Assembly (NCBI GenBank): GCA_944324435.1
Contig: CALUWH010000002.1
Location: 62,001-126,000, forward strand
DNA length: 64,000 bases
From: Candidatus Gastranaerophilales bacterium
GTDB lineage: Bacteria; Cyanobacteriota; Vampirovibrionia; Gastranaerophilales; Gastranaerophilaceae
Direction: 5' to 3'
The notes below the pieces were generated by a model. It worked only from the letters and a program-made list of their open reading frames with translations, searched no databases and was not told the DNA's origin. The position numbers and the translations under genes are program-made. Of this stretch, positions 1-64,000 are shown piece by piece (position 1 is the first letter of the stretch; each line of letters opens with the position of its first letter).

Positions 1-58
1 TATGGAAGAAAAAATGAAAAAAGTTACCGGCGGTATCAGCATTCCGGGATTGTTCTAG
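1..58 (+). CDS. YbaB/EbfC nucleoid-associated protein, C-terminal end (partial)
   Basis: Only the last 18 or so codons are inside the window, ending at TAG 56-58. The visible tail reads KKVTGGISIPGLF, which matches the conserved C-terminus of the YbaB/EbfC family of small dimeric DNA-binding proteins. recR begins 24 nt downstream on the same strand, and the dnaX-ybaB-recR order is common in bacteria, which supports the call. Nothing more can be said about the missing N-terminal part. Confidence 0.8.
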   Translation, partial: MEEKMKKVTGGISIPGLF

Positions 59-82
59 AGATAACAAACAAAAACTCGAATT

Positions 83-1993
<1,911 letters not shown>

Positions 1994-2051
1994 TCAAAGA
2001 AAAGTGTATTGAACTTTTTTGTCAAAATCTATTCTACAGTCGGGCTTAATT

Positions 2052-2079
2052 TTGATTTTTGCAAATATATCGCTATAAT
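2052..2079 (+). promoter_or_regulatory. Promoter predicted to give a leaderless transcript
   Basis: TTGATT (2052-2057), a 16-bp spacer and a perfect TATAAT (2074-2079). The expected start of transcription, 7 nt after the -10 box, is 2086, which is the A of the ATG of the next gene. There is no Shine-Dalgarno sequence between the -10 box and the ATG. Confidence 0.6.
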
Positions 2080-2085
2080 ATAAAT

Positions 2086-2733
2086 ATGAAAAAGTTTATT
2101 GCTTGTCTAATATTATTGAGCTTTGCCCTGCCTTCCCACGCCTTTTTCTGGAACAGAAAAGATAAGGCTCTTGAAAAAGAGCTTGAAGGCAAAGGATATG
2201 CAGGCACACTCCCAAGTCTTAATGATAAAATCGAAAAATCAAAAACAAAAGTCTCAACCCCGATTTTTGAAGCTCAAGAGGGATTTAATGACCCCTCGGA
2301 GCTGAAACCTGTGCCCAAAGATAATCCGGCATTTATTGATATTATTCAAAAAAAAGATAAAAGCTCTGAATACGTCAACGACGCAAACGAAATTATACCA
2401 ATGCTTGAAAAGCTTGTAGATTGTATTGACGACAATGAGAATGTTCAGCTTTTTATAACAAAAGCAAATCTGCTTACGTTGAATATCGATCATCTGACAA
2501 AAAAATATGACGGTAAGCCTGAGAGTTATTTTGAATCTTTCCGAAAATTACAGGAAGTTAACAGGTATGTCAAATCCATCGCAACTCTAAGACGCGAAGC
2601 CGTAACTTATCAACGTTATCTTGCGTACAGTACAACCGGATCTATATATAACCCTGAAAACATTTCTCAGCAGCTTCAATATCTTTTGGAAGAGTTAAAC
2701 AACACAATACTACTTCTTAGAGATGAAAATTAA
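2086..2733 (+). CDS. Secreted hypothetical protein
   Basis: 215 aa, function not recognised. The N-terminus MKKFIACLILLSFALPSHAF is a clear Sec signal peptide with cleavage expected after the alanine of SHA. The mature part is hydrophilic and mostly helical, with Lys/Glu-rich segments, and has no transmembrane segment, so it should be periplasmic or exported. I chose ATG 2086 over the in-frame TTG 2059 because the signal peptide begins exactly there and a TATAAT box lies at 2074-2079. That places the start codon at the expected +1. The end overlaps the convergent neighbour by 4 nt. Confidence 0.7.
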   Translation: MKKFIACLILLSFALPSHAFFWNRKDKALEKELEGKGYAGTLPSLNDKIEKSKTKVSTPIFEAQEGFNDPSELKPVPKDNPAFIDIIQKKDKSSEYVNDANEIIPMLEKLVDCIDDNENVQLFITKANLLTLNIDHLTKKYDGKPESYFESFRKLQEVNRYVKSIATLRREAVTYQRYLAYSTTGSIYNPENISQQLQYLLEELNNTILLLRDEN

Positions 2734-3263
2734 ACTCTATTTTCACTGTTTTCCATTAACGGCTGAATATCAAGTTTTGAAAGAGTTCGTGTTGCTCTTG
2801 CAAATTTATAAGTTCCGGGCGGAGTTGTTGCAGCAAGTGAAGCAGCAAAACCTGCTGATAAACCTGCAACTATACCTACAACCGTGCATAAAATTTGTTT
2901 AAGAGTAGAGGACTTACGCGTTAAGTAAATAGGAATACCTGCGCCAATAACACCACAGGTACCAACAATCAAGCGTGAAAGATTTCTCCTTTTCTTAATA
3001 TCCTGTTCTGAAGAGTTTTCAGCAGCATATTTCTGAATCTTTGGAGCTGTCTCCATTATATCAATATAAGCTTTCTCAAAAGTATCAGCATGCCCTGCAG
3101 GAACAGTAAGTTTCCCGGCCTCTTGTCCGTTTGAATCTATAACCCTGTATACGGCCCTCCCATTCGGCGTCATGCCGGCTCGCTGGATATTACCGAACGA
3201 ATTTACAGAATCCTGCGTGCCTCTTATATTCAACGGATTTATATTACTGAAACCTTGCACCAT
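2730..3263 (-). CDS. Membrane hairpin protein of a lineage-type family (VPA-AD-F motif)
   Basis: 177 aa, function unknown. The soluble N-terminal half contains KLTVPAGHADTFEKAY. The second half has two hydrophobic glycine/alanine-rich segments (IVGTCGVIGAGIPIYL and TVVGIVAGLSAGFAASLAA) that look like a glycine-zipper membrane hairpin. The protein at 41037-41435 shares the layout and the motif (FKVPAQNADKFASQY then two Gly-rich segments), so the two are probably paralogues. Start supported by AAGGAGTGTGAAGGTGA upstream. There is no operon partner; it converges on the secreted protein before it. Confidence 0.6.
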   Translation of the reverse strand: MVQGFSNINPLNIRGTQDSVNSFGNIQRAGMTPNGRAVYRVIDSNGQEAGKLTVPAGHADTFEKAYIDIMETAPKIQKYAAENSSEQDIKKRRNLSRLIVGTCGVIGAGIPIYLTRKSSTLKQILCTVVGIVAGLSAGFAASLAATTPPGTYKFARATRTLSKLDIQPLMENSENRV

Positions 3264-3351
3264 ACTAAATCACCTTCACACTCCTTTATTATTATATATA
3301 AAAATAAACACATCTCATAATAAAAATTTGCTAATATGTGAAGATATGTAA

Positions 3352-3377
3352 AGGGCAGATGTTTTGTCATCTGCCCT
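3352..3377 (-). terminator. Hairpin downstream of the sigma factor gene
   Basis: A perfect 10-bp inverted repeat, AGGGCAGATG and CATCTGCCCT, with a 6-nt loop, begins a few nt past the sigma gene stop. The T-run after it on the minus strand is weak, so it may act as a processing or stability hairpin instead. Confidence 0.55.
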
Positions 3378-3383
3378 CCGGTA

Positions 3384-4271
3384 TTAATCCGCATAACAAG
3401 ATAAATACATACTGTTTCTTAACTTATTCAGAGCTCGCATTTCAGTCTGACGTATACACTCCTTGGTAACCCCAAACAATTTGCCGATATCTTCCAGCGT
3501 GGTCTTTGCAAAGTTCTCCAGCCCGAAACGCATTTTTATAACAGTTTGTTCTCTTTCTTTTAGCGTTGATATAACACATGCCAAATCTTTTTTAAGCTCT
3601 TTATATTCAACATTTTCTTCAACACTTGTTTTTTCGTCTTCTAATACATCTGCAACATTTAACTCGCTTCCGTTATTAGCCTCAAAACTTCCTTCTATAG
3701 AAACAGTTGTTGTATATGCAGAAAGAAACAGGTCGATTTTTTCCGGCTCAATATCCATTTTTCTTGCAACATCAGTATTAGAAACCTGACAATTGTAGGC
3801 CCTCTCCATTTCTGACTTTAATTTTGAAAACTTAGACAGTGTTTCCTGAATATAAACAGGAATCTTCATGCAATAAGACTGTTCAGAAATTGCTTTGAAC
3901 ATAGCCTGTTTAATCCACCAGCTTGCATAAGTTGAAAATCTGTAGCCCAAATCAGGATTAAATTTTTCTACAGCAACCATTAAACCTAAGTTTCCTTCCT
4001 GAATCAAATCTATCATAGGAAGCTTTGAAACATGTATTGCTTTTCTTGCAATCGTCAAGACTAATCGTAAATTTGCCTTAACTAAAGTCTTCTTAGCTTC
4101 TTTATCGCCATTTTTAGCCTTAACTGCAATTTCTCGTTCTTCTTCCTGTGATAAATTCTTAAAGGCGTTAACTTTTCTTAAATAAGATTCAAAGTCTTCT
4201 GATGCAATTGATACACATCCGCTTTTAGCAGGATTAGTTACTTTTTTCATTTTAATTGTTTGTTCTTTCAT
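3384..4271 (-). CDS. RNA polymerase sigma factor, sigma-70 (RpoD/SigA-like) family
   Basis: 295 aa from ATG 4271, which has AAGGAG 9 nt upstream. The reading frame stays open further upstream only because it crosses a G-rich tandem repeat, so longer starts are rejected. Region 1.2/2 is clear (LVKANLRLVLTIARK, DLIQEGNLGLMVAVEKF, FSTYASWWIKQAM). Region 3 follows (KIPVYIQETLSKF), and region 4.2 is intact (TLEDIGKLFGVTKECIRQ, then RALNKLRN). The protein lacks the long N-terminal region 1.1 of a primary sigma factor. A group 2 alternative sigma is therefore likely, although a short primary sigma cannot be excluded. Confidence 0.85.
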   Translation of the reverse strand: MKEQTIKMKKVTNPAKSGCVSIASEDFESYLRKVNAFKNLSQEEEREIAVKAKNGDKEAKKTLVKANLRLVLTIARKAIHVSKLPMIDLIQEGNLGLMVAVEKFNPDLGYRFSTYASWWIKQAMFKAISEQSYCMKIPVYIQETLSKFSKLKSEMERAYNCQVSNTDVARKMDIEPEKIDLFLSAYTTTVSIEGSFEANNGSELNVADVLEDEKTSVEENVEYKELKKDLACVISTLKEREQTVIKMRFGLENFAKTTLEDIGKLFGVTKECIRQTEMRALNKLRNSMYLSCYAD

Positions 4272-4286
4272 ACTGTTAAACTCCTT

Positions 4287-4605
4287 GGGGGGGGGGTAAA
4301 TGTACTCTGGTTGGTAGGTCGGCCTACAGGTCGGGCGTCCTTCGGCAGGGGGTAAATGTACTCTGGTTGGTAGGTTGGGCCTACAGGTCGGGCGTGCTCC
4401 GAGGGGGGGATGTACTCTGGTTGGTAGGTTGGGCCTACAGGTCGGGCGTGCTCCGAGGGGGGGGATGTACTCTGATTGGGAGGTTGGCCTACTGGTCGGA
4501 CGTGCTCCGAGGGGGGAAAATAAATTGGGTTGGGAGGTTGGACTACTGGTCGGGCGTACTCCAAAATATATCTGGTTGGCGAGTTGACCTGGTTTGATGT
4601 ACTCC
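4287..4605. repeat. G-rich 54-56 bp tandem repeat upstream of the sigma gene
   Basis: Four clear units start near 4301, 4357, 4411 and 4466, followed by two degenerate units to about 4605. Each carries TGTACTCTGGTTGG, then GTAGG-N5-CCTAC or a decayed form of it, then TCGGGCGTGCTCC, and units are joined by G tracts of different length (10, 5, 7, 8 and 6 G). The tract begins directly next to the sigma Shine-Dalgarno sequence, so it lies in the 5' leader or promoter. All three frames are nearly stop-free, which creates spurious ORFs on both strands. Confidence 0.85.
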
Positions 4606-4849
4606 AAAGTGGGAACTATAAGCTTAATAGTTTTCAGAATTGTTTATTCACATAACAAGCAATCCTTATATACTTATGATATATCTTCTGTATATAAATA
4701 TCAAGTGTTTTGTTAAGAAATGTTACAAAAACTGCTTCATTTTTAGTAAATTTTTACAAAACTTAATATTTCCTCTCGGGTGAATTCAAGAAGCAGTCGC
4801 CAATCTGCTTCACCCTTCAGTGAATTGCTCTAAAACAATATCGCTTGCT
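4606..4849. other. Intergenic region upstream of the sigma repeats
   Basis: No gene is seen. It is AT-rich and presumably holds the sigma gene promoter. A perfect 7-bp inverted repeat (GAAGCAG, CTGCTTC, 8-nt loop) near 4790-4811 lies downstream of the solute-binding protein gene and may be its 3' end hairpin. Confidence 0.4.
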
Positions 4850-6061
4850 TTACTCCTCGACTGACTTTAATGATTTTTGGAGTTTTTTTATAATATTCTC
4901 TACCGAATCCTTTTCTAAAAGTGCGGCTTGTACGGAAGTATTCACAAGTGTATTAATCTCTTTTTGGTTTTGCCTCTGTTTTAACTGCGGAGTTATTTTT
5001 TCAATCTGCTTTGCACTTATTGAGCGAGCCTTTGATTCTAATGAGGAATAATCATTATAAAATTCATCGGTCAGAGCGTCTGAATTAGTTACGATAATAT
5101 CTGTCATTTTGGCAAGTTCAAGCTGGTTTTGTTCATTTGTAAGATAGAGGCAAAAATCCAATGCTTCGTCTTTATTCTTAGCACGGAGCGGAATAACAAA
5201 ATTCATTACGGAAAAATCATTCTGCCCCACAGGCCCTTTTATCTGTTCTGTTACGTCGGTTTTTTCGTACACGGAAGGAGCATTTTCTTTTATCATCGTA
5301 AGAAAATTTGAACCGCCCTGAAAGAAAATGATTTTCCCTGCCATGTATTGTTCAAGAGCCTCCTGAAGAGTAAGAGTTATGCTTTCCTTGGGGATTAAAT
5401 CTTTCCGGTACAAATCCTTAAACATTTCAAAAACCGGTCCTGCGGAAATGTAGTCTTCGGGTTCGGTTATTCCATATTTATTAAGGATTTTTACCATTGT
5501 ATCGTTTTCTGTAATGGTCGGAAGATATGCGTAAGCACCTGTGTTTGTTTTAATCTTTTCTGATATTGCGCCGAGTTCTTTGTAGGTCTTAGGCAGTCTT
5601 ATAATGCCTGATTTGCTAAAGAGTTCTTTGTTATAAATTGTGACCGCACTTGTTGCATACCAAGGGATTGAATAGAGCTTGTCATGATATTTTAGTGCTT
5701 CAATAATCTGTGGACTAAATTCTGTAACAGCATCTTCACTGATTTCCTGCAGTGTGCCTTTTTGAGCAAGAAGCGCCGAGAAGTCCGGATTTAGGTTAAT
5801 CAAATCCGGAGGGTTGTCACTCATAACCGCCGCAAGTGTTCGTTTTTCTCCCTCTGAGAACGGAACATCAATCCAATTTATGCTAACTCCTGGGTGTTCT
5901 TTTTCGTAACTTCGTATGACTTTATACATATAGTCCGAAAAGTCACCCATTTGCAAGGTCCAAAAAGTAACGACTTTTGGCTCATGTTCTTTTCTGATAG
6001 AACAAGCAGTAAGAGTCAGAATTGCTGATATTAAAATAAAAAGTGTTACGAATTTTCTCAT
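4850..6061 (-). CDS. ABC transporter solute-binding lipoprotein, family 1 (sugar type)
   Basis: 403 aa. The N-terminus ends in the lipobox LTAC (Cys20), so it should be a lipid-anchored extracytoplasmic binding protein. VVTFWTLQMGDF, the EKEHPGVSINWIDVPFSEGEK block and SDNPPDLINLNPDFSALLAQKG are typical of family 1 extracellular solute-binding proteins (MalE/UgpB type), followed by LYSIPWYATSAVTIYNKELF. No permease or ATPase genes adjoin it, so the substrate and partners are unknown. The start has CGAGGCTT upstream. A repeat tract lies immediately upstream. Confidence 0.85.
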   Translation of the reverse strand: MRKFVTLFILISAILTLTACSIRKEHEPKVVTFWTLQMGDFSDYMYKVIRSYEKEHPGVSINWIDVPFSEGEKRTLAAVMSDNPPDLINLNPDFSALLAQKGTLQEISEDAVTEFSPQIIEALKYHDKLYSIPWYATSAVTIYNKELFSKSGIIRLPKTYKELGAISEKIKTNTGAYAYLPTITENDTMVKILNKYGITEPEDYISAGPVFEMFKDLYRKDLIPKESITLTLQEALEQYMAGKIIFFQGGSNFLTMIKENAPSVYEKTDVTEQIKGPVGQNDFSVMNFVIPLRAKNKDEALDFCLYLTNEQNQLELAKMTDIIVTNSDALTDEFYNDYSSLESKARSISAKQIEKITPQLKQRQNQKEINTLVNTSVQAALLEKDSVENIIKKLQKSLKSVEE

Positions 6062-6334
6062 CCCAAGCCTCGTTTTTTTAGTGAATGGTGATCAGGTGAC
6101 TAAGTGATCAAGTGATCAAGTGAATAGAGTTTTAACTTCTTCTAAACTTCTAAACTCCTCAACCATAAACTACTATTCAACTGTTCAACCTTTCAACTTA
6201 TTAACCCTCATAACTTCTTCTAAACTTCTAAACTCCTCAACCATAAACTACTATTCAACTGTTCAACCTTTCAACTTATCAACCTTCATAACTTCTTCTA
6301 AACTCCTCAACCTCTAAACCATAAGCTCTCCCCC
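6062..6334. repeat. Repeat tract with 78-bp direct repeats
   Basis: Two full copies of a 78-bp unit (6134-6211 and 6212-6289) differ at only a few positions, and a partial, rearranged third copy runs from 6290 to about 6330. The unit is C/T-rich with internal echoes of CTTCTAAACT and CAACTGTTCAACC. Before it, 6080-6127 holds short GTGATCA-type repeats. A 65-codon frame through the tract is an artefact. Confidence 0.85.
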
Positions 6335-6718
6335 TTATCCCTTTATGTCGGCATTAAGATTTAAGTCAATGTATTTGAAAGTGTTTGTCAAAATTCCGGG
6401 CGGAAAGTAGTAAACATTATTGCAAGGAGTAATTTTGAGCATGGAATTTGAATTATCAACCCCTGCAATTGTTGCCAGATATCTGCTTTTGTTAACGGTA
6501 AAAATGATGTATCCGTTCGAAGTCTGAACCTCGTCTATCAAAAACCTGTTTGCAGAAAGCGATGCAAGTGTGAGCGCATAAAGCTTTTCTTTATTTACGG
6601 CAAAAAGCTTTGTGCAGTCTTCAAAAATAATATTCTGCGGCGTAGTAACCGGCACAGGTTCATTTGCAAACACAGCCGGCATAACCAAAAGGGACAAAAA
6701 TACAAAAAACTTTTTCAT
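6335..6718 (-). CDS. Secreted hypothetical protein
   Basis: 127 aa, not recognised. MKKFFVFLSLLVMPAVFANE is a Sec signal peptide cleaved after VFA. The mature domain of about 108 aa has alternating strands and two cysteines (DCTKLF and TPCNNV) that could form a disulfide outside the cytoplasm. ATG 6718 is preferred over the TTG one codon earlier; AGGAGAG lies upstream. It may be cotranscribed with the solute-binding lipoprotein, but the repeat tract lies between them. Confidence 0.65.
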   Translation of the reverse strand: MKKFFVFLSLLVMPAVFANEPVPVTTPQNIIFEDCTKLFAVNKEKLYALTLASLSANRFLIDEVQTSNGYIIFTVNKSRYLATIAGVDNSNSMLKITPCNNVYYFPPGILTNTFKYIDLNLNADIKG

Positions 6719-6806
6719 CAAAATTACTCTCCTATGCTATATTTAGCTTAACATATATTTTCTCAGGCTAACTCATACAATAATAGTATTAATTATCGGG
6801 AATATA

Positions 6807-6815
6807 TGGTATAAT
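6807..6815 (+). promoter_or_regulatory. Extended -10 promoter of the helicase operon
   Basis: TGGTATAAT is an extended -10 element (TG at 6807-6808, TATAAT at 6810-6815). Transcription should start near 6822, just before the Shine-Dalgarno sequence AAGGGGAA (6823-6830) and the ATG at 6833. Confidence 0.6.
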
Positions 6816-6832
6816 TAACACCAAGGGGAAAA

Positions 6833-7072
6833 ATGGATAACATTTTTGAAGTTGAAAAATTGAATTGTATAAGAAATGAGATGACGCACCTGTGGGGTTC
6901 TATATTTATAACTGCAGGCGGTACAATAGCGTTGATATTGGAGAGTAATAAAAATCCATTGGTTTATTTATTCATTTTTGCAGGCTTTTTATTTACACTG
7001 TTGCTAATAAACGCATATTTTATAAGAAGAACCGAGGTTGTTAAAATTCTTAAAGGTTTGGAGGAAAAATAA
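6833..7072 (+). CDS. Small two-TM membrane protein, first gene of helicase operon
   Basis: 79 aa. A short charged N-terminus (MDNIFEVEKLNCIRNEMTHL) precedes two hydrophobic segments, roughly residues 22-38 and 44-61. A positively charged tail (YFIRRTEVVKILKGLEEK) predicts a cytoplasmic C-terminus. Strong ribosome-binding site AAGGGGAA. Its stop overlaps the start of the next gene (TAATG), so the two are translationally coupled. It is not a family I can name. The fixed position ahead of a helicase-nuclease suggests a functional link rather than chance. Confidence 0.75.
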   Translation: MDNIFEVEKLNCIRNEMTHLWGSIFITAGGTIALILESNKNPLVYLFIFAGFLFTLLLINAYFIRRTEVVKILKGLEEK

Positions 7073-7179
7073 TGGAGCTAAATACAATTTTTGAATGGAT
7101 TGCAAGTTTATTAATGATATTTTTAATGGGTTATGTTGTGTACAAATACACCAAACAGAACCACGACTTTAAATTTTAA
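7072..7179 (+). CDS. 35-aa single-TM peptide, second gene of helicase operon
   Basis: A 35-codon ORF beginning in the TAATG overlap with the preceding gene and preceded by GGAGG. It has a hydrophilic N-terminus (MELNTIFEW), one hydrophobic stretch (IASLLMIFLMGYVVY) and a charged tail (KYTKQNHDFKF). That layout fits a small bitopic membrane protein. Coupled translation and a good Shine-Dalgarno sequence argue that it is made. The helicase starts 26 nt later. It could be a partner of the 79-aa protein, or a toxin-like or sensor peptide; no function is assigned. Confidence 0.65.
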   Translation: MELNTIFEWIASLLMIFLMGYVVYKYTKQNHDFKF

Positions 7180-7205
7180 TTTTTTCATATCCCGAAGGAG
7201 ACAAG

Positions 7206-10200
7206 ATGTTACAGGAAGCAACAAGGGCGATAAATTCAGCATTCAATAACAGTTTTATAAAAAAATTAAGCCAGTATCTGCACGATTGTGTAAGAGAAGA
7301 GGTTAAGAGTTCTACTTTCAGAAACCTGAAGGCGGATAAGGATAACAAATGGATTTTCTTAGACGGCGAAGATACTTTGTTTACACAGGGGCTTGAATAC
7401 CTGCGTCTGGAGGGTTCTGATCCGAAGCTTACCGAACTTATGATTCAATCCGAAACAAGCCAGAAGGATAAGTATCTAATCTATGGCTACCTTTTTCTTG
7501 TGGGGAAAAATAAAACCGGAAGGAAAAATGAATTTTTAACCCCACTTCTTTATGCACCTTGCAGACTTGAAAGAAACGGCGTAAATATTAACTGTATGCT
7601 GACTGATGAGTTTTTATCTCTGAATACAGGCGCTCTTACGGCTTTGATGAAAAAGAGTGATGATGAAGATGAAACAGAGCAGCTTCTTGAAGGGCTTTTG
7701 GATGTTGTTCCGACAGTTCCGATTACACAGGAAAAACTGGACATATTTTTGACCACTCTAAAGTCAATTATTCCTGATATTGATGTTTCCCTGAATCCTG
7801 AGATGAAGGTCAATGAGGACAACATTACTAAGGATTTTTATCAAGAGAATATAAATTCTGAAAATATAGACGAAATTATTGAGGCGGAAGAGCAGGCCAA
7901 AAAGCAGACAATAAAACTTGATAAGATAAGCATTACAAATCAGTGTGCAATAATTTTAACCAAGCGTCCAGCAGTGACTGCGGGGGTTCTGCATGAACTT
8001 ACGCAAATCGCGGAAAAACCGAGCGGAGTTTACAGAGAGACTGTCCTTAATTTGATAAATGAAGAATACACTCAATCTAAGCCTACAGATACACAGCAAA
8101 AAACGCTGGCAGACTTTTTCCCTGTAACCCCTCTGTCTTTGTCGGATGCGCAGCTGAATGTGGTTAAGAATGTGGAAAATGCAAAACTTGTTTCAGTATT
8201 TGGCCCTCCCGGGACAGGTAAATCGCAGACAATCGTTAACCTTGCCGCACATTTGATTGCAAATGGTAAAACAGTTCTTGTTGCATCAAGAATGGATAAG
8301 GCGGTTGATGTTGTTGCGGAAAGGCTTAATGAACTTGGCGCACCGTTTTTGGCTTTAAGAGCCGGAAGATTGAATTATCAGAGAGAATTGAGTATGCAGC
8401 TTCAAGATCTGCTTGCAAATAAAGTAGATTTGGATGAGGGTGCGGAAAATTCCATTCTGTGCGATGTTTCGGATATGGAAAATCTTTTGAAAGCTATCAG
8501 GGATTTGGAGCAGAAATCAGAAAAGATTATTAAGCTGGAAGAAGAATGGAACAATGTAAACGGACAGATTAATCTTGCAAAGGTACAGTTTGCTAATCCG
8601 CAGTTTATTAAAAATGTTCTTAAAGAAGATGAGATTAATACTGTTGAAAATTCAATAAATATTTTGAGCGGAAATCTTGAAAAATCAGGATTTTGGAGCG
8701 GGATAAAAAATATGTCCGCAATCGGAAACCTGAAAAAGATTCTTCGTACTAACAATTTTGACGTTAATAACGAAAATATTGCGATTCTTAAAAATGAATT
8801 AGAGTTTGCAAAGCTCGTCTGCAAAGCAAGAATGATAGAGACAGAGATTCAGGCAATCGGGAATGTTCATATTTTATCCGAACAGATAAGAAATCTGAAA
8901 CAAAAGCAGAAACGGCTTGCAATTGATATTTTGAAAACCAAGCGCAGAGCCGCCTTAAAAGGGCTTATGCAGGATCCTGTTAAAAGACAGCGTCTTTTTG
9001 TTCACTCTAAATCCTTGGTTGAGCGCAAAAAGAATTTACAAAATCGGCTTCTTGAAACCGAGGACTTTAGGCCGTTGTTGGAAGCATTTCCTTGCTGGTG
9101 CGTTACAACTTATGCAGTGTCGGGCTCGCTTCCGATGAAGCCGGGATTGTTTGACGTTGTAATTATTGATGAGGCTTCCCAATGCGATATAGCAAGCTGT
9201 TTCCCGATACTTTACAGAGCGAAAAAGGCTGTTGTGGTTGGTGATGACAAACAGCTTCCGCATCTTTCTTTCCTGGAGAAAGCAAAAGAACAGTCTTTCT
9301 TGTCACAATACGGAATCAATGACCGTTACCAGTTGATGTGGCGTTTCAGAACAAACTCTATGTTTGATTTGGCTAATTATTATTCTATGCACCCTGTTTT
9401 ATTGGATGAACATTTCAGAAGTCTGCCGCCTATTATAAATTTTTCTAACAAGGAGTTTTACGGCGGCAGAATCAAGGTTATGAGGAGAAACGATAATACA
9501 AATAAAGTTCTGGAAACAATCGTTGTTCCTGATGGTAAGGTTGATTTTGATGCGACAAGAAATCTTCCGGAAATCGAGGCTCTTGTTAAAAAGCTCCATG
9601 AAATAGTTGTGGAGGATGAGAGAAAGAATCCTGAAAAGCCGGTAAGTATCGGTATAATTTCGCCGTTTAGGGCACAGGTGGAACAGCTAAAGAGTTCTGT
9701 TGCGAAGGTTCTTTCAGAACACATGATGGAAAAACACCAGATAGAAATCGGTACGGCACACACGTTCCAGGGTGATGAGCGAGATATAATTCTAATTTCC
9801 TGGGCTTATGCAAACAACAGCTTCCCACAGAGTTTAATATTCCTTCAAAAACCGAATCTGTTTAATGTTGCAATTACAAGGGCAAGATACAGAATGATTA
9901 ATTTTATCTCTAAAGATCCCAGAGAATTGCCGGAAGGAATTCTGAGAAGTTATCTTGGGTACGTACAAGAATATGAAGACAGGTACTCATTAAGAGATTC
10001 TGATGATTTTGATGAAAATGTCTATAAAAATGCGTTTGAAAAAGAGGTCGCGGACGCGTTTAGGGCTGTCGGGCATGAAGTCTTGTGCGGCGTGGAAATT
10101 GCAGGCTTGAGTGCGGATTTGCTGATAGATAACAAATACGTAGTTGAATGCGACGGCGTTGAGGACAAGGTTCCTTCAAAAATTTCTAATATGAAAAAGC

Positions 10201-10307
10201 AGGCAATAATCGAGCGCTCCGGATTAAAGGTTTCAAGGATTTCCAAACGCGAGTGGCAGTATTCGCCAAAGGCTTGCATTGACAGGGTTGTAAATTCAAA
10301 TCTTTAA
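7206..10307 (+). CDS. SF1 (UPF1/DNA2-like) helicase with C-terminal REase-like nuclease domain
   Basis: 1033 aa. The N-terminal third has a DUF4011-like look (YGYLFLVGKNKTGR, then LTPLLYAPCRLE). The helicase core has Walker A GPPGTGKSQTIVNLAAHL near residue 333, Walker B VVIIDEASQCD near 654, VVVGDDKQLPHL, DEHFRSLPPIINFSN, TAHTFQGDERDIILIS and NVAITRARY. The insertion between motifs I and II is coiled-coil-like. The last 95 residues (FEKEVADAFRAVGHEV, SADLLI, YVVECDG) match the REase_MTES_1575/Vsr-like PD-(D/E)XK pattern. Similar helicase-nuclease proteins occur in anti-phage systems such as Hhe, but this one is shorter. Start supported by GAAGGAG. It ends an operon with two tiny membrane proteins. 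Confidence 0.85.
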   Translation: MLQEATRAINSAFNNSFIKKLSQYLHDCVREEVKSSTFRNLKADKDNKWIFLDGEDTLFTQGLEYLRLEGSDPKLTELMIQSETSQKDKYLIYGYLFLVGKNKTGRKNEFLTPLLYAPCRLERNGVNINCMLTDEFLSLNTGALTALMKKSDDEDETEQLLEGLLDVVPTVPITQEKLDIFLTTLKSIIPDIDVSLNPEMKVNEDNITKDFYQENINSENIDEIIEAEEQAKKQTIKLDKISITNQCAIILTKRPAVTAGVLHELTQIAEKPSGVYRETVLNLINEEYTQSKPTDTQQKTLADFFPVTPLSLSDAQLNVVKNVENAKLVSVFGPPGTGKSQTIVNLAAHLIANGKTVLVASRMDKAVDVVAERLNELGAPFLALRAGRLNYQRELSMQLQDLLANKVDLDEGAENSILCDVSDMENLLKAIRDLEQKSEKIIKLEEEWNNVNGQINLAKVQFANPQFIKNVLKEDEINTVENSINILSGNLEKSGFWSGIKNMSAIGNLKKILRTNNFDVNNENIAILKNELEFAKLVCKARMIETEIQAIGNVHILSEQIRNLKQKQKRLAIDILKTKRRAALKGLMQDPVKRQRLFVHSKSLVERKKNLQNRLLETEDFRPLLEAFPCWCVTTYAVSGSLPMKPGLFDVVIIDEASQCDIASCFPILYRAKKAVVVGDDKQLPHLSFLEKAKEQSFLSQYGINDRYQLMWRFRTNSMFDLANYYSMHPVLLDEHFRSLPPIINFSNKEFYGGRIKVMRRNDNTNKVLETIVVPDGKVDFDATRNLPEIEALVKKLHEIVVEDERKNPEKPVSIGIISPFRAQVEQLKSSVAKVLSEHMMEKHQIEIGTAHTFQGDERDIILISWAYANNSFPQSLIFLQKPNLFNVAITRARYRMINFISKDPRELPEGILRSYLGYVQEYEDRYSLRDSDDFDENVYKNAFEKEVADAFRAVGHEVLCGVEIAGLSADLLIDNKYVVECDGVEDKVPSKISNMKKQAIIERSGLKVSRISKREWQYSPKACIDRVVNSNL

Positions 10308-10401
10308 ACCGCATTTACTGTGTAATAAGCATTATAGAGTGAAGGAGAGCATAACTTCTCCCAATAATGTGTTATGTATATCTCCTGCCGAAGTTATGTA
10401 T

Positions 10402-11508
10402 TTACACTCCAAATAGGAAGTTTTGCGCGTTCGCTAACTTATCCTTAATCATATCTTCAGATTCTGGATCCGATATTGCCATTTCTGTAACCAAAAATTC
10501 TTGTGACGTAATGTTATTTTTTGTATCGTTCATTTGTGCCATGGTAAGAAGGTATGAAGCGGCTTCATCTTGTGCTAAAACTCCGTCCTTATTTGCATCA
10601 AGAACACCTATTTTATTTAAAACTAATGTAAATAACTCCATTTCGTCTGTATCAACATCATCCGGAAGGTTAGCTATACTATATCCTTTTTGTGAATATT
10701 CCTGTATAACTTCAAGGGCTTTTGCTTTTGCCTCTACGGATGAAAGACCTTTTGTAGAATAATAATCCTGCAGTTCCTGATAGAACATTTCGTACGCATC
10801 TACGGCTTTATTTCCGTCGTTATCGTAAAATTCTGTGTATTCTGCTCCAAATTGTTTATATGATTGTTTTAACTCATCAAGTGTTTTTGCTTTTGAACAA
10901 TCGCTCTGAAATTCTCCAACCTCGCCCAGAACAGATTGTTTACTAAATTGTTGAAACTTCCAGGCTTTAGCATAATTCTCAATTCTCTTTTGTAAAGTTG
11001 TTTCATCAATTTCTTGTCCGCTCTTCTCTGCTACAGACTTAATCAAATCGTATTTTGCGACAACATCTCTTTGGAACTCGGCACTTTCTTCTTCAAAGTT
11101 TATTCCTGTATTCTGGAGAATTGTTTTGACAGCTTCTTTTGACTTAACAGCTTTGGACATATCCTGTACATCTTCTTCAGTGCCTGATGCTTCTTCTTTC
11201 ACGGTTGTTGTAATACCCATTTTTTGTTTTGCAATGTCTACAATTTGTGACCAGACATTCTTAGTGATTGCATAGTTTTCGTTTGCCTGAACTACAAATT
11301 GATTGCCTTTTCTTATATCAGTATCTTTGTCAGTGAATTGGGATTTATTAGTTGCTACCTGATTTTGCTTTATTATATTAAATACAGAATTCCATTCGTT
11401 AATTCCAAGCTTAACATCTGTATTAAGCTCTGTATCAAGTTTCTTGTCTATAGCGTAAGACAAGCCCTGATTACCAACATTTAATACTATATTTTCGGAA
11501 GTAGTCAT
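10402..11508 (-). CDS. EF-hand calcium-binding domain protein
   Basis: 368 aa. Two canonical EF-hand loops are visible: DNDGNKAVDAYE (about residues 229-240) and DANKDGVLAQDE (304-315). Both have acidic residues at loop positions 1 and 12. The rest is helical and hydrophilic, and no signal peptide or transmembrane segment is seen. The role is unknown; calcium-dependent interaction is an inference. The start codon has no Shine-Dalgarno sequence, only an AT-rich TATATATAAT directly upstream, so it could be leaderless or very short-leadered. It converges on the helicase operon. Confidence 0.7.
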   Translation of the reverse strand: MTTSENIVLNVGNQGLSYAIDKKLDTELNTDVKLGINEWNSVFNIIKQNQVATNKSQFTDKDTDIRKGNQFVVQANENYAITKNVWSQIVDIAKQKMGITTTVKEEASGTEEDVQDMSKAVKSKEAVKTILQNTGINFEEESAEFQRDVVAKYDLIKSVAEKSGQEIDETTLQKRIENYAKAWKFQQFSKQSVLGEVGEFQSDCSKAKTLDELKQSYKQFGAEYTEFYDNDGNKAVDAYEMFYQELQDYYSTKGLSSVEAKAKALEVIQEYSQKGYSIANLPDDVDTDEMELFTLVLNKIGVLDANKDGVLAQDEAASYLLTMAQMNDTKNNITSQEFLVTEMAISDPESEDMIKDKLANAQNFLFGV

Positions 11509-11604
11509 ATTATATATAAAAAATATATAAGTTAAATTTTTCTTGATTTTTCCAAAATTTTTACAAAACTTTACAAAATGCTTTTAAAATTAGACCTTTA
11601 TGTG

Positions 11605-11610
11605 TATAAT
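11605..11610 (+). promoter_or_regulatory. Probable -10 box of glyQ
   Basis: TATAAT at 11605-11610 lies 39 nt before the glyQ start. The -35 region is poor. The leader is too short for a T-box riboswitch. Confidence 0.45.
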
Positions 11611-11649
11611 TGATTAAGTGTAAAAAATACAATAGAATGGGAAATGTAA

Positions 11650-12522
11650 ATGGCGCTAAACTTTCAAGATTTAATACTGAACCTGTCACGTTTTTGGTCG
11701 GATTATGGGTGCATAATTCAACAGCCTTATGATATCGAAAAAGGGGCTTCTACAATGAACCCTGCGACATTTTTGCGTGCGCTTGGGCCGGAGCCTTGGT
11801 CAACAGCTATGGTTGAACCTTGCAGACGCCCTACCGATGCAAGATATGGCGAAAATCCAAACAGATTGGGACATTATTTTCAGTATCAGGTCATCTTAAA
11901 ACCGTCTCCTGATAATGCGCAGGATTTATACCTTAAAAGTTTGGAGGCTATGGGTATTGATTTATCCAAGCATGACGTAAGATTTGTTGAAGATAACTGG
12001 GAATCTCCTACTCTTGGCGCGGCCGGTGTAGGCTGGGAAGTCTGGCTTGACGGAATGGAGATTACTCAATTTACATATTTCCAGCAGGTCGGCGGATTGG
12101 AAGTTAAGCCGGTTGCTCTGGAAATTACTTATGGTTTAGAAAGAATTGCCATGTATATCCAAAACAAGGAATCCGTTTTTGATATTATGTGGAATAATAC
12201 ATTAAAGTATGGTGATATTTACCTTCAAAATGAAATAGAACAATCAAAATATAATTTTGAATATTCTGATGCTGACAGATTGTTCAGCTTATTTGACGCT
12301 TATCAAAAAGAAGTCGATAATTGTATAAACGCAGAGCTTGTTCTGCCTGCTTACGACTATGTTTTAAAATGTTCACATACTTTTAACCTTCTTGATGCAA
12401 GAGGGGTTATAAGCAAGGATGAACGCATTAATTTTATTAACAGAGTTCGTACAATGGCATCAGCGGTTGCGAATTTATACGTGAAGCAGCGTGAAAAACT
12501 CGGCTTCCCATTGTGCAAATAG
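11650..12522 (+). CDS. glyQ: Glycyl-tRNA synthetase alpha subunit
   Basis: 290 aa, the normal length for the alpha chain of the bacterial alpha2beta2 enzyme that charges tRNA-Gly. Highly conserved blocks include [58 protein letters not shown], and the class II core [13 protein letters not shown]. The beta subunit gene (glyS) is not adjacent and must lie elsewhere. A GGGAAATG ribosome-binding site precedes the ATG. The amino-acid permease gene begins 21 nt downstream, so it may be cotranscribed. Confidence 0.97.
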
Positions 12523-12543
12523 ATAAAACAGAAAGGTAAATTG

Positions 12544-14172
12544 ATGGCAAACGGCAAATTTTCTGTTTCTCAGATTCTGAGAAATATGGTAACACGCAAA
12601 AATCCTGACGATGCGCTTGCAGGTGCTGCAAAAGGCGGCTTGGAAAAGACTTTAGGTGTCTGGGATTTGATAATACTAGGTGTCGGTGCAATTATTGGCT
12701 CAGGAATTTTTGCTATTGTCGGAATCGCGGCAGCAGGAAGTGCTGACGGCACAAGTCCGGGAGCAGGCCCGGCTCTTGCAATATCAATGGTTATTGCGGC
12801 TATTGCCTGTGTTTTTTCGGCTTTATGTTATAGTGAATTTGCTACAATGATTCCTGTTGCAGGCGGTGCGTACACTTACACGTTTGCTACACTGGGCGAG
12901 TTTGCAGCGTGGATTGTCGGCTGGATTCTTATGTTAGAATACGCAATCGGATTTATTGCAGTTTCTTGCGCCTGGACTAACCATTTTATGCAATTTATAA
13001 AAGGTTTTTCCAATATTCTGCCTGCGTGGATTTATAATCCGCCTGTATGGCTGATTAATGATTATCGCTCTGCAGTTAACTATTGTAACCTTCATGGTCT
13101 GGATTCTCACGCTGTAATACCTTCTATTGCAGGAATTCCGATTTCTTTGAATCTTCCTGCAATTGTAATGATAATAATTACAACGGCAATACTCGTAAAA
13201 GGGACTAAGGATTCCGCCAAAATGGCAGGAATTATGGTTGCTGTTAAACTTGGTGTTATTGCATTGTTTGTTTTAACCGGGATTTTCTACATAAAACCTG
13301 AAAACTGGACACCTTTTGCTCCAAATGGCTTTGAAGGCGTATTTATGGGTGCCTTTATAATATTCTTTGCATACATCGGCTTTGATGCGCTTGCAACAGC
13401 GGCAGAAGAATGTAAGAATCCTCAAAAAGACTTGCCGATAGGTATTTTAGGGTCATTAATTGTAACAACTGTTGTGTATGTTCTTGTAGCTTTGGTTTTG
13501 ACAGGCATGCAGCCGACTAGTGGGGTTGCAATTCCTGAGGGTTTGTTTAAGGCGCCGATGGCCTTTGCAATGACTGCGGTTCGCCAAAACTGGATTGCAG
13601 GGCTTATATCAATCGGTTCACTTGCAGGACTTACCTCAGTTTTACTAGTTATGCACATGGCAGCAACCAGAGTATTGTTTGCGATGAGCCGAGATAACTT
13701 CTTACCTGGAGTTTTCCAAAAAATTCACCCGAAATTTAATACTCCGCATATTCTTACTATAACAGTAGGTATTGTCGGAATATTGGGAACATTGATTCTT
13801 GATTTGAATGTTGCGGCTTCTCTGTGTAATTTCGGCACGTTCACTTCATTTATTATAGTATGCGTTGCAATTCTGATTTTAAGAAAAATTGACCCTGATA
13901 GAGAACGTCCGTTTAAAGTACCATTCTGTCCGTGGTTTCCTTTAATGGGTATTGTTTGCTGCGGCGGATTAATGATATTTTCTATGGTAGTTGCCAAAGG
14001 GCAGACAGCAGCGCTTTCTACAGCCCTCTTTATTGTATGGATTGTTATGGGAATATTAATTTACACGAGTTACGGATATAAGAAAAACCGTCTTGCGGAA
14101 GCGACGGTTGGTGAAACAATAGCGGAAAAAGAAATAGCAGAAAAAGATGAATTTAAAGCAGGTATTAAATAA
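12544..14172 (+). CDS. APC-family amino acid permease (cationic amino acid transporter-like), copy 1
   Basis: 542 aa, inner-membrane transporter with about 12-14 transmembrane segments. GVGAIIGSGIFAIVG near the N-terminus and PVAGGAYTYTFATLGEFAAW are hallmarks of the APC superfamily. FFAYIGFDALATAAEECKNP marks the CAT-like subfamily. The substrate cannot be read from the sequence. ATG 12544 is preferred to the TTG one codon before, with AAAGG upstream. Its 3' end overlaps the next permease gene by 26 nt, so the two form one transcription unit. They are clearly tandem duplicates with diverged N- and C-termini. Confidence 0.88.
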   Translation: MANGKFSVSQILRNMVTRKNPDDALAGAAKGGLEKTLGVWDLIILGVGAIIGSGIFAIVGIAAAGSADGTSPGAGPALAISMVIAAIACVFSALCYSEFATMIPVAGGAYTYTFATLGEFAAWIVGWILMLEYAIGFIAVSCAWTNHFMQFIKGFSNILPAWIYNPPVWLINDYRSAVNYCNLHGLDSHAVIPSIAGIPISLNLPAIVMIIITTAILVKGTKDSAKMAGIMVAVKLGVIALFVLTGIFYIKPENWTPFAPNGFEGVFMGAFIIFFAYIGFDALATAAEECKNPQKDLPIGILGSLIVTTVVYVLVALVLTGMQPTSGVAIPEGLFKAPMAFAMTAVRQNWIAGLISIGSLAGLTSVLLVMHMAATRVLFAMSRDNFLPGVFQKIHPKFNTPHILTITVGIVGILGTLILDLNVAASLCNFGTFTSFIIVCVAILILRKIDPDRERPFKVPFCPWFPLMGIVCCGGLMIFSMVVAKGQTAALSTALFIVWIVMGILIYTSYGYKKNRLAEATVGETIAEKEIAEKDEFKAGIK

Positions 14173-15673
14173 CTTATTAAAATGTAAAAGCCCTCAAGAA
14201 CTTATTGACGCAGGTGCTAATTCAGAGCTTAAAAAGACTTTGAATGTATTTGATTTGATAGTTATCGGAATAGGGGCGGTTGTAGGAACAGGCATATTTA
14301 CGATTATCGGAAGTGCGGTTGTCGGTAGTGCTGACGGAGCAGGAGCAGGATCTGCAGTTGTAATCTCAATGATTCTTGCAGCGATAGCAAGTGTATTTTC
14401 AGCACTTTCATATTCTGAAATTGCAGCTATGATGCCGGTTGCTGGAAGTGCTTACACATACACTTACGCTACAATGGGTGAGTTTATGGCCTGGATGGTC
14501 GGCTGGATTTTAATGCTTGAATACGCAATCGGGAATATTACGGTTGCAAGTGCATGGACCGGATATTTTGTACAATTCTTGAAAGGGTTCAAACATATTC
14601 TGCCTGCATTTGTTGTAAACTGTCCTCTCTGGCTGAGAAATGATTACAGAACAATGTATGAAATCTGCAACAAATACGGCTGGGATGTGCATGATAAAAT
14701 GCCTTTTATAAACCTGCCGTTCGGGATTGATATTCCGATTGCGATTAATATCCCAGCTATAGCTATTGTTTTAATCCTGACAATTCTCCTTGTAAAAGGG
14801 GTTAAGGAATCCACAAAGGTTGCTACAATAATGGTTGGAGTTAATATGTTTATAATACTTTCCTTTATTGTGGTAGGGGCGTTTTATGTGAAGCCTGACA
14901 ACTGGGTTCCTTTTGCGCCGAATGGTTTGGAAGGAATTTTTACCGGAGCATTTGTAATATTTTTTGCATATATAGGCTTTGACGCTATTTCAACAGCTGC
15001 CGAGGAAACAAAAAATCCCCAGAGGGATTTGCCGATAGCAATTCTCGGAACTCTTGTACTATGTACGATTTTATATATATTTGTTGCGCTTGTTCTTACA
15101 GGTGTTGTGCCTTTGGGTGCAATTGATACTCAGGCTCCGCTTGCGCATGCAATGCGGTTTGTTGGTATAAACTGGTATGCAGGCTTGATTTCCGTGGGAG
15201 CACTGTGCGCACTTACATCTGTTCTGTTAATATATCAGCTCGGCACAACAAGAATTCTGTTTGCAATGAGCAGAGATAATTTTCTTCCAAAATCTTTGAA
15301 TAAAATTCATAAAAAGTTTAAAACTCCGCATATTCTTACCTGGCTTTCAGGTTTGATAGTTATAATTTGCGCTCTGTTTATGGATTTGAATATATCTGCG
15401 GAACTTTGTAACTTCGGAACATTTACATCATTTATTATAATCTGTATTGCGGTTTTAATACTTAGAAAAACCGAGCCAAAAAGAGAACGTCCGTTTAAGG
15501 TTCCATTCTGCCCTTGGTTTCCTATTTTTGGTATTTTGACATGTCTTGCTCTTATGTATTGCAAATTCAGCGCGAAGGCTACTTCTGCCTTGTATTTTAT
15601 AGTATGGCTGCTTATCGGAGTAACTATATATGCAGCTTACAGCTATAAATCAAAACGCAACGAAGAGGGGTAA
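14147..15673 (+). CDS. APC-family amino acid permease, copy 2
   Basis: 508 aa, a second multi-span APC/CAT-like permease translated from an ATG inside the end of copy 1 (26-nt overlap in another frame). GIGAVVGTGIFTIIG, PVAGSAYTYTYATMGEF and FFAYIGFDAISTAAEETKNP align directly with copy 1, as does the C-terminal RERPFKVPFCPWFP. The duplication is old enough for substantial divergence, so the two may differ in substrate or form a heteromer. No associated amino-acid catabolic gene is adjacent. A G-rich stretch (15668-15720) follows the stop. Confidence 0.88.
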   Translation: MNLKQVLNNLLKCKSPQELIDAGANSELKKTLNVFDLIVIGIGAVVGTGIFTIIGSAVVGSADGAGAGSAVVISMILAAIASVFSALSYSEIAAMMPVAGSAYTYTYATMGEFMAWMVGWILMLEYAIGNITVASAWTGYFVQFLKGFKHILPAFVVNCPLWLRNDYRTMYEICNKYGWDVHDKMPFINLPFGIDIPIAINIPAIAIVLILTILLVKGVKESTKVATIMVGVNMFIILSFIVVGAFYVKPDNWVPFAPNGLEGIFTGAFVIFFAYIGFDAISTAAEETKNPQRDLPIAILGTLVLCTILYIFVALVLTGVVPLGAIDTQAPLAHAMRFVGINWYAGLISVGALCALTSVLLIYQLGTTRILFAMSRDNFLPKSLNKIHKKFKTPHILTWLSGLIVIICALFMDLNISAELCNFGTFTSFIIICIAVLILRKTEPKRERPFKVPFCPWFPIFGILTCLALMYCKFSAKATSALYFIVWLLIGVTIYAAYSYKSKRNEEG

Positions 15674-15774
15674 AGGGGGGGAAAAGAGTAAAGAGGGATA
15701 GAGACAGGCCAAGGGGAAGAGAGTGGACCGGATAAAATAAAGCAAATACAGTATGAAAATTCTCCCACCGGTGT

Positions 15775-15780
15775 TATAAT
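15775..15780 (+). promoter_or_regulatory. -10 box predicted to give a leaderless HD-GYP transcript
   Basis: TATAAT at 15775-15780 puts +1 at 15787, one nt before the ATG. There is no Shine-Dalgarno sequence and no good -35 element. Confidence 0.5.
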
Positions 15781-15787
15781 TTAATAT

Positions 15788-16789
15788 ATGAGAATCGTTA
15801 CAAACAAAGAGTTAAGCAGTTATAAAGTTTTGCCTTTTGATTTGTACACAGAAAATAAGGGTAAAATCTTTGAAGCCGGAGAGGTGTTAACTCCGGGCAA
15901 GCTGATAATGCTTAAAAATTATGTAAAAATTTATACGGAAGATTTTCATGGGGAAGGTGCTCAGTCTACGGATGGTGAAAGTGATGACCATAGCAAGGCA
16001 GCCGCTCCGAGCGTAATGAATTTTTCTTATGATACTCTTGATGCGACTGACTTTGAAACGGTTATCAATAAAGATGCTTACTTGAAGATGGAAAATCAGG
16101 TTAAGATTAAGTATTTTTACAGAAAAACTCTGGACTTGCTTATGCAAGGTTATTATGAAGAGGGGCTTTTGAAGCTTAATAATCTGGTCAATATTATAAG
16201 AACAGAAATTTATAAACAGGTGGGAAAGTCCAGCAAAGGCTCCAAAATCAGGTTTCTAGGCGAGTATGAACTATGCCACCCTTTGAATGTATCTATAATC
16301 TCCGGACTTATTGCACAGAAACTTGAATTTTCAAATATGGCTGTTGACCAGGTAATTCTTTCGGCTTTACTCCATGATATTGGCAAATTAAAGATAGATT
16401 TGCCCGAATCTCAAGCAATGCTAACGATGAACGAAGAAGAAGTCAAAGAACACACAATTATAGGATACAAACTTATAAAAGAAGAGTTTGAACTGCCGGA
16501 AGAGATTGCAAAAGTCGCCTTGGAGCATCACGAAAATAATGACGGTTCGGGATATCCCAAAGGCCTTTCCAGCGATTATATTTCCGAGTATGCACAAATT
16601 GTAAATGTTGCAAATTATTATGACAATCTGGCTTTTAACAGAACGCATGTCCCTGTGACTAATAATAAAGAAGCTCTAAGAACAATGCTTGAAGTCGGAA
16701 CAAAACGTTTTTCTGCAAAAATGCTTTATACATTTATTCATATGTTTAACTATGATGATTCAAAAGATTTCAATGATATGGTTATATAA
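15788..16789 (+). CDS. HD-GYP domain protein, probable cyclic-di-GMP phosphodiesterase
   Basis: 333 aa. The N-terminal 100 residues are variable (a possible sensory or partner domain). The HD-GYP domain spans about residues 155-320, with the metal-binding HD in LLHDIGKLKID, EHTIIGYKLI, and the signature HHENNDGSGYPKGL. All of the catalytic residues expected of a phosphodiesterase seem present. There is no transmembrane segment, so it is cytoplasmic. No diguanylate cyclase (GGDEF) gene is in the window. The ATG lies 7 nt after a perfect TATAAT, so the transcript is likely leaderless. Confidence 0.88.
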   Translation: MRIVTNKELSSYKVLPFDLYTENKGKIFEAGEVLTPGKLIMLKNYVKIYTEDFHGEGAQSTDGESDDHSKAAAPSVMNFSYDTLDATDFETVINKDAYLKMENQVKIKYFYRKTLDLLMQGYYEEGLLKLNNLVNIIRTEIYKQVGKSSKGSKIRFLGEYELCHPLNVSIISGLIAQKLEFSNMAVDQVILSALLHDIGKLKIDLPESQAMLTMNEEEVKEHTIIGYKLIKEEFELPEEIAKVALEHHENNDGSGYPKGLSSDYISEYAQIVNVANYYDNLAFNRTHVPVTNNKEALRTMLEVGTKRFSAKMLYTFIHMFNYDDSKDFNDMVI

Positions 16790-16861
16790 TCTAATTGGCA
16801 ATTGAAAGATTTATATATTTTTATAATCCTATGTTTGTATTACAAATATGGGATTATTTAT

Positions 16862-17137
16862 ATGGACAGACTAAAAAATTTCAGAAAAATTATGGAAAAA
16901 AGCGAAACAGATAAAATTGTACTTTTGACAAATCATTATAAAATTACAGGATTTGTTTATGATTGCGAAGAGTGCAACAAAGATGAATTCATTAATTTGA
17001 CAAACGTAACTATCTGTAATTTGGATGCAAACTACCCTTCAGATCCTCCAGCTTGTGATGAATACTCCAGTTTATACTTTGATTGGCTTCATATAAACTT
17101 AGATAAAGTTGTTGCCTTCAGTTTTATAAAAAACTAA
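16862..17137 (+). CDS. Hypothetical small protein
   Basis: 91 aa from ATG 16862. The upstream in-frame TTG would add a hydrophobic stretch that overlaps a likely promoter (TATAAT near 16823), so I prefer the ATG. It has a mixed charged and beta-rich sequence with a CEEC pair around residue 39. The layout (KIVLLTNHYKITGFVYD, then FDWLHINLDKVVAFSFI) vaguely resembles small beta-barrel (Sm-like) proteins, but that is only an impression. It ends just before a strong bidirectional terminator. Confidence 0.55.
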   Translation: MDRLKNFRKIMEKSETDKIVLLTNHYKITGFVYDCEECNKDEFINLTNVTICNLDANYPSDPPACDEYSSLYFDWLHINLDKVVAFSFIKN

Positions 17138-17141
17138 AAAC

Positions 17142-17170
17142 AAAAAGACCTGATACAATCAGGTCTTTTT
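17142..17170. terminator. Bidirectional intrinsic terminator
   Basis: A perfect 13-bp stem, AAAAAGACCTGAT and ATCAGGTCTTTTT, has a 3-nt loop and A/T runs on both sides. It serves the plus-strand small ORF and the minus-strand rpmE that ends at 17194. Confidence 0.9.
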
Positions 17171-17193
17171 GTTGTAAAATCTTAACCGAACTA

Positions 17194-17394
17194 TTACTTA
17201 GTTCCGTAACGTTTTTTGAATCTTTCAACACGTCCTTCTGAGTCAAGGATTTTTTGTTGTCCTGTATAGAATGGGTGGCAGTTAGAGCAAATTTCAACTG
17301 TAATATCGTCTACAACAGAACCAGTTTCAATTTCGTTACCGCAAACACATTTGATAACAGTTTTTTTATAATCTGGATGGATACCATCTTTCAT
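17194..17394 (-). CDS. rpmE: 50S ribosomal protein bL31
   Basis: 66 aa, a component of the large ribosomal subunit. It begins [11 protein letters not shown] and contains [23 protein letters not shown] and the C-terminal [10 protein letters not shown]. The cysteines of the CVC and CSNC motifs mark the zinc-binding (C+) form, which in other bacteria can be replaced by a zinc-free paralogue under zinc limitation. Single gene with a terminator directly downstream and AGAAAGAAGG upstream. Confidence 0.97.
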
Positions 17395-17607
17395 TTTTGA
17401 CCTTCTTTCTATTTCTCAAGATTCCAAACTTGAATTTTTTCGACCAATAACATTTTACGCCGCTAAAATTTTTTTTGCAAGTATAATATGGAGTAAAGTT
17501 AATTCTCTTTCTCAAAGTAAGAAAGTTTCAGAGTTAGATATGCTTGTAAAATTATTACATTTGTATTAAAATTACCGTGTAAAATGATATTTTAAGGGGT
17601 TAAAGAG

Positions 17608-18729
17608 ATGAAATTTGTTGCAAATAAAGAAGAGTTATTAAATGGGATTAGAATTGTAGAGCGTGCTACCGTAGTAAAAGGCTTACAGCCGGTGCTTGCA
17701 AACGTACTTATTGAAACTACCGGCGAAAACCAAATCAAATTAACAGCAACAGATTTTGATTTGTCAATAATTACTCTAATCAGTGCAAATGTTGAAGAAG
17801 AAGGGAAAATTACTCTTCCTGCAAAAAAACTTGGCGAGATTATTTCAAGACTTAATGATGACCTTATAAAGATTGATGTATCAGATTTTACGGCAACAAT
17901 CACATGCAAAAATTCAAAATTTGATATTATAGGCATTTCAGCTAATGAATTCCCTCAGGTTGAAGAAGATATTCAGGCTGTTGACTGTATGGAAATTGAG
18001 ACAAAACCATTCACCAAAGCCATAAGACAGGTTGTCTCAGCTGCCGCCGGATATGAGACAAACAATCTTCTTTCAGGAGTTGTATGTCAGGTAGAAAAAA
18101 ATATCCTTGAAATGGCCGCTACAGACGGAAACAGGCTTGCAAGAGTGCGCGAAGTCGTTAAAAACCACTCTTCTGATGAAGAAAAACCGTTTGAAATGCT
18201 AATTTCTTCAAGAGTTCTTGCAGAACTCTCAAAAATTTCACTTCTTGCAGAATCAGAAATTATCAGAATCTGTAAAGAAATGAAAAAAATCGTTATAACA
18301 GTAGATAAAACAAAAATCGTAACACGACTAATGGTAGGCCAATTTCCTAAATACAACCAACTCATTCCGCAGACATTCCCGAAAGAAGCTTCGGTTAACA
18401 AAGGCGACTTAATCTCTGCACTTGAAAGAGTTGCGGTTATGGTTAACGAAAAAAACAGTATTGTAAAATTTGAGTTTGCGGATAATGTCCTTAAATTGTC
18501 GGGTGATTCGCCTGAAGCCGGTAATTCGCAGGACGAAATTGATATCAAATACACCGGAGAGCCGCTTGCGATCGCATTTAACTACAAATTTATTCTGGAA
18601 TTCTTGAAGATAGCAGAAGCTGAAGAGATTAAGATTCAATTAAATACACCTCTTTCCGCTACAGTATTTGTTCCGGTATCAGATGAAGATTATATTTATT
18701 TGGTAATGCCTGTCCAATTAAGAGGATAA
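17608..18729 (+). CDS. dnaN: DNA polymerase III subunit beta (sliding clamp)
   Basis: 373 aa, full length. Three repeated clamp folds are expected. MKFVANKEELLNGIRIVERAT, LTATDFDLSI, ITLPAKKLGEIISRL, ATDGNRLARV, FPKYNQLIP and the C-terminal DEDYIYLVMPVQLRG are typical. It forms the ring that tethers the replicative polymerase. It is not next to dnaA or recF here. Start after AAGGGGTTAAAGAG. The following leuD gene may be read from the same transcript, although a small palindrome lies between. Confidence 0.96.
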   Translation: MKFVANKEELLNGIRIVERATVVKGLQPVLANVLIETTGENQIKLTATDFDLSIITLISANVEEEGKITLPAKKLGEIISRLNDDLIKIDVSDFTATITCKNSKFDIIGISANEFPQVEEDIQAVDCMEIETKPFTKAIRQVVSAAAGYETNNLLSGVVCQVEKNILEMAATDGNRLARVREVVKNHSSDEEKPFEMLISSRVLAELSKISLLAESEIIRICKEMKKIVITVDKTKIVTRLMVGQFPKYNQLIPQTFPKEASVNKGDLISALERVAVMVNEKNSIVKFEFADNVLKLSGDSPEAGNSQDEIDIKYTGEPLAIAFNYKFILEFLKIAEAEEIKIQLNTPLSATVFVPVSDEDYIYLVMPVQLRG

Positions 18730-18763
18730 AAAAGATTTAGGAGTTTAGCGGAAGCAGAGTAGG

Positions 18764-18780
18764 TTGGGCTTTCAGCCCAA
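18764..18780. repeat. TTGGGC palindrome between dnaN and leuD
   Basis: TTGGGC-N5-GCCCAA hairpin preceded by GTAG. It belongs to the same dispersed family as the copies at 60229 and 60979 and resembles the core of the sigma upstream repeats. Confidence 0.55.
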
Positions 18781-18800
18781 TAGTAAAAAGAAAGGCAAAA

Positions 18801-19295
18801 ATGAGAGGCAAAGCGTTTAAATTCGGAGATAATATTTCAACAGACCACATAGCACCGGGTAGATTATTCCACCTGCGCTCTGATTTACAGGAGTTTTCCA
18901 AACATGTGCTTGAAGACGCTGACGAAAATTTCGCAAAAAACATGTCAAAAGGCGACTTTGTCGTTGCTGGACACAATTTCGGGCTTGGCTCTTCAAGAGA
19001 ACACGCCCCACAGATTATTAAAATCGCAGGCGTAGGCGCAGTAATTGCCAAGTCTTTCGCACGAATTTTTTACCGCAATGCTATTAATATAGGACTTCTT
19101 GCAATCGAATGTGACACAGACGGTATTGATGCAGGGGATGAATTGGATTTGGATATAAAAGCCGGAACAATTACAAACCTTACAAAGGGCACAATTATTA
19201 CAATCGAACCGCTGCCGGACGTTATGATAAAACTGCTTGAAGACGGCGGATTGATTGAACATATAAAAAAACATGGCGATTTAGTTTTAGGATGA
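18801..19295 (+). CDS. leuD: 3-isopropylmalate dehydratase small subunit (LeuD/HacB-like)
   Basis: 164 aa, the swivel domain of an aconitase-superfamily hydro-lyase in leucine synthesis. GDNISTDHIAPGR, then GLGSSREHAPQIIKIAG, then IAKSFARIFYRNAINIGL are diagnostic. Its length is that of the stand-alone archaeal/HacB-like LeuD rather than the longer proteobacterial form. The large subunit leuC is not in the window, so the pathway is split. GGCAAAAATG start with AAAGG upstream. A zinc-ribbon gene follows 13 nt later and is probably in the same operon. Confidence 0.88.
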   Translation: MRGKAFKFGDNISTDHIAPGRLFHLRSDLQEFSKHVLEDADENFAKNMSKGDFVVAGHNFGLGSSREHAPQIIKIAGVGAVIAKSFARIFYRNAINIGLLAIECDTDGIDAGDELDLDIKAGTITNLTKGTIITIEPLPDVMIKLLEDGGLIEHIKKHGDLVLG

Positions 19296-19308
19296 AAAGG
19301 AGATATAT

Positions 19309-19827
19309 ATGAGCGATAACAAAGAAGTGATTACCTGCCCTGCCTGCGGAAATTATATGCAAAAAATTTTTATGCCGGAAGCCGGTGTTAATATTGACAT
19401 CTGCCTGGAAGGCTGCGGCGGAATCCTTTTTGACAACAGAGAGTTTCAAAAATTTGATGAACCACACGAAAAAATTGATGAAATTCTGGAAGCTATAAAG
19501 GACAAAACCTTTATTAAGGTAGACGAAAGCGAAACCAGAACCTGCCCTTTATGTAATGTTCCAATGGTTAAGATGGGCGCAGGAACTGCAGGTGTGGAAA
19601 TTGATGTTTGTAATGTTTGCGGCGCTAAATTTCTGGATAATGGAGAGCTTCAGAAAATTCGCAAAAATGAAAATAGTGATAACGAAAATGATAGACTAGA
19701 GTCTTTGATGAATTCTTTGTATAACGAAAATTTAAAAGATGTGTTAGGAAACAGGCAGGCGCCTTCCAAAACATCTTCAAGACGCAAATTCTTTGAAGAT
19801 TTGGTTTATAAACTCATAACAAAATAA
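19309..19827 (+). CDS. Double zf-TFIIB zinc-ribbon protein
   Basis: 172 aa. Two copies of the TFIIB-like zinc-ribbon module are present. The first runs from CPACGNYMQKIFMPEAGV to CLEGCGGILFDNREFQKF; the second from CPLCNVPMVKMGAGTAGV to CNVCGAKFLDNGELQKI. Each supplies two CxxC pairs or near-pairs for a Zn ion. Such proteins are widespread and uncharacterised; nucleic-acid or protein binding is presumed. A perfect AAAAGGAG lies before the ATG. It converges on the M16 peptidase gene, with the two stops one nt apart. Confidence 0.8.
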   Translation: MSDNKEVITCPACGNYMQKIFMPEAGVNIDICLEGCGGILFDNREFQKFDEPHEKIDEILEAIKDKTFIKVDESETRTCPLCNVPMVKMGAGTAGVEIDVCNVCGAKFLDNGELQKIRKNENSDNENDRLESLMNSLYNENLKDVLGNRQAPSKTSSRRKFFEDLVYKLITK

Positions 19828-19828
19828 C

Positions 19829-21154
19829 CTAATTTTTAGGTCTTAAAACCGATATAACAGCATGATTTAGGTCGAGATATGTTTTTGCAGTTTCGGCCAA
19901 ATCTTTTGCGGTAATTGATTCGCAAATCGGAAGATAGTCCTCTGCAAGCGCCAAATCATCACACACTGTCATATAGTATCCGATTGTCTCTCCTATATCG
20001 GAAACTGTTTCAACCTCGCAGGCAAAGCGTGATTTAAGCTTTTTTTTGGCTTTATTCAATTCCCTTTCGGTAATTCCTTCTTTCAATTTTTCGATTTCGG
20101 ATTTTACAAGAGACACGGCCTTATCTTTGTATTGCGAATTAAAATTTGCTTGAACAAAGAAGTTACAACCGTCGCGGAAGGAATAATTTTCGGCATCAAT
20201 CATGTTAAAAATATGTTCTTTCTGCTTCTCAACGAGGTTTGTATAAAGTCTTGAACTCGTCCCTTCTCCTAAAATTATTGCAAGCATCTCTAAGGCAATC
20301 GAGTTTCTCAAATCCCTGGCAAGCGAGCCTAAGAATCCAAACATCATAAAAGATGAATTTATATTTGCTTCATTTTCAATATAAACAGTCTCGGAAACAG
20401 GTTTGTCAGGAAGTATGTTCCGCTCAGGCGGAGTAGGTCTTTCGCCCCACTTGAAAGCTTCAACAACGCGCTTCAAAACATCTTCGGAATCAAAATCTCC
20501 GACAATAATTGTCGTAACATTTTGAGGAGAATAGAACGTTCTATAGTAATTCATAACATCTTCTTGCGAAACCTGAGAAATAATTTGAGGAGTGCCGATT
20601 ACATCTCTTTTATACGGATGAGAGGTGTACATTGCATTGTTCGTTGCATTATATACCTTTGTCCAGGGCTGATCCTTTCTCATTCTTATCTCTTCAATTA
20701 CAACATGGCGCTCGCGTTTGTCGGTTACTGTCTTATCATTAATATCAAACGGCGCACCCATTTCGTAATCAGGGATTACAGGGTCTGTCATCATATCTGC
20801 GTGGAGTTCGATTGCGGTGTAAAAGTTCTCATTATTTTCACCTTTGGGAAGGGTTACGTAATAGAAAGTATAATCCTTCCAGGTTGCGGCGTTTACTATA
20901 GCGCCTTTGGATTCAAGTATATGGTCAAACTCTCCTGCTTTGTGTTTATGAGTACCTTTGAACATCAAGTGTTCCAAAAAGTGTGATATCCCGTTATTCT
21001 TATCGTTTTCATTAATTGAGCCTGTCTTAACCCACGAAGAAACACTTACCATCCCACCTTCTTTGTGTGCAAGGACGATTTTATGTCCGTTATCCTGCTC
21101 ATATATCTCAACTTCTTGTATTAAAAACGGATATTTTACTAAAGATTTTTTCAT
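19829..21154 (-). CDS. M16 family zinc metallopeptidase
   Basis: 441 aa. The inverted zinc motif HFLEH (in GISHFLEHLMFKGTHK) is followed about 75-80 residues later by the third ligand Glu in VVIEEIRMRKDQPW. The second half carries the catalytically inactive M16 half (VKSEIEKLKEGITERELNKAKKKL). It resembles mitochondrial processing-peptidase beta-like or PqqL/YmxG-type proteins. No signal peptide, so probably cytoplasmic. ATG 21154 is preferred over the GTG two codons earlier because that GTG is part of the AGAGGTG ribosome-binding site. Confidence 0.9.
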   Translation of the reverse strand: MKKSLVKYPFLIQEVEIYEQDNGHKIVLAHKEGGMVSVSSWVKTGSINENDKNNGISHFLEHLMFKGTHKHKAGEFDHILESKGAIVNAATWKDYTFYYVTLPKGENNENFYTAIELHADMMTDPVIPDYEMGAPFDINDKTVTDKRERHVVIEEIRMRKDQPWTKVYNATNNAMYTSHPYKRDVIGTPQIISQVSQEDVMNYYRTFYSPQNVTTIIVGDFDSEDVLKRVVEAFKWGERPTPPERNILPDKPVSETVYIENEANINSSFMMFGFLGSLARDLRNSIALEMLAIILGEGTSSRLYTNLVEKQKEHIFNMIDAENYSFRDGCNFFVQANFNSQYKDKAVSLVKSEIEKLKEGITERELNKAKKKLKSRFACEVETVSDIGETIGYYMTVCDDLALAEDYLPICESITAKDLAETAKTYLDLNHAVISVLRPKN

Positions 21155-21238
21155 AAACACCTCTTTTTCTATATTATAAATAAAACAAGGTGAATAGTGA
21201 AGACGTTTTTAGGTTGTTTAGCAAAGGGTAAATAAATT

Positions 21239-21430
21239 TTATTTTTTTACATCATCTTTTATTACAATCAGATTTTTTACGATTTTCATTGCACAGGTTG
21301 GAAGTACAACTTCTGCCAATCCGTCTGCAATACTGATTATGCTGCCTGCTTTAAGCGTAACGTCTTCGCCTTTGTACTGAAATGTGTAGTCTTCTTTTCT
21401 GTCAGATCTGATTGTAATTTGATTGTTCAT
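21239..21430 (-). CDS. Small beta-rich hypothetical protein
   Basis: 63 aa, beginning MNNQITIRSDRKEDYTFQYK and ending KNLIVIKDDVKK. It looks like a small all-beta domain (YKGEDVTLKAGSIISIADGLAEVVLP). The gene has AGAAGGA before its ATG and lies about 90 nt downstream of rpsR on the same strand, beyond a hairpin. Not a family I can name. Confidence 0.5.
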   Translation of the reverse strand: MNNQITIRSDRKEDYTFQYKGEDVTLKAGSIISIADGLAEVVLPTCAMKIVKNLIVIKDDVKK

Positions 21431-21467
21431 AATAAAATCCTTCTATTGTTTTGTACGCAATGATTAG

Positions 21468-21501
21468 TATAGGAATGGCAAAACCTTTCACCATTCCTAT
21501 A
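21468..21501 (-). terminator. Hairpin after the rpsF-ssb-rpsR operon
   Basis: A perfect 11-bp inverted repeat, TATAGGAATGG and CCATTCCTATA, with a 12-nt loop just past the rpsR stop. The T-run is poor, so termination may be partial and the 63-aa gene may be reached by read-through. Confidence 0.5.
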
Positions 21502-21521
21502 AAAACTATAACTAAATTAAA

Positions 21522-21755
21522 TTAGTCAAATACGTAATTAATAATAGCAGCTTCTCTGGCTCTTTTGATAGCCTTAGTAATCATTCTCTGGTGCATAGCG
21601 CAATTTCCGGTTACACGGCGAGGAATAATTTTTCCGGCTTCTGTTAAGTATCTTTTGAGCTTTGCTGCGTCTTTGTAATCGATAAATTCAACGTGATCTG
21701 CGCAGAATGAGCAGGTTTTACGTTTTTTTCTATCTTGCATGTCTTGTTTTGCCAT
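21522..21755 (-). CDS. rpsR: 30S ribosomal protein bS18
   Basis: 77 aa. Conserved bS18 features are [36 protein letters not shown] and [18 protein letters not shown]. The N-terminal Cys pair may bind zinc. It is the last ribosomal gene of the classical rpsF-ssb-rpsR operon. In many bacteria the operon is autoregulated by the bS6:bS18 complex binding the leader RNA. Confidence 0.97.
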
Positions 21756-21818
21756 TGTTTTATTTGCCTTTCTAGCCTAGTTTTAGTAATTCTGTGATTA
21801 AAAGATTATTCCCTTTTC

Positions 21819-22217
21819 TTAGAAGGGGATTTCGTCTTCTCCGATAAGTTCATCAGAAAACTCCTCCTGAGAGAACTTAACGATGTCTTCGCTGCTGTTT
21901 GAAGAAGATGATACCGGAGTTGCTGCGCCCATCATTTCAATGGTATTCGCATCAATTTCATAGATTTTTCGCTCCGCACCGGTATCGCTTTTTACAGTCG
22001 TAATCTGCAGCCGGCCTTCAACAAGAACCCTGTCATCTTTGGATATTGAAGAAACCAATTCATCAAGAGCCGTTCTTTTTACAATAACTCTTATGAGCAT
22101 TTCTTCCCTGTCACCTATGTTTAAAACAAAGGATGAGACAGGAATATTGTTTTGTGTAAAACGTTTTTCCGGTGCCCTGAATACAGAGCCTGTTACAACA
22201 GCTTTTGCTAATGACAT
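21819..22217 (-). CDS. ssb: Single-stranded DNA-binding protein
   Basis: 132 aa from ATG 22217. The GTG 12 nt upstream sits on the AGGAAG ribosome-binding site and is rejected. OB-fold blocks include KAVVTGSVFRAPEKRFTQNN, SFVLNIGDREE and DDRVLVEGRLQI. The C-terminal acidic tip ends in GEDEIPF, the protein-interaction tail of bacterial SSB. The linker is short and serine-rich. It is placed between rpsF and rpsR, as in most bacteria. Confidence 0.93.
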   Translation of the reverse strand: MSLAKAVVTGSVFRAPEKRFTQNNIPVSSFVLNIGDREEMLIRVIVKRTALDELVSSISKDDRVLVEGRLQITTVKSDTGAERKIYEIDANTIEMMGAATPVSSSSNSSEDIVKFSQEEFSDELIGEDEIPF

Positions 22218-22304
22218 TTTTAACTTCACTTCCTGATTTGTACTGAGACTCCATCGTATTTTGCCATTATTGCCTTACAAAATATGTTGGAACTCAGTGT
22301 CTTG

Positions 22305-22607
22305 TTATACTGTCTGAGCCTTCTTAGATACTTCCATAAACATAAATCTTAATACATTTTCATTAAGTTTAAGATTTCTTTTGAACTCTACAATTGATTC
22401 AGGCGGAATAGACAAAATCATTGTTGTAAAGTAACCGTCTCTGTATCCTTGAACATCATAAGCCAATTTTTTACGGCCCATTTTATCAACAGAGGAAACA
22501 GAGCCTTTGTATGAGTTTATTTCATCTGAAATTTTATCTATAATTTTTTCTAATTCATCTGAATCCAAGCCTGGTTTAAATACTGTTAATAATTCGTAAT
22601 TTTTCAT
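22305..22607 (-). CDS. rpsF: 30S ribosomal protein bS6
   Basis: 100 aa. MKNYELLTVFKPGLDSDELEK and GRKKLAYDVQGYRDGYF are typical of bS6, as is the following MILSIPPESIVEFKRNLKLNENVLRFM. First gene of the rpsF-ssb-rpsR operon, with AAGGAG upstream. The 90-nt gap to ssb could hold regulatory structure, but I see no clear hairpin. Confidence 0.97.
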   Translation of the reverse strand: MKNYELLTVFKPGLDSDELEKIIDKISDEINSYKGSVSSVDKMGRKKLAYDVQGYRDGYFTTMILSIPPESIVEFKRNLKLNENVLRFMFMEVSKKAQTV

Positions 22608-23140
22608 AAAAATATTTCTCCTTATGACTACATGCTAACATAAACAAACATTCATGCAATAGGGATGCATTGCTAAATAAAGTGGGATAATTTATACTTA
22701 CTGCTTAATAAAAATTTGTTTATCAAGACTGATTTCAGTAACGCTTATTTCAAGTTAATCGTATGGCTGGAATAGGCATTTATCAACACTCATGCTCCCT
22801 TTTCCACTTTTTAATCTGCTCCAGCTTAGTTTTGTACTTAGCTTCCAGTCCTTGTTCTGTCGGATGACAATACTCTTTATCCTTTAAGGAGTCGGGCAGA
22901 CACTGCATATTGGTAAGTTTCTCTTCCGTGTCGTATGCGTACTGATACCCTTTACCATAATTATTTTGTAGGAGCATTTCTTATTACAAGCGGTACAGGT
23001 TCTTCAAGCTGATTATAGCATAATTTTTTATTAAATTCTTTTTTAGTCATAGCAGCATTAATGGCTTTTTATTTGAAAAGATTTATAAGTGCTTGACTGA
23101 GAGTCGCTCTAAAGTGCTAACATTATAATAAAGGCAGAAA
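22608..23140. other. Decayed, gene-poor stretch
   Basis: Upstream of rpsF, with its promoter presumably near 22620-22700. The only frame of note is a 64-codon minus-strand ORF (listed separately). Between 22978 and 23140 I see no coding signal on either strand. This is the start of a zone of gene remnants reaching to 24.4 kb. Confidence 0.5.
22783..22977 (-). CDS. Doubtful small ORF or gene remnant
   Basis: 64 codons. The product is hydrophilic and rich in Lys, Glu and Tyr with three Cys (NMQCLPDS, EYCHPTEQ, REHEC). The ATG has no good ribosome-binding site. It lies in a region of decayed genes, so it may itself be a fragment. Its codon pattern looks protein-like, which keeps it in the list. 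Confidence 0.3.
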   Translation of the reverse strand: MLLQNNYGKGYQYAYDTEEKLTNMQCLPDSLKDKEYCHPTEQGLEAKYKTKLEQIKKWKREHEC

Positions 23141-23332
23141 TTATTTTCTGTAATCAAGCTCGCTCTTCTGCCAGGTTGAAGGATTGCTGTTGTCATAAGT
23201 CAGTCCATTTATGATATCTTCATAGTGTTTGACTTTACATTCTGCATATTCAAGAACCTTTTGAGCTTTTAAAAGATTTTCTTTTGCAATATTTCTGTAC
23301 TTCATAACCATCTCATAACGTTCTTTGAGCCT
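23141..23332 (-). pseudogene. C-terminal remnant of a MerR-family regulator
   Basis: A stop at 23141 is preceded by 63 open codons ending NPSTWQKSELDYRK. Before that come RLKERYEMVMKYRN and YEDIINGLTYDNS. This is the usual tail of MerR-type transcription factors (effector-coupling coiled coil, then the INGL and NPSTW end). The DNA-binding domain is absent. At the 5' side the sequence runs straight into CCTGACAAAAATT, half of a repeat found around the ORF6N gene, which marks the breakpoint. Confidence 0.6.
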
Positions 23333-23341
23333 GACAAAAAT

Positions 23342-23470
23342 TTATATGTCAAACATTATGGAATTGAACCAAAAGATCGGAAGTTTTCATCTTTTAATAA
23401 GTTAGCAAAAATGGGATTTATTAGAAAGATTGGTAAGATTTTAATGACAGGAACTATATTAAGAGTTTGA
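23342..23470 (+). pseudogene. C-terminal fragment of an unidentified gene
   Basis: An open plus-strand frame of 42 codons ends at TGA 23468-23470 and reads KHYGIEPKDRKFSSFNKLAK, then MGFIRKIGKILMTGT. It has the look of real protein C-terminus but no start, ribosome-binding site or 5' part. It abuts the MerR remnant at the repeat-derived junction near 23335. Parent gene not identified. Confidence 0.45.
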
Positions 23471-23486
23471 ATTTAGAAAAGTTATT

Positions 23487-23503
23487 GTCAGACAATGCCT
23501 GAC
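23487..23503. repeat. GTCAGAC-N3-GCCTGAC palindrome
   Basis: A variant of the GTCAGGC-N3-GCCTGAC repeats at 60332, 60931 and 61184. It lies 11 nt beyond the stop of the interrupted nitroreductase and close to the fragment that ends at 23470. Confidence 0.6.
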
Positions 23504-23513
23504 CTTTTACCAA

Positions 23514-24134
23514 TTACCATTTCCCATAGTGCATTTTTTCTTCTGCACTATATTTTATCTGTTCAACCTCTATATTATCTCCAGAAGCGTAGCCAAGGCC
23601 AATGTAGCAAGGTAATAGATATTTGTCAGGTGCACCCACTGTTTTGGCGACATTTTCACCTTCTTTTCCGACTGGAATTCTCATAGAACATGCCAGCCCC
23701 TCCGCTGTAGCTGCAAGAAAAATATTCTCAATAACACACTAAATAGAAGAAAGAGGATTTAAAGAACTTACGGAAGTTGGATTCATAACACCTGAATTTG
23801 ACTTAAAGAAAGGCAGAATTATATGTGAAGCGTTTATTAACATTGAATATTGTCTTGGCATTGCAACTGCGTACATCTTTTGCTGCGGCGTTCCGTCTAC
23901 AAGAGTCTGCTTTAAGATTTCAAGAGTTGGTTCGATACCCTGTTTTACAAACTGAAAAGCTCTTTCTTTATCTTCTTTTTCTTTTAAAATTACAAATTCC
24001 CAATTTCTCAAATGATCGTGAGTAGGTGCTTGGAGTCCTGCATCAATAATTCTTTTCAATGTTTCTTCGGGGACTTTTTTGTCTTTAAAATCTCTTACAA
24101 TACGTCTGTTGTAAATAGCTTCATATAAGTCCAT
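23514..24134 (-). pseudogene. Nitroreductase-family gene interrupted by one in-frame TAG
   Basis: Read through one amber codon, the frame is 206 codons, the normal length of a nitroreductase. The N-terminal part (MDLYEAIYNRRIVRDFKDKK, DAGLQAPTHDHLRNWEFVIL) is intact to a TAG at 23739-23741. The same frame then continues CVIENIFLAATAEGLACSM, RIPVGKEGENVAKTVGAPDK and YIGLGYASGD to TAA at 23514. The TAG falls in the segment where relatives have a W or G before the conserved IENI helix. The ATG has AAAGGAG. A recent nonsense mutation is the simplest reading; sequencing error or suppression remain possible. Confidence 0.8.
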
Positions 24135-24352
24135 TATATTCTCCTTTCTATATTATCAAACTTACTTTTCATATAATTAGAAAAAATTGTTGTCAGTCGG
24201 ACAAATTCTTTAATATCATTTACACCAAGTTCTCCCATTGCGTTTATTTCAGCGTTTGCAGCAGGGGGATTATCTTTTTTACAATTTGTATTTTCTGTCA
24301 AGCTTGACTTTGTTGTGCTGAAAGCCCACCTAATGCTAATATAGATTTTTTG
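24134..24352 (-). pseudogene. 3' remnant of a small helical, possibly MarR-like, regulator
   Basis: An open minus-strand frame of about 72 codons has no start codon with a ribosome-binding site. It includes IRWAFSTTKSSLTENTNCKK and MGELGVNDIKEFVRLTTIFS and ends FDNIERRI. Its TAA overlaps the nitroreductase ATG (TAATG), so it was once the upstream gene of that operon. The helical tail resembles the C-terminal dimerisation helices of MarR-type regulators, but this is a weak assignment. An in-frame TGA lies just 5' of the segment. Confidence 0.4.
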
Positions 24353-24418
24353 TCATGCTAGTTTTAATAGAGGCCTGTGTGTTGGACATACTTGACCAAA
24401 ACATATTCTACATCATAA

Positions 24419-26626
24419 TTAATGATTTGAAGTTTTTTTATTCTTTTTCTGCGCCTTAACATGTTTTTTTGTAAACTGCTGGGGCGATAGGCTGTAAGAT
24501 GTTTGAATACGTTTTACGCTTATAACATCAGGCATTGCCTGCAGTGCTGTCATAACTTTTCTTAACGTATCAATATTATCCAGCTCGATTCCAAGCTCAA
24601 TAATACCAACCTTTCCTTTTGATTTAACGTTTGCAGAGGTTATGTTAGTGTTGTTATCAGAAACAACCCCGATGACATCTTTGAGCAATCCTAATTTTTC
24701 TGCTGTTTCAATACGTATTGTGGTGCTGTAAGTCTTGTTAATATTATTTCCTGACCAATGGATATCCATTAATCTTTCTACAGGAACATTTTCAAGCGTC
24801 TTGCAGTCAAGCCTGTGAATAGTGACTCCCTTAGAGCGTGTAACCACTCCGACAATCGGTTCTCCCGGGATTGGCGAGCAGCATCGTGCAAAAGAATATA
24901 AAAGCCCCTCAAGCCCGACAATATCTTTTTCAGACGCTTTTCTTGGTCTGTGCTGTGTAGGGCTTTCCTGCTTAGGCGGTTTTCTCAGGCGGTTAACAAT
25001 TTTGTTAACAGTTGTCTCTCCGTATCCTAAAGCTGCAAATAAATCATCAGCGCTCACATAATTCATTTGTTTTGCAACTTTATCAAACTCACCGTTTTTA
25101 ACATAATCGTCAAAAACCGTTTTTGTGAGTTCATGTTCAAGGTTTGCTTTTCCGATATTAATATGGTCTTCTCTGTTATTCTTTTTGTACCATTGTCTTA
25201 TCTTTGAAGCAGCCTGTTTTGTTACGACAAAATTAAGCCAGTCAAGACGCGGCGCCGCGACTTTTGATGTCATAATCTCAACAATGTCGCCGTTTTTAAG
25301 CTTCGTATCCAGCTGTGCAATACGTCCGTTAATCAAAGCCCCGACGGTTTTATGTCCTACATCAGAGTGAATACGATAAGCAAAGTCAACTGGAGTTGCA
25401 CCCTGCGGAAGGTCAATTACATCTCCGCCCGGTGTGAAAGCAAATACCTGATCCGAGAATAAGTCAAGCTTAACAGAGTTAACATAATCTTCGGCGTTTT
25501 GTGTGTCTTTGTTATATTCGACCAGTTTCCGCATCCACGAAAATTTGATGTCGCTTGCTGAATCGGCCTTTTTAGAGCCTTTTTCTTTGTATCTCCAGTG
25601 TGCGGCAATACCATACTCAGCAATTTCGTGCATTTCCCACGTTCTTATCTGTACTTCAAGAGGCTTTTGTCTTGGCCCGATAACGGATGTGTGTAAAGAT
25701 TGATACATGTTGCTTTTTGGCATGGCAATATAATCTTTGAAACGCCCCGGAATCGGTTTAAATTGGGAGTGGATTAACCCCAGAACCTCGTAGCATTCTT
25801 TTTCCGTATCAACGATTACACGAACTGCTGTGATGTCATAAAGGTCGTGGAATGCGACATTCAGACGCTGCATTTTATTATAAATACTGTAATAATGCTT
25901 GGCTCTGCCGGTTATTTTAGCGTTAATTCCGCTTGCCTTAACATCTTTGGAAATTTTATCAATTAAAAGCTTAACTGTCATGTCACGTTCAGCTTTTTTT
26001 TGCGAAACAAGCTGGGCTATTTCATAGTATTTGTCCGGATGAAGGTACTTGAGAGATAAATCTTCAAGTTCAGCCTTGATTTTCCCGACACCTAATCTGT
26101 TCGCAAGCGGAGCAAATATGTCCAGTGTCTCTTGCGCAATTCTCTGCTGTTTTGCAGGAGCCATATAATTAAGCGTCCGCATATTATGCAGCCTGTCAGC
26201 TAGTTTCAGGAAAATAATCCTTACATCGCTTGCCATCGCAATAAACATTCTGCGGAAATTCTCTGCCTGACGCTCCTCTGTGGATTTGAACTGCAGTTTC
26301 CCGAGCTTTGTAACGCCCTGCACAAGGTTTAAAACATCCTCGCCGAACAGTTCCTTAATATCTTCCGGCTTTGCGTCAGTATCTTCAAGAATATCATGCA
26401 GAAAACCCGCCATAAGAGTGTGCTTATCGGCCCTGAGTCCGATGAGTATTTTTACAACCTCCATCGGATGAATAATATAAGGCTCCTCAGAAACCCTGTA
26501 TTGACCTGAATGCAGCTTTTTTGCAAATTCAAAAGCCTTTTCAAGTTCTTCTATATCGCTCTCCTGGTATTGCTGTTCAACGAGCAATGCCCGAATTTCG
26601 TCGAATGAGATGACAAACTGTTCCAT
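24419..26626 (-). CDS. rel: Bifunctional (p)ppGpp synthetase/hydrolase
   Basis: 735 aa, RelA/SpoT family. The hydrolase HD domain is complete (HPMEVVKIL, FLHDILEDTD, KLADRLHNMRTL). The synthetase domain has GRFKDYIAMPKSNMYQSLHT and VQIRTWEMHEIAEYGIAAHW. TGS (VFAFTPGGDVIDLPQGATPV), the RCCSPIPGEPIVG zinc-finger-like region and a C-terminal ACT domain (IGVVSDNNTNITSANV) follow. Intact catalytic residues in both halves indicate a single Rel enzyme controlling the stringent response. No Shine-Dalgarno sequence precedes the ATG, and the promoter abuts it. Confidence 0.95.
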   Translation of the reverse strand: MEQFVISFDEIRALLVEQQYQESDIEELEKAFEFAKKLHSGQYRVSEEPYIIHPMEVVKILIGLRADKHTLMAGFLHDILEDTDAKPEDIKELFGEDVLNLVQGVTKLGKLQFKSTEERQAENFRRMFIAMASDVRIIFLKLADRLHNMRTLNYMAPAKQQRIAQETLDIFAPLANRLGVGKIKAELEDLSLKYLHPDKYYEIAQLVSQKKAERDMTVKLLIDKISKDVKASGINAKITGRAKHYYSIYNKMQRLNVAFHDLYDITAVRVIVDTEKECYEVLGLIHSQFKPIPGRFKDYIAMPKSNMYQSLHTSVIGPRQKPLEVQIRTWEMHEIAEYGIAAHWRYKEKGSKKADSASDIKFSWMRKLVEYNKDTQNAEDYVNSVKLDLFSDQVFAFTPGGDVIDLPQGATPVDFAYRIHSDVGHKTVGALINGRIAQLDTKLKNGDIVEIMTSKVAAPRLDWLNFVVTKQAASKIRQWYKKNNREDHINIGKANLEHELTKTVFDDYVKNGEFDKVAKQMNYVSADDLFAALGYGETTVNKIVNRLRKPPKQESPTQHRPRKASEKDIVGLEGLLYSFARCCSPIPGEPIVGVVTRSKGVTIHRLDCKTLENVPVERLMDIHWSGNNINKTYSTTIRIETAEKLGLLKDVIGVVSDNNTNITSANVKSKGKVGIIELGIELDNIDTLRKVMTALQAMPDVISVKRIQTSYSLSPQQFTKKHVKAQKKNKKTSNH

Positions 26627-26635
26627 AATATAGTT

Positions 26636-26664
26636 ATAATAGTTTTTTTTTTAGAAATTTTCAA
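26636..26664 (-). promoter_or_regulatory. Promoter of rel with a T10/A10 tract in the spacer
   Basis: On the minus strand TTGAAA (26664-26659), a 17-bp spacer containing ten A in a row, and TATTAT (26641-26636). Transcription is expected about 3 nt before the ATG, so the mRNA is nearly leaderless. A run of ten C (G10 on the plus strand, 26665-26674) touches the -35 box. Confidence 0.55.
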
Positions 26665-26711
26665 GGGGGGGGGGAAGATGCTGAGAAATTTAGGGGATTT
26701 GATTTAAGTTG

Positions 26712-26743
26712 AAGAGAAGTCTCTCAAAGGAGGGACTTCTCTT
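26712..26743 (-). terminator. Hairpin downstream of alaS
   Basis: A perfect 10-bp stem, AAGAGAAGTC and GACTTCTCTT, with a 12-nt loop lies just after the alaS stop. The following T-run is weak. Confidence 0.6.
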
Positions 26744-26751
26744 TAATCTTA

Positions 26752-29403
26752 TTAACTTACAAATTCCATTGACACCTTGGAAAGAATTTCTTCGAGCTTG
26801 GAAGCATCTTTTATACCTCCCTGTGCAAAATTCGGACGTCCGCCGCCGTTTGCGCCTGTCGCTCTTGCAACTTCGCCAACGATTTTTCCTGCATTAACTC
26901 CGCGTTTTACAAAGCCCTCTGTTACTTTTGATATAACCATTCTTTCATTTGCAAGAACAATTACACATTCACCAAGCTTGTTTGCAAGAAGTTCAACACC
27001 AGCCTTAACCGCGTCAGCGTCTATGTTTTCAATCTTTGATATAAACAGCTTTCCGCCGTCAATTTCCTGAGCCTTAGAAACAAATGTTGCAAACTTGCTT
27101 TTTGCCATCTCGGCTTTTGTCTGCTCCAGCTCCTTTTGAAGCGATTTATTTTCTTCCAGAACTTTTTCCACGCGTTCAAGAACCTCATCAGTATGGACTT
27201 TGAACTTAGCTTCCAAAGTATCGGAAATTTTAGCTTTGTTATTCAAATAATCAATAGCCGCTTGTGCAACAACAAGTTCAATTCTTCTTGTTCCTGCGGC
27301 AATAGCGCCTTCAGAAACGATTTTTACAAGTCTCAAATCACCTGTATTTTTAGCGTGAGTTCCGGCGCAGAATTCCATTGACACAACTTCATGCTCACTG
27401 TGATGATGGTGGCCTTTGCATTGTCCGCCATGACAATTACATTTCTTAGCGCCGCCGATTGAAACAACACGAACCTCGTCTTCGTATTTTTCGCCAAACA
27501 GAGCGGTTGCACCTGTAAGTTTTGCCTCCTCAATGCCCATAATCTCGGTTTGAACAGGAAGTTTTTCACCAATCCATTTGTTCATAATATTTTCGGTCTT
27601 TTGAACTTCATCAGGTGTCATTGCGCGAGAGAATGTAAAGTCAAATCTCATCCTGTTTTCTTCAACCTGAGAGCCAGCCTGCTTAACTTCATCTCCTAGA
27701 ACCTTAATCAATGCAGCCTGCAAAAGGTGTGCTGATGTATGGTGAACCCTGATTTGTGCTCTTCTTGCAGAATCAATATGAGCCAAAACATAGTCGCCCA
27801 CATTAATTTCACCGTTCACAACCTGGCATCTGTGAACAAACAAATGGTTAACTTTGAAAGTTGTTAAAACTTCCGCTTTTAGATTTTCATTAACGAGAAC
27901 ACCGCTGTCACCAACCTGTCCGCCGCACTCTGCGTAGAAAGGAGTTCTGTCTAATACAATATCAACAAAACCTTCACCTTCAATCAAAGCTAAAACCTTA
28001 GCTTCGCACGCGTCTTCTTCGTATCCGACAAAATCAGTCGAGCCGACCTGCTCTTCAACTTTAGCGTACTTAATATCACCGGTTACGGAAATTTTAGCAG
28101 TAGCAGCCTTTGCTCTGTCTTTCTGTTCCTGCATTGCAGCCTTAAAGCCATCCTCATCAACCGACAAACCGTTTTCTGCAGCGATTTCCTTGGTTAATTC
28201 AAATGGGAAACCGTAAGTATCATAAAGTTTGAAGGCGCTTTCGCCATCAATATCTTTTTTGTCCGCAATAAACTCATCAAGCATTTTGTACCCTCTATCA
28301 AGAGTTTTTGCAAACCTTTCTTCTTCTTTCTTAATTACATCAATAACCTTAGCCTTATTCTTAACCAGTTCAGGATAAGCCTCGCCGTACAAGTCAACAA
28401 CCGTATCAACCAGCTTATATAAGAAAGGCAAATCCATACCCAGAATCTTGCCGTGTCTTAGAGCACGTCTCAAAATCATTCTGAGAACGTAGCTTCTGCC
28501 TTCATTACCAGGGATTACACCGTCTGATATAAGGAATGAAACGCATCTTACGTGGTCTGTGATAATTCTCAAAGATATATCAGTTTTTTCAGATTTTTTG
28601 TAAGGTACACCGCTCATCTCAGAAACTTTATCCAAAATAGGTTTGAGAAGGTCTGTCTCAAAAGTTGATGCAACACCCTGACAAACCATTGTGATACGCT
28701 CTAAACCCATTCCGGTATCAACATTTTTCTTCTCAAGAGGGGACTGATTACCTTCTTCGTCCTGATAAAGTTCAGTAAACACAAGGTTCCAAATCTCAAC
28801 CCATCTGTCGCATTCGCAGGTATCGATTCCGCAATCATCCGAACACTTATACTGTTCGCCTAAATCATAATGAATTTCAGAGCAAGGACCGCAAGAGCCT
28901 GACGCACCAGGAGGACCCCAGAAGTTATCTTTTTTACCTTTTCTCTTGATACGCTCTGCAGGAACGCCTATGCTTCTCCAGATTTCGTAAGCTTCGTCAT
29001 CCGTTTCAAAAATTGTAATCCACAACCTGTCTTTATCAAGCTTCAATACTTCGGTTACAAATTCCCACGCCCACGGAATAACTTCTTTTTTATAATAATC
29101 ACCAAAAGAAAAATTACCGAGCATTTCAAAGAAAGTATGATGCCTTGGAGTTCTTCCTACATTTTCTATATCAGAATCTTTGCCGCCGGCTCTTGCGCAT
29201 TTTTGGCAAGATGTTGCTCTTGCAGGTTCATAAGGACATTTCTGAATCCCCAGAAATATCGGCAAAAACTGAAGCATACCGGCTGTTGTAAGCAATACAG
29301 TAGGGTTGTCAGGCACGAGGCTTGAGCTTTCAACAATCGTATGCTGATGTTTATCTTTAAAATAATCTAAGTATAATTTTCTGATTTCATTTCCTTTTAG
29401 CAT
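26752..29403 (-). CDS. alaS: Alanyl-tRNA synthetase
   Basis: 883 aa, full length. Class II core: FKDKHQHTIVESSSLVPDNP, TTAGMLQFLPIFLG, CQKCARAGGKDSDIENVGRT, RHHTFFEMLGNFSFGDYYK. The editing domain keeps HHTSAHLLQAAL and EFCAGTHAKNTGDL, with the zinc-binding Cys and His. The C-terminal DHHA1 domain ends GANGGGRPNFAQGG. A His/Cys-rich insertion (KKCNCHGGQCKGHHHHSEHE, near residue 660) inside the editing domain is unusual and may bind metal. Start after TAAAGGGATTAATT. Confidence 0.97.
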   Translation of the reverse strand: MLKGNEIRKLYLDYFKDKHQHTIVESSSLVPDNPTVLLTTAGMLQFLPIFLGIQKCPYEPARATSCQKCARAGGKDSDIENVGRTPRHHTFFEMLGNFSFGDYYKKEVIPWAWEFVTEVLKLDKDRLWITIFETDDEAYEIWRSIGVPAERIKRKGKKDNFWGPPGASGSCGPCSEIHYDLGEQYKCSDDCGIDTCECDRWVEIWNLVFTELYQDEEGNQSPLEKKNVDTGMGLERITMVCQGVASTFETDLLKPILDKVSEMSGVPYKKSEKTDISLRIITDHVRCVSFLISDGVIPGNEGRSYVLRMILRRALRHGKILGMDLPFLYKLVDTVVDLYGEAYPELVKNKAKVIDVIKKEEERFAKTLDRGYKMLDEFIADKKDIDGESAFKLYDTYGFPFELTKEIAAENGLSVDEDGFKAAMQEQKDRAKAATAKISVTGDIKYAKVEEQVGSTDFVGYEEDACEAKVLALIEGEGFVDIVLDRTPFYAECGGQVGDSGVLVNENLKAEVLTTFKVNHLFVHRCQVVNGEINVGDYVLAHIDSARRAQIRVHHTSAHLLQAALIKVLGDEVKQAGSQVEENRMRFDFTFSRAMTPDEVQKTENIMNKWIGEKLPVQTEIMGIEEAKLTGATALFGEKYEDEVRVVSIGGAKKCNCHGGQCKGHHHHSEHEVVSMEFCAGTHAKNTGDLRLVKIVSEGAIAAGTRRIELVVAQAAIDYLNNKAKISDTLEAKFKVHTDEVLERVEKVLEENKSLQKELEQTKAEMAKSKFATFVSKAQEIDGGKLFISKIENIDADAVKAGVELLANKLGECVIVLANERMVISKVTEGFVKRGVNAGKIVGEVARATGANGGGRPNFAQGGIKDASKLEEILSKVSMEFVS

Positions 29404-29510
29404 AATTAATCCCTTTAAAAATATTATTCCTTAGTAAATTATATCCCAAAAAAAGTTCTTGCGTGATAATTATAATCCCACAAGAGTTGATAAAAAATAA
29501 AATAATAAAA

Positions 29511-29543
29511 AATACGGTGAACGGATAAGCCGTTCACCGTATT
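29511..29543 (-). terminator. Intrinsic terminator of the Hsp20 gene
   Basis: A 14-bp perfect stem, AATACGGTGAACGG and CCGTTCACCGTATT, with a 5-nt loop. On the minus strand it is followed by a long T-rich run. Confidence 0.9.
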
Positions 29544-29557
29544 TTATTTGTAACTTT

Positions 29558-30016
29558 TTAATTAACCGTTAATTTTTTGGTATTTCCACCTTCTGCTGAA
29601 ACCTTTGGAGCTTCTATTGACAAAATACCGTGTTCAAGTTTTGCTGTAGTTTTTTCAACATCAATATCCTGAGGGAAATAAACAGTTCTTGAAAATTCAC
29701 CGTAACGGAACTCGGATTTTCTGTAGCCTTTGGTATCTTCTTTGTGTTCTTCTTCCTTTTTCGCATTAATAGTGATGTGATTTTTGTCAATATCAATATC
29801 CAAATCTTCTTTCTTAACCCCGGGAAGCTCTGCTCTTACACTATATTCTTTATCTTTTTCGTGAAGCTCTACGGGCATTGCGTATTTATCTGCCTCTTCC
29901 TCGTTGTATATGTATTCGGGGAAAAAGCTGTCAAAGTTTCTGTTTAAAATAGAACTGATTTCATCATTTACGGATTTTATAAATCCATCGGGTGATTTTT
30001 TAATTAAGAATTTCAT
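29558..30016 (-). CDS. Small heat-shock protein, Hsp20/alpha-crystallin family
   Basis: 152 aa. The alpha-crystallin domain is plain: YSVRAELPGVKKEDLDIDID, ITINAKKEEEHKED, YRKSEFRYGEFSRTVYFPQD and the closing LEHGILSIEAPK. The C-terminal tail is short and lacks an obvious I-x-I motif. It acts as an ATP-independent holdase against aggregation. Monocistronic: AAAGGAG upstream and a strong terminator downstream. No CIRCE or other heat-shock operator is recognised in the 140 nt upstream. Confidence 0.93.
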   Translation of the reverse strand: MKFLIKKSPDGFIKSVNDEISSILNRNFDSFFPEYIYNEEEADKYAMPVELHEKDKEYSVRAELPGVKKEDLDIDIDKNHITINAKKEEEHKEDTKGYRKSEFRYGEFSRTVYFPQDIDVEKTTAKLEHGILSIEAPKVSAEGGNTKKLTVN

Positions 30017-30157
30017 GATGTTCTCCTTTCGTATTTACCTGTTTCTTTCAACACTTATATTATTACTCCGTATTTGGAGAAATCTTAAATTCTTAACCAA
30101 AAATTAACAATGGGGGTTATTCTAATAAAAAGCAAATCTGAATAAGGTTGACGGTTA

Positions 30158-31879
30158 TTATTGTACTATAGATACGGGCTCAAAAATATTTATAAAGTCA
30201 AGCTTGTTGGTATCAAATACGCCTTTATCCGTAACTTTAAGTTCCGGAATTACAGGGAGCGACAGGAATCCCATTGTCATGAACGGGTCTTCTAAAGTAC
30301 ACCCTATTGAATGCGCAGCCTGATTAAGTTCAGCACATTTATTTACAACATAATCAAAGTCCTTGTCTGACATTAACCCTGCAATCGGAAGCGGAAGTTC
30401 CGATATTATTTCGCCGTCTTTTACAACAACCTTTCCGCCCTGAGATTTGATAAGCGCAACCGCCGCAGTGTACATATCATAATCATTTGTACCAACAACA
30501 ATCATGTTATGAGAATCGTGCGCAACGGTCGATGCAATTGCTCCGCATTTCAGGTTAAACCCTTTAACAAAACCCTTTCCGATATTGCCTGTCGCTCTGT
30601 GTCTTTCAATTACACAAATTTTTAGGGTATCATTTTTAACATTGCTGACCGCGTTCCCGTCCCGGATTTTAACTTCGGAGATAACGGATTTTGTAATTAA
30701 TTGTCGCGGAATAACCTCCAGAGCACGAACCTTGTTTCCGTGAGCTTCGATTGCAAAATCTTCAATCGTAATCCATTTAACATTCACTGAACCGCGCATA
30801 GACAAAGCCTCTGTATCAGGAAGCTTCACTGTTAATTTTCCGTTTTGCGCAACAACGTTACCGTTTTTGATTACAACATCGGGTTTAAAAGTTTTTAAAT
30901 CAGGCAGGATAAGCATATCAGCCTTGTACCCCGGTGCAATTGCGCCCAAATCCTTGAGTCCGAAGTATTCTGCCGTATTTAAGCTCGCAACCTGAATCGC
31001 TTTAATAGGGTCAACTCCTGCTTCCACAGTACGTCTTACCATACCGTTAATATGTTCTTTCAAATCAGCCGGATGTCTGTCATCAGTTACAAAGATGCAT
31101 TTTCTTGTGTTGCACTTTTTCAAAACCGGAATCAAAGCGTCTAAATCTTTTGCTGCAGTGCCTTCCCGAATCATAACGTACATTCCGAGCCTTAATTTTT
31201 CAATTGCTTCCTCGGGCGTTGTGCACTCGTGGTCTGATTTTACTCCGCTTGCAATATATGCGCACAAATCTTTTCCGTGCAAATATGGCGCATGCCCGTC
31301 AATCCTTTTACCCATTGACTTTGCAAGCTCCAATTTTCCCATAACATTGTTATCAAGATTCAATACCCCGGGGAAATTCATCATCTCCGCAATACCCAGA
31401 ACCCAGGGTTTGTCAATCAATAGCGATAAATCATAACTGTTGAGGTCAAATCCAGATGTCTCAAAAGGAGTTGCAGGAACGCAGGAAGGAAGCATTGTAT
31501 AAACATCTATCGGAAGATTTTTTACAGCTTCGTGCATAAAACTTATTCCATGCAGCCCCAGAACATTTGAAATCTCATGAGGGTCAATGATTACGGTAGT
31601 TGTACCTGCAGGCAGAACAACTTTTGTAAACTCGGATGGAAGCATCATTGTGCTTTCCAGATGAACGTGACCGTCAATAAATGAAGGCGTCACATAAGCG
31701 CCGTTTACATCAATCTCTTTTTCGCCTGAATACCCTTCGCCTATACCTGCGATAATTCCGTTTGATATAGCAATATCGCCTTTATGAATCTCTTCTGACA
31801 AAACATTGACAATATTGGCGTTTTTAATAACCAAATCTGCTTTTTCTAAACCCCTTGCAACATTGATTATTTCTGACAT
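30158..31879 (-). CDS. ade: Adenine deaminase
   Basis: 573 aa, amidohydrolase-superfamily enzyme converting adenine to hypoxanthine in purine salvage. Signatures: TPSFIDGHVHLESTMMLPSE with the HxH metal site, TTVIIDPHEISNVLG, IDGHAPYLHGKDL, SDHECTTPEEA, VTDDRHPADL, and the C-terminal adenine deaminase domain with VAHDSHNMIVVGTND. Length and all metal ligands are as expected. Its start overlaps the end of the upstream hypothetical gene by 13 nt, which suggests a two-gene operon. Confidence 0.95.
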   Translation of the reverse strand: MSEIINVARGLEKADLVIKNANIVNVLSEEIHKGDIAISNGIIAGIGEGYSGEKEIDVNGAYVTPSFIDGHVHLESTMMLPSEFTKVVLPAGTTTVIIDPHEISNVLGLHGISFMHEAVKNLPIDVYTMLPSCVPATPFETSGFDLNSYDLSLLIDKPWVLGIAEMMNFPGVLNLDNNVMGKLELAKSMGKRIDGHAPYLHGKDLCAYIASGVKSDHECTTPEEAIEKLRLGMYVMIREGTAAKDLDALIPVLKKCNTRKCIFVTDDRHPADLKEHINGMVRRTVEAGVDPIKAIQVASLNTAEYFGLKDLGAIAPGYKADMLILPDLKTFKPDVVIKNGNVVAQNGKLTVKLPDTEALSMRGSVNVKWITIEDFAIEAHGNKVRALEVIPRQLITKSVISEVKIRDGNAVSNVKNDTLKICVIERHRATGNIGKGFVKGFNLKCGAIASTVAHDSHNMIVVGTNDYDMYTAAVALIKSQGGKVVVKDGEIISELPLPIAGLMSDKDFDYVVNKCAELNQAAHSIGCTLEDPFMTMGFLSLPVIPELKVTDKGVFDTNKLDFINIFEPVSIVQ

Positions 31880-32451
31880 ATAAGCTCCTTGTATTCCAAA
31901 AGTTTTGATAGGTCTTCTGCCTTTAAAACCTCATCAATCTTATCTTTAAAAGTTTCGGCGTTATCTGCTTTCATTGCGGCAGGAAGTTTAATATCAGTAT
32001 TATTTTTTGTTTCAACAAAACCTTTATTTATAATCAAAAATTCTTTATACATTTCAAGAATCTTTAAATAATCACCGTCAAACTCAAACGTTTCTCCGAG
32101 AAAATACTTCATATCCTTTGGGAAAAGTTCCAGAAACTTAATCATAAAATCAGTATCGGATACGTTGCTTTCTTCGTCATAATTTTGTCCCAAACAATGA
32201 TTCCCCAAAATTTCCTGCTTGGGCTGTGTTTTGATATACGCTGCCCACATAAGACATCCGAGATAGAAGCCCAAATTGTTATCAAAAAGAGCCAGAAATT
32301 TTTTGTAATACTGTTTGAATTTCATCTTCCTCTGAGAGAAATTCTTAAACCTGTTGATATCCGTGTACAAATATTCAATAGTACCCCTCAGAGCCAGTAT
32401 ATACGGCGCAAACCCCGGGTCAAATTCCAATCCTTTTAATGTTGTTGTCAT
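31867..32451 (-). CDS. Hypothetical protein upstream of adenine deaminase
   Basis: 194 aa, not recognised. It is helical and rich in Lys, Phe and Tyr (FSQRKMKFKQYYKKFLALFD) with no signal peptide; FYLGCLMWAAYIKT is the only hydrophobic patch. Overlap with ade by 13 nt implies translational coupling and perhaps a role in the same process. It begins MTTTLKGLEFDPGFAPY after AGGGGAATACTC. Cytoplasmic location presumed. Confidence 0.6.
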   Translation of the reverse strand: MTTTLKGLEFDPGFAPYILALRGTIEYLYTDINRFKNFSQRKMKFKQYYKKFLALFDNNLGFYLGCLMWAAYIKTQPKQEILGNHCLGQNYDEESNVSDTDFMIKFLELFPKDMKYFLGETFEFDGDYLKILEMYKEFLIINKGFVETKNNTDIKLPAAMKADNAETFKDKIDEVLKAEDLSKLLEYKELICQK

Positions 32452-32586
32452 GAGTATTCCCCTAAAAATAATAATTTATATTATTTTAGTTTGCCCGAGG
32501 AGATTAGTCAATTATATGTTTAAACAAGGCCGGCTTTTGGTAAATTTTTATTTATTATTTGTTTGTAAAGACTTTTATCTTGCAGC

Positions 32587-32614
32587 TTGACTTTAAAATT
32601 TGATTTGATACTAT
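32587..32614 (+). promoter_or_regulatory. Promoter of tRNA-Glu
   Basis: TTGACT (32587-32592), 16-bp spacer, TACTAT (32609-32614). The expected start at 32621 is 9 nt before the mature tRNA 5' end. Confidence 0.7.
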
Positions 32615-32629
32615 AGAGATTGTCAGCAG

Positions 32630-32705
32630 GCCCCCATCGTCTAGAGGCCTAGGACAACACCCTTTCACGGTGTAGACAGCGATTCGAATTCGCTTGGGGG
32701 TACCA
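32630..32705 (+). tRNA. tRNA-Glu (anticodon TTC)
   Basis: A full cloverleaf can be drawn. The acceptor GCCCCCA pairs with TGGGGGT (first pair G-U). The anticodon stem ACACC/GGTGT holds loop CTTTCAC with anticodon TTC. The T loop has GATTCGAATTC. The discriminator A and CCA end (32703-32705) are encoded. Confidence 0.96.
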
Positions 32706-32706
32706 T

Positions 32707-32745
32707 AACAAAAAAGAACACTCCATAGGAGTGTTCTTTTTTGTT
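32707..32745 (+). terminator. Strong terminator after tRNA-Glu
   Basis: An 18-bp perfect inverted repeat with a 3-nt loop (32725-32727), containing GAACACTCC and GGAGTGTTC and ending in a T6 run. It begins 2 nt after the CCA. Confidence 0.95.
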
Positions 32746-32760
32746 ATGTAGCTACCGTCT

Positions 32761-32805
32761 AAGCCTTTTCCGCTTGGGGAAGGACTCCGGAAAAAGCTGA
32801 CTAAA
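32761..32805. repeat. 45-bp repeat at the 3' end of the Bro-N gene, copy 1
   Basis: Begins AAGCCTTTTC and ends GCTGACTAAA, with an internal imperfect hairpin (CCTTTTCC, GGGGAAGG). It contains the stop codon of the Bro-N gene. A related 45-bp copy lies at 33729-33773. Confidence 0.6.
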
Positions 32806-33643
32806 TGCCGGGGATTTGTTTGGATTTATGCGTTTGGGGCAAAAAATTATCTTTCGTCACAACCTTTTTACCGGTCTCTAATTCCAGCCTTTCTTTGGCA
32901 TCCTTTGCAATTTTTCCGCCGCGTTTTGCGGTTTTCTTGTTCTCTTCAAATCCTGTCGCATTTTCTGATTCCGCAATCTGTCTTGTGGATAATTCTGCCA
33001 ACGCAGTAAAAATCAATTCAGCTTCCGACATGTGGTCTCTCAGGTTCTGGGATTTCAATCCTTTAAGGTTTTTATGTTCCTTTACTGTCAGCCCGGACCA
33101 TTCCTGATGTATAATATTAGTGAGAATTGCATATTCTTCACCTTCTTGTATGTCGTGGTCTTTCCAGTAGTCAGTCAGCTTACTTCGGGTTTCTTGTCCT
33201 GTCATTCGCTGCTGTATCCATTTCTCAGAACGACCAAGTTTTTTGTATGTTTCTCTGGCTCTATCAATCGCAGCGGATGGGTCTGCCATTTCCTGAACCC
33301 TTTCCTGCCCGACTTTGGCAAGCCATTGTTTAATTGGCTCTGCTTTCTTTGATGGTACAGATTGAATTATGCGAAAAATAGTTTTTATATCAGCTGCATC
33401 AGTTTTACGCATTTTACCGTCATCTGCTTGCATTTTCAACTGGTAACAATTTGTTACCAGTTCATAATAACCCTCTTGTATTATGCGTCCTTTAAGGACT
33501 TTCCAGTATTTTCTGGCACTCTGGTAATCCTTTTCTATCAAAATTGCAATAATATCAACAACCGAAAAATAATAAGTTTCCTTTTCTTCATCATAAATAT
33601 GTCTGATTCTTCGCCCTTCAAATATAGTTAAATCCTTATCCAT
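32801..33643 (-). CDS. Bro-N domain (phage antirepressor/DinD-like) protein
   Basis: 280 aa from ATG 33643. The N-terminal Bro-N domain reads FEGRRIRHIYDEEKETYYFS, VVDIIAILIEKDYQSARKYW and later IIQSVPSKKAEPIKQWLAKV. The C-terminal half (EAELIFTALAELSTRQIAE, GKIAKDAKERLELETGKKVV) is the type found in DinD-like and antirepressor proteins. Probably DNA-binding; these genes often travel on phages and plasmids. The only Shine-Dalgarno candidate is a run of eight G directly upstream (C8 at 33647-33654). It sits next to tRNA-Glu and between two related repeats. Confidence 0.8.
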   Translation of the reverse strand: MDKDLTIFEGRRIRHIYDEEKETYYFSVVDIIAILIEKDYQSARKYWKVLKGRIIQEGYYELVTNCYQLKMQADDGKMRKTDAADIKTIFRIIQSVPSKKAEPIKQWLAKVGQERVQEMADPSAAIDRARETYKKLGRSEKWIQQRMTGQETRSKLTDYWKDHDIQEGEEYAILTNIIHQEWSGLTVKEHKNLKGLKSQNLRDHMSEAELIFTALAELSTRQIAESENATGFEENKKTAKRGGKIAKDAKERLELETGKKVVTKDNFLPQTHKSKQIPGI

Positions 33644-33728
33644 ACACCCCCCCCGAGACTTTTCTATTCTAGCATAAATAATACAACATGTTGCAAAGTG
33701 CCATAATTCAGGAGCTGATGCGGTATTT

Positions 33729-33773
33729 AAGCCTTTTCGCAAGAGAAGGGTTTTCGGATAAAAACTGACTAAA
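33729..33773. repeat. 45-bp repeat at the 3' end of the hydrolase gene, copy 2
   Basis: Begins AAGCCTTTTC and ends ACTGACTAAA, like copy 1 at 32761, with a diverged middle. It contains the stop codon of the alpha/beta hydrolase gene. Confidence 0.6.
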
Positions 33774-34638
33774 CAGGCGACATCTCTTTTTGTACGCACT
33801 CCAAAAGGGTGCTTGCGTATTTTTCATGTTTTCCGTAAAAAATATGCGAAGCCTCCGGAACAACAATTACTCTGTTCTGCTCAGGATGAGCACAATGTGA
33901 ATTTATTTTTTCCATAAACCCTTTGGCATCACCATCTGTCAAACTATCATTTTCTCCGATTATAAAGGCGCCATTAACCTTTATTGATGCAAGAGAGTTT
34001 GTTTCTCCGTCACCGCTTATCACAGGACAATTCTTTAAATTAAACGCATTATAAAAACTTAATACTGTTTCTGCACACATAGGAGAAAACCCTCCGAATA
34101 CGATAGGAAGGATATCTTTACCACGCCCTTCCGCCACAAACTTCTCCGCCATTTCAAGACAAATTGCAATATTTGGCATAACTTTCCACCAATGAGCCAA
34201 GTCTATAGGAGATGTTACAAGAAAATAGTCTACAAAGTTATCCGGAGTGTTTCCCAGATAGTGAATAATTTTATTGGAGCCTAGTGAGTGACCTGCTAAA
34301 ACAATCCTTTTAAACCCCATTTCTTTTGCATACTTCACATAAGATTCAACATCTTCATATACAAGGCTGAAATCATCAAAAACAACCCCTGTGTATACCT
34401 GTTTTTTATTCTTCAAATCAGAATACGCAATCATTGAAAACGCGTCCATTGCGTGCCCTGCGATACAGGCAACATTATTAGCGCTCAAGAGTTCGCCTGC
34501 TGCTAAAAGCAAGTCATTCTGGAACACATTACTGCAGATACCGCTCATTATTATTACCACAGTATCCATAGTATTATCGCCCCACATCGCGCCTTTTAAT
34601 TCTAAGCCTCGCGGAGTTTTTACACGTATTATTTCCAT
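33769..34638 (-). CDS. Alpha/beta hydrolase
   Basis: 289 aa from ATG 34638, chosen for the AAAAAGGAG 6 nt upstream; an in-frame start 27 nt earlier would overlap the aldo-keto reductase end. The nucleophile elbow is GHSLGS (IVLAGHSLGSNKIIHYLG). A late acid (GENDSLTDGD) and a catalytic His in VVPEASHIFYGKHEKY complete the triad. No signal peptide. Substrate unknown; it could be an esterase or carboxylesterase-like protein. It is the second gene of an operon with the aldo-keto reductase (13-nt gap). Confidence 0.82.
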   Translation of the reverse strand: MEIIRVKTPRGLELKGAMWGDNTMDTVVIIMSGICSNVFQNDLLLAAGELLSANNVACIAGHAMDAFSMIAYSDLKNKKQVYTGVVFDDFSLVYEDVESYVKYAKEMGFKRIVLAGHSLGSNKIIHYLGNTPDNFVDYFLVTSPIDLAHWWKVMPNIAICLEMAEKFVAEGRGKDILPIVFGGFSPMCAETVLSFYNAFNLKNCPVISGDGETNSLASIKVNGAFIIGENDSLTDGDAKGFMEKINSHCAHPEQNRVIVVPEASHIFYGKHEKYASTLLECVQKEMSPV

Positions 34639-34651
34639 TTTTATCTCCTTT

Positions 34652-35464
34652 TTAATACCAGCCAAAAAGACTTTTACCCCTATCCAGCGGTTTTATACTA
34701 TGAATGTCATCATCAGTAAGTTCAAAATCAAACAAATCAATGTTTGATTTTATCCTATCCTGAGAAGACGCTTTGGGTATTACCGAAATTCCCACCTGAA
34801 TCAGATATTTTAATCCTATTTGTGCAGATGTTTTACCATACTGAAGTCCGATTCTTTTTAAAATATGATTATCAAAAAAATTATTTCTTCCGGCAGCAAG
34901 CGGACTCCAAGCTTGCATAACAGTACCTTTTTCAGACAAAATTTGTTTTAACTTGAGCTGTGGGAAAAAGACATGCGACTCAACTTGGTTTATAGCCGGT
35001 AAAACACCGCAATGCTTGATAAATTCAGAATATAGATTTGAGTTAAAGTTAGAAATTCCTATCGATTTTATTCTGCCTTTTTGATATTCTTCCGTCATTG
35101 CTCTATACATATCAAGACTATGTTTGTATGGTTCATGTATCAAAATCAGGTCAATATAATCGGTTTGCAGGTTATCAAGGGATTTCTGTATTCCGTCTTT
35201 TGCCTGAGAGTAGCCGGCGGAAGGACTATACAATTTCGTCGTTATAAAAATATCTTCTCTTTTATAATGGCTTACGGCTTTTCCAACTTCTTTTTCATTA
35301 GAATACATTTGGGCTGTATCAATAAGCCTGTAGCCTGCCTCAATTGCTTCCGAGACACAGCGTATACAATTCTCTCCCAAAAGAGAATATGTGCCAAATC
35401 CAACCATTGGCATCTGTATATTATTATTTAATTTTACACTCTGCTGAATTGATGTTTTTAACAT
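34652..35464 (-). CDS. Aldo/keto reductase
   Basis: 270 aa, an NADPH-dependent (beta/alpha)8-barrel oxidoreductase. The catalytic tetrad is visible: Asp in RLIDTAQMY, Tyr of the same MYSNE segment, Lys in FITTKLYS, His in LILIHEPY. Cofactor-binding segments are SIGISNFN and the C-terminal IPKASSQDRIKSNI. The length matches the AKR5-like bacterial group. It is divergent from a LysR-type regulator, which probably controls it, and the hydrolase gene follows on the same transcript. Confidence 0.93.
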   Translation of the reverse strand: MLKTSIQQSVKLNNNIQMPMVGFGTYSLLGENCIRCVSEAIEAGYRLIDTAQMYSNEKEVGKAVSHYKREDIFITTKLYSPSAGYSQAKDGIQKSLDNLQTDYIDLILIHEPYKHSLDMYRAMTEEYQKGRIKSIGISNFNSNLYSEFIKHCGVLPAINQVESHVFFPQLKLKQILSEKGTVMQAWSPLAAGRNNFFDNHILKRIGLQYGKTSAQIGLKYLIQVGISVIPKASSQDRIKSNIDLFDFELTDDDIHSIKPLDRGKSLFGWY

Positions 35465-35511
35465 TACTAAAACCTATATATTCCTATTATTTATGATATT
35501 AATAAAATAGC

Positions 35512-35542
35512 AAATACTTATATTACATAATTATAAATACTT
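35512..35542. promoter_or_regulatory. Direct repeats in the AKR/LysR divergent region
   Basis: AAATACTT occurs at 35512-35519 and 35535-35542, 23 bp apart, about two helical turns. The second copy overlaps the -35 box of the LysR gene. This is the expected place for an autoregulatory LysR site. Confidence 0.4.
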
Positions 35543-35569
35543 GACAGGCATATCTAAAAAATGTACCAT
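35541..35569 (+). promoter_or_regulatory. Promoter of the LysR gene, predicted leaderless
   Basis: Consensus TTGACA (35541-35546), 17-bp spacer, TACCAT (35564-35569). +1 is expected at 35576, one nt before the ATG. No Shine-Dalgarno sequence. Confidence 0.6.
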
Positions 35570-35576
35570 ATTCTCT

Positions 35577-36473
35577 ATGGAACTCAGGGTTTTAAAATAT
35601 TTTTTAACTGTAGCAAGAGAGGGCAGTATTACAGGAGCTGCTAATTCTCTCCATTTAACGCAGCCGACTTTAACGAGACAAATTCAGGATCTGGAAAAAG
35701 AATTAGGACAAAAGCTCCTTGTAAGAGGTCGGCATAGAGTTACACTTACACAGGAAGGCATGTTTCTAAGAAAAAGAGCCGAAGAAATCGTGGATATGGT
35801 CGAAAAAACTGAGGCGGAGTTTAATGCCATCAAAGGTAATATTGGGGGCGATATTTATATCGGATGCGGAGAAACTGATTCTATGAGGTATGTTGCTGAA
35901 GTTATGAATGATATTCAAAGGTTTTGGCCGGATATCAAATTCCATATACACAGCGGAAATGCAGAAGATGTTACTGAAAAGTTGGATAAAGGGCTTTTGG
36001 ATTTCGGAATACTTATTCAACCGATTGATTTGTCAAAATATGATAATATAACAATGCCTGACAAAGATGTCTGGGGTGTTTTAATGAGAAAAGACTCTCA
36101 GCTTGCTGAAAAAAAGGCCGTAAAATTAGAAGATTTAATCGAGCTGCCGCTTATTGCCTCAAGGCAAATGTCCAGAAAATACTCTGATGCGAGCGGTTTT
36201 CTTGGTTGGTTCGGAGACTCATTTGATAATCTTAATATCACTGCGACCTATAACCTCGTCTATAATGCAGGGATTATGGTAAAATCCGGGATGGGATACG
36301 CAATCACACTGGACAAACTCGTTAATACCTCTGGAGATAGCGAACTATGCTTCAGGCCTCTTGCTCCTAAACTTGAGTCCGGGCTTGATATTGTTTGGAA
36401 AAAGTACCAGGTATTTTCGCCTGCGGCTAAATTATTCCTTGATAAGCTCAAAAATAAATTTGAAAATGCGTAA
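35577..36473 (+). CDS. LysR-family transcriptional regulator
   Basis: 298 aa from ATG 35577; the upstream alternative start lies inside the promoter. Winged helix-turn-helix: MELRVLKYFLTVAREGSITG, AANSLHLTQPTLTRQIQDLE, LLVRGRHRVTLTQEG. The periplasmic-binding-like effector domain follows (IYIGCGETDSMRYVAEVM, LDFGILIQPID). Divergently transcribed from the aldo-keto reductase operon, its most likely target. The effector is unknown. Confidence 0.9.
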   Translation: MELRVLKYFLTVAREGSITGAANSLHLTQPTLTRQIQDLEKELGQKLLVRGRHRVTLTQEGMFLRKRAEEIVDMVEKTEAEFNAIKGNIGGDIYIGCGETDSMRYVAEVMNDIQRFWPDIKFHIHSGNAEDVTEKLDKGLLDFGILIQPIDLSKYDNITMPDKDVWGVLMRKDSQLAEKKAVKLEDLIELPLIASRQMSRKYSDASGFLGWFGDSFDNLNITATYNLVYNAGIMVKSGMGYAITLDKLVNTSGDSELCFRPLAPKLESGLDIVWKKYQVFSPAAKLFLDKLKNKFENA

Positions 36474-36536
36474 TTCTTTTTTTAAGTCAAAAAATATGTT
36501 ATAATGAATATGTTAAATTCTATCAAGGAGAGTTAT

Positions 36537-37883
36537 ATGCCTATTTTATCCAGAGCGGTTTACGGACTTATTATAATAGATGCGCTTATAATTGCGTTTG
36601 TTTCAATGTTTACTTTTGTAAATTTTATTGCAGGACTTACACCTTTTATATACGTAACACTCTGGATACTGCTGGTTACAATGTTCTTTCTTTACCTTAA
36701 AGGATTCTATTGTACCAAGACTTATACAATAAAAGATTTGTACGGCTTATTTGAAGCAGTAACGTTATCCTCTGTCGTAGCAGGGATTCCTATTGTTATT
36801 TTGAGTTTTAATATGCTGACATTTATTCTTCTGATTATAAATGCAATCGGGATATTTGCAGGACTTTTGATTTTCAGAACAATTTATACCATCTGCAGCA
36901 GATACTTAAAACCTGTTAAAAATGTTCTTATTGTCGGAGCTGGACAGGATGGAAAACTTATTGCCGAAGAAATTCAGGCAAGACCGGAGCTTGGAATGAA
37001 AGTAGTCGGCTTTCTCGATGATAATATGAATAATATTGAAGATGAAGACTCTACGATTCCTATCTTAGGACTTACCTGTGATACGGAGGCAGTAATCAAA
37101 GACAATAATGTTGAGCTTGTCATTATCGCAGTCAAGTCGCGTATGGATTCAGCCATTCTCACTGATTTGGTTAAGGGGATTCCCCTCGGCGTTAAAGTTT
37201 GGAGAATGCCTAAATTTTACGAAAAAATTACACACAAATATCTGGTGTCAAAAATGACAGTAAATTGGCTTTTCTATGACTGCGTAAGGAAAAAAGCCTT
37301 ATTATACGCATCGTTGAAGAGGATTTGCGACATTATAGCATCTCTTGCAATTATGGTTATAACCTCTCCTCTTTCCTTGATTGCTGTTATTGGAATCAAG
37401 CTCTCTGACTTTGGGCCGGTATTTTTCTCTCAAACCAGAATGGGAAAATTCGGGAAACCTTTTAAAATGCTTAAATTCAGAACAATGTATCAGGACGAAG
37501 TTGACGAGGATTTTGATGATGACTTAAATGAAATTAATGTTGATGACAAAAGAATCATGCCGTTTTGCAGGATATTAAGAAAATTCCATATAGATGAACT
37601 TCCTCAGATGATAAACGTCCTAAAGGGCGAGATGAGTATTATCGGGCCAAGGCCTGTCAGAGAAGAAGTTTATTATGAAAATAAGCAAAAAGTACCATTC
37701 TGGGAATGTCGTAACTGGGTACGACCGGGCTGGTGCGGATGGCAGCAGGTTAATATCTGTGAGCCGGAAGCGGAAGAACGTTTAAGGTATGATTTATACT
37801 ATATTAAACACAGGCACCTTGTCTGGGAATTTGCCATACTCGTTCAATACGTAATTAAAGTTTTTTCCGGAAAATGTAAATAA
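36537..37883 (+). CDS. Polyprenyl-phosphate hexose-1-phosphate transferase (WbaP/WcaJ-like)
   Basis: 448 aa from ATG 36537, which has AAGGAGAG 7 nt upstream; the upstream ATG overlaps the -10 box TATAAT (36500-36505). Four N-terminal transmembrane segments precede a nucleotide-binding-fold domain (VLIVGAGQDGKLIAEEIQA). The C-terminal catalytic sugar-transferase domain follows (KRICDIIASLAIMV, FKMLKFRTMYQDE, DELPQMINVLKGEMSIIGPRP). It would load the first sugar phosphate onto undecaprenyl phosphate for exopolysaccharide or O-antigen. The usual PFFSQ motif is present as VFFSQTRMG. No glycosyltransferase neighbours. Confidence 0.88.
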   Translation: MPILSRAVYGLIIIDALIIAFVSMFTFVNFIAGLTPFIYVTLWILLVTMFFLYLKGFYCTKTYTIKDLYGLFEAVTLSSVVAGIPIVILSFNMLTFILLIINAIGIFAGLLIFRTIYTICSRYLKPVKNVLIVGAGQDGKLIAEEIQARPELGMKVVGFLDDNMNNIEDEDSTIPILGLTCDTEAVIKDNNVELVIIAVKSRMDSAILTDLVKGIPLGVKVWRMPKFYEKITHKYLVSKMTVNWLFYDCVRKKALLYASLKRICDIIASLAIMVITSPLSLIAVIGIKLSDFGPVFFSQTRMGKFGKPFKMLKFRTMYQDEVDEDFDDDLNEINVDDKRIMPFCRILRKFHIDELPQMINVLKGEMSIIGPRPVREEVYYENKQKVPFWECRNWVRPGWCGWQQVNICEPEAEERLRYDLYYIKHRHLVWEFAILVQYVIKVFSGKCK

Positions 37884-37892
37884 TTATTAAAA

Positions 37893-37920
37893 TTGCACCT
37901 TCGTTTGTTTCTGGTATAAT
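37893..37920 (+). promoter_or_regulatory. Promoter of gatA
   Basis: TTGCAC (37893-37898), 16-bp spacer, extended -10 TGGTATAAT ending at 37920. The Shine-Dalgarno sequence GGGAG lies further on, so this gene has a normal leader. Confidence 0.65.
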
Positions 37921-37943
37921 AAAGACAAATGGGAGATTAAATT

Positions 37944-39407
37944 ATGCTAGAACTATTGAAAAAGAGTGCTATGGAGCAGTCAAAGGCTCTTAAAAATAAA
38001 GAAGTATCAGCTGTAGAGCTTACGAAAGCCTCGCTTGAGCGCATACATTCTATCGATGATAAGCTTGGCGCTTTCAACTCTCTAACAGAAGAAATTGCGC
38101 TTGATACAGCAAAAAAAGTTGATGAAAAAATTTCAAAGGGCGAAGAACTGCCTCTCTTGGCAGGGGTTCCTCTCGCATTAAAAGATAACATGAATCTAAT
38201 TGGCTCAAAAACAACTGCCTCAAGCAAGATTCTTGAAAATTTTGTGTCACCTTATAATGCAACAGCAACTCAAAAATTATTAGATAATTTAATTCCTATA
38301 GTTGGTAAAGCTAACTTAGATGAATTTGCGATGGGCTCTTCAAACGAGAACTCTGCATTTAAAAAGGTTCATAACCCTTGGAATTTAAAAAAAGTTCCGG
38401 GCGGCTCCTCCGGCGGTTCGGCAGCGTCTGTTGCTTCTTGCGAAGCTGCACTTGCTTTGGGCTCGGACACCGGCGGAAGTATCAGACTGCCGGCAAGTTT
38501 CTGTGGTATTGTCGGCATGAAACCAACTTACGGCAAAGTTTCCAGATATGGTTTAATTGCTTTTGCTTCATCTCTTGACCAGATTGGGCCTTTTGCCCGA
38601 ACTGTAGAAGATGCAGCGGCTCTTTTAGAGGTAATTTCCGGATATGATAAACATGATTCCACTTCTTTAAAAATGCCTGTCGAGAATTACAGAACAACAC
38701 TTAATAACGACATCAAGGGCATGAAAATAGGTGTGGTAAAAGAACTTGTTTCAGAAGGCCTTGCTCCTGACGTACAAAAAGCAATTCAAAATGCTATTGA
38801 AACATATAAGTCGCTGGGTGCAGAAGTTGTTGAAGTTTCACTTCCGAACTTAAAACATTCTATCGGGATTTACTACATTCTTGCGACAGCTGAATGCAGT
38901 TCAAATTTGGCAAGGTTTGACGGGGTTAGATATGGTCATAGAACCGCAAATGCCGAAAATTTGCTGGAAATGTATTGTAAAACAAGAGCTGAAGGGTTTG
39001 GCCCGGAAGTTAAAAGACGTATAATGCTTGGAACTTATGCGCTATCTTCAGGCTACTATGATGCTTATTATAAAAAGGCATTACAGATGAGAAGAGTTGT
39101 AACAGAAGACTTTTTGAAAGCTTTCCAAAAAGTCGATGCTCTAATTTCTCCGACCTGCCCGAATACAGCATTTGACCTCGGGGCAAAAACCGAAGATCCG
39201 CTTGCTATGTATTTAACAGATATTGCTACAATATCTGCTAACCTCGCAGGGCTTCCGGCTATTAGTGTTCCTGCAGGATTTGATTCTGACGGTATGCCAA
39301 TCGGGCTTCAAATTATGTCGCCTCAGTTAACAGAAACAAAATTGTTCAATCTTGCATATAAATTTGAACAAGCTCATGATTATTATAAACAGCTTGCTAA
39401 TATATAG
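37944..39407 (+). CDS. gatA: Asp-tRNA(Asn)/Glu-tRNA(Gln) amidotransferase subunit A
   Basis: 487 aa. Amidase signature family with the Ser-cisSer-Lys triad. The Lys is in GVPLALKDNM, and the serines are in PGGSSGGSAASVAS and GSDTGGSIRLPASFCG. It releases ammonia from glutamine for the amidation of misacylated tRNA with GatB and GatC. gatC is 16 kb away in this window (54453-54734) and gatB is not seen, so the complex is encoded at scattered loci. Terminator hairpin downstream at 39426-39456. Confidence 0.96.
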   Translation: MLELLKKSAMEQSKALKNKEVSAVELTKASLERIHSIDDKLGAFNSLTEEIALDTAKKVDEKISKGEELPLLAGVPLALKDNMNLIGSKTTASSKILENFVSPYNATATQKLLDNLIPIVGKANLDEFAMGSSNENSAFKKVHNPWNLKKVPGGSSGGSAASVASCEAALALGSDTGGSIRLPASFCGIVGMKPTYGKVSRYGLIAFASSLDQIGPFARTVEDAAALLEVISGYDKHDSTSLKMPVENYRTTLNNDIKGMKIGVVKELVSEGLAPDVQKAIQNAIETYKSLGAEVVEVSLPNLKHSIGIYYILATAECSSNLARFDGVRYGHRTANAENLLEMYCKTRAEGFGPEVKRRIMLGTYALSSGYYDAYYKKALQMRRVVTEDFLKAFQKVDALISPTCPNTAFDLGAKTEDPLAMYLTDIATISANLAGLPAISVPAGFDSDGMPIGLQIMSPQLTETKLFNLAYKFEQAHDYYKQLANI

Positions 39408-39425
39408 TTTTTGTTAGATGTAAAT

Positions 39426-39456
39426 GCGAAGCCCGAATAAAAAAATCGGGCTTTGC
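39426..39456 (+). terminator. Terminator of gatA
   Basis: GCGAAGCCCGA and TCGGGCTTTGC form a stem with one mismatch around an A-rich loop. The T-run is weak. Confidence 0.65.
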
Positions 39457-39493
39457 TCTAGCAAATTTTATTTTTACGTTTTTTTATTCTGAT

Positions 39494-40204
39494 ATGAAAA
39501 TTACCCCTTGTTTTATACTGCCTTTGAGTAAAGACTACAATAAACTTGAAGCAAATTATCGTAAACAAAGACACCAAGAACTGGAAGAAGCGTTTCAATC
39601 ACCCAGGTATTGGGATATTCTGGAAAAATCTCAATTAAATAAAGATTTGTCCAACGGCAGAGTTTTAAAACAGAAAGATGTTAACGGTGGCGTGAAGATG
39701 ATTCCAATTTCTTTGCGTATACAAAAGCTTATATCTCCGTTTGAGCCGACAACCGAATATTATTTTATGGACGGACAAACAAAAGCAGGATATGTAAAAA
39801 TTAAAGAATTTCCAAAAGGCGTATATATAGCAATGATTAAGAATGCAAATCAGAATAAATACGGAGGCGTTGTTGAACTTGCACAAAAAATTGCCGTTGA
39901 AAATTGCTTAAGACGAGGACTTACCAAATTTGAGATAAAAGGTGATGCAATGTGGGATTCTCATGCAATACATTATTTGTCTGGAATGCGTTTTGGTAAG
40001 TTAGACAACGAATACAGGGCGAAAAGGCTAAAAGAAATTTTTGGAACATCAAATATAAATAAAATAGTAAAATATATAATAGAAAATACTCCCAAAGGTG
40101 ATAGGTATTGCACATCTATGCTGGGGACAGTCGGTATGCATCTGAAACAATGTGTAATACAAAAAATAATAAGCCTTGTGAAAAAGTCTCCGGTTTTATA
40201 TTAA
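39494..40204 (+). CDS. GNAT-like acyltransferase-fold hypothetical protein
   Basis: 236 aa. The middle (YVKIKEFPKGVYIAMIKN, then YGGVVELAQKIAVENCLRRG) looks like the acetyl-CoA-binding strand-loop-helix of GNAT enzymes. It is followed by LTKFEIKGDAMWDSHAIHYL and SGMRFGKLD, the usual GNAT last-strand pattern. The canonical Q/R-x-x-G-x-G/A loop is replaced by NKYGG, so activity is uncertain. No ribosome-binding site is apparent before ATG 39494. It begins a cluster of lineage-type proteins and converges on the next gene by a 4-nt overlap. Confidence 0.5.
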   Translation: MKITPCFILPLSKDYNKLEANYRKQRHQELEEAFQSPRYWDILEKSQLNKDLSNGRVLKQKDVNGGVKMIPISLRIQKLISPFEPTTEYYFMDGQTKAGYVKIKEFPKGVYIAMIKNANQNKYGGVVELAQKIAVENCLRRGLTKFEIKGDAMWDSHAIHYLSGMRFGKLDNEYRAKRLKEIFGTSNINKIVKYIIENTPKGDRYCTSMLGTVGMHLKQCVIQKIISLVKKSPVLY

Positions 40205-40896
40205 TTACTCTTACCGGCCCTATATCCGCAATATGCAAATATGAACGGTAAAAGCTTTTCCACATGTAACTTTTCTGCAAGAGGAAACTTTGCCAGTACC
40301 AGTACGCCAAGCGCATCATCAATATTAATTAGGCAATCTTTCAGGGTTAATTTTCTATCCGGCCGCTTGTCATGCGGATCACAAATAAGATTAGAAACAG
40401 ACGCAGCACCATACATTCCTACAATAAGGCCGCCTGCTACCGATAAAATTTTCCCCGGCAAATTATTATAATTCTTACTGGATTCACAGAGTTTTAACAC
40501 TCCTGCTACAATCCAGGTAGGAATAGAAGCATTAAGAAACTGAAAAAGCCCTTCGCGCATTTTATTTTCATTAGTCTTTTTATTTTCACCAATCATACCC
40601 ACTATAACGCCTCCTGTTATAGACCCTGCAGACATTGCTACCATCTCTTTTAAGCCATATTCAAGTTTAAAAGGATTACTCACCTTTTGCTTTTTCATCA
40701 TTAGTATCATTGGAATAATAGTACCAATCACAGCTCCAACACCGGCTTTTACTTTATCAGATGTTGTAACCTGTCGTTCAAAAGCACGATGTCGCTGGGC
40801 AAATAAAGGTTTATTTACTCGGCTTATATCGCCATATTCAGGGTAAGAATCAAATCTTTCCAGGGTTGTGTAACTGCTATTTATATTCCTAATCAT
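40201..40896 (-). CDS. Glycine-rich multi-span membrane protein, family B
   Basis: 231 aa, unknown. About four hydrophobic Gly/Ala-rich segments: VGAVIGTIIPMILMM, MSAGSITGGVIVGMIG, SIPTWIVAGVLKL and ILSVAGGLIVGMYGAASVSNL. Between them are Lys/Asn-rich loops. The protein at 42110-42850 has the same order (AGSCLGGLAGGY, SVPIIFVGRF, IAAIAGIFVGVYASNLLA, then LSDFSAHLDDF, against LTLKDCLINIDDAL here), so they are paralogues. AGGAAA precedes the start. It is divergent from the family A hairpin gene at 41037. Confidence 0.6.
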   Translation of the reverse strand: MIRNINSSYTTLERFDSYPEYGDISRVNKPLFAQRHRAFERQVTTSDKVKAGVGAVIGTIIPMILMMKKQKVSNPFKLEYGLKEMVAMSAGSITGGVIVGMIGENKKTNENKMREGLFQFLNASIPTWIVAGVLKLCESSKNYNNLPGKILSVAGGLIVGMYGAASVSNLICDPHDKRPDRKLTLKDCLINIDDALGVLVLAKFPLAEKLHVEKLLPFIFAYCGYRAGKSN

Positions 40897-41036
40897 TGGT
40901 CGTTTCCTACGCAGATTATAACGTACACATACACTCTTCGCAAGAGCGTATGTACGTAAATTTTTGTAAAGTTTATAAAAAGATTACGCAATTCTTTTGC
41001 TTCACGGGTTTTATAATTTACAAAGGAGTGTGTTTT

Positions 41037-41435
41037 ATGGGCGTAAATACAGAAATAACAAGAAGGCTTGATAATAATTATGTTCAAGTTGATGTAAGTG
41101 CAAAAAAAGCACCAACACGATATTTTAAGGTGCCGGCTCAAAATGCTGATAAATTTGCGTCCCAGTATAAAAAACAGGATAAAAATATTTCCATTGTAAC
41201 CAATACCTTATTCGGAGTCGGGCTCCTTGGAGGTACAATAATTGCAAGCACTATTGCCCGAAAATTGTCACAAAATAGAACTCTGCAGTTTATTGTGGGC
41301 TGCCTGGGCGGTATAGGAGGAGCAATTGGCTCAGTGTTTGTCAGCGGAGATTATATAGAAAATAGGCAGGATAAACTGTTGAACACGTATGGTGCAAAAG
41401 AGATTTTCTATGAAAATAAAAATGTAAGAACTTAA
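41037..41435 (+). CDS. Membrane hairpin protein, family A (VPA-AD-F motif)
   Basis: 132 aa from ATG 41037, which has AAAGGAG; the longer frame upstream lacks a ribosome-binding site and reads through the divergent promoter. The N-terminal soluble part contains YFKVPAQNADKFASQYKKQD. Two Gly-rich segments follow (TLFGVGLLGGTIIAS and FIVGCLGGIGGAIGSVFV), then a charged tail. It is a paralogue of the protein at 2730-3263. Glycine zippers of this kind favour oligomers in membranes; the function is unknown. Confidence 0.6.
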   Translation: MGVNTEITRRLDNNYVQVDVSAKKAPTRYFKVPAQNADKFASQYKKQDKNISIVTNTLFGVGLLGGTIIASTIARKLSQNRTLQFIVGCLGGIGGAIGSVFVSGDYIENRQDKLLNTYGAKEIFYENKNVRT

Positions 41436-41563
41436 ATAGAATAAACGTCGAGCTTAAACTCAAACTAACCCAATGGTTTGTAAATTTATATTAATATTTT
41501 AATGACATTATCAATATATTCGGCTATTATGAATATAGATAAAGGGAAAAGGAGTTTGGGCTC

Positions 41564-42043
41564 GTGAATAATAATAAGAAGATAGAAACGGTTTATCCTA
41601 TTCAAAGTACATTCTCAAGAGATGATGACGCTTTCACGGCGCTTTCTACATCGGCTCTTCTTGCAAAGAGTTCTGTACCATATTCACATAGGAGAATTGC
41701 TGATAACTATGTTATTATAAAACGAGTATACCGCTTTCAGGCTGTTCAAAGCAGGATTACTAATGCGGAAGTTCAGCTTCTTAAAAAATATGATTTTAAT
41801 ACACTGGAGTATTCTACAATAAAGCAGATTAATGAAGAACTCTCTTACTTAAAAAAGTGGTCTACATCTAATAATGAACTTTTAAGAAAAGATGCGGACA
41901 ACCTTCTTCAGATCCGCTCGAAAGAATTAAAATATATTGTAGCAAGCAGATATTCAACGGTAAACAACGAAATATACAACGGCTATAAAGCCCTTGAAAG
42001 ATATTTTGAAGAAATTTCTAAATTTTATTCGCCTATAAGTTAA
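41564..42043 (+). CDS. Hypothetical helical protein
   Basis: 159 aa, start GTG 41564 with AAAAGGAG 9 nt upstream. Strongly helical and charged (RITNAEVQLLKKYDFNTLEY, INEELSYLKKWSTSNNELLR), with no membrane segment or signal peptide. It could form a coiled coil. It lies between the family A and family B membrane protein genes on the same strand, and may be cotranscribed with family B gene 42110 (66-nt gap). Not recognised. Confidence 0.55.
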   Translation: MNNNKKIETVYPIQSTFSRDDDAFTALSTSALLAKSSVPYSHRRIADNYVIIKRVYRFQAVQSRITNAEVQLLKKYDFNTLEYSTIKQINEELSYLKKWSTSNNELLRKDADNLLQIRSKELKYIVASRYSTVNNEIYNGYKALERYFEEISKFYSPIS

Positions 42044-42109
42044 TAAATATTTACAAAAACGCAATTTCTCAGATTTATGGGTTTTATTATAGCCGGAAGG
42101 TTATAGTAT

Positions 42110-42850
42110 ATGATAACACCTATAAATAGCAATAACTATCAACAAAAAAATAAAAGAGTAAGCTTTGGGCATGGAAACCCTTGGGCTGACAGTACATATT
42201 CAGCCAAAGAAAAGGGAATTATCGCCGCAACTACAGGCTTGGGAGTTATTGCGAGCCTTGCAATACTTGCAAAGTGTGCAAAATATTCGCTTAATCCAAA
42301 AAAAATGTTTACAAATTTTAAAGGCAGCTATCTTTATAAAGCTCCCTATGATGAGCCGGAAATAATTACAATAGGCGCAGGCTCATGCCTTGGCGGACTC
42401 GCCGGGGGATATGCCGTTGATAAAAATAAGGCAAACAGAAAAGCTAAGTTAAAAGAAACCCTTATGCAAATCTCTAATATCTCTGTTCCGATTATTTTTG
42501 TAGGAAGGTTTGCCGCCGGAGGTAAATATTTAGGCAACCGATTCTTCGAAAAGAATAAGCTGGTTGAAACATACCGAACCAAAATTCCAAAGGCCATAGC
42601 CGCAATTGCTGGTATTTTCGTTGGAGTTTACGCCAGCAATCTTTTGGCAAACAAGATTAATGAAAAGATTTTTAAACAAGGAAAGGGCAGGCCCGTACAA
42701 TTAAGCGATTTTTCAGCCCACCTTGATGACTTCTGTATGGCCGCAAGGCAGGTAGATGATAAAAATAAAATAATCCATAAAATAACAATGTTTATACCAG
42801 GTGCCCTTATGATTGCCGGTAACGAAGTTGGAAACAAAAAAGCCGAATAG
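42110..42850 (+). CDS. Glycine-rich multi-span membrane protein, family B, with N-terminal SFG motif
   Basis: 246 aa. A disordered polar N-terminus (MITPINSNNYQQKNKR) leads to VSFGHGNPW (from residue 17). About four Gly/Ala-rich hydrophobic segments follow (IIAATTGLGVIASLAILA, IITIGAGSCLGGLAGGYAV, SVPIIFVGRFAAGG, IAAIAGIFVGVYASNLLA), with a C-terminal hydrophobic PGALMIAGNEVG. Paralogue of 40201-40896. GGAAGG precedes the start. The N-terminal motif resembles INFRG in the AAA+ protein at 50974-52485. Confidence 0.6.
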   Translation: MITPINSNNYQQKNKRVSFGHGNPWADSTYSAKEKGIIAATTGLGVIASLAILAKCAKYSLNPKKMFTNFKGSYLYKAPYDEPEIITIGAGSCLGGLAGGYAVDKNKANRKAKLKETLMQISNISVPIIFVGRFAAGGKYLGNRFFEKNKLVETYRTKIPKAIAAIAGIFVGVYASNLLANKINEKIFKQGKGRPVQLSDFSAHLDDFCMAARQVDDKNKIIHKITMFIPGALMIAGNEVGNKKAE

Positions 42851-42932
42851 AATATAAAAGAGCAGGGGAACCATCACTAAGATGATTCCCTCCGGTCATA
42901 AAAACTTTTTACATACTCCTCGACTTTTTAAA

Positions 42933-43085
42933 CTATACTAACCCCAAAGCCTTTTTGTACCAAGAAAAAGATTCTAATTCCATCCCGTTAAAAGTTGTTC
43001 TTACACGTTGTTTCTTTAAATAATTTTCAAATTCGTCGTTAAATGCAGATTTAACTGTTTTCCTTTCTTTAGAGATAAGTTTCAT
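42933..43085 (-). CDS. 50-aa basic hypothetical protein
   Basis: From ATG 43085, with AGGAGTG 6 nt upstream; the longer frame lacks a ribosome-binding site. MKLISKERKTVKSAFNDEFE then NYLKKQRVRTTFNGMELESF: basic, helical N-terminal half and a short second half ending YKKALGLV. Too short to assign. Confidence 0.5.
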   Translation of the reverse strand: MKLISKERKTVKSAFNDEFENYLKKQRVRTTFNGMELESFSWYKKALGLV

Positions 43086-43285
43086 TTGTACACTCCTATT
43101 TTTGCTAACACACATATATAAACACAAGCCGGTTTTTGAATAATTGATTTTTGCCGATACTTCAGTTAATTTCTACACTTTTTAATGCCCATATTGTAAC
43201 ACAAAAAAGCAGTTCTGACAATGTCAATGTAACGAAATGTTATAAGGTTAACGAAAAACTATTCTTTAGGATTAGGAGTATTTAA

Positions 43286-43669
43286 CTAATTTAGAAAGAA
43301 GTTTAACCTTTCTTTAAAACAAGAATCATCCATAATGCAATCCTGTTTCAGATAACGCGTAATCCTTCCTCTGTCTTTGAAAAGAAGAACATAAGGCAGA
43401 TTCGGATATATAGTATATTTCTGGTTGAATCCTAAGGCTTCATTAGTTGCAATATCAATTTTTGTAAAATTATATCTGTCGCCGTATTGCTCAGCCATGC
43501 TGTCATACACCTGCTTAATCTGGTCAACATTGCTGGCCCAAGGTGCGTGAATGAGCACTGCAACTGGTTTTGATTGCGACATTGCTTCATCAAAAGATAA
43601 AGCATTTGCCTTTTGTAAAGAAACAACTACAGTTGAGAATAAAAATAATAATGTCAAAAATTTTTTCAT
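43286..43669 (-). CDS. Exported thioredoxin-fold protein lacking the CxxC motif
   Basis: 127 aa. Signal peptide MKKFLTLLFLFSTVVVSLQK with cleavage near ANA. The mature protein keeps the thioredoxin strand order (VAVLIHAPWASNVDQIKQVY, NFTKIDIATNEALGFNQKY, and the cis-Pro strand PNLPYVLLFKDRGRI). The active site WCxxC is WASNV here, so it cannot be a dithiol oxidoreductase. Two late Cys (QDCIMDDSCF) could form a structural disulfide. Two ATGs are adjacent; the second fits the AGGAG spacing better. Confidence 0.75.
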   Translation of the reverse strand: MKKFLTLLFLFSTVVVSLQKANALSFDEAMSQSKPVAVLIHAPWASNVDQIKQVYDSMAEQYGDRYNFTKIDIATNEALGFNQKYTIYPNLPYVLLFKDRGRITRYLKQDCIMDDSCFKERLNFFLN

Positions 43670-43730
43670 CATAAACTCCTATATAAGCGGCCGAACTTAT
43701 AGAAAGTCCGGCCAATCAGTGTAACTAAAA

Positions 43731-44531
43731 CTATTCCTTTGATAAAATATCCATTTCCTCAGCAGAAGCGTAAGCAGAGCGGCAGCCGCAATCACAGTAA
43801 ATAACTTCCCCTGTAGTACCGCTTGACAGGTCTGAAGCAAGATACAAACCGGCCTTACCTACGTCTTCCAAAGATACATTTCTATTTAAAGGCGCCCTTA
43901 ATACGGCAGCTTTAAGCATTTTTGAGAATCCGCTTATTCCCATAGAAGCAAGCGTTTTAACCGGTCCTGATGACAGGCAGTTTACCCTGATACCCTTAGG
44001 CCCTAAATCTACTGCCAAAAATCTCATTGCGGATTCAAGAGCAGCCTTTGCAACACCCATTACATTATAACTTGGAACTGAAAGAATTGAGCCGAGATAT
44101 GTAAGAGCAAAAATAGAGCTTCCTTCATTCATAATAGGTTCGGCGTGGCGGCAAATTGTGACTAAAGAATAAGCGCTGACTCCGAGTGCAATATCCCAGC
44201 CTTCTTTTGAAGTATCAACAAATCTGCCCATAAGATCTTCTTTTGGTGCAAAAGCAACAGCGTGCACTACAAAATCTAATTTACCGTAAATTTTTTCACA
44301 TTCTTTGAAAACAGCTTCCACTTCGTCTTCTTTTGTAACATCACAGCTCATAATCAATTTTGCGTTCATGCCTTCTGCAATAGGGCGAACCCTTTTTTCC
44401 ATAGCTTCACCTGCATAAGTAAATGCAATATCAGCACCGGCATCATACAACTGTTTAGCTATGCCGTATGCAATCCCATGGGTGTTAGAAACCCCAAAAA
44501 TTACGCCCTTTTTACCTTTCATTAAATCCAT
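43731..44531 (-). CDS. fabI: Enoyl-[acyl-carrier-protein] reductase (NADH)
   Basis: 266 aa. SDR-type FabI: GVSNTHGIAYGIAKQLYDAG cofactor loop, SCDVTKEDEVEAVF, HAVAFAPKEDLMG, and the Y-x6-K active site in PSYNVMGVAKAALESAMR. VNCLSSGPVKTLASMGIS corresponds to the substrate-binding loop targeted by triclosan-type inhibitors. It performs the last reduction of each fatty-acid elongation cycle. It is separate from the fabH-fabD-fabG group at 59-63 kb. GAGGAG before ATG. Confidence 0.95.
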   Translation of the reverse strand: MDLMKGKKGVIFGVSNTHGIAYGIAKQLYDAGADIAFTYAGEAMEKRVRPIAEGMNAKLIMSCDVTKEDEVEAVFKECEKIYGKLDFVVHAVAFAPKEDLMGRFVDTSKEGWDIALGVSAYSLVTICRHAEPIMNEGSSIFALTYLGSILSVPSYNVMGVAKAALESAMRFLAVDLGPKGIRVNCLSSGPVKTLASMGISGFSKMLKAAVLRAPLNRNVSLEDVGKAGLYLASDLSSGTTGEVIYCDCGCRSAYASAEEMDILSKE

Positions 44532-44811
44532 CGATTAAACTCCTCTTACCTAATCTTACTACAAACTAAAGGATAACAAAAACACGCTTTAAAATCAAAC
44601 GAAAAACATAAGCATATTTTGGGGTAAATGTATTTTGGGCTGGTTGGCGGAGACTACAAGACTGTTTCAAAATTCCACGTCCGCCTAAGAATTTCTGCTA
44701 CAGGCTAGTACGCGAGGGCTGGGCTGGAAGGTAAGTGCTACAAGAGTTCCAGAAAGCGAAAATTTTGCAAAATTTTGGCAAAAATGAGAAGATTTTTCAT
44801 TTTTTCAAAAA
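44532..44811. other. Intergenic region upstream of fabI and of the prepilin element
   Basis: No gene is seen. It presumably contains the fabI promoter. A segment near 44622-44650 (GGGGTAAATGTA, then GGCTGGTTGGCGG) resembles the start of the 54-56 bp repeat at 4287-4605, and 44700-44745 is GC-richer than its surroundings. An inverted A/T-rich block (AAAATTTTGCAAAATTTT) lies at about 44759-44777. Confidence 0.5.
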
Positions 44812-44898
44812 GAGCGCCTCTTCACAAACCCAGTGATATATGCTATCATGGATGTCGAGGCGCTCACATGTAACACAATACTTGTGTTACATGTGAGC
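44812..44898. repeat. Left terminal inverted repeat of the prepilin element, with two hairpins
   Basis: GAGCGCCTC (44812-44820) and GAGGCGCTC (44857-44865) bracket CAAACCCAGTGATATAT (44825-44841), which recurs inverted at 46587-46603. It is followed by a perfect 17-bp palindrome (44862-44878 with 44882-44898, 3-nt loop) built on ACATGTAACACAA. The right end at 46533-46603 carries the mirror arrangement. Confidence 0.85.
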
Positions 44899-44932
44899 AA
44901 AATAGAAGAGATGAAAAGAGAGGAATAGTTTG

Positions 44933-46399
44933 ATGAGAAAACGCGGTTTTACTTTAGCAGAACTGTTAATAGTTCTCGGAATTGCAGGTGTTGTTGCAGC
45001 AGTTATACTTCCTGCAATAAACGGATTAATGCCGGATAAAACTAAGATTAATTATCTGAAAGTATATGATGAGTTAGGCAGTAATATTAAATCAATGGTT
45101 GCAGATACTTCATTGTTTCCAATACTTCTCAAAGAAGGAAGCACGGATATTGATGTAAGCAAATATCCGCTTGTAAATAACTCTCAGCCATTAAAGGCAC
45201 CTTTTAAGGATGATACAAAATATTCAGGAGATAATAAGCTTTGTAATTTGCTTGCGCATACTTTTGGTGTGGATTCCTGCAATACAACTTCTTATCCTGA
45301 CAAATCATCTTTCACAACATCAAACGGCATGGAGTGGTGGATAAGTCAGACAAAGAGAGAAATTGATACAGCGGAAAACAAAATATCTTATCAGACAGAC
45401 ATATATGTAGATGTGGATTCTTCAAAGAAATCTTCAAATTGTATGTATGGAGAGGAGAATTGCAAACAGCCTGACAGGTTTAAGTTTTTACTTGCTGCGG
45501 ATGGGAGATTAGTCCCTGCTGATCCTGTAGGCGTACATTATATTAATACGAGGAAGAATCTTTTAAAGAAGAAATTTGATGTTGAGGGAAATGTTTTAGC
45601 AAGTTTAGATGATAAAATGTTTGAGGATGATCCGATTGAGGAAACCCCTTCTACACCTACACCGGATCCTACTCCAACACCAACACCAACACCAACGCCG
45701 ACTCCTGAGCCGGATCCGGAACCGGACATTCCTGTTTATGTGCCGGATCCTGAACCGGAAGTTATTGATCCGTGCAGCAGTAGGTTCCAAGGTGGTGGTA
45801 TCGGACCATTATATATGCAATGTTTGAGCCATCCCTCTATCTATCCAGATAGGTATGCTAAATTTGGAAAAGCAATGAAAAGCAGTGATTTTACAAAAGA
45901 TATTAATGAATACTGGAGTCAACTAACTGAGCCTGCTGCTACGACTGTTACTGTTTCTATTTACATTGATCGTGTAAGGGTCTTTCCCCGAAATATCGGA
46001 GCTTATATTGATTTAGGGATGACCGATTGTTATTATAGGCCGGGGGTAAGTGTTTCAGGTTTTTGTATAAACAAATATTCAGCAGCTGTATCAGCGTGGA
46101 GCAGTCCTTTTGCGACTTGTACTTACAGGGCCGGCAGTAGGATGTGTGATATGTCTATCGCATATAATCCATTTCAGTCCTTACCAGGAAATGTTGATAA
46201 TTGCGAGGCATATCCATCCAAAGCAGACTGTACATACGATTTAACATCTATTGACCTTTCAATTGCTGATATAAGTCCAAGGTATGACAGTACAAATATT
46301 TATTATTCTTATGACTGGGGCGGCTATAATGTCTATCCAAGCACAGTATATTCCTGGCTGACGAATGGCGGAAGCGGAAGCGGTGAGTTTATAAAATAA
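44933..46399 (+). CDS. Type IV prepilin-like protein with Pro/Thr-rich linker
   Basis: 488 aa from ATG 44933 (GAGAGG upstream). It has a class III leader: MRKRG, then FTLAELLIVLGIAGVVAAVI with Glu at mature position 5, to be cut after Gly by prepilin peptidase. A globular domain with Cys pairs spans about 40-235. It is followed by a linker of TP repeats then EPDPEPD (about 237-280), and a second Cys-rich domain (about 283-488). It is far longer than a major pilin, suggesting a surface or minor pilin-like adhesin, or a pseudopilin with an added head. No pilus assembly genes are adjacent. The gene is enclosed by inverted repeats. Confidence 0.8.
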   Translation: MRKRGFTLAELLIVLGIAGVVAAVILPAINGLMPDKTKINYLKVYDELGSNIKSMVADTSLFPILLKEGSTDIDVSKYPLVNNSQPLKAPFKDDTKYSGDNKLCNLLAHTFGVDSCNTTSYPDKSSFTTSNGMEWWISQTKREIDTAENKISYQTDIYVDVDSSKKSSNCMYGEENCKQPDRFKFLLAADGRLVPADPVGVHYINTRKNLLKKKFDVEGNVLASLDDKMFEDDPIEETPSTPTPDPTPTPTPTPTPTPEPDPEPDIPVYVPDPEPEVIDPCSSRFQGGGIGPLYMQCLSHPSIYPDRYAKFGKAMKSSDFTKDINEYWSQLTEPAATTVTVSIYIDRVRVFPRNIGAYIDLGMTDCYYRPGVSVSGFCINKYSAAVSAWSSPFATCTYRAGSRMCDMSIAYNPFQSLPGNVDNCEAYPSKADCTYDLTSIDLSIADISPRYDSTNIYYSYDWGGYNVYPSTVYSWLTNGGSGSGEFIK

Positions 46400-46408
46400 T
46401 TTGTAGAA

Positions 46409-46442
46409 ATTAACCTGCTTGACGCCTGTCTGGCAGGTTAAT
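46409..46442 (+). terminator. Terminator of the prepilin-like gene
   Basis: ATTAACCTGC and GCAGGTTAAT form a perfect 10-bp stem with a 14-nt loop, followed by TTTTA, 9 nt after the stop codon. It lies inside the repeat-bounded element. Confidence 0.85.
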
Positions 46443-46532
46443 TTTTATGATATTTCATCACCATCTTTATTCAAAAATGCTGATTGTAAAGTGGTGTAAC
46501 TTGAAGATGACTTGTTTAACCAATAATAGTAG

Positions 46533-46603
46533 ACATGTAACACAATACATATTGTGTTATACAAAAGAGCTCTTCGACTTCCAAGAATATATCACTGGGT
46601 TTG
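46533..46603. repeat. Right terminal inverted repeat of the prepilin element
   Basis: ACATGTAACACAATA and its partial inverse ATTGTGTTATA come first. Then follow GAGCTCTTCGACTTCC and ATATATCACTGGGTTTG (46587-46603), the exact reverse complement of 44825-44841. Between the exact ends the two repeats differ by small changes and indels. Confidence 0.85.
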
Positions 46604-46669
46604 CGAAAAGTTATAGGCGTACACTTCATTTTATTTACACAGATAATATCGGCTAAAAAAATTTTATTG

Positions 46670-46675
46670 TATAAT
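46670..46675 (+). promoter_or_regulatory. -10 box predicted to give a leaderless epimerase transcript
   Basis: TATAAT 46670-46675 puts +1 at 46682, one nt before the ATG. There is no Shine-Dalgarno sequence; the -35 region is not convincing. Confidence 0.5.
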
Positions 46676-46682
46676 TATTCTT

Positions 46683-47798
46683 ATGAAAAATATTATTTTT
46701 ATCTTTGGAACACGTCCGGAAATTATTAAGCTCGCACCTGTTATGCTCGAAATGAAGAAGTATCCGGCTGATTATAATCTTATTATTTGCAATACTGAAC
46801 AGCAAAAAGAGTTGTCTAACCAAACACTGGCTTACTTTGGATTAAAAGCTGATATTAATCTGGACTGTATGAGGGAAAATCAGTCTTTGCCCTCTATACA
46901 GGCCCGAATCTTAACTTCTCTGGACAAGGTTTTTTGTGAAAACAAAATTGATGCCACAATTGTTCAGGGTGATACAATGACAGTTTTGTGCGGAGCTCTG
47001 ACCAGTTTTTATCACAAAATTCCTGTCTTGCATGTAGAAGCAGGACTGCGTTCTTATGATATTTATGAGCCATTTCCTGAAGAGGTTATGAGGCAAATGA
47101 CCTCCAGAGTTGCAGCTCTGCATTTTGCCCCTACGGAGATTAATAAGCAGGCTTTGTTAAAAGAAAATATTGACGAAAATAAAATTCATGTTGTTGGTAA
47201 TACCGTAATCGATGCTCTATTTTGCTTATCTGAAAGTGTTGTTGAGGAGTCAAAGAGATTTTATGAAGAAAAAGGGATTCCTGTTGATGACAAGATGGTA
47301 TTGATTACTGCTCACCGAAGGGAAAATCATGGTGCGAGAATTGACAGAATTATTGATGCTATTGAATATCTGGCAAAAAAATATATCGACCATAAATTTG
47401 TAATCCCCGTGCATCCGAATCCGAATGTAAAAAACAAGATTTATGACAGGCTGAGCGGTTTGGATAATATTCATCTTCTGCCGCCGCTTGATTACCCGTA
47501 TCTTGTCTACCTTATGAAAAACGCAAAGCTGATATTAACGGATTCCGGCGGAATACAAGAAGAAGCTCCTTCTTTTGCCTGTCCGACTCTTGTTATGAGA
47601 TATGAAACAGAGCGAAAAGAAGGTATTGAAGCAGGCGTTTCCAAACTGGTCGGAGCTGATTACGACAAGATTATCCAAGAAAGCGAGAAGGTTCTTGATT
47701 CTACAAAGGAAAACTCTAGGCTAAAAGCCCAAAATCCTTATGGTGACGGAACTGCTTCTGTTAAAATTGAAAATATTATCCGTAAATATTTCGTATAG
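46683..47798 (+). CDS. wecB: UDP-N-acetylglucosamine 2-epimerase (non-hydrolysing)
   Basis: 371 aa. It interconverts UDP-GlcNAc and UDP-ManNAc for surface polysaccharide. Typical blocks: IFGTRPEIIKLAPVMLEMKK, VQGDTMTVLCGALTSFYHKI, HVEAGLRSYDIYEPFPEEVM, LITAHRRENHG, PVHPNPNVK, DSGGIQEEAPSFACPTLVMR. All catalytic acids and the regulatory His-Arg-Arg segment are present. No ManNAc dehydrogenase gene adjoins it. The ATG has no ribosome-binding site but a TATAAT 7 nt before it. Confidence 0.92.
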   Translation: MKNIIFIFGTRPEIIKLAPVMLEMKKYPADYNLIICNTEQQKELSNQTLAYFGLKADINLDCMRENQSLPSIQARILTSLDKVFCENKIDATIVQGDTMTVLCGALTSFYHKIPVLHVEAGLRSYDIYEPFPEEVMRQMTSRVAALHFAPTEINKQALLKENIDENKIHVVGNTVIDALFCLSESVVEESKRFYEEKGIPVDDKMVLITAHRRENHGARIDRIIDAIEYLAKKYIDHKFVIPVHPNPNVKNKIYDRLSGLDNIHLLPPLDYPYLVYLMKNAKLILTDSGGIQEEAPSFACPTLVMRYETERKEGIEAGVSKLVGADYDKIIQESEKVLDSTKENSRLKAQNPYGDGTASVKIENIIRKYFV

Positions 47799-47813
47799 TA
47801 AATCAATTCCAGC

Positions 47814-48362
47814 CTAGTGATATTTATTATACAAAAGCTTCATGTCCTCGTCTGTTAAATACTGCAAGGAGTCTAAATCATAAGGGTACATTATACTTCC
47901 TTTGTTAGCAGAGTGACCCAAACCGATGGCATGCCCTGCTTCATGAAGCATAACTCCATAAATATGGTCTTTAGGACGTGTAACTATTTTCCTTACATAC
48001 TGTCCGCCATCAAAAGTCCGTAAATATTCTTTTGTGCCAATCGTAACAAAGGCTTTATAATACTGACCGCCCCTAACCATTGTCTCAGTACAGCCTACAG
48101 CTCCGGCATCATTACAATTTGCGACAAAGTCAACAAATTCAACTTCAATGTTGGCGCTGCTCGGACTGCTTACAAACTTAAAACGCACCAAAGATTTCGA
48201 ACGATCTTCCCACGCTTCAAACGCCTGTTTCATAAGTTTACTCATATTACCGTACTCGGGTATATATACATATATCGGCAATCCTACCCAGCGAGGCTTT
48301 TCCAGTGCAAAACAAGTAATCGGTGTTAATAATAACAATATTAAAATTATAAACTTTTTCAT
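47814..48362 (-). CDS. Secreted matrixin-like (M10-type) metalloprotease
   Basis: 182 aa from ATG 48362. Signal peptide MKKFIILILLLLTPITCFAL. The zinc motif HEAGHAIGLGHS fits HExxHxxGxxH, and the Met-turn is in GSIMYPYDLD. The pattern PIYVYIPEYGNMSKLMKQAF then AFEAWEDRS near the N-terminus is the usual start of small matrixin-like domains. There is no propeptide or Cys switch before the catalytic domain. A secreted or periplasmic protease; substrate unknown. It has a consensus promoter whose +1 falls next to the ATG. Confidence 0.88.
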   Translation of the reverse strand: MKKFIILILLLLTPITCFALEKPRWVGLPIYVYIPEYGNMSKLMKQAFEAWEDRSKSLVRFKFVSSPSSANIEVEFVDFVANCNDAGAVGCTETMVRGGQYYKAFVTIGTKEYLRTFDGGQYVRKIVTRPKDHIYGVMLHEAGHAIGLGHSANKGSIMYPYDLDSLQYLTDEDMKLLYNKYH

Positions 48363-48369
48363 ATTTTTA

Positions 48370-48399
48370 ATTATACTATTTGTATTCAAATACTGTCAA
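48370..48399 (-). promoter_or_regulatory. Consensus promoter of the metalloprotease gene, leaderless
   Basis: On the minus strand TTGACA (48399-48394), 18-bp spacer, TATAAT (48375-48370), then 7 nt to ATG 48362. Expected +1 is 48363. No Shine-Dalgarno sequence exists. Confidence 0.75.
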
Positions 48400-48481
48400 A
48401 TAATTACACAAATTTATATATTAAGTATTGCAAAAATATAAAAATAGTGTTATTATATATATATCATTTTACGAGGTAATT

Positions 48482-48676
48482 ATGGATATAAGTTCAGTAA
48501 ACGGAAGCGCCCTTACCCCCGAATTGCAGGCTGAGTATGCTGTAAAATGCATGAGTATGGCTCAGCAGTCAAGTTATGTTATAGGAGACCTTATTCAAGA
48601 TACTGTTGAGATCTCGGCAGAAGCAATGGCACGCTATACATCAGAAATAAATGCGAGCCTTGAAAGAATGGTTTAG
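48482..48676 (+). CDS. 64-aa hypothetical protein with EISAEAM motif
   Basis: Starts at ATG 48482 after ACGAGG. MDISSVNGSALTPELQAEYA, then helical AVKCMSMAQQSSYVIGDLIQ and DTVEISAEAMARYTSEINAS. The layout recalls the small YjfB-type putative motility proteins, and the D-VEISAEA segment resembles one often seen in flagellar-associated small proteins. Neither is strong enough for a name. A perfect terminator follows. The protein at 56454-56801 has a related KSEISSNAM segment. Confidence 0.6.
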   Translation: MDISSVNGSALTPELQAEYAVKCMSMAQQSSYVIGDLIQDTVEISAEAMARYTSEINASLERMV

Positions 48677-48689
48677 AAAAGCAAAACCG

Positions 48690-48726
48690 TGCAAAAAATC
48701 CGGATTTAAAATCCGGATTTTTTGCA
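48690..48726 (+). terminator. Strong terminator after the 64-aa gene
   Basis: An 18-bp inverted repeat spans 48690-48707 and 48709-48726. Its core ATCCGGAT is itself palindromic, with A6 before it and T6 after it. Confidence 0.92.
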
Positions 48727-48836
48727 TGAAATTTTTCAAATAAATAACCGTAGCAGCTAATAGTATTTATTAAAAAAATCAGGTTTAATATATGTATATT
48801 AAATCTTTTTCATACTTCCAGCTATTCTTAATTCCA

Positions 48837-48863
48837 AGAGCCTTCCTAGTGGCTCTTTTTTTT
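48837..48863 (+). terminator. Orphan intrinsic terminator
   Basis: AGAGCC, 8-nt loop, GGCTCT and a T run to 48863. No ORF ends nearby, since the preceding gene already has its own terminator 110 nt upstream. Confidence 0.75.
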
Positions 48864-48949
48864 GTATATAATTATTTTTTTGAATTGCCCGATAAAGTTA
48901 TTGCACAAAAAAAAAATGTGTGATAGAATTTGTAAAGAAAGGGGTGTTT

Positions 48950-49192
48950 ATGCTAGTTTCTGCAATTTCAGTTAATCATAATAAAGGCTATAATATCAGT
49001 AATAATATGCCGTTTTATAATAGCCGCAATAACGAAACAATTGGAGATACTGCATTTAATTCTTTAACCCCTTATACAAGTAAAAAGACGGCACCTGCAG
49101 AAAAATTTCCTCAAGTGTTTGATAATATTAACGAATGGCAGAATTTTTGCCACAAACAGATTCTTGGCGGAAAGCTTAATGTAATTGCATAA
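48950..49192 (+). CDS. 80-aa hypothetical protein
   Basis: Start ATG 48950 with AAAGGGG upstream. Polar and Asn-rich, no membrane segment: MLVSAISVNHNKGYNISNNM, then FDNINEWQNFCHKQILGGKL near the C-terminus. It ends 8 nt before the ribF start and is probably cotranscribed with it, since ribF has no ribosome-binding site of its own. Not recognised. Confidence 0.5.
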   Translation: MLVSAISVNHNKGYNISNNMPFYNSRNNETIGDTAFNSLTPYTSKKTAPAEKFPQVFDNINEWQNFCHKQILGGKLNVIA

Positions 49193-49200
49193 ATTTTGGT

Positions 49201-50058
49201 ATGAAAAGCTGTTTAATTTTGGGGTTTTTTGACGGAGTGCATATTGCGCACCAAGCTGTAATAGCTTCGGCCGTTGATTTTGCAAGGGTTAATAATGCTG
49301 CTGCAAAACTTATTACTTTTAAAGATTCTCCTTCAATGTTTTTCAACGGGCATGCCGAGTATATTTATACGAGGAAAGATTCTGTAAATAAGATTAAGTC
49401 ACTCGGGGTTGAAGAGGTAATTGAACTTGATTTTGCTGAAATTGCCGGCATGACCGCAGAGGAGTATTTGAAATTTCTGGTTGATACATATTCGCCAATT
49501 TCGATTTCAACAGGATTCAACCATACTTTCGGGCATGCAAAGGGAGGAAATTCGGAATTTCTGGAATCAAATCAATCCGGATTCGGGTATAAATACTTTT
49601 GTATTCCTCCGCAAAAGCTCGGGGATGAAGTTGTAAGTTCTACGCTAATTAAAATGCTGCTCAAAAAAGGAGAGATAGAAAAAGCAAACAGTATGCTTGG
49701 GAGTAATTTTATTCTGGAGGGTGTCGTAAAAAGAGGCGCGCAAGTAGGCCGCACTATAGGCTTCCCGACTGCAAATATTGATTATCCTGCAAATATTGTG
49801 CAAATTCCTTTCGGCGTTTATAAGGCGGAAATCGACGGCAAGTTAGGTGTTCTGAACTGGGGGATGAAACCTACGGTACATAATACGCTGACTCCGGTTG
49901 TCGAAGTGCATATTCCGGATTTTAATGATGACTTATACGGGAAAAATATTCAGATAGAAGTGGTTAAGCGTATCCGCGGCGAGCGAAAATTCAGCAGTCT
50001 GGAAGAGCTCAAGGCGCAAATTAAGAAGGATATAGAAGTATGCTCAAAGTCGTTATAA
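49201..50058 (+). CDS. ribF: Bifunctional riboflavin kinase/FAD synthetase
   Basis: 285 aa. The N-terminal nucleotidyltransferase domain begins LILGFFDGVHIAHQAVIASA and includes FNHTFGHAKGGN and a VSSTLIKMLLKKGEIEKAN segment. The C-terminal kinase domain has GVVKRGAQVGRTIGFPTANI, FGVYKAEIDG, NWGMKPTV and VEVHIPDFNDDLYG. It makes FMN and FAD from riboflavin. No FMN riboswitch is seen upstream. Its end overlaps the start of the formyltransferase gene by 19 nt. Confidence 0.92.
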   Translation: MKSCLILGFFDGVHIAHQAVIASAVDFARVNNAAAKLITFKDSPSMFFNGHAEYIYTRKDSVNKIKSLGVEEVIELDFAEIAGMTAEEYLKFLVDTYSPISISTGFNHTFGHAKGGNSEFLESNQSGFGYKYFCIPPQKLGDEVVSSTLIKMLLKKGEIEKANSMLGSNFILEGVVKRGAQVGRTIGFPTANIDYPANIVQIPFGVYKAEIDGKLGVLNWGMKPTVHNTLTPVVEVHIPDFNDDLYGKNIQIEVVKRIRGERKFSSLEELKAQIKKDIEVCSKSL

Positions 50059-50996
50059 TAGGATATGGCGAAATGTTTACAAATCTTATTGCAGGCGCTC
50101 TTGATGCAGGGTGTGATATCGTAGGTGTGTACAGAAGCGAGATGAAGAAGTACCACCCGATTATAAGGAGGATTAAAGACATAATCAATCCGTCTTTGGA
50201 GCATAACTATATCAAAAGCTATAATTTACCTGAAATAGATGTGAGAGGTGGGGTAAATACGAAGGATTTTAAAAAGGCTCTTTTAAAGCTTAATCCTGAT
50301 ATAATTCTTGTAGGCTCCTGGGGAGAAAAATTCTCAAAAGAAATTTATGCTTTGCCTAAAATTGCGGCAATAAATGCTCATCCTTCGCTTCTTCCTCAAT
50401 ACAGAGGTCCTAATCCTTATTTTTGGACAATAAAAAATCAGGAGCAGACAACGGGAGTGACATTTCATCTGATAGACAGCGGTTATGATACAGGGGCTAT
50501 TCTGGCTCAGGAAGAAGTAAAGATTTACCCCTCTGATACGGGTAAAACTTTAAAAGAGAGAACAGTGCTTACGGCAAGAGGGGTTGTGTGTGAGCTTTTG
50601 AAAGCTTTGAGGGAAGATATTATAATTCCTTTGAGCCAAAGAGATGATAGGTCTAGTTATTTTTCTCATCCGGAGGGGCTGGAACTTGATTTTTCAAGAA
50701 CGGCAGAGGAAAATTGTGCGGTAATAAGGGCAAGCTACCCCTGGGCAAGGGCTTACTTTTATCATAATTACACCTGTATGGCAGCACTCCCGGAACATTT
50801 GGAAATAGCTGAAAATAATACGGAATACAAAGAGTCCGGCACTATTACGGAGTCGGATTATAAAACCCACACAATTTGTGTACTGTGTGGGAATAATAAA
50901 ATTTTAAGAATGAAAATTGAACATTTTCGAAAATTAGACAAACCGTTTACGGGAAATTATATTAAAAGAGAGCTTAGTGCCGGTTGTACCCTATAG
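50040..50996 (+). CDS. Formyltransferase-family protein (Fmt/ArnA-like)
   Basis: 318 aa. A Rossmann-like start (VVIIGYGEMFTNLIAGALDA) is followed by the formyltransferase catalytic segment: INAHPSLLPQYRGPNPYFWT with Asn and His, and HLIDSGYDTGAILAQEE with the catalytic Asp. The N-terminus lacks the FMGTPEF start of classical Met-tRNA formyltransferase, and the C-terminal domain is different. A sugar N-formyltransferase, or a divergent Fmt, are both possible. It overlaps ribF by 19 nt, so the two are translationally coupled. The 3' end overlaps the convergent AAA+ gene by 23 nt. Confidence 0.75.
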   Translation: MLKVVIIGYGEMFTNLIAGALDAGCDIVGVYRSEMKKYHPIIRRIKDIINPSLEHNYIKSYNLPEIDVRGGVNTKDFKKALLKLNPDIILVGSWGEKFSKEIYALPKIAAINAHPSLLPQYRGPNPYFWTIKNQEQTTGVTFHLIDSGYDTGAILAQEEVKIYPSDTGKTLKERTVLTARGVVCELLKALREDIIIPLSQRDDRSSYFSHPEGLELDFSRTAEENCAVIRASYPWARAYFYHNYTCMAALPEHLEIAENNTEYKESGTITESDYKTHTICVLCGNNKILRMKIEHFRKLDKPFTGNYIKRELSAGCTL

Positions 50997-52485
50997 GTTT
51001 GCGTTTGCCTGAGCTGCGGCTTGTTTTAAAGTTGTCTATTGCTTTCATAAAATCTTCATCAGCAATTTTAAACATTTCTAAATCCGCATCCGTGAGTGTG
51101 TTTCTGTCGAGCTTATCCAGAATTCCTGCACGGCGGTAACCATTCAGGTAAGCATCATTAACAATTCTCTTTATATCAGCTCCGGTAACATCAGCATCAA
51201 ACATGGCCTGTATAATCTCTTCTTTGTTGAGATTTTCATCAAGAGGCTTTTTCTTTGCATGAATATCAAAGATTTTGCTTACGCCATCCCTATCAGGCTT
51301 TTTGAATTCCAAATGTTTGCCGAATCTTCCGGAACGCAGAATTGCCGGGTCTATGGCCTCCTTGTTATTTGTTGCCGCAAGTACAAATACATCGTGCTTA
51401 TTGTCTTCAATATCTGTCATAAGTGTCAGGATTTGGTTAACGACTTTGTCTCCGTAGACGTCTTGCCCGCCTCTTGCTCTTGCAACAGCATCAAATTCAT
51501 CTAAAAATATCAAATATGGCTGATTTTCTATTGCTTCATCAAACAGATCTCTCCAACCCTTTTCAGAAGCTCCGACCCATTTTGATTCCAATTCAAGCCC
51601 GTTTAAATATTTTGCATTGATTCCTGCTTCATTTTGTAAGGCTTTTGCAACGTAAGTTTTACCTGTTCCCGGAGGGCCATGGAGAATGTAGCCGTGGGTT
51701 AAGTCGATATTTTCATAAGCTTTAGGATTTCTAAGCGGATATAAAATACCTTCTTTTAGCTCCTTGATTACATTATCAGCCCCAGCTACATCGCTGAACA
51801 TAACCTGCTGAATCGGCTTTTTATCCTGATACAATTCTTTTAATGTTTTCTTATTCTGCCCCTGTATAACTTTTTCCGCCTCTTTTTCAAAATTAAAGGC
51901 CTTTGCGTACATATACCTGTGGAATGATAAGCTTCTGCTTTTCGGTTTTTCAAGTACATTAAGCGTTTTATCCTGATATCTTATTATATCGCCCGGTATA
52001 ACATAATAACTGTCATAAGCGTCCAGAAAGTATTCTTTTCCATCTGTAGTTAAAGATACTTTTTCAGGGTTGCCGTTTATGACTCCCATTTCATTGAAAT
52101 TATTTTTCATAAATCCTAAAATTCCGGGAGACTTGTCATCTTCAATAAAAAATGCTCGTTTAATAACTTCCTTTACTTTGAGAATAGAGTTAATCATTGC
52201 TGTTTGAGCCGTTTTAATATCGGGGCCTGTTATTAGCAGGTCTCCATGTTTCATAAAAGAGAAAGCATCCGCAAGCTTTTCTTCCAGAGGAAATTGTTTA
52301 ACAAGAGCCAGGGCGGCAGTTTCGATTTCTCCTCTAAAATTTATTTGAAGGCGGTTGTATGTTAAATCTCTAAGCTCCATTGGCTTGGAACTTCCAACGC
52401 TATTCGAATCTACGGATTTATGCTTAGGCTGCACAGTGTAATTCTGACTAATCGGTGTTAAATTGTTTAGTTTTTGGATTCTCAT
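50974..52485 (-). CDS. FtsH-like AAA+ ATPase without protease domain
   Basis: 503 aa. A polar N-terminus of about 45 residues leads to INFRGE (48-53), then a unique domain (about 55-225). The AAA+ module follows: MFSDVAGADNVIKELKEGI, Walker A GPPGTGKT (270-277), Walker B LIFLDE (325-330), sensor-1 ATNN, and RSGRFGKHLEF with arginine fingers. The closest resemblance is FtsH/Cdc48, but there is no HEXXH protease domain and no transmembrane segment. It is probably a soluble unfoldase or remodeller. GAGGAGG lies before ATG. A 215-nt leader with hairpin precedes it. Confidence 0.82.
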   Translation of the reverse strand: MRIQKLNNLTPISQNYTVQPKHKSVDSNSVGSSKPMELRDLTYNRLQINFRGEIETAALALVKQFPLEEKLADAFSFMKHGDLLITGPDIKTAQTAMINSILKVKEVIKRAFFIEDDKSPGILGFMKNNFNEMGVINGNPEKVSLTTDGKEYFLDAYDSYYVIPGDIIRYQDKTLNVLEKPKSRSLSFHRYMYAKAFNFEKEAEKVIQGQNKKTLKELYQDKKPIQQVMFSDVAGADNVIKELKEGILYPLRNPKAYENIDLTHGYILHGPPGTGKTYVAKALQNEAGINAKYLNGLELESKWVGASEKGWRDLFDEAIENQPYLIFLDEFDAVARARGGQDVYGDKVVNQILTLMTDIEDNKHDVFVLAATNNKEAIDPAILRSGRFGKHLEFKKPDRDGVSKIFDIHAKKKPLDENLNKEEIIQAMFDADVTGADIKRIVNDAYLNGYRRAGILDKLDRNTLTDADLEMFKIADEDFMKAIDNFKTSRSSGKRKPIGYNRH

Positions 52486-52507
52486 TTTACCTCCTCATAA
52501 AATAAAT

Positions 52508-52537
52508 GAACCTGCAAATATACTTCTCTGCAGGTTC
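52508..52537 (-). terminator. Hairpin in the leader of the AAA+ gene
   Basis: GAACCTGCA and TGCAGGTTC form a perfect 9-bp stem with a 12-nt loop. On the minus strand it is followed by ATTTATTTTATGAGG and then the ribosome-binding site. It could terminate, attenuate or simply stabilise the leader. Confidence 0.5.
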
Positions 52538-52708
52538 TCGTGATATAAAAAAGTGTGTGTGTAAACTATATCTCCTGCAGCTGCCGGTTCCAAATAAGGA
52601 GGTGCATCACAAATTTGACCACATGAACATTGTGTGACTTTGATAGTAAATTTAGTTTGTTGTTGAAAATAGTCAATTAATGAACCCCTAATCTGATTTA
52701 TGGTGTTC

Positions 52709-52737
52709 ATAGTACACTATTTTTTTAAACTTGTCAA
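52709..52737 (-). promoter_or_regulatory. Consensus promoter upstream of the AAA+ gene
   Basis: On the minus strand TTGACA (52737-52732), 17-bp spacer, TACTAT (52714-52709). +1 is expected near 52702, giving a leader of about 217 nt before the AAA+ start. A 71-codon frame beginning at 52710 would start inside the -10 box and is therefore not accepted. Confidence 0.7.
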
Positions 52738-52749
52738 TAGTAAAGAGTT

Positions 52750-54369
<1,620 letters not shown>

Positions 54370-54427
54370 TTAACAATTAACCCTTTTTCCTTCTATTTGC
54401 CAAGAGAGAGGATGTATTACCCACTAA

Positions 54428-54454
54428 AAAAAGAGGGCAGTTAACCCTCTTTTT
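54428..54454 (-). terminator. Intrinsic terminator of gatC
   Basis: AAAAAGAGGG and CCCTCTTTTT, 7-nt loop, overlapping the gatC stop codon and followed by T-rich sequence on the minus strand. Confidence 0.85.
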
Positions 54455-54734
54455 AATTTATCTTAGGAACTCTGAAAAATCCGTTCTCCTCAAGGGGGGC
54501 ATTTTTCATAAGTTCTTCTTTGGTCTGTTCGTAGTAAACTTCATCTTCTCGCATAACATTAACGAAGTCAATTGCGTGTGCCATTGGTTCAACATTTGAT
54601 GTATCGACTTCATTCATTGCATCAACATGCTTCAATACATCACCCAATTGCTTTGTGAATTTTTCTTTTTCTTCTTCCGTTAATTCCAAACGAGCCAGTT
54701 TTGCTACGTGTTCTACATCTTTTATTGTAATCAT
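54453..54734 (-). CDS. gatC: Asp-tRNA(Asn)/Glu-tRNA(Gln) amidotransferase subunit C
   Basis: 93 aa, the small subunit that holds GatA and GatB together. Recognised by MITIKDVEHVAKLARLELTE, EEKEKFTKQLGDVLKHVDAM, then EVDTSNVEPMAHAIDFVNVM and RVPKIN near the end. The gatA gene is 15 kb away on the opposite strand. TGGAGT precedes the ATG. Confidence 0.95.
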   Translation of the reverse strand: MITIKDVEHVAKLARLELTEEEKEKFTKQLGDVLKHVDAMNEVDTSNVEPMAHAIDFVNVMREDEVYYEQTKEELMKNAPLEENGFFRVPKIN

Positions 54735-54847
54735 AATTTTCGTACTCCAATACAGAAAATACTAACATAAAAAAACACCCTCGTAAACAAAAATTTTATA
54801 TAAGTATTTAAACAAGAAAAAAAGACGCAGACTCTTTGACGGAGAGT

Positions 54848-55261
54848 TTACCGACTCTTTTTTTTACTTACTTTTTCTAAGACTTCGTCAAAACTCACAA
54901 TGGGTTCAAGCCGGTATCCGCAGCCGTCTGCAAGAGTTCCGCCCATCATGAATAATTCTTCCTGAGGGTATCGTCTGCATATTCCGGGACGTTTTTTATG
55001 AATCTTGCATTTATTAGTTTCTTTATCGAGATTCATGCACTCAAAAACAAGACCCGTCTCATCTTTGTCGACTATTTTGAGATAAGTATAAAACGGATGG
55101 AGTTTTTGCAATTTTTTAAATTCTTCTTCTGTCTGGATTACGTTTTTATGTTTTACATAAATCTTTTGGCAGCACCTGCCGCAGGCATTACAAGAGCCTG
55201 CCCTATAGTATTTTTTTCGTAAAACATAAAGGTAAAAGAATTTTTTTATTTTTTTAAGCAT
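54848..55261 (-). CDS. YkgJ-type cysteine-cluster protein
   Basis: 137 aa. The Cys-rich motif SCNACGRCCQKIYV at the N-terminus and the later CKIHKKRPGICRRYP, with FECMNLD between, are the metal-chelating cluster of the UPF0153/YkgJ family (zinc or iron ligand Cys). The N-terminus is basic and aromatic (MLKKIKKFFYLYVLRKKYY) and may sit at the membrane. Its ATG lies inside the last codons of the TPR gene (8-nt overlap), so it is translationally coupled to it. Confidence 0.85.
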   Translation of the reverse strand: MLKKIKKFFYLYVLRKKYYRAGSCNACGRCCQKIYVKHKNVIQTEEEFKKLQKLHPFYTYLKIVDKDETGLVFECMNLDKETNKCKIHKKRPGICRRYPQEELFMMGGTLADGCGYRLEPIVSFDEVLEKVSKKKSR

Positions 55262-56435
55262 CAGAAACTCGTGATTTTGCTAATTTGTATTCAGGTGAAT
55301 TTACATCGGAAAAAAGCAGGATTTTGGAGAAATATTTTTTTGCATTCAAAATATCACCGTTCGCATACAAAACACGACCTCGCTGAAGGCACGTATTAAT
55401 TATTCTCTCTTCAGGATTCAGAAAAGATTTTAAGGTCGCTATTCGTTCACCAAGTTTATCTTCAAGTTTATTATTTAATATCAAACAGTTTTCATATTCC
55501 ATTAACGCAAGATGATAATTGTTATTATCATAATATTTATCGGCCCATTCTTTATGTCCTTTATAGCTGAAATCATCAAATGAAGCATCAAGTTCCTGTA
55601 TTGTTTTCATCGCCCTCAGGTATTCGGACTGTTTATTTAATACAAGTGGTGCTATACGTCTCAGAGTGCAATATGCTGCTGTGTAATCTCCCAAATTAAT
55701 AAATACCGAAGCAAGTTTATGCAGGACATCCAAAGACTTGTTGTCTATACAAAACGCTTGTTTTAAATATATCATTGCATGCATTGAATCGTTCTCGTTA
55801 AGATATGTTCTACCGAGAAGGTAATTTATATCAAAATTGGTTGGCGCGTTCTTTTCCGCAAATTCAAGGTATTCTATTGCCCCCTTGTTATTAGCCATAT
55901 TAAGCGCAATTTGCCCTCGCTGCATAAACTCCAATGCCGTGCTTTTACATTTATCGATGCTCTGTTTTATGGTATTATATGAATTTCCTCTGTCTTTTGC
56001 GTATTTTAAATATTTATCATAGAAAAAAAATGCCTGAAACTTCATGCCTTTTGTGAAGTATGAAGTTGCTAAATTAAGACAAACGGCTTCATCATCGGGT
56101 TTATAGGCATAATAGTATGACCAGTTTTCAATAGCATTTTTCAAATCCTTACGCTTAAAGAAGATGTTGCCGATGTAAAGATAAGAAGAATTTTTAAAAT
56201 TCTCCAGACCGATTGATTTTTTGAAATACTCTTCTGCAGCTAAAAGATTATTAAGTTTGTAATAACATCTTCCGATTTCATAATAAAGCCTGTATGAGGT
56301 GCTCATATTGAGCATGCCTAAGTACAGGTTTAATGCTTCGTTGTATTTGCCTTTGCTGTAATGATTTTTTGCAGCTTCCAGTTTTTTATTCTCTATATCA
56401 GAATTATCTTGAACATAATAATCAGACGATACCAT
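55254..56435 (-). CDS. TPR repeat protein
   Basis: 393 aa. At least six tetratricopeptide-like repeats are visible, for example AKNHYSKGKYNEALNLYLGM, YEIGRCYYKLNNLLAAEEYF, YIGNIFFKRKDLKNAIENWS and INYLLGRTYLNENDSMHAMI. No signal peptide; cytoplasmic scaffold presumed. There is no Shine-Dalgarno sequence before the ATG, but TAAAAT lies 6 nt upstream of it on the minus strand, so it may be leaderless. Followed by and coupled to the YkgJ-type gene. Confidence 0.85.
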   Translation of the reverse strand: MVSSDYYVQDNSDIENKKLEAAKNHYSKGKYNEALNLYLGMLNMSTSYRLYYEIGRCYYKLNNLLAAEEYFKKSIGLENFKNSSYLYIGNIFFKRKDLKNAIENWSYYYAYKPDDEAVCLNLATSYFTKGMKFQAFFFYDKYLKYAKDRGNSYNTIKQSIDKCKSTALEFMQRGQIALNMANNKGAIEYLEFAEKNAPTNFDINYLLGRTYLNENDSMHAMIYLKQAFCIDNKSLDVLHKLASVFINLGDYTAAYCTLRRIAPLVLNKQSEYLRAMKTIQELDASFDDFSYKGHKEWADKYYDNNNYHLALMEYENCLILNNKLEDKLGERIATLKSFLNPEERIINTCLQRGRVLYANGDILNAKKYFSKILLFSDVNSPEYKLAKSRVSDA

Positions 56436-56453
56436 GGCTGTATTTTACCACAT

Positions 56454-56801
56454 TTACAGCTCTAAATCATCCCAAAGTTTAGAATTTGTTACAAGACTCG
56501 ATAAAACGTCGTCCTCAAAAACATCCACAACCCCGTCTTTAAAGAGCTTATCCATTTTTTCTAAATGTGAATTGTCTTCAGGATCACTTATTGCAATTTT
56601 TGTAAACTTATTTATATCTAAATCTCTCTGAAACAATTCCATTGCATTTGAAGATATTTCAGATTTATCAACATAAGGATTTACGGCATATCCGTTCTTT
56701 TGCAAATTTGCTCGAACTGCTGCAAGATTAATTATATTGCTCGCATTATCTAATTGAGAGTTATAGAAAGTATTTCCGCTATCATTAATATTATTGAACA
56801 T
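56454..56801 (-). CDS. 115-aa hypothetical protein with EISSNAM motif
   Basis: Polar and helical: MFNNINDSGNTFYNSQLDNA, ASNIINLAAVRANLQKNGYA, VDKSEISSNAMELFQRDLDI. The KSEISSNAM segment parallels TVEISAEAM of the 64-aa protein at 48482 and resembles the segment found in FlgM-like and other flagellar small proteins, though no flagellar gene is in the window. Located upstream of the TPR gene on the same strand (18-nt gap). Weak TTAGGG upstream of the start. Confidence 0.5.
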   Translation of the reverse strand: MFNNINDSGNTFYNSQLDNASNIINLAAVRANLQKNGYAVNPYVDKSEISSNAMELFQRDLDINKFTKIAISDPEDNSHLEKMDKLFKDGVVDVFEDDVLSSLVTNSKLWDDLEL

Positions 56802-56889
56802 GAGACCCTAATCTCCCCAATTATTTTTCTTTTATTATTATACAATTGGGCGATTTTGTTATCAACCGTTTAAACGATATTTTTCAACA

Positions 56890-58107
56890 TTAGATAAGAA
56901 TTTGTGTACCAAGCATGATTCTGTGTGAATCTTTTGCTGCATCGTTCTGACAGAATATATAATTTAATATTAATCTCAAGCCCTGACCTTTTATAAAGTA
57001 GTTAAGACCAACTGTATATTCTCTTTGATTATTATTTGCAATTTCCCTGTTCGGGTCAAACTCGTCATATCTTGCAATAATTTGAAGTTTTTTAGTTAAC
57101 ATATATCCTAAAGTCGCATAAAAACCGCTTGCATGCTTATCAGTTGAAAATCCGGAAGGACCGTTATATCCGTTAGCCTGTGCCCATTCAAAATTTGCCA
57201 TAAACCGCTTGTAATCATACTGGATATGAGCACCAACTACACAAAAGTTATTATCTCTGTGTCCGGCATCCATGCTGCCGCCTATAAGTAATTTGCCGTA
57301 TTTACCATCTGTTTTGCCGAGGGGTTTCAAATCAACTCTGCCTATAAATTCTGCGCCCGGAAAAAATTCCTGAAAATATGTATCAGAACTATATACACCG
57401 AAATCATAGCCCAAAAGACTGTAATCGCCGGATATACGAGCACCTAATTTACGTACCGTACCGAAGTTTCTGGAGATTTGTGAACGAGCCAAAAACGGCA
57501 GTACAAACGGGCCATAAGCACCTTCCATTCCGACCGGCGGACGAGTATGCCCTACCATTATTCTATGGTGAGGAATCTTATTGGTTGCAATATACATATC
57601 CGCAAAAAGATTCTGAATAACGTTCCTTTCCGAATACGGTGAAACATTAATCATAACTCGAAAATCTGCATTATTATTCTTTAAATAACCATCAAAACCT
57701 ACATTAATGGTGTTAATATCATAATGATTAGTTGTGTGTTCTGTGCCAACACCTTCTGAAAAGTTTAAGCCAATATCGCCATTGTATCCTGCCCACAATT
57801 GAGTTCTGTCCCAGATGGAATCTTCATCAAATTTATGGGTTAAAACATTTTCCAAAAGATATGTGGGTTTATCATATTTATCTACTTCCAGATGATAAAC
57901 ATCCTGAAGCTTTTCCTTTAGAGTCTTATCCTCAGGAGCTTTCTCTTCTGAAATCGAAACCGCTTGAGGAACTTCAACCTCTTCTTCTACATTTTCTAAA
58001 ACAACCTCTTCTAAATTATTTTCTTTAGGCGCATTCTTGGCCGCATATACTGGGGTTGCTAATACAAATATTAAAGCTATTAATGCCGGTAAAATCTTCT
58101 TTCTCAT
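56890..58107 (-). CDS. Outer-membrane porin, O/P (phosphate-selective porin-like) type
   Basis: 405 aa from ATG 58107. Signal peptide MRKKILPALIALIFVLATPV, cleaved after VYA. An acidic linker of about 60 residues follows, then a beta-barrel rich in alternating aromatic strands (MVGHTRPPVGMEGAYGPFVL, ISGDYSLLGYDFGVYSSDTY, YTVGLNYFIKGQGLRLILNY, HRIMLGTQILI at the end). The pattern matches porin O/P proteins of Gram-negative bacteria; the C-terminus ends in I rather than F. Presence of a porin implies an outer membrane. No ribosome-binding site is evident. Confidence 0.82.
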   Translation of the reverse strand: MRKKILPALIALIFVLATPVYAAKNAPKENNLEEVVLENVEEEVEVPQAVSISEEKAPEDKTLKEKLQDVYHLEVDKYDKPTYLLENVLTHKFDEDSIWDRTQLWAGYNGDIGLNFSEGVGTEHTTNHYDINTINVGFDGYLKNNNADFRVMINVSPYSERNVIQNLFADMYIATNKIPHHRIMVGHTRPPVGMEGAYGPFVLPFLARSQISRNFGTVRKLGARISGDYSLLGYDFGVYSSDTYFQEFFPGAEFIGRVDLKPLGKTDGKYGKLLIGGSMDAGHRDNNFCVVGAHIQYDYKRFMANFEWAQANGYNGPSGFSTDKHASGFYATLGYMLTKKLQIIARYDEFDPNREIANNNQREYTVGLNYFIKGQGLRLILNYIFCQNDAAKDSHRIMLGTQILI

Positions 58108-58130
58108 AACTATATTCTTATATATACCAT

Positions 58131-58172
58131 AAAAAAAGACCAACTCTTAAAACCTAAGAGCCGGTCTTTTTT
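58131..58172 (-). terminator. Terminator of the formate/nitrite transporter gene
   Basis: AAAAAAGACC and GGTCTTTTTT enclose an inner CTCTTA/TAAGAG stem, followed by T-rich sequence on the minus strand. Confidence 0.8.
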
Positions 58173-58179
58173 ACTTAGA

Positions 58180-59049
58180 TTATTCGTGATGTCTGCGTTC
58201 TTCTCTTAAGTAAGCAGTCCAGAAGAGCAGAACTACAAATACAAATGCTCCAACAATATTTCCGAGTGTTACAGGTAGCAAGTTGTGAACAAAGAAACCT
58301 TTCCAAGTCATTGTTGCAAGCTGGTCAGGAGTCAAACCTGATGCTGCTACTATTCCTGGGAAGTGTTTCATTAATATTCCATTAGGAATGAAGAACATAT
58401 TTGCAACACTGTGTTCGTAGCCTGATGCAACGAATGTCATTATTGGGAAGAATATTGCAAAAATCTTACCAATAACACGTTTTGAAGTTGATGCCATAAA
58501 TATTGCTAAGCATACAAGCCAGTTACATAAAATACCTCTGAAGAAGGCTTCTGTAAAGGTTAAATTAATTTTACTAAAAGCGGTTTGCATAGCAGTTACT
58601 CCAACAGCGTCTCCGCCGTTATGCCCCATGCCGGCAAAATAAACCAGAGCTGCAAGGAGGATAGAGCCGATAAAGTTTGCAATATAAACTACTGTCCAGC
58701 TTCTCAAAAGCTTCATAAGGCTGATTTTCTTTTCTAATACAGCAAATGTCATCATAACATTACCGGTAAATAGCTCTGCTCCTGTGAGTGTAACTAACAT
58801 CAAGCCTGTAGCAAAGGTCATTGCTCCGATAAGTTTTGTGAAGCCCCAGCCCATATTAGAATCGCCGGTCATTACTGTTAATGATACCTGGGCACCAAAT
58901 GCGATAAATGCACCTGCTGCTATAGCAAGTGTAAACATTTTTGTTTTACTGTAATCAGCCTTTCCTGTCATTACGTTGTCGCTTATTTCATGTACGGTTG
59001 CGCTTGGCGTAAGACTATCGACGGTGGAAATTACCTTTTCTTCTTCCAT
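58180..59049 (-). CDS. Formate/nitrite transporter (FNT) family channel
   Basis: 289 aa from ATG 59049 (ATAGGAGAAAAG upstream). Six transmembrane segments. FNT signatures: AGAFIAFGAQVSLTV, the GAELFTGN motif of the omega loop, RGILCNWLVCLAIFMA, ASGYEHSVANMFFIP and LGNIVGAFVFVVLLFW. Pentameric inner-membrane channel for formate, nitrite or a related monovalent anion; which one cannot be told. No pyruvate formate-lyase gene is adjacent. Monocistronic with its own terminator. Confidence 0.93.
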   Translation of the reverse strand: MEEEKVISTVDSLTPSATVHEISDNVMTGKADYSKTKMFTLAIAAGAFIAFGAQVSLTVMTGDSNMGWGFTKLIGAMTFATGLMLVTLTGAELFTGNVMMTFAVLEKKISLMKLLRSWTVVYIANFIGSILLAALVYFAGMGHNGGDAVGVTAMQTAFSKINLTFTEAFFRGILCNWLVCLAIFMASTSKRVIGKIFAIFFPIMTFVASGYEHSVANMFFIPNGILMKHFPGIVAASGLTPDQLATMTWKGFFVHNLLPVTLGNIVGAFVFVVLLFWTAYLREERRHHE

Positions 59050-59354
59050 TTTCTTTTCTCCTATTGTATATTTAAAAAACTGCTCTTCGGGCAATACAAA
59101 TTTAATGCTAAATCCAACGAACAGGAATTTATGCTAAGCTTTTATATTTGACTATTTATATCTTCATAATTTTGTATTACTTTTTAATGTTCACTTGAAA
59201 CATTTGCTTCCCAAAAAGAAGTTTTAGTCCGTACTTGATAATATCACCTGAATATTTAAATGTAAAGAGGGTAAATATTAACTAGTATAGCGTACGCAAA
59301 ATATTGAATTTTCCTGCACACTGTAAAAACCCTAAAACCTATTTTAAAAAGGTC
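59050..59354. other. Intergenic region between FNT gene and fabG
   Basis: About 300 AT-rich bases with no ORF of note. It should contain the FNT promoter on the minus strand. Nothing else is recognised. Confidence 0.5.
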
Positions 59355-59364
59355 TTAGGGTTTT
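59326..59364 (-). terminator. Terminator of fabG
   Basis: AAAACCCTAA and TTAGGGTTTT, with ACCT/AGGT inside, form a long stem 38 nt past the fabG stop. On the minus strand it is followed by TTTACAG. Confidence 0.75.
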
Positions 59365-59402
59365 AATCAAATAGTAATTACAGCCGTATTATCAAATTTA
59401 GA

Positions 59403-60134
59403 TTAAATCATCAAACCGCCTGCTACTTCGATTGCCTGACCGGTTACGTAATCAGTATCAAGTGCTAAGAACTTAACAACTTTTGCGATATCTTCAGGCG
59501 TACCGAGTCTCTTCATCGGAATAGCTTTCAAGTATTCATCGATGTTAGCCAAATCGTGTGTCATAGCTGTTTGAATAAAGCCTGGGCATACTGCGTTTAC
59601 TCTGATGCCGCGAGAACCAAATTCTTTTGCCAAAGTTTGAGTTAAGCCGATAAGACCTGCTTTTGAAGCTGAGTAGTTTGCTTGTCCTGCGTTGCCGTGA
59701 CGGCCTACTATACTTGACATATTGATGATTGAACCTTGACGAGCTTTCATCATATATTTGATTACGGCGTGTGTTACGCAGTAAGCGCTTGTCAGGTTAA
59801 TCTTAATAACTCTTTCCCATTGCTCCATATCCATTCTTATGAACAGGCCGTCTTTTGTAATCCCTGCATTGTTTAATAAGATGTCGATTTTACCGTGCTC
59901 TGCAATCATCTTATCAACATTTTCCTGTACAGCTTTATCATCTGAAACATCAAAGCTGTAGAAATAAGCATTAACACCGCAAGCCTTGATTTCATCCAAA
60001 GCCGGTTGGGCTTTTTCTGCGTCGCAGATGTCGTTGATGATAATGTCGCATCCTGCTTTTGCAAGTTCAATTGCGCAAGCTAAACCAATTCCTCTTGAAC
60101 CGCCCGTAATTAAAGCAATTTTTCTTTCTGTCAT
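59403..60134 (-). CDS. fabG: 3-oxoacyl-[acyl-carrier-protein] reductase
   Basis: 243 aa, SDR family. ALITGGSRGIGLACAIELAK cofactor motif, NNAGITKDGLFIRM, INMSSIVGRHGNAGQANYSA with the S-Y-K triad (YSASKAG), and VNAVCPGFIQTAMTHDL. It reduces the 3-keto group in fatty-acid elongation. Same strand as fabD and fabH but separated from fabD by 1.3 kb holding an ORF6N gene and repeats. AAGGAGA before ATG. Confidence 0.94.
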   Translation of the reverse strand: MTERKIALITGGSRGIGLACAIELAKAGCDIIINDICDAEKAQPALDEIKACGVNAYFYSFDVSDDKAVQENVDKMIAEHGKIDILLNNAGITKDGLFIRMDMEQWERVIKINLTSAYCVTHAVIKYMMKARQGSIINMSSIVGRHGNAGQANYSASKAGLIGLTQTLAKEFGSRGIRVNAVCPGFIQTAMTHDLANIDEYLKAIPMKRLGTPEDIAKVVKFLALDTDYVTGQAIEVAGGLMI

Positions 60135-60398
60135 TAATCTTCTCCTTATTTTAAATTTTTGTTGGGATTTCCCAACCTATGTCTATTCTACCATATTCCC
60201 TCTCCAACGAGGAGGGTTATTGCTGTCGGTTGGGCATACTTGCCCAACGATAACCAATCGTTATACTTGATTTTTGTAAGATTCCGAAACAAGTTCGGGA
60301 TGACAAGTTTTATATTCAATTTTCAATTTTTGTCAGGCGGTGCCTGACCTACGTCTATTCTGTTGTGTACCCTCTCCTCTCAGGAGAGGGTTAGGGTG
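60135..60398. repeat. Dispersed-repeat block downstream of the ORF6N gene
   Basis: Contains GTTGGGCA-N4-TGCCCAAC (60229-60248), then a stretch from 60249 recurring at 60999, a CCGAAACAAGTTCGGG-type hairpin, GTCAGGC-N3-GCCTGAC (60332-60348) and a CCCTCTCC/GGAGAGGG hairpin near 60370. These are the same modules found on the other side of the ORF6N gene. Confidence 0.85.
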
Positions 60399-60914
60399 CT
60401 ATACCTTAAACCCAATGTCAACAGGTTTTGTCCTGTCCATAAGTAAATCTATTGCTTCATAGATTTTTCTTATGTCTGTATCGTTATCCTTACAGTGTTC
60501 CATAAAATACTTCTCTAAGTCAAGCAATCTTTGTCCGAATTCTTTGCTATCCAGCGCCCATTGTCGCAACTTGACGAACGTCCGCATAATTTGAATATTA
60601 ACCTCAACCGCCCTTTTGCTTCTTAAAACACCGGAAAGCATCGCAACTCCCTGTTCCGTGAAAGCGTAAGGAAGATATTGTCTGCCGCCGCCTTTGGGTG
60701 AGGTGCCAATTTGGCACCTCACCCTTAAAGCTTCCCATTCCTCACTTGTAAGCTGAAAAACAAAATCTTCCGGAAAACGTTCCCTATTACGTTTTACTGC
60801 CCTATTTAGATTTTTTGTTTCAACTTCATACAAATCTGCAAGCTCAAAGTCAAGCATAACCTTTTGCCCACGAATTTCGTATATTAGATTTTTGATTAAT
60901 ACTAAACTATCCAT
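60399..60914 (-). CDS. ORF6N domain protein
   Basis: 171 aa. The ORF6N domain is at the N-terminus: IYEIRGQKVMLDFELADLYE, TKNLNRAVKRNRERFPEDFV, FQLTSEEWEALR, YLPYAFTEQGVAMLSGVLRS. A helical C-terminal extension follows (IQIMRTFVKLRQWALDSKEF). The domain is typical of phage and mobile-element DNA-binding proteins (KilA-N relatives). No ribosome-binding site is clear. The coding sequence contains a 14-bp-arm palindrome (60696-60724). Direct repeats flank it and it divides the fab cluster, so it is likely a late insertion. Confidence 0.88.
   Translation of the reverse strand: MDSLVLIKNLIYEIRGQKVMLDFELADLYEVETKNLNRAVKRNRERFPEDFVFQLTSEEWEALRVRCQIGTSPKGGGRQYLPYAFTEQGVAMLSGVLRSKRAVEVNIQIMRTFVKLRQWALDSKEFGQRLLDLEKYFMEHCKDNDTDIRKIYEAIDLLMDRTKPVDIGFKV
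60696..60724. repeat. Perfect palindrome inside the ORF6N gene
   Basis: GGGTGAGGTGCCAA and TTGGCACCTCACCC, 14-bp arms with a single T between. It encodes RCQIGTSP-type residues in a variable loop of the ORF6N domain. Confidence 0.9.
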
Positions 60915-61206
60915 TTTGTTTTAAGTTTCTGTCAGGCGGTGCCTGACCTACTTCTATTCTGTTGTGTTCCCTCTGTCTGTTGGGCCTACCTGCCCAACGA
61001 TAACCAATCGTTATACTTGATTTTTGTAAGATTCCGAAACAAGTTCCACAACTGTCCCAGATAAATGATTTTGTCATGCTGAACTCGGTTCAGCATCTTA
61101 CCAGTGTGGCGTTATACTTGCTTTTTGGTAAGATCCCGAAACAAGTTCGGGATGACAAGTTTTATATTCAATTTTCAATTTTTGTCAGGCGGTGCCTGAC
61201 CTACGT
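60915..61206. repeat. Dispersed-repeat block upstream of the ORF6N gene
   Basis: Contains GTCAGGC-N3-GCCTGAC at 60931-60947 and again at 61184-61200. Between them are GTTGGGC-N6-GCCCAAC (60979-60998), the shared downstream stretch from 60999, GCTGAACTCGGTTCAGC at about 61078-61094, and a CCCGAAACAAGTTCGGG hairpin near 61135. No ORF in it looks real. Confidence 0.85.
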
Positions 61207-61404
61207 CTATTTTTTAACGAGCTGTCTAAAAAAATCTTTTACCCCTTCTTTTACCCCTTCCAATACAGATTTTTTACCAAAATCTTGAATTACTTTTTTC
61301 ATCATTTTCATATCAGCTTTGCGGCCTTGTGAAAGATAAAGATTCCTTGGCTGAACCTGTCTCCGGTATATCTCTGTATTCGGTGTAATTTTAGACACTC
61401 TCAT
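61207..61404 (-). CDS. 65-aa basic hypothetical protein
   Basis: Begins MRVSKITPNTEIYRRQVQPR and ends GVKEGVKDFFRQLVKK; strongly basic, with an amphipathic C-terminal helix. The start has AGGCGGTCAGG upstream and lies 10 nt after the fabD stop on the same strand. The 3' end runs into the repeat block, so it may be a truncated gene. Not recognised. Confidence 0.45.
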   Translation of the reverse strand: MRVSKITPNTEIYRRQVQPRNLYLSQGRKADMKMMKKVIQDFGKKSVLEGVKEGVKDFFRQLVKK

Positions 61405-61414
61405 CCTGACCGCC

Positions 61415-62362
61415 TTATACTCCTGCCATTTGTTCTTTTAAAGCGGAAATTGTCGCTTCTAGAGAAGCTTTATCGAATACGTTATAAACAGTTGCTTCCG
61501 GTGCAATTTTTTTGTTCAGTCCTGCAAGAACTTTTCCGGGTCCGATTTCTACAAATGTATCAACACCTTCTGATGCCATTTTCTGGATTGTTTGCGTCCA
61601 GTATACTGATGATGAAATCTGTTTAGGCATTTTTGCCTTGAAATCATCAGCCTTTGTTGTAATATCCGCATCAACGTTAGTGATTACCGGAACTTTTGCG
61701 TCACTTAAATCAAAATCCTTAACAAAATCAACAAATTCTTTTGTAGCACCTTCCATATATTTAGAGTGGAAAGAACCAGAAACAGCGAGCGGAACAACTC
61801 TTCTGACGCCGTTTGCAAGAAGGTAATCTGAAGCTGCCTTGACTGCATTATCATCGCCTGTTATAACTACCTGGGCAGGAGAATTATAATTTGCAACATC
61901 AACATAGCCGACCTTTGAACCCTCTGCAAGACCAGCTTTAAGCTGTTCAACACTTGCGTTTAATACAGCTGCCATAGAGCCTGTTTGAACTTTGCTCATC
62001 AATTCCGCGCGTTTTTGGATTAATTTAAGCGTTGTTTTTAAATCCATAACGCCGCCTGCAAACATAGCACAGTATTCGCCTAAGCTGTGTCCGGCGACAA
62101 AATCCGGAGTTATGTCAATCTCGGATTTCAAAGCTTCCATAGCCGCAATTGACATAGTCACAATTGCAGGCTGAGTGTTAATTGTTTGTTTCAAATCTTC
62201 TTCCGGGCCTTCAAAAGATATTTTTGTAATACTTTTGCCTAATGTTGAATCAGCAGTATCAAAAACTGTTTTTGCTGCTTCAAAATTGTCATACAAATCT
62301 TTTCCCATGCCAACAGACTGTGAACCTTGTCCGGGAAACAAAAATGCAATTTTTTTAACCAT
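61415..62362 (-). CDS. fabD: Malonyl-CoA:ACP transacylase
   Basis: 315 aa. FLFPGQGSQSVGMGKDLYDN at the N-terminus, the nucleophile Ser in FVAGHSLGEYCAMFAGG, the substrate Arg in LIQKRAELM, and the catalytic His in VSGSFHSKYMEGA. It supplies malonyl-ACP to fatty-acid synthesis. Directly downstream of fabH (21-nt gap), so one operon. Start with AAGGAGTAT upstream. Confidence 0.96.
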   Translation of the reverse strand: MVKKIAFLFPGQGSQSVGMGKDLYDNFEAAKTVFDTADSTLGKSITKISFEGPEEDLKQTINTQPAIVTMSIAAMEALKSEIDITPDFVAGHSLGEYCAMFAGGVMDLKTTLKLIQKRAELMSKVQTGSMAAVLNASVEQLKAGLAEGSKVGYVDVANYNSPAQVVITGDDNAVKAASDYLLANGVRRVVPLAVSGSFHSKYMEGATKEFVDFVKDFDLSDAKVPVITNVDADITTKADDFKAKMPKQISSSVYWTQTIQKMASEGVDTFVEIGPGKVLAGLNKKIAPEATVYNVFDKASLEATISALKEQMAGV

Positions 62363-62383
62363 TTTTATACTCCTTATCTAAAT

Positions 62384-63394
62384 TTAACAAATACCTTCCC
62401 TTAATCTTACAATAGCTCCGCCCCAGGTCATACCTGCGCCAAATCCGCATAATACTGCAGTTGAACCTAATTTTACTTTGCCTTTTTCAACACTTTCAGC
62501 AAGCGCCAGCGGAATTGAGGCTGCGGAGGTATTTCCATAATATTTTATATTAGTAACAACCTTGTCGTCTGAATATCCGAGTCGTTCCTGAACTGCCTGA
62601 ATAATTCTGATGTTAGCCTGATGAGGAATCAAATAGTCGATATCTTCTGCATTCATTCCGGCATTTGTTATAAGGTTTTCAACATAATGAGGAAGGATCT
62701 TCGCTACAAATGCGTAAACTCCCTTGCCATTCATGCGGATTCCTTTTGGTTTCGGCTCATATTGTTCGACGAGTGGACAATTTTTGCCGTCAAAGGAGAG
62801 TTCTATCAAATCTCCGATATGTCCATCGGATTTTATATCAATAGCAATAACATCGTCTACTCCATCATCGGAAGCTGTAACAACCATGGCCCCTGCGGCA
62901 TCGCCAAAAAGGATTGACGTTGCTCGGTCTTCCCAATTTACTAATCTTGAGTTGTTATCTGTTGCAACGATTAAAATCTTTTTATACATTCCTGATGCGA
63001 TATAGGCTTTTGCAATGCTTAAACCATAAATTAATCCTGTACAAGCTGCAGTTATATCGAACGCAGGAATTTGATTTGTAATACCCAGTCTTGCCTGAAT
63101 ATGGCATGCTATTGCAGGATATAAATCCGGCGGCGCGGATGACGCGGCAAGAATCAAATCCAATTCTTCCGGTTGAAGTTTTGCTTTGTCTAAAGCTTTT
63201 TTTGCAGCCTCAAAACCTAAATCTATGGCATTCTGTTCTCCAGATACAACACGTCTTTCCTTTATGCCTGTTCTTGTATAAATCCATTCGTCGGATGTAT
63301 CATACAATTTTGTTAAATCGTCATTTGTAATAATGGTTTCCGGCAAGCTGTATCCAACGCCTGCAATCCTTAAAGGGATTAGATTATTTACCAT
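62384..63394 (-). CDS. fabH: 3-oxoacyl-ACP synthase III
   Basis: 336 aa. It starts fatty-acid synthesis by condensing acetyl-CoA (or a branched starter) with malonyl-ACP. The catalytic triad is present: Cys in DITAACTGLIYGLSIAKAYI, His in YLIPHQANIRIIQAV, Asn in KYYGNTSAASIPLALAE. The glycine-rich C-terminal loop reads LCGFGAGMTWGGAIVRL. First gene of fabH-fabD; the usual plsX and acpP neighbours are not in this window. GGAG lies 13 nt before the ATG, somewhat far. Confidence 0.96.
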   Translation of the reverse strand: MVNNLIPLRIAGVGYSLPETIITNDDLTKLYDTSDEWIYTRTGIKERRVVSGEQNAIDLGFEAAKKALDKAKLQPEELDLILAASSAPPDLYPAIACHIQARLGITNQIPAFDITAACTGLIYGLSIAKAYIASGMYKKILIVATDNNSRLVNWEDRATSILFGDAAGAMVVTASDDGVDDVIAIDIKSDGHIGDLIELSFDGKNCPLVEQYEPKPKGIRMNGKGVYAFVAKILPHYVENLITNAGMNAEDIDYLIPHQANIRIIQAVQERLGYSDDKVVTNIKYYGNTSAASIPLALAESVEKGKVKLGSTAVLCGFGAGMTWGGAIVRLREGIC

Positions 63395-63645
63395 ATTTAT
63401 TCAGCACTCCTCTAAATTAACTAATTTTTAATTCCTGTCATGTACTTAATTATATCACAACCAAATAAGTTTGACTTACCAACTGAATAAAACTAAAGAA
63501 AGAGCTGACCATCAACCAGTAAAAAGCTGGAGGTTTTGTAAACTTTTGTTAAGAATTTGTCTAAAAATATCAATTTTTACACGGAAAAAAACTTTATTTA
63601 TATGTAAGGTAAAAGGTTAGATTAAATTTTTTGTAGGAGGTCATT
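63395..63645. other. Divergent intergenic region, fabH / Gly-Met-Tyr-rich gene
   Basis: No gene. It should hold both divergent promoters. No FapR- or FabT-like operator is recognised. Confidence 0.4.
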
Positions 63646-64000
63646 ATGTCATTCGGCATAGCAGGAATAGGTTACAATCCATATACAAGTCCTCTCGGAA
63701 TGTATGGTCTTGGAGGCGGCGGCTCGTTCAGCTCTTATGGCGATCCTGCAAGCATGGGATATTATTCACCATACGGAATGATGGGTATGTCCGGCATGAT
63801 GGGTTACTATCCTGCATTTATGGGACAAATGAACCAGATGTATCAAAATATTGAAAAATCACAATTACAGCATACAGGTGATATGCATGAGCTTTTGCTG
63901 CAGAATCAAACCAGAGCTTTTGCGGAACAAGATCGAACAATTTTCGAAAAGGCAATGATTGACGCCGGAGTTAATCAGGGGATAACAAATCTTGCCAAGA
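63646..64000 (+). CDS. Gly/Met/Tyr-rich protein (partial, runs off the window)
   Basis: At least 118 codons, open to the window edge. TAGGAGG lies 6 nt before ATG 63646. The first 65 residues are low-complexity, rich in Gly, Met, Tyr and Ser (SPYGMMGMSGMMGYYPAFMG), without signal peptide. The following part is helical and charged (KSQLQHTGDMHELLLQNQTR, then FEKAMIDAGVNQGITN). It resembles small structural or surface-associated proteins with a disordered head, but I cannot assign a function. Confidence 0.65.
   Translation, partial: MSFGIAGIGYNPYTSPLGMYGLGGGGSFSSYGDPASMGYYSPYGMMGMSGMMGYYPAFMGQMNQMYQNIEKSQLQHTGDMHELLLQNQTRAFAEQDRTIFEKAMIDAGVNQGITNLAK

Follow-up and report, generated by a model that had tools for sequence, protein, structure and literature searches.

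Zheng et al. 2011 (PMC3160421) defined TA-led genes by a TANNNT/TATAAT signal that precedes the start codon by about 12 nt; these share with the genes described here the -10 signal, the lack of a Shine-Dalgarno sequence, the presence of Shine-Dalgarno-led genes alongside them and the switching of mode between orthologues. The same study found many Cyanobacteria to have neither Shine-Dalgarno-led nor leaderless genes, and the StartLink paper (PMC9581028), which quotes a share of 21.6% for the bacterial species predicted to use leaderless transcription, places the Cyanobacteria in a weak-signal group. In Deinococcus-Thermus, as described by Zhong et al. 2025 (PMC12340547), -10 boxes are adjacent to the ORFs, only a few bp before them, and act group-wide as promoters of leaderless mRNAs, an arrangement shared with ours; it concerns about 30% of the ORFs and was established by RNA-seq and reporters. 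Mycobacterium tuberculosis (Cortes et al. 2013, PMC3898074) likewise has a leaderless class beside a leadered one, experimentally mapped in a very distant lineage. Unlike these two, the class considered here is inferred from sequence alone; compared with the 30% in Deinococcus-Thermus, it comprises roughly 4–6% of the ATG-start genes. Within the same phylum, 19 gene TSSs, a handful of cases, were judged leaderless in Synechococcus elongatus UTEX 2973 (PMC6091082).

The initial annotation of this DNA had regarded leaderless translation as established in Actinobacteria and Deinococcus, which is too narrow, as computational surveys (PMC3160421, PMC9581028, PMC12340547) place leaderless genes in many bacterial groups. 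That it knew of no description for this lineage agrees with the literature searched, in which we found no paper joining leaderless expression with Melainabacteria, Gastranaerophilales or Vampirovibrio and no mapped 5' ends for the order. Zhong et al. scanned all bacteria, and the Gastranaerophilales may lie within that scan, unremarked. Since a -10 box abutting a leaderless gene is well known from other groups and the lineage is unreported in the literature searched, the present case is one of a known kind in a new lineage.

The window, as we call the whole 64,000-nt stretch of DNA that was analysed, comes from a Candidatus Gastranaerophilales MAG of 1.95 Mb (98.9% complete, GC 37.6%). From the geometry, enrichment, Shine-Dalgarno exclusion and conservation observed below, we infer that housekeeping-sigma promoters abut the ATG of a set of genes and produce leaderless mRNAs, constituting a family-wide second mode of expression beside the Shine-Dalgarno mode; we place the probability of this reading at about 0.87. 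The sigma-70-type -10 box ends 6 or 7 nt ahead of the start codon; RNA polymerase would begin transcription on the first base of the ATG, or on the base preceding it, to give an mRNA without a leader, and the ribosome would engage the 5'-terminal AUG with initiator tRNA, without Shine-Dalgarno pairing. Single genes may have an additional promoter farther upstream.

Table 1. Promoter-like sites and the genes behind them in the 64,000-nt window
Feature	Position	Strand	Remarks
TTGACA (-35), ATG 48362	48394-48399	-	spacer to -10 box, 18 nt
-10 box TATAAT of the 48362 gene	48370-48375	-	ends 7 nt 5' of ATG
48362 gene, predicted leaderless; small secreted Matrixin/M10-like metalloprotease	47814-48362	-	PF00413, E 9.9e-12
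TATAAT, 6 nt to ATG 2086	2074-2079	+	product without Pfam match, hydrophobic N-terminus
TATAAT, 7 nt to ATG 15788	15775-15780	+	product an HD-domain protein
TTGACA of the 35577 gene	35541-35546	+	perfect -35 box, spacer 17 nt
TACCAT (-10), 7 nt to ATG 35577	35564-35569	+	product a LysR-family regulator
TATAAT, 7 nt to ATG 46683	46670-46675	+	UDP-GlcNAc 2-epimerase, WecB-like
TTGAAA-N17-TATTAT(AAC), ATG 26626	26633-26664	-	RelA/SpoT homologue; -10 boxes overlap
TAAAAT with TG-G ahead, 6 nt to ATG 56435	56442-56447	-	TPR protein; weak case

The founding arrangement at 48362, TTGACA-N18-TATAAT with 7 nt to the ATG, reads on the minus strand as first described, and its companions at 2086, 15788, 35577 and 46683 are confirmed with a -10 box at 6 or 7 nt from the ATG. 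The genes at 26626 and 56435 had been listed as less clear; their sites are present and weaker than the rest. At 26626 (rel) the TATTAT ends 9 nt, and the overlapping TATAAC 6 nt, before the ATG. The 56435 gene begins 18 nt behind the preceding gene and is possibly operon-internal, and single weak sites such as this one may be due to chance.

Gene-level counts covered 864 kb (the window and 800 kb more of the same genome, about 44% of it) with 720 genes, whose starts were set by our own simple caller from coding score only, the upstream sequence being ignored. With d as the number of nt to the start, exact TATAAT was found 13 times at d=6 and 10 times at d=7, as against 2 in total (0–1 per distance) at d=3–5 and 8–11 and a mean of 2.3 at d=12–59. 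Against these 23 genes, dinucleotide shuffling of the same upstream regions (200 shuffles) gave a mean of 2.8 and a maximum of 9. A broader set of -10 boxes, defined as TANAAT, TATANT or TATTAT ending 6–7 nt before an ATG, comprises 41 of 621 ATG genes, with an expectation of 6 from adjacent to 16 from far distances, and an EM fit to this genome assigned 6% of the ATG genes to the class. Roughly 4–6% of ATG-start genes, about one in twenty, are predicted to be leaderless, which extrapolates to an estimated 55–90 for the whole genome. In the 1.95 Mb, exact TTGACA-N16-18-TATAAT occurs 8 times versus once for the reversed pattern. Comparison of the genome-wide count with expectation, proposed at the outset as a refutation test, was made by gene on 44% of the genome and by pattern on all of it and did not refute the observation; the claim of a genome-wide class of promoters placed for leaderless mRNAs is supported.

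Membership in the class was defined by hexamer and spacing only, and Shine-Dalgarno sequences, the base at -1, the extended -10 element and the orientation of neighbours played no part in it. As had been claimed, these genes are free of Shine-Dalgarno sequences (0/41 versus 299/580, or 52%, of the other ATG genes; p=6e-13, a value that overstates the evidence, as the two signals, when at the same place, exclude each other partly by sharing bases). The extended -10 element TGn precedes 18 of the 41 boxes but only 50 of 310 -10-like boxes lying farther upstream (p=2e-4), and the upstream neighbour is divergent in 23/41 cases as against 149/580 elsewhere (p=9e-5). Across the class the promoter is of sigma-70 type, with strong -10 and TGn elements and a weak -35 box; the 48362 gene has the exact consensus pair. 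Sigma-70 starts prefer a pyrimidine followed by a purine, so that a T before the A is expected if the A of the ATG is +1. A T does stand at -1 in 35 of the 41 genes versus 244 of 580 (42%) elsewhere (p=4e-8), a feature that is not specific by itself, as a leadered control gene has it in 75 of 77 orthologues.

These same features bear on the alternative of near-leaderless mRNAs, in which transcription would start 1–5 nt upstream of the ATG and the leader, though present, would be of insufficient length for Shine-Dalgarno pairing. A start 1–3 nt before the ATG would fit the data equally well, above all for rel, where the -35/-10 pair with a 17-nt spacer ends 9 nt before the ATG and would give a leader of about 2–3 nt. 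Most members, however, have d of 6–7 and a T at -1, which locates +1 either at the first base of the start codon or at the base preceding it, and we consider this alternative improbable.

The geometry was followed in orthologues as a supporting criterion: lepA, uvrB, rel and wecB largely keep it, the HD-protein and LysR genes do so in part, and 48362 and priA do not. For lepA the best -10 box lies at d 6–7 in 24 of 30 genomes, with Shine-Dalgarno sequences in 0/30 and 21 distinct linkers among the 24 exact cases. The uvrB gene has it at d 6–7 in 17 of 30 genomes by a strict score and at d 8 in 2, with a single Shine-Dalgarno sequence (1/30); 2 orthologues have a GTG start close behind TATAAT in the same arrangement. 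In wecB either TATAAT at d 6–7 or TAAACT at the same place is found, again with a Shine-Dalgarno sequence in 1/30. The inclusion of Rel is upheld by TTGAAA-N17-TATTAT adjoining the ATG in most of about 30 orthologues, among which no Shine-Dalgarno sequence was seen; the gene is absent from 80 loci gathered around a window query gene because gene order breaks directly after that query. As the spacing is fixed while the linker varies across genera, the spacing itself would appear to be under selection. The method also detects leadered genes, since a control gene (26752-29403) was scored as such, with 0/77 at d 6–7, Shine-Dalgarno sequences in 57/77 and -10 boxes at d 19–39.

In the partly conserved cases, the LysR gene has a -10-like box at d 6–7 in 21 of 30 orthologues (Shine-Dalgarno in 0/21), and 5 of the other 9 have a Shine-Dalgarno sequence. 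The HD-protein gene has the box at d 6–7 in 9 of 22 by the strict score, while in most of the others TATAAT lies 18–35 nt upstream, in some cases together with a Shine-Dalgarno sequence; this split between two arrangements indicates that the initiation mode has switched. The priA gene was considered as a conserved member and rejected: apart from this genome, at most one relative may show the arrangement, and the upstream context of most orthologues differs, often with Shine-Dalgarno-like sequences.

Two of these promoters have further features. In wecB orthologues from many genera, a TAAACT -10 box together with a conserved TTGCAT -35 region replaces TATAAT at the same distance, and we take this to be a conserved non-consensus promoter as judged by its sequence. 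The TTGACA of the LysR gene lies within the palindrome ATGCTTGACAGGCAT (window 35537-35553), kept in most orthologues, which looks like a putative binding site of the regulator itself and would imply autoregulation.

Start positions are likewise central to a second alternative, that the starts are mis-assigned and the true in-frame start lies downstream with its own Shine-Dalgarno sequence on a normally leadered mRNA. Some start calls are indeed uncertain; for the 2086 gene the caller narrowly preferred a start at 2116. Yet a Shine-Dalgarno-led in-frame start occurs within the next 30 codons in only 1/41 of the class versus 30/580 elsewhere, alignments of LepA and of UvrB across genera begin at residue 1–5, the signal-peptide-like N-terminus of the 48362 product begins at the proposed ATG, and the peak stays when only unambiguous starts are used (5 at d 6 and 1 at d 7, against a mean of 0.56 elsewhere); we regard this explanation as very unlikely.

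Spread across the phylum was assessed by comparing TATAAT-N6-7-ATGAAR with TATAAT-N9-10-ATGAAR as control spacing. The 49 genomes of the window's family gave 1877 matches at N6-7 versus 736 at N9-10, with N6-7 higher in 49/49. Photosynthetic relatives, as sampled, showed no excess of N6-7 over N9-10 and no genome-wide spacing peak for TATAAT-N6-7-ATGAAR, which sets the UTEX 2973 cases apart from the family-wide pattern. An EM motif search in the other f1 genomes converged on the Shine-Dalgarno sequence. In f2, another family of the same class, 3 genomes gave 33 versus 23 matches, an excess partly hidden because the N9-10 control overlaps a broader profile: among 397 sampled genes no sharp 6–7 peak was found, and -10-like boxes are broadly in excess at 6–9 nt before the ATG without Shine-Dalgarno sequences. 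Shine-Dalgarno use in f2 (loci L159-L168 and L289-L308) is 19% versus 43–47%, and f2 possibly has a looser leaderless mode. Chance placement of a hexamer that is common in an AT-rich genome (GC 37.6%, with about 2 TATAAT per position in the 720-gene set) is already refuted as an explanation of the whole class by the 23 genes against 2.8 in shuffles, the nearly empty neighbouring distances, the 49/49 genomes and the orthologue conservation.

The 48362 gene itself was examined as a conserved case and set aside: an 80% identical orthologue of the same genus has an AGAGG-type, Shine-Dalgarno-like sequence upstream, another has neither signal, and among further homologues TATAAT at 6 nt was found in one distant homologue only, with mostly other upstream signals. 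Its promoter is near perfect, and leaderless expression would therefore still be expected for the gene in this species, the arrangement having arisen recently and locally. In several genera, M10-like secreted proteases akin to its product are encoded in tandem as diverged copies.

With respect to gene content, the class members named by NCBIfam are MutS, DnaG, leucyl aminopeptidase, FolK, Tag, RecF, LepA, PriA, PrmA, dihydropteroate synthase, UvrB, histidine kinase, TatD, AnmK, RsgA, MiaA, ketoacyl-ACP synthase, amino acid carrier, NAD kinase, RsmI, CoaBC and a YifB-type ATPase. To judge from these names, they are mostly housekeeping, with DNA repair prominent. The initial annotation's view that regulators and exported proteins mark the class was not borne out, given such members and hydrophobic N-termini in 4/41 versus 58/580 elsewhere. 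One rather speculative reading is that the conserved leaderless set is biased to low-abundance housekeeping genes, was acquired after the split from the photosynthetic Cyanobacteria and would enable joint control when ordinary initiation slows; its members would include MutS, UvrB, RecF, PriA, DnaG and Tag for DNA replication and repair, and LepA, RsgA, RsmI, PrmA and Rel for the ribosome and stringent response.

Runs of 8–10 C or G are rare in the 864 kb, where 11 of 12 are intergenic (shuffled mean 2). They include those at window 26665-26674 (rel), L096 19081, L118 10728 (coaBC), window 33647, a G8 directly before an ATG, and window 4287; 3 lie directly ahead of a -35-like TTG and 1 where a Shine-Dalgarno sequence would be placed, positions that hint at phase-variable tracts in promoters or ribosome-binding sites.

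With the predicted class, leaderless expression would reach into a large gut lineage that is uncultured, the non-photosynthetic sister of the photosynthetic Cyanobacteria, and gene finders gain a start signal for Gastranaerophilales genomes. The genes lepA, uvrB, rel and wecB form a short list on which transcript mapping can test the prediction directly.
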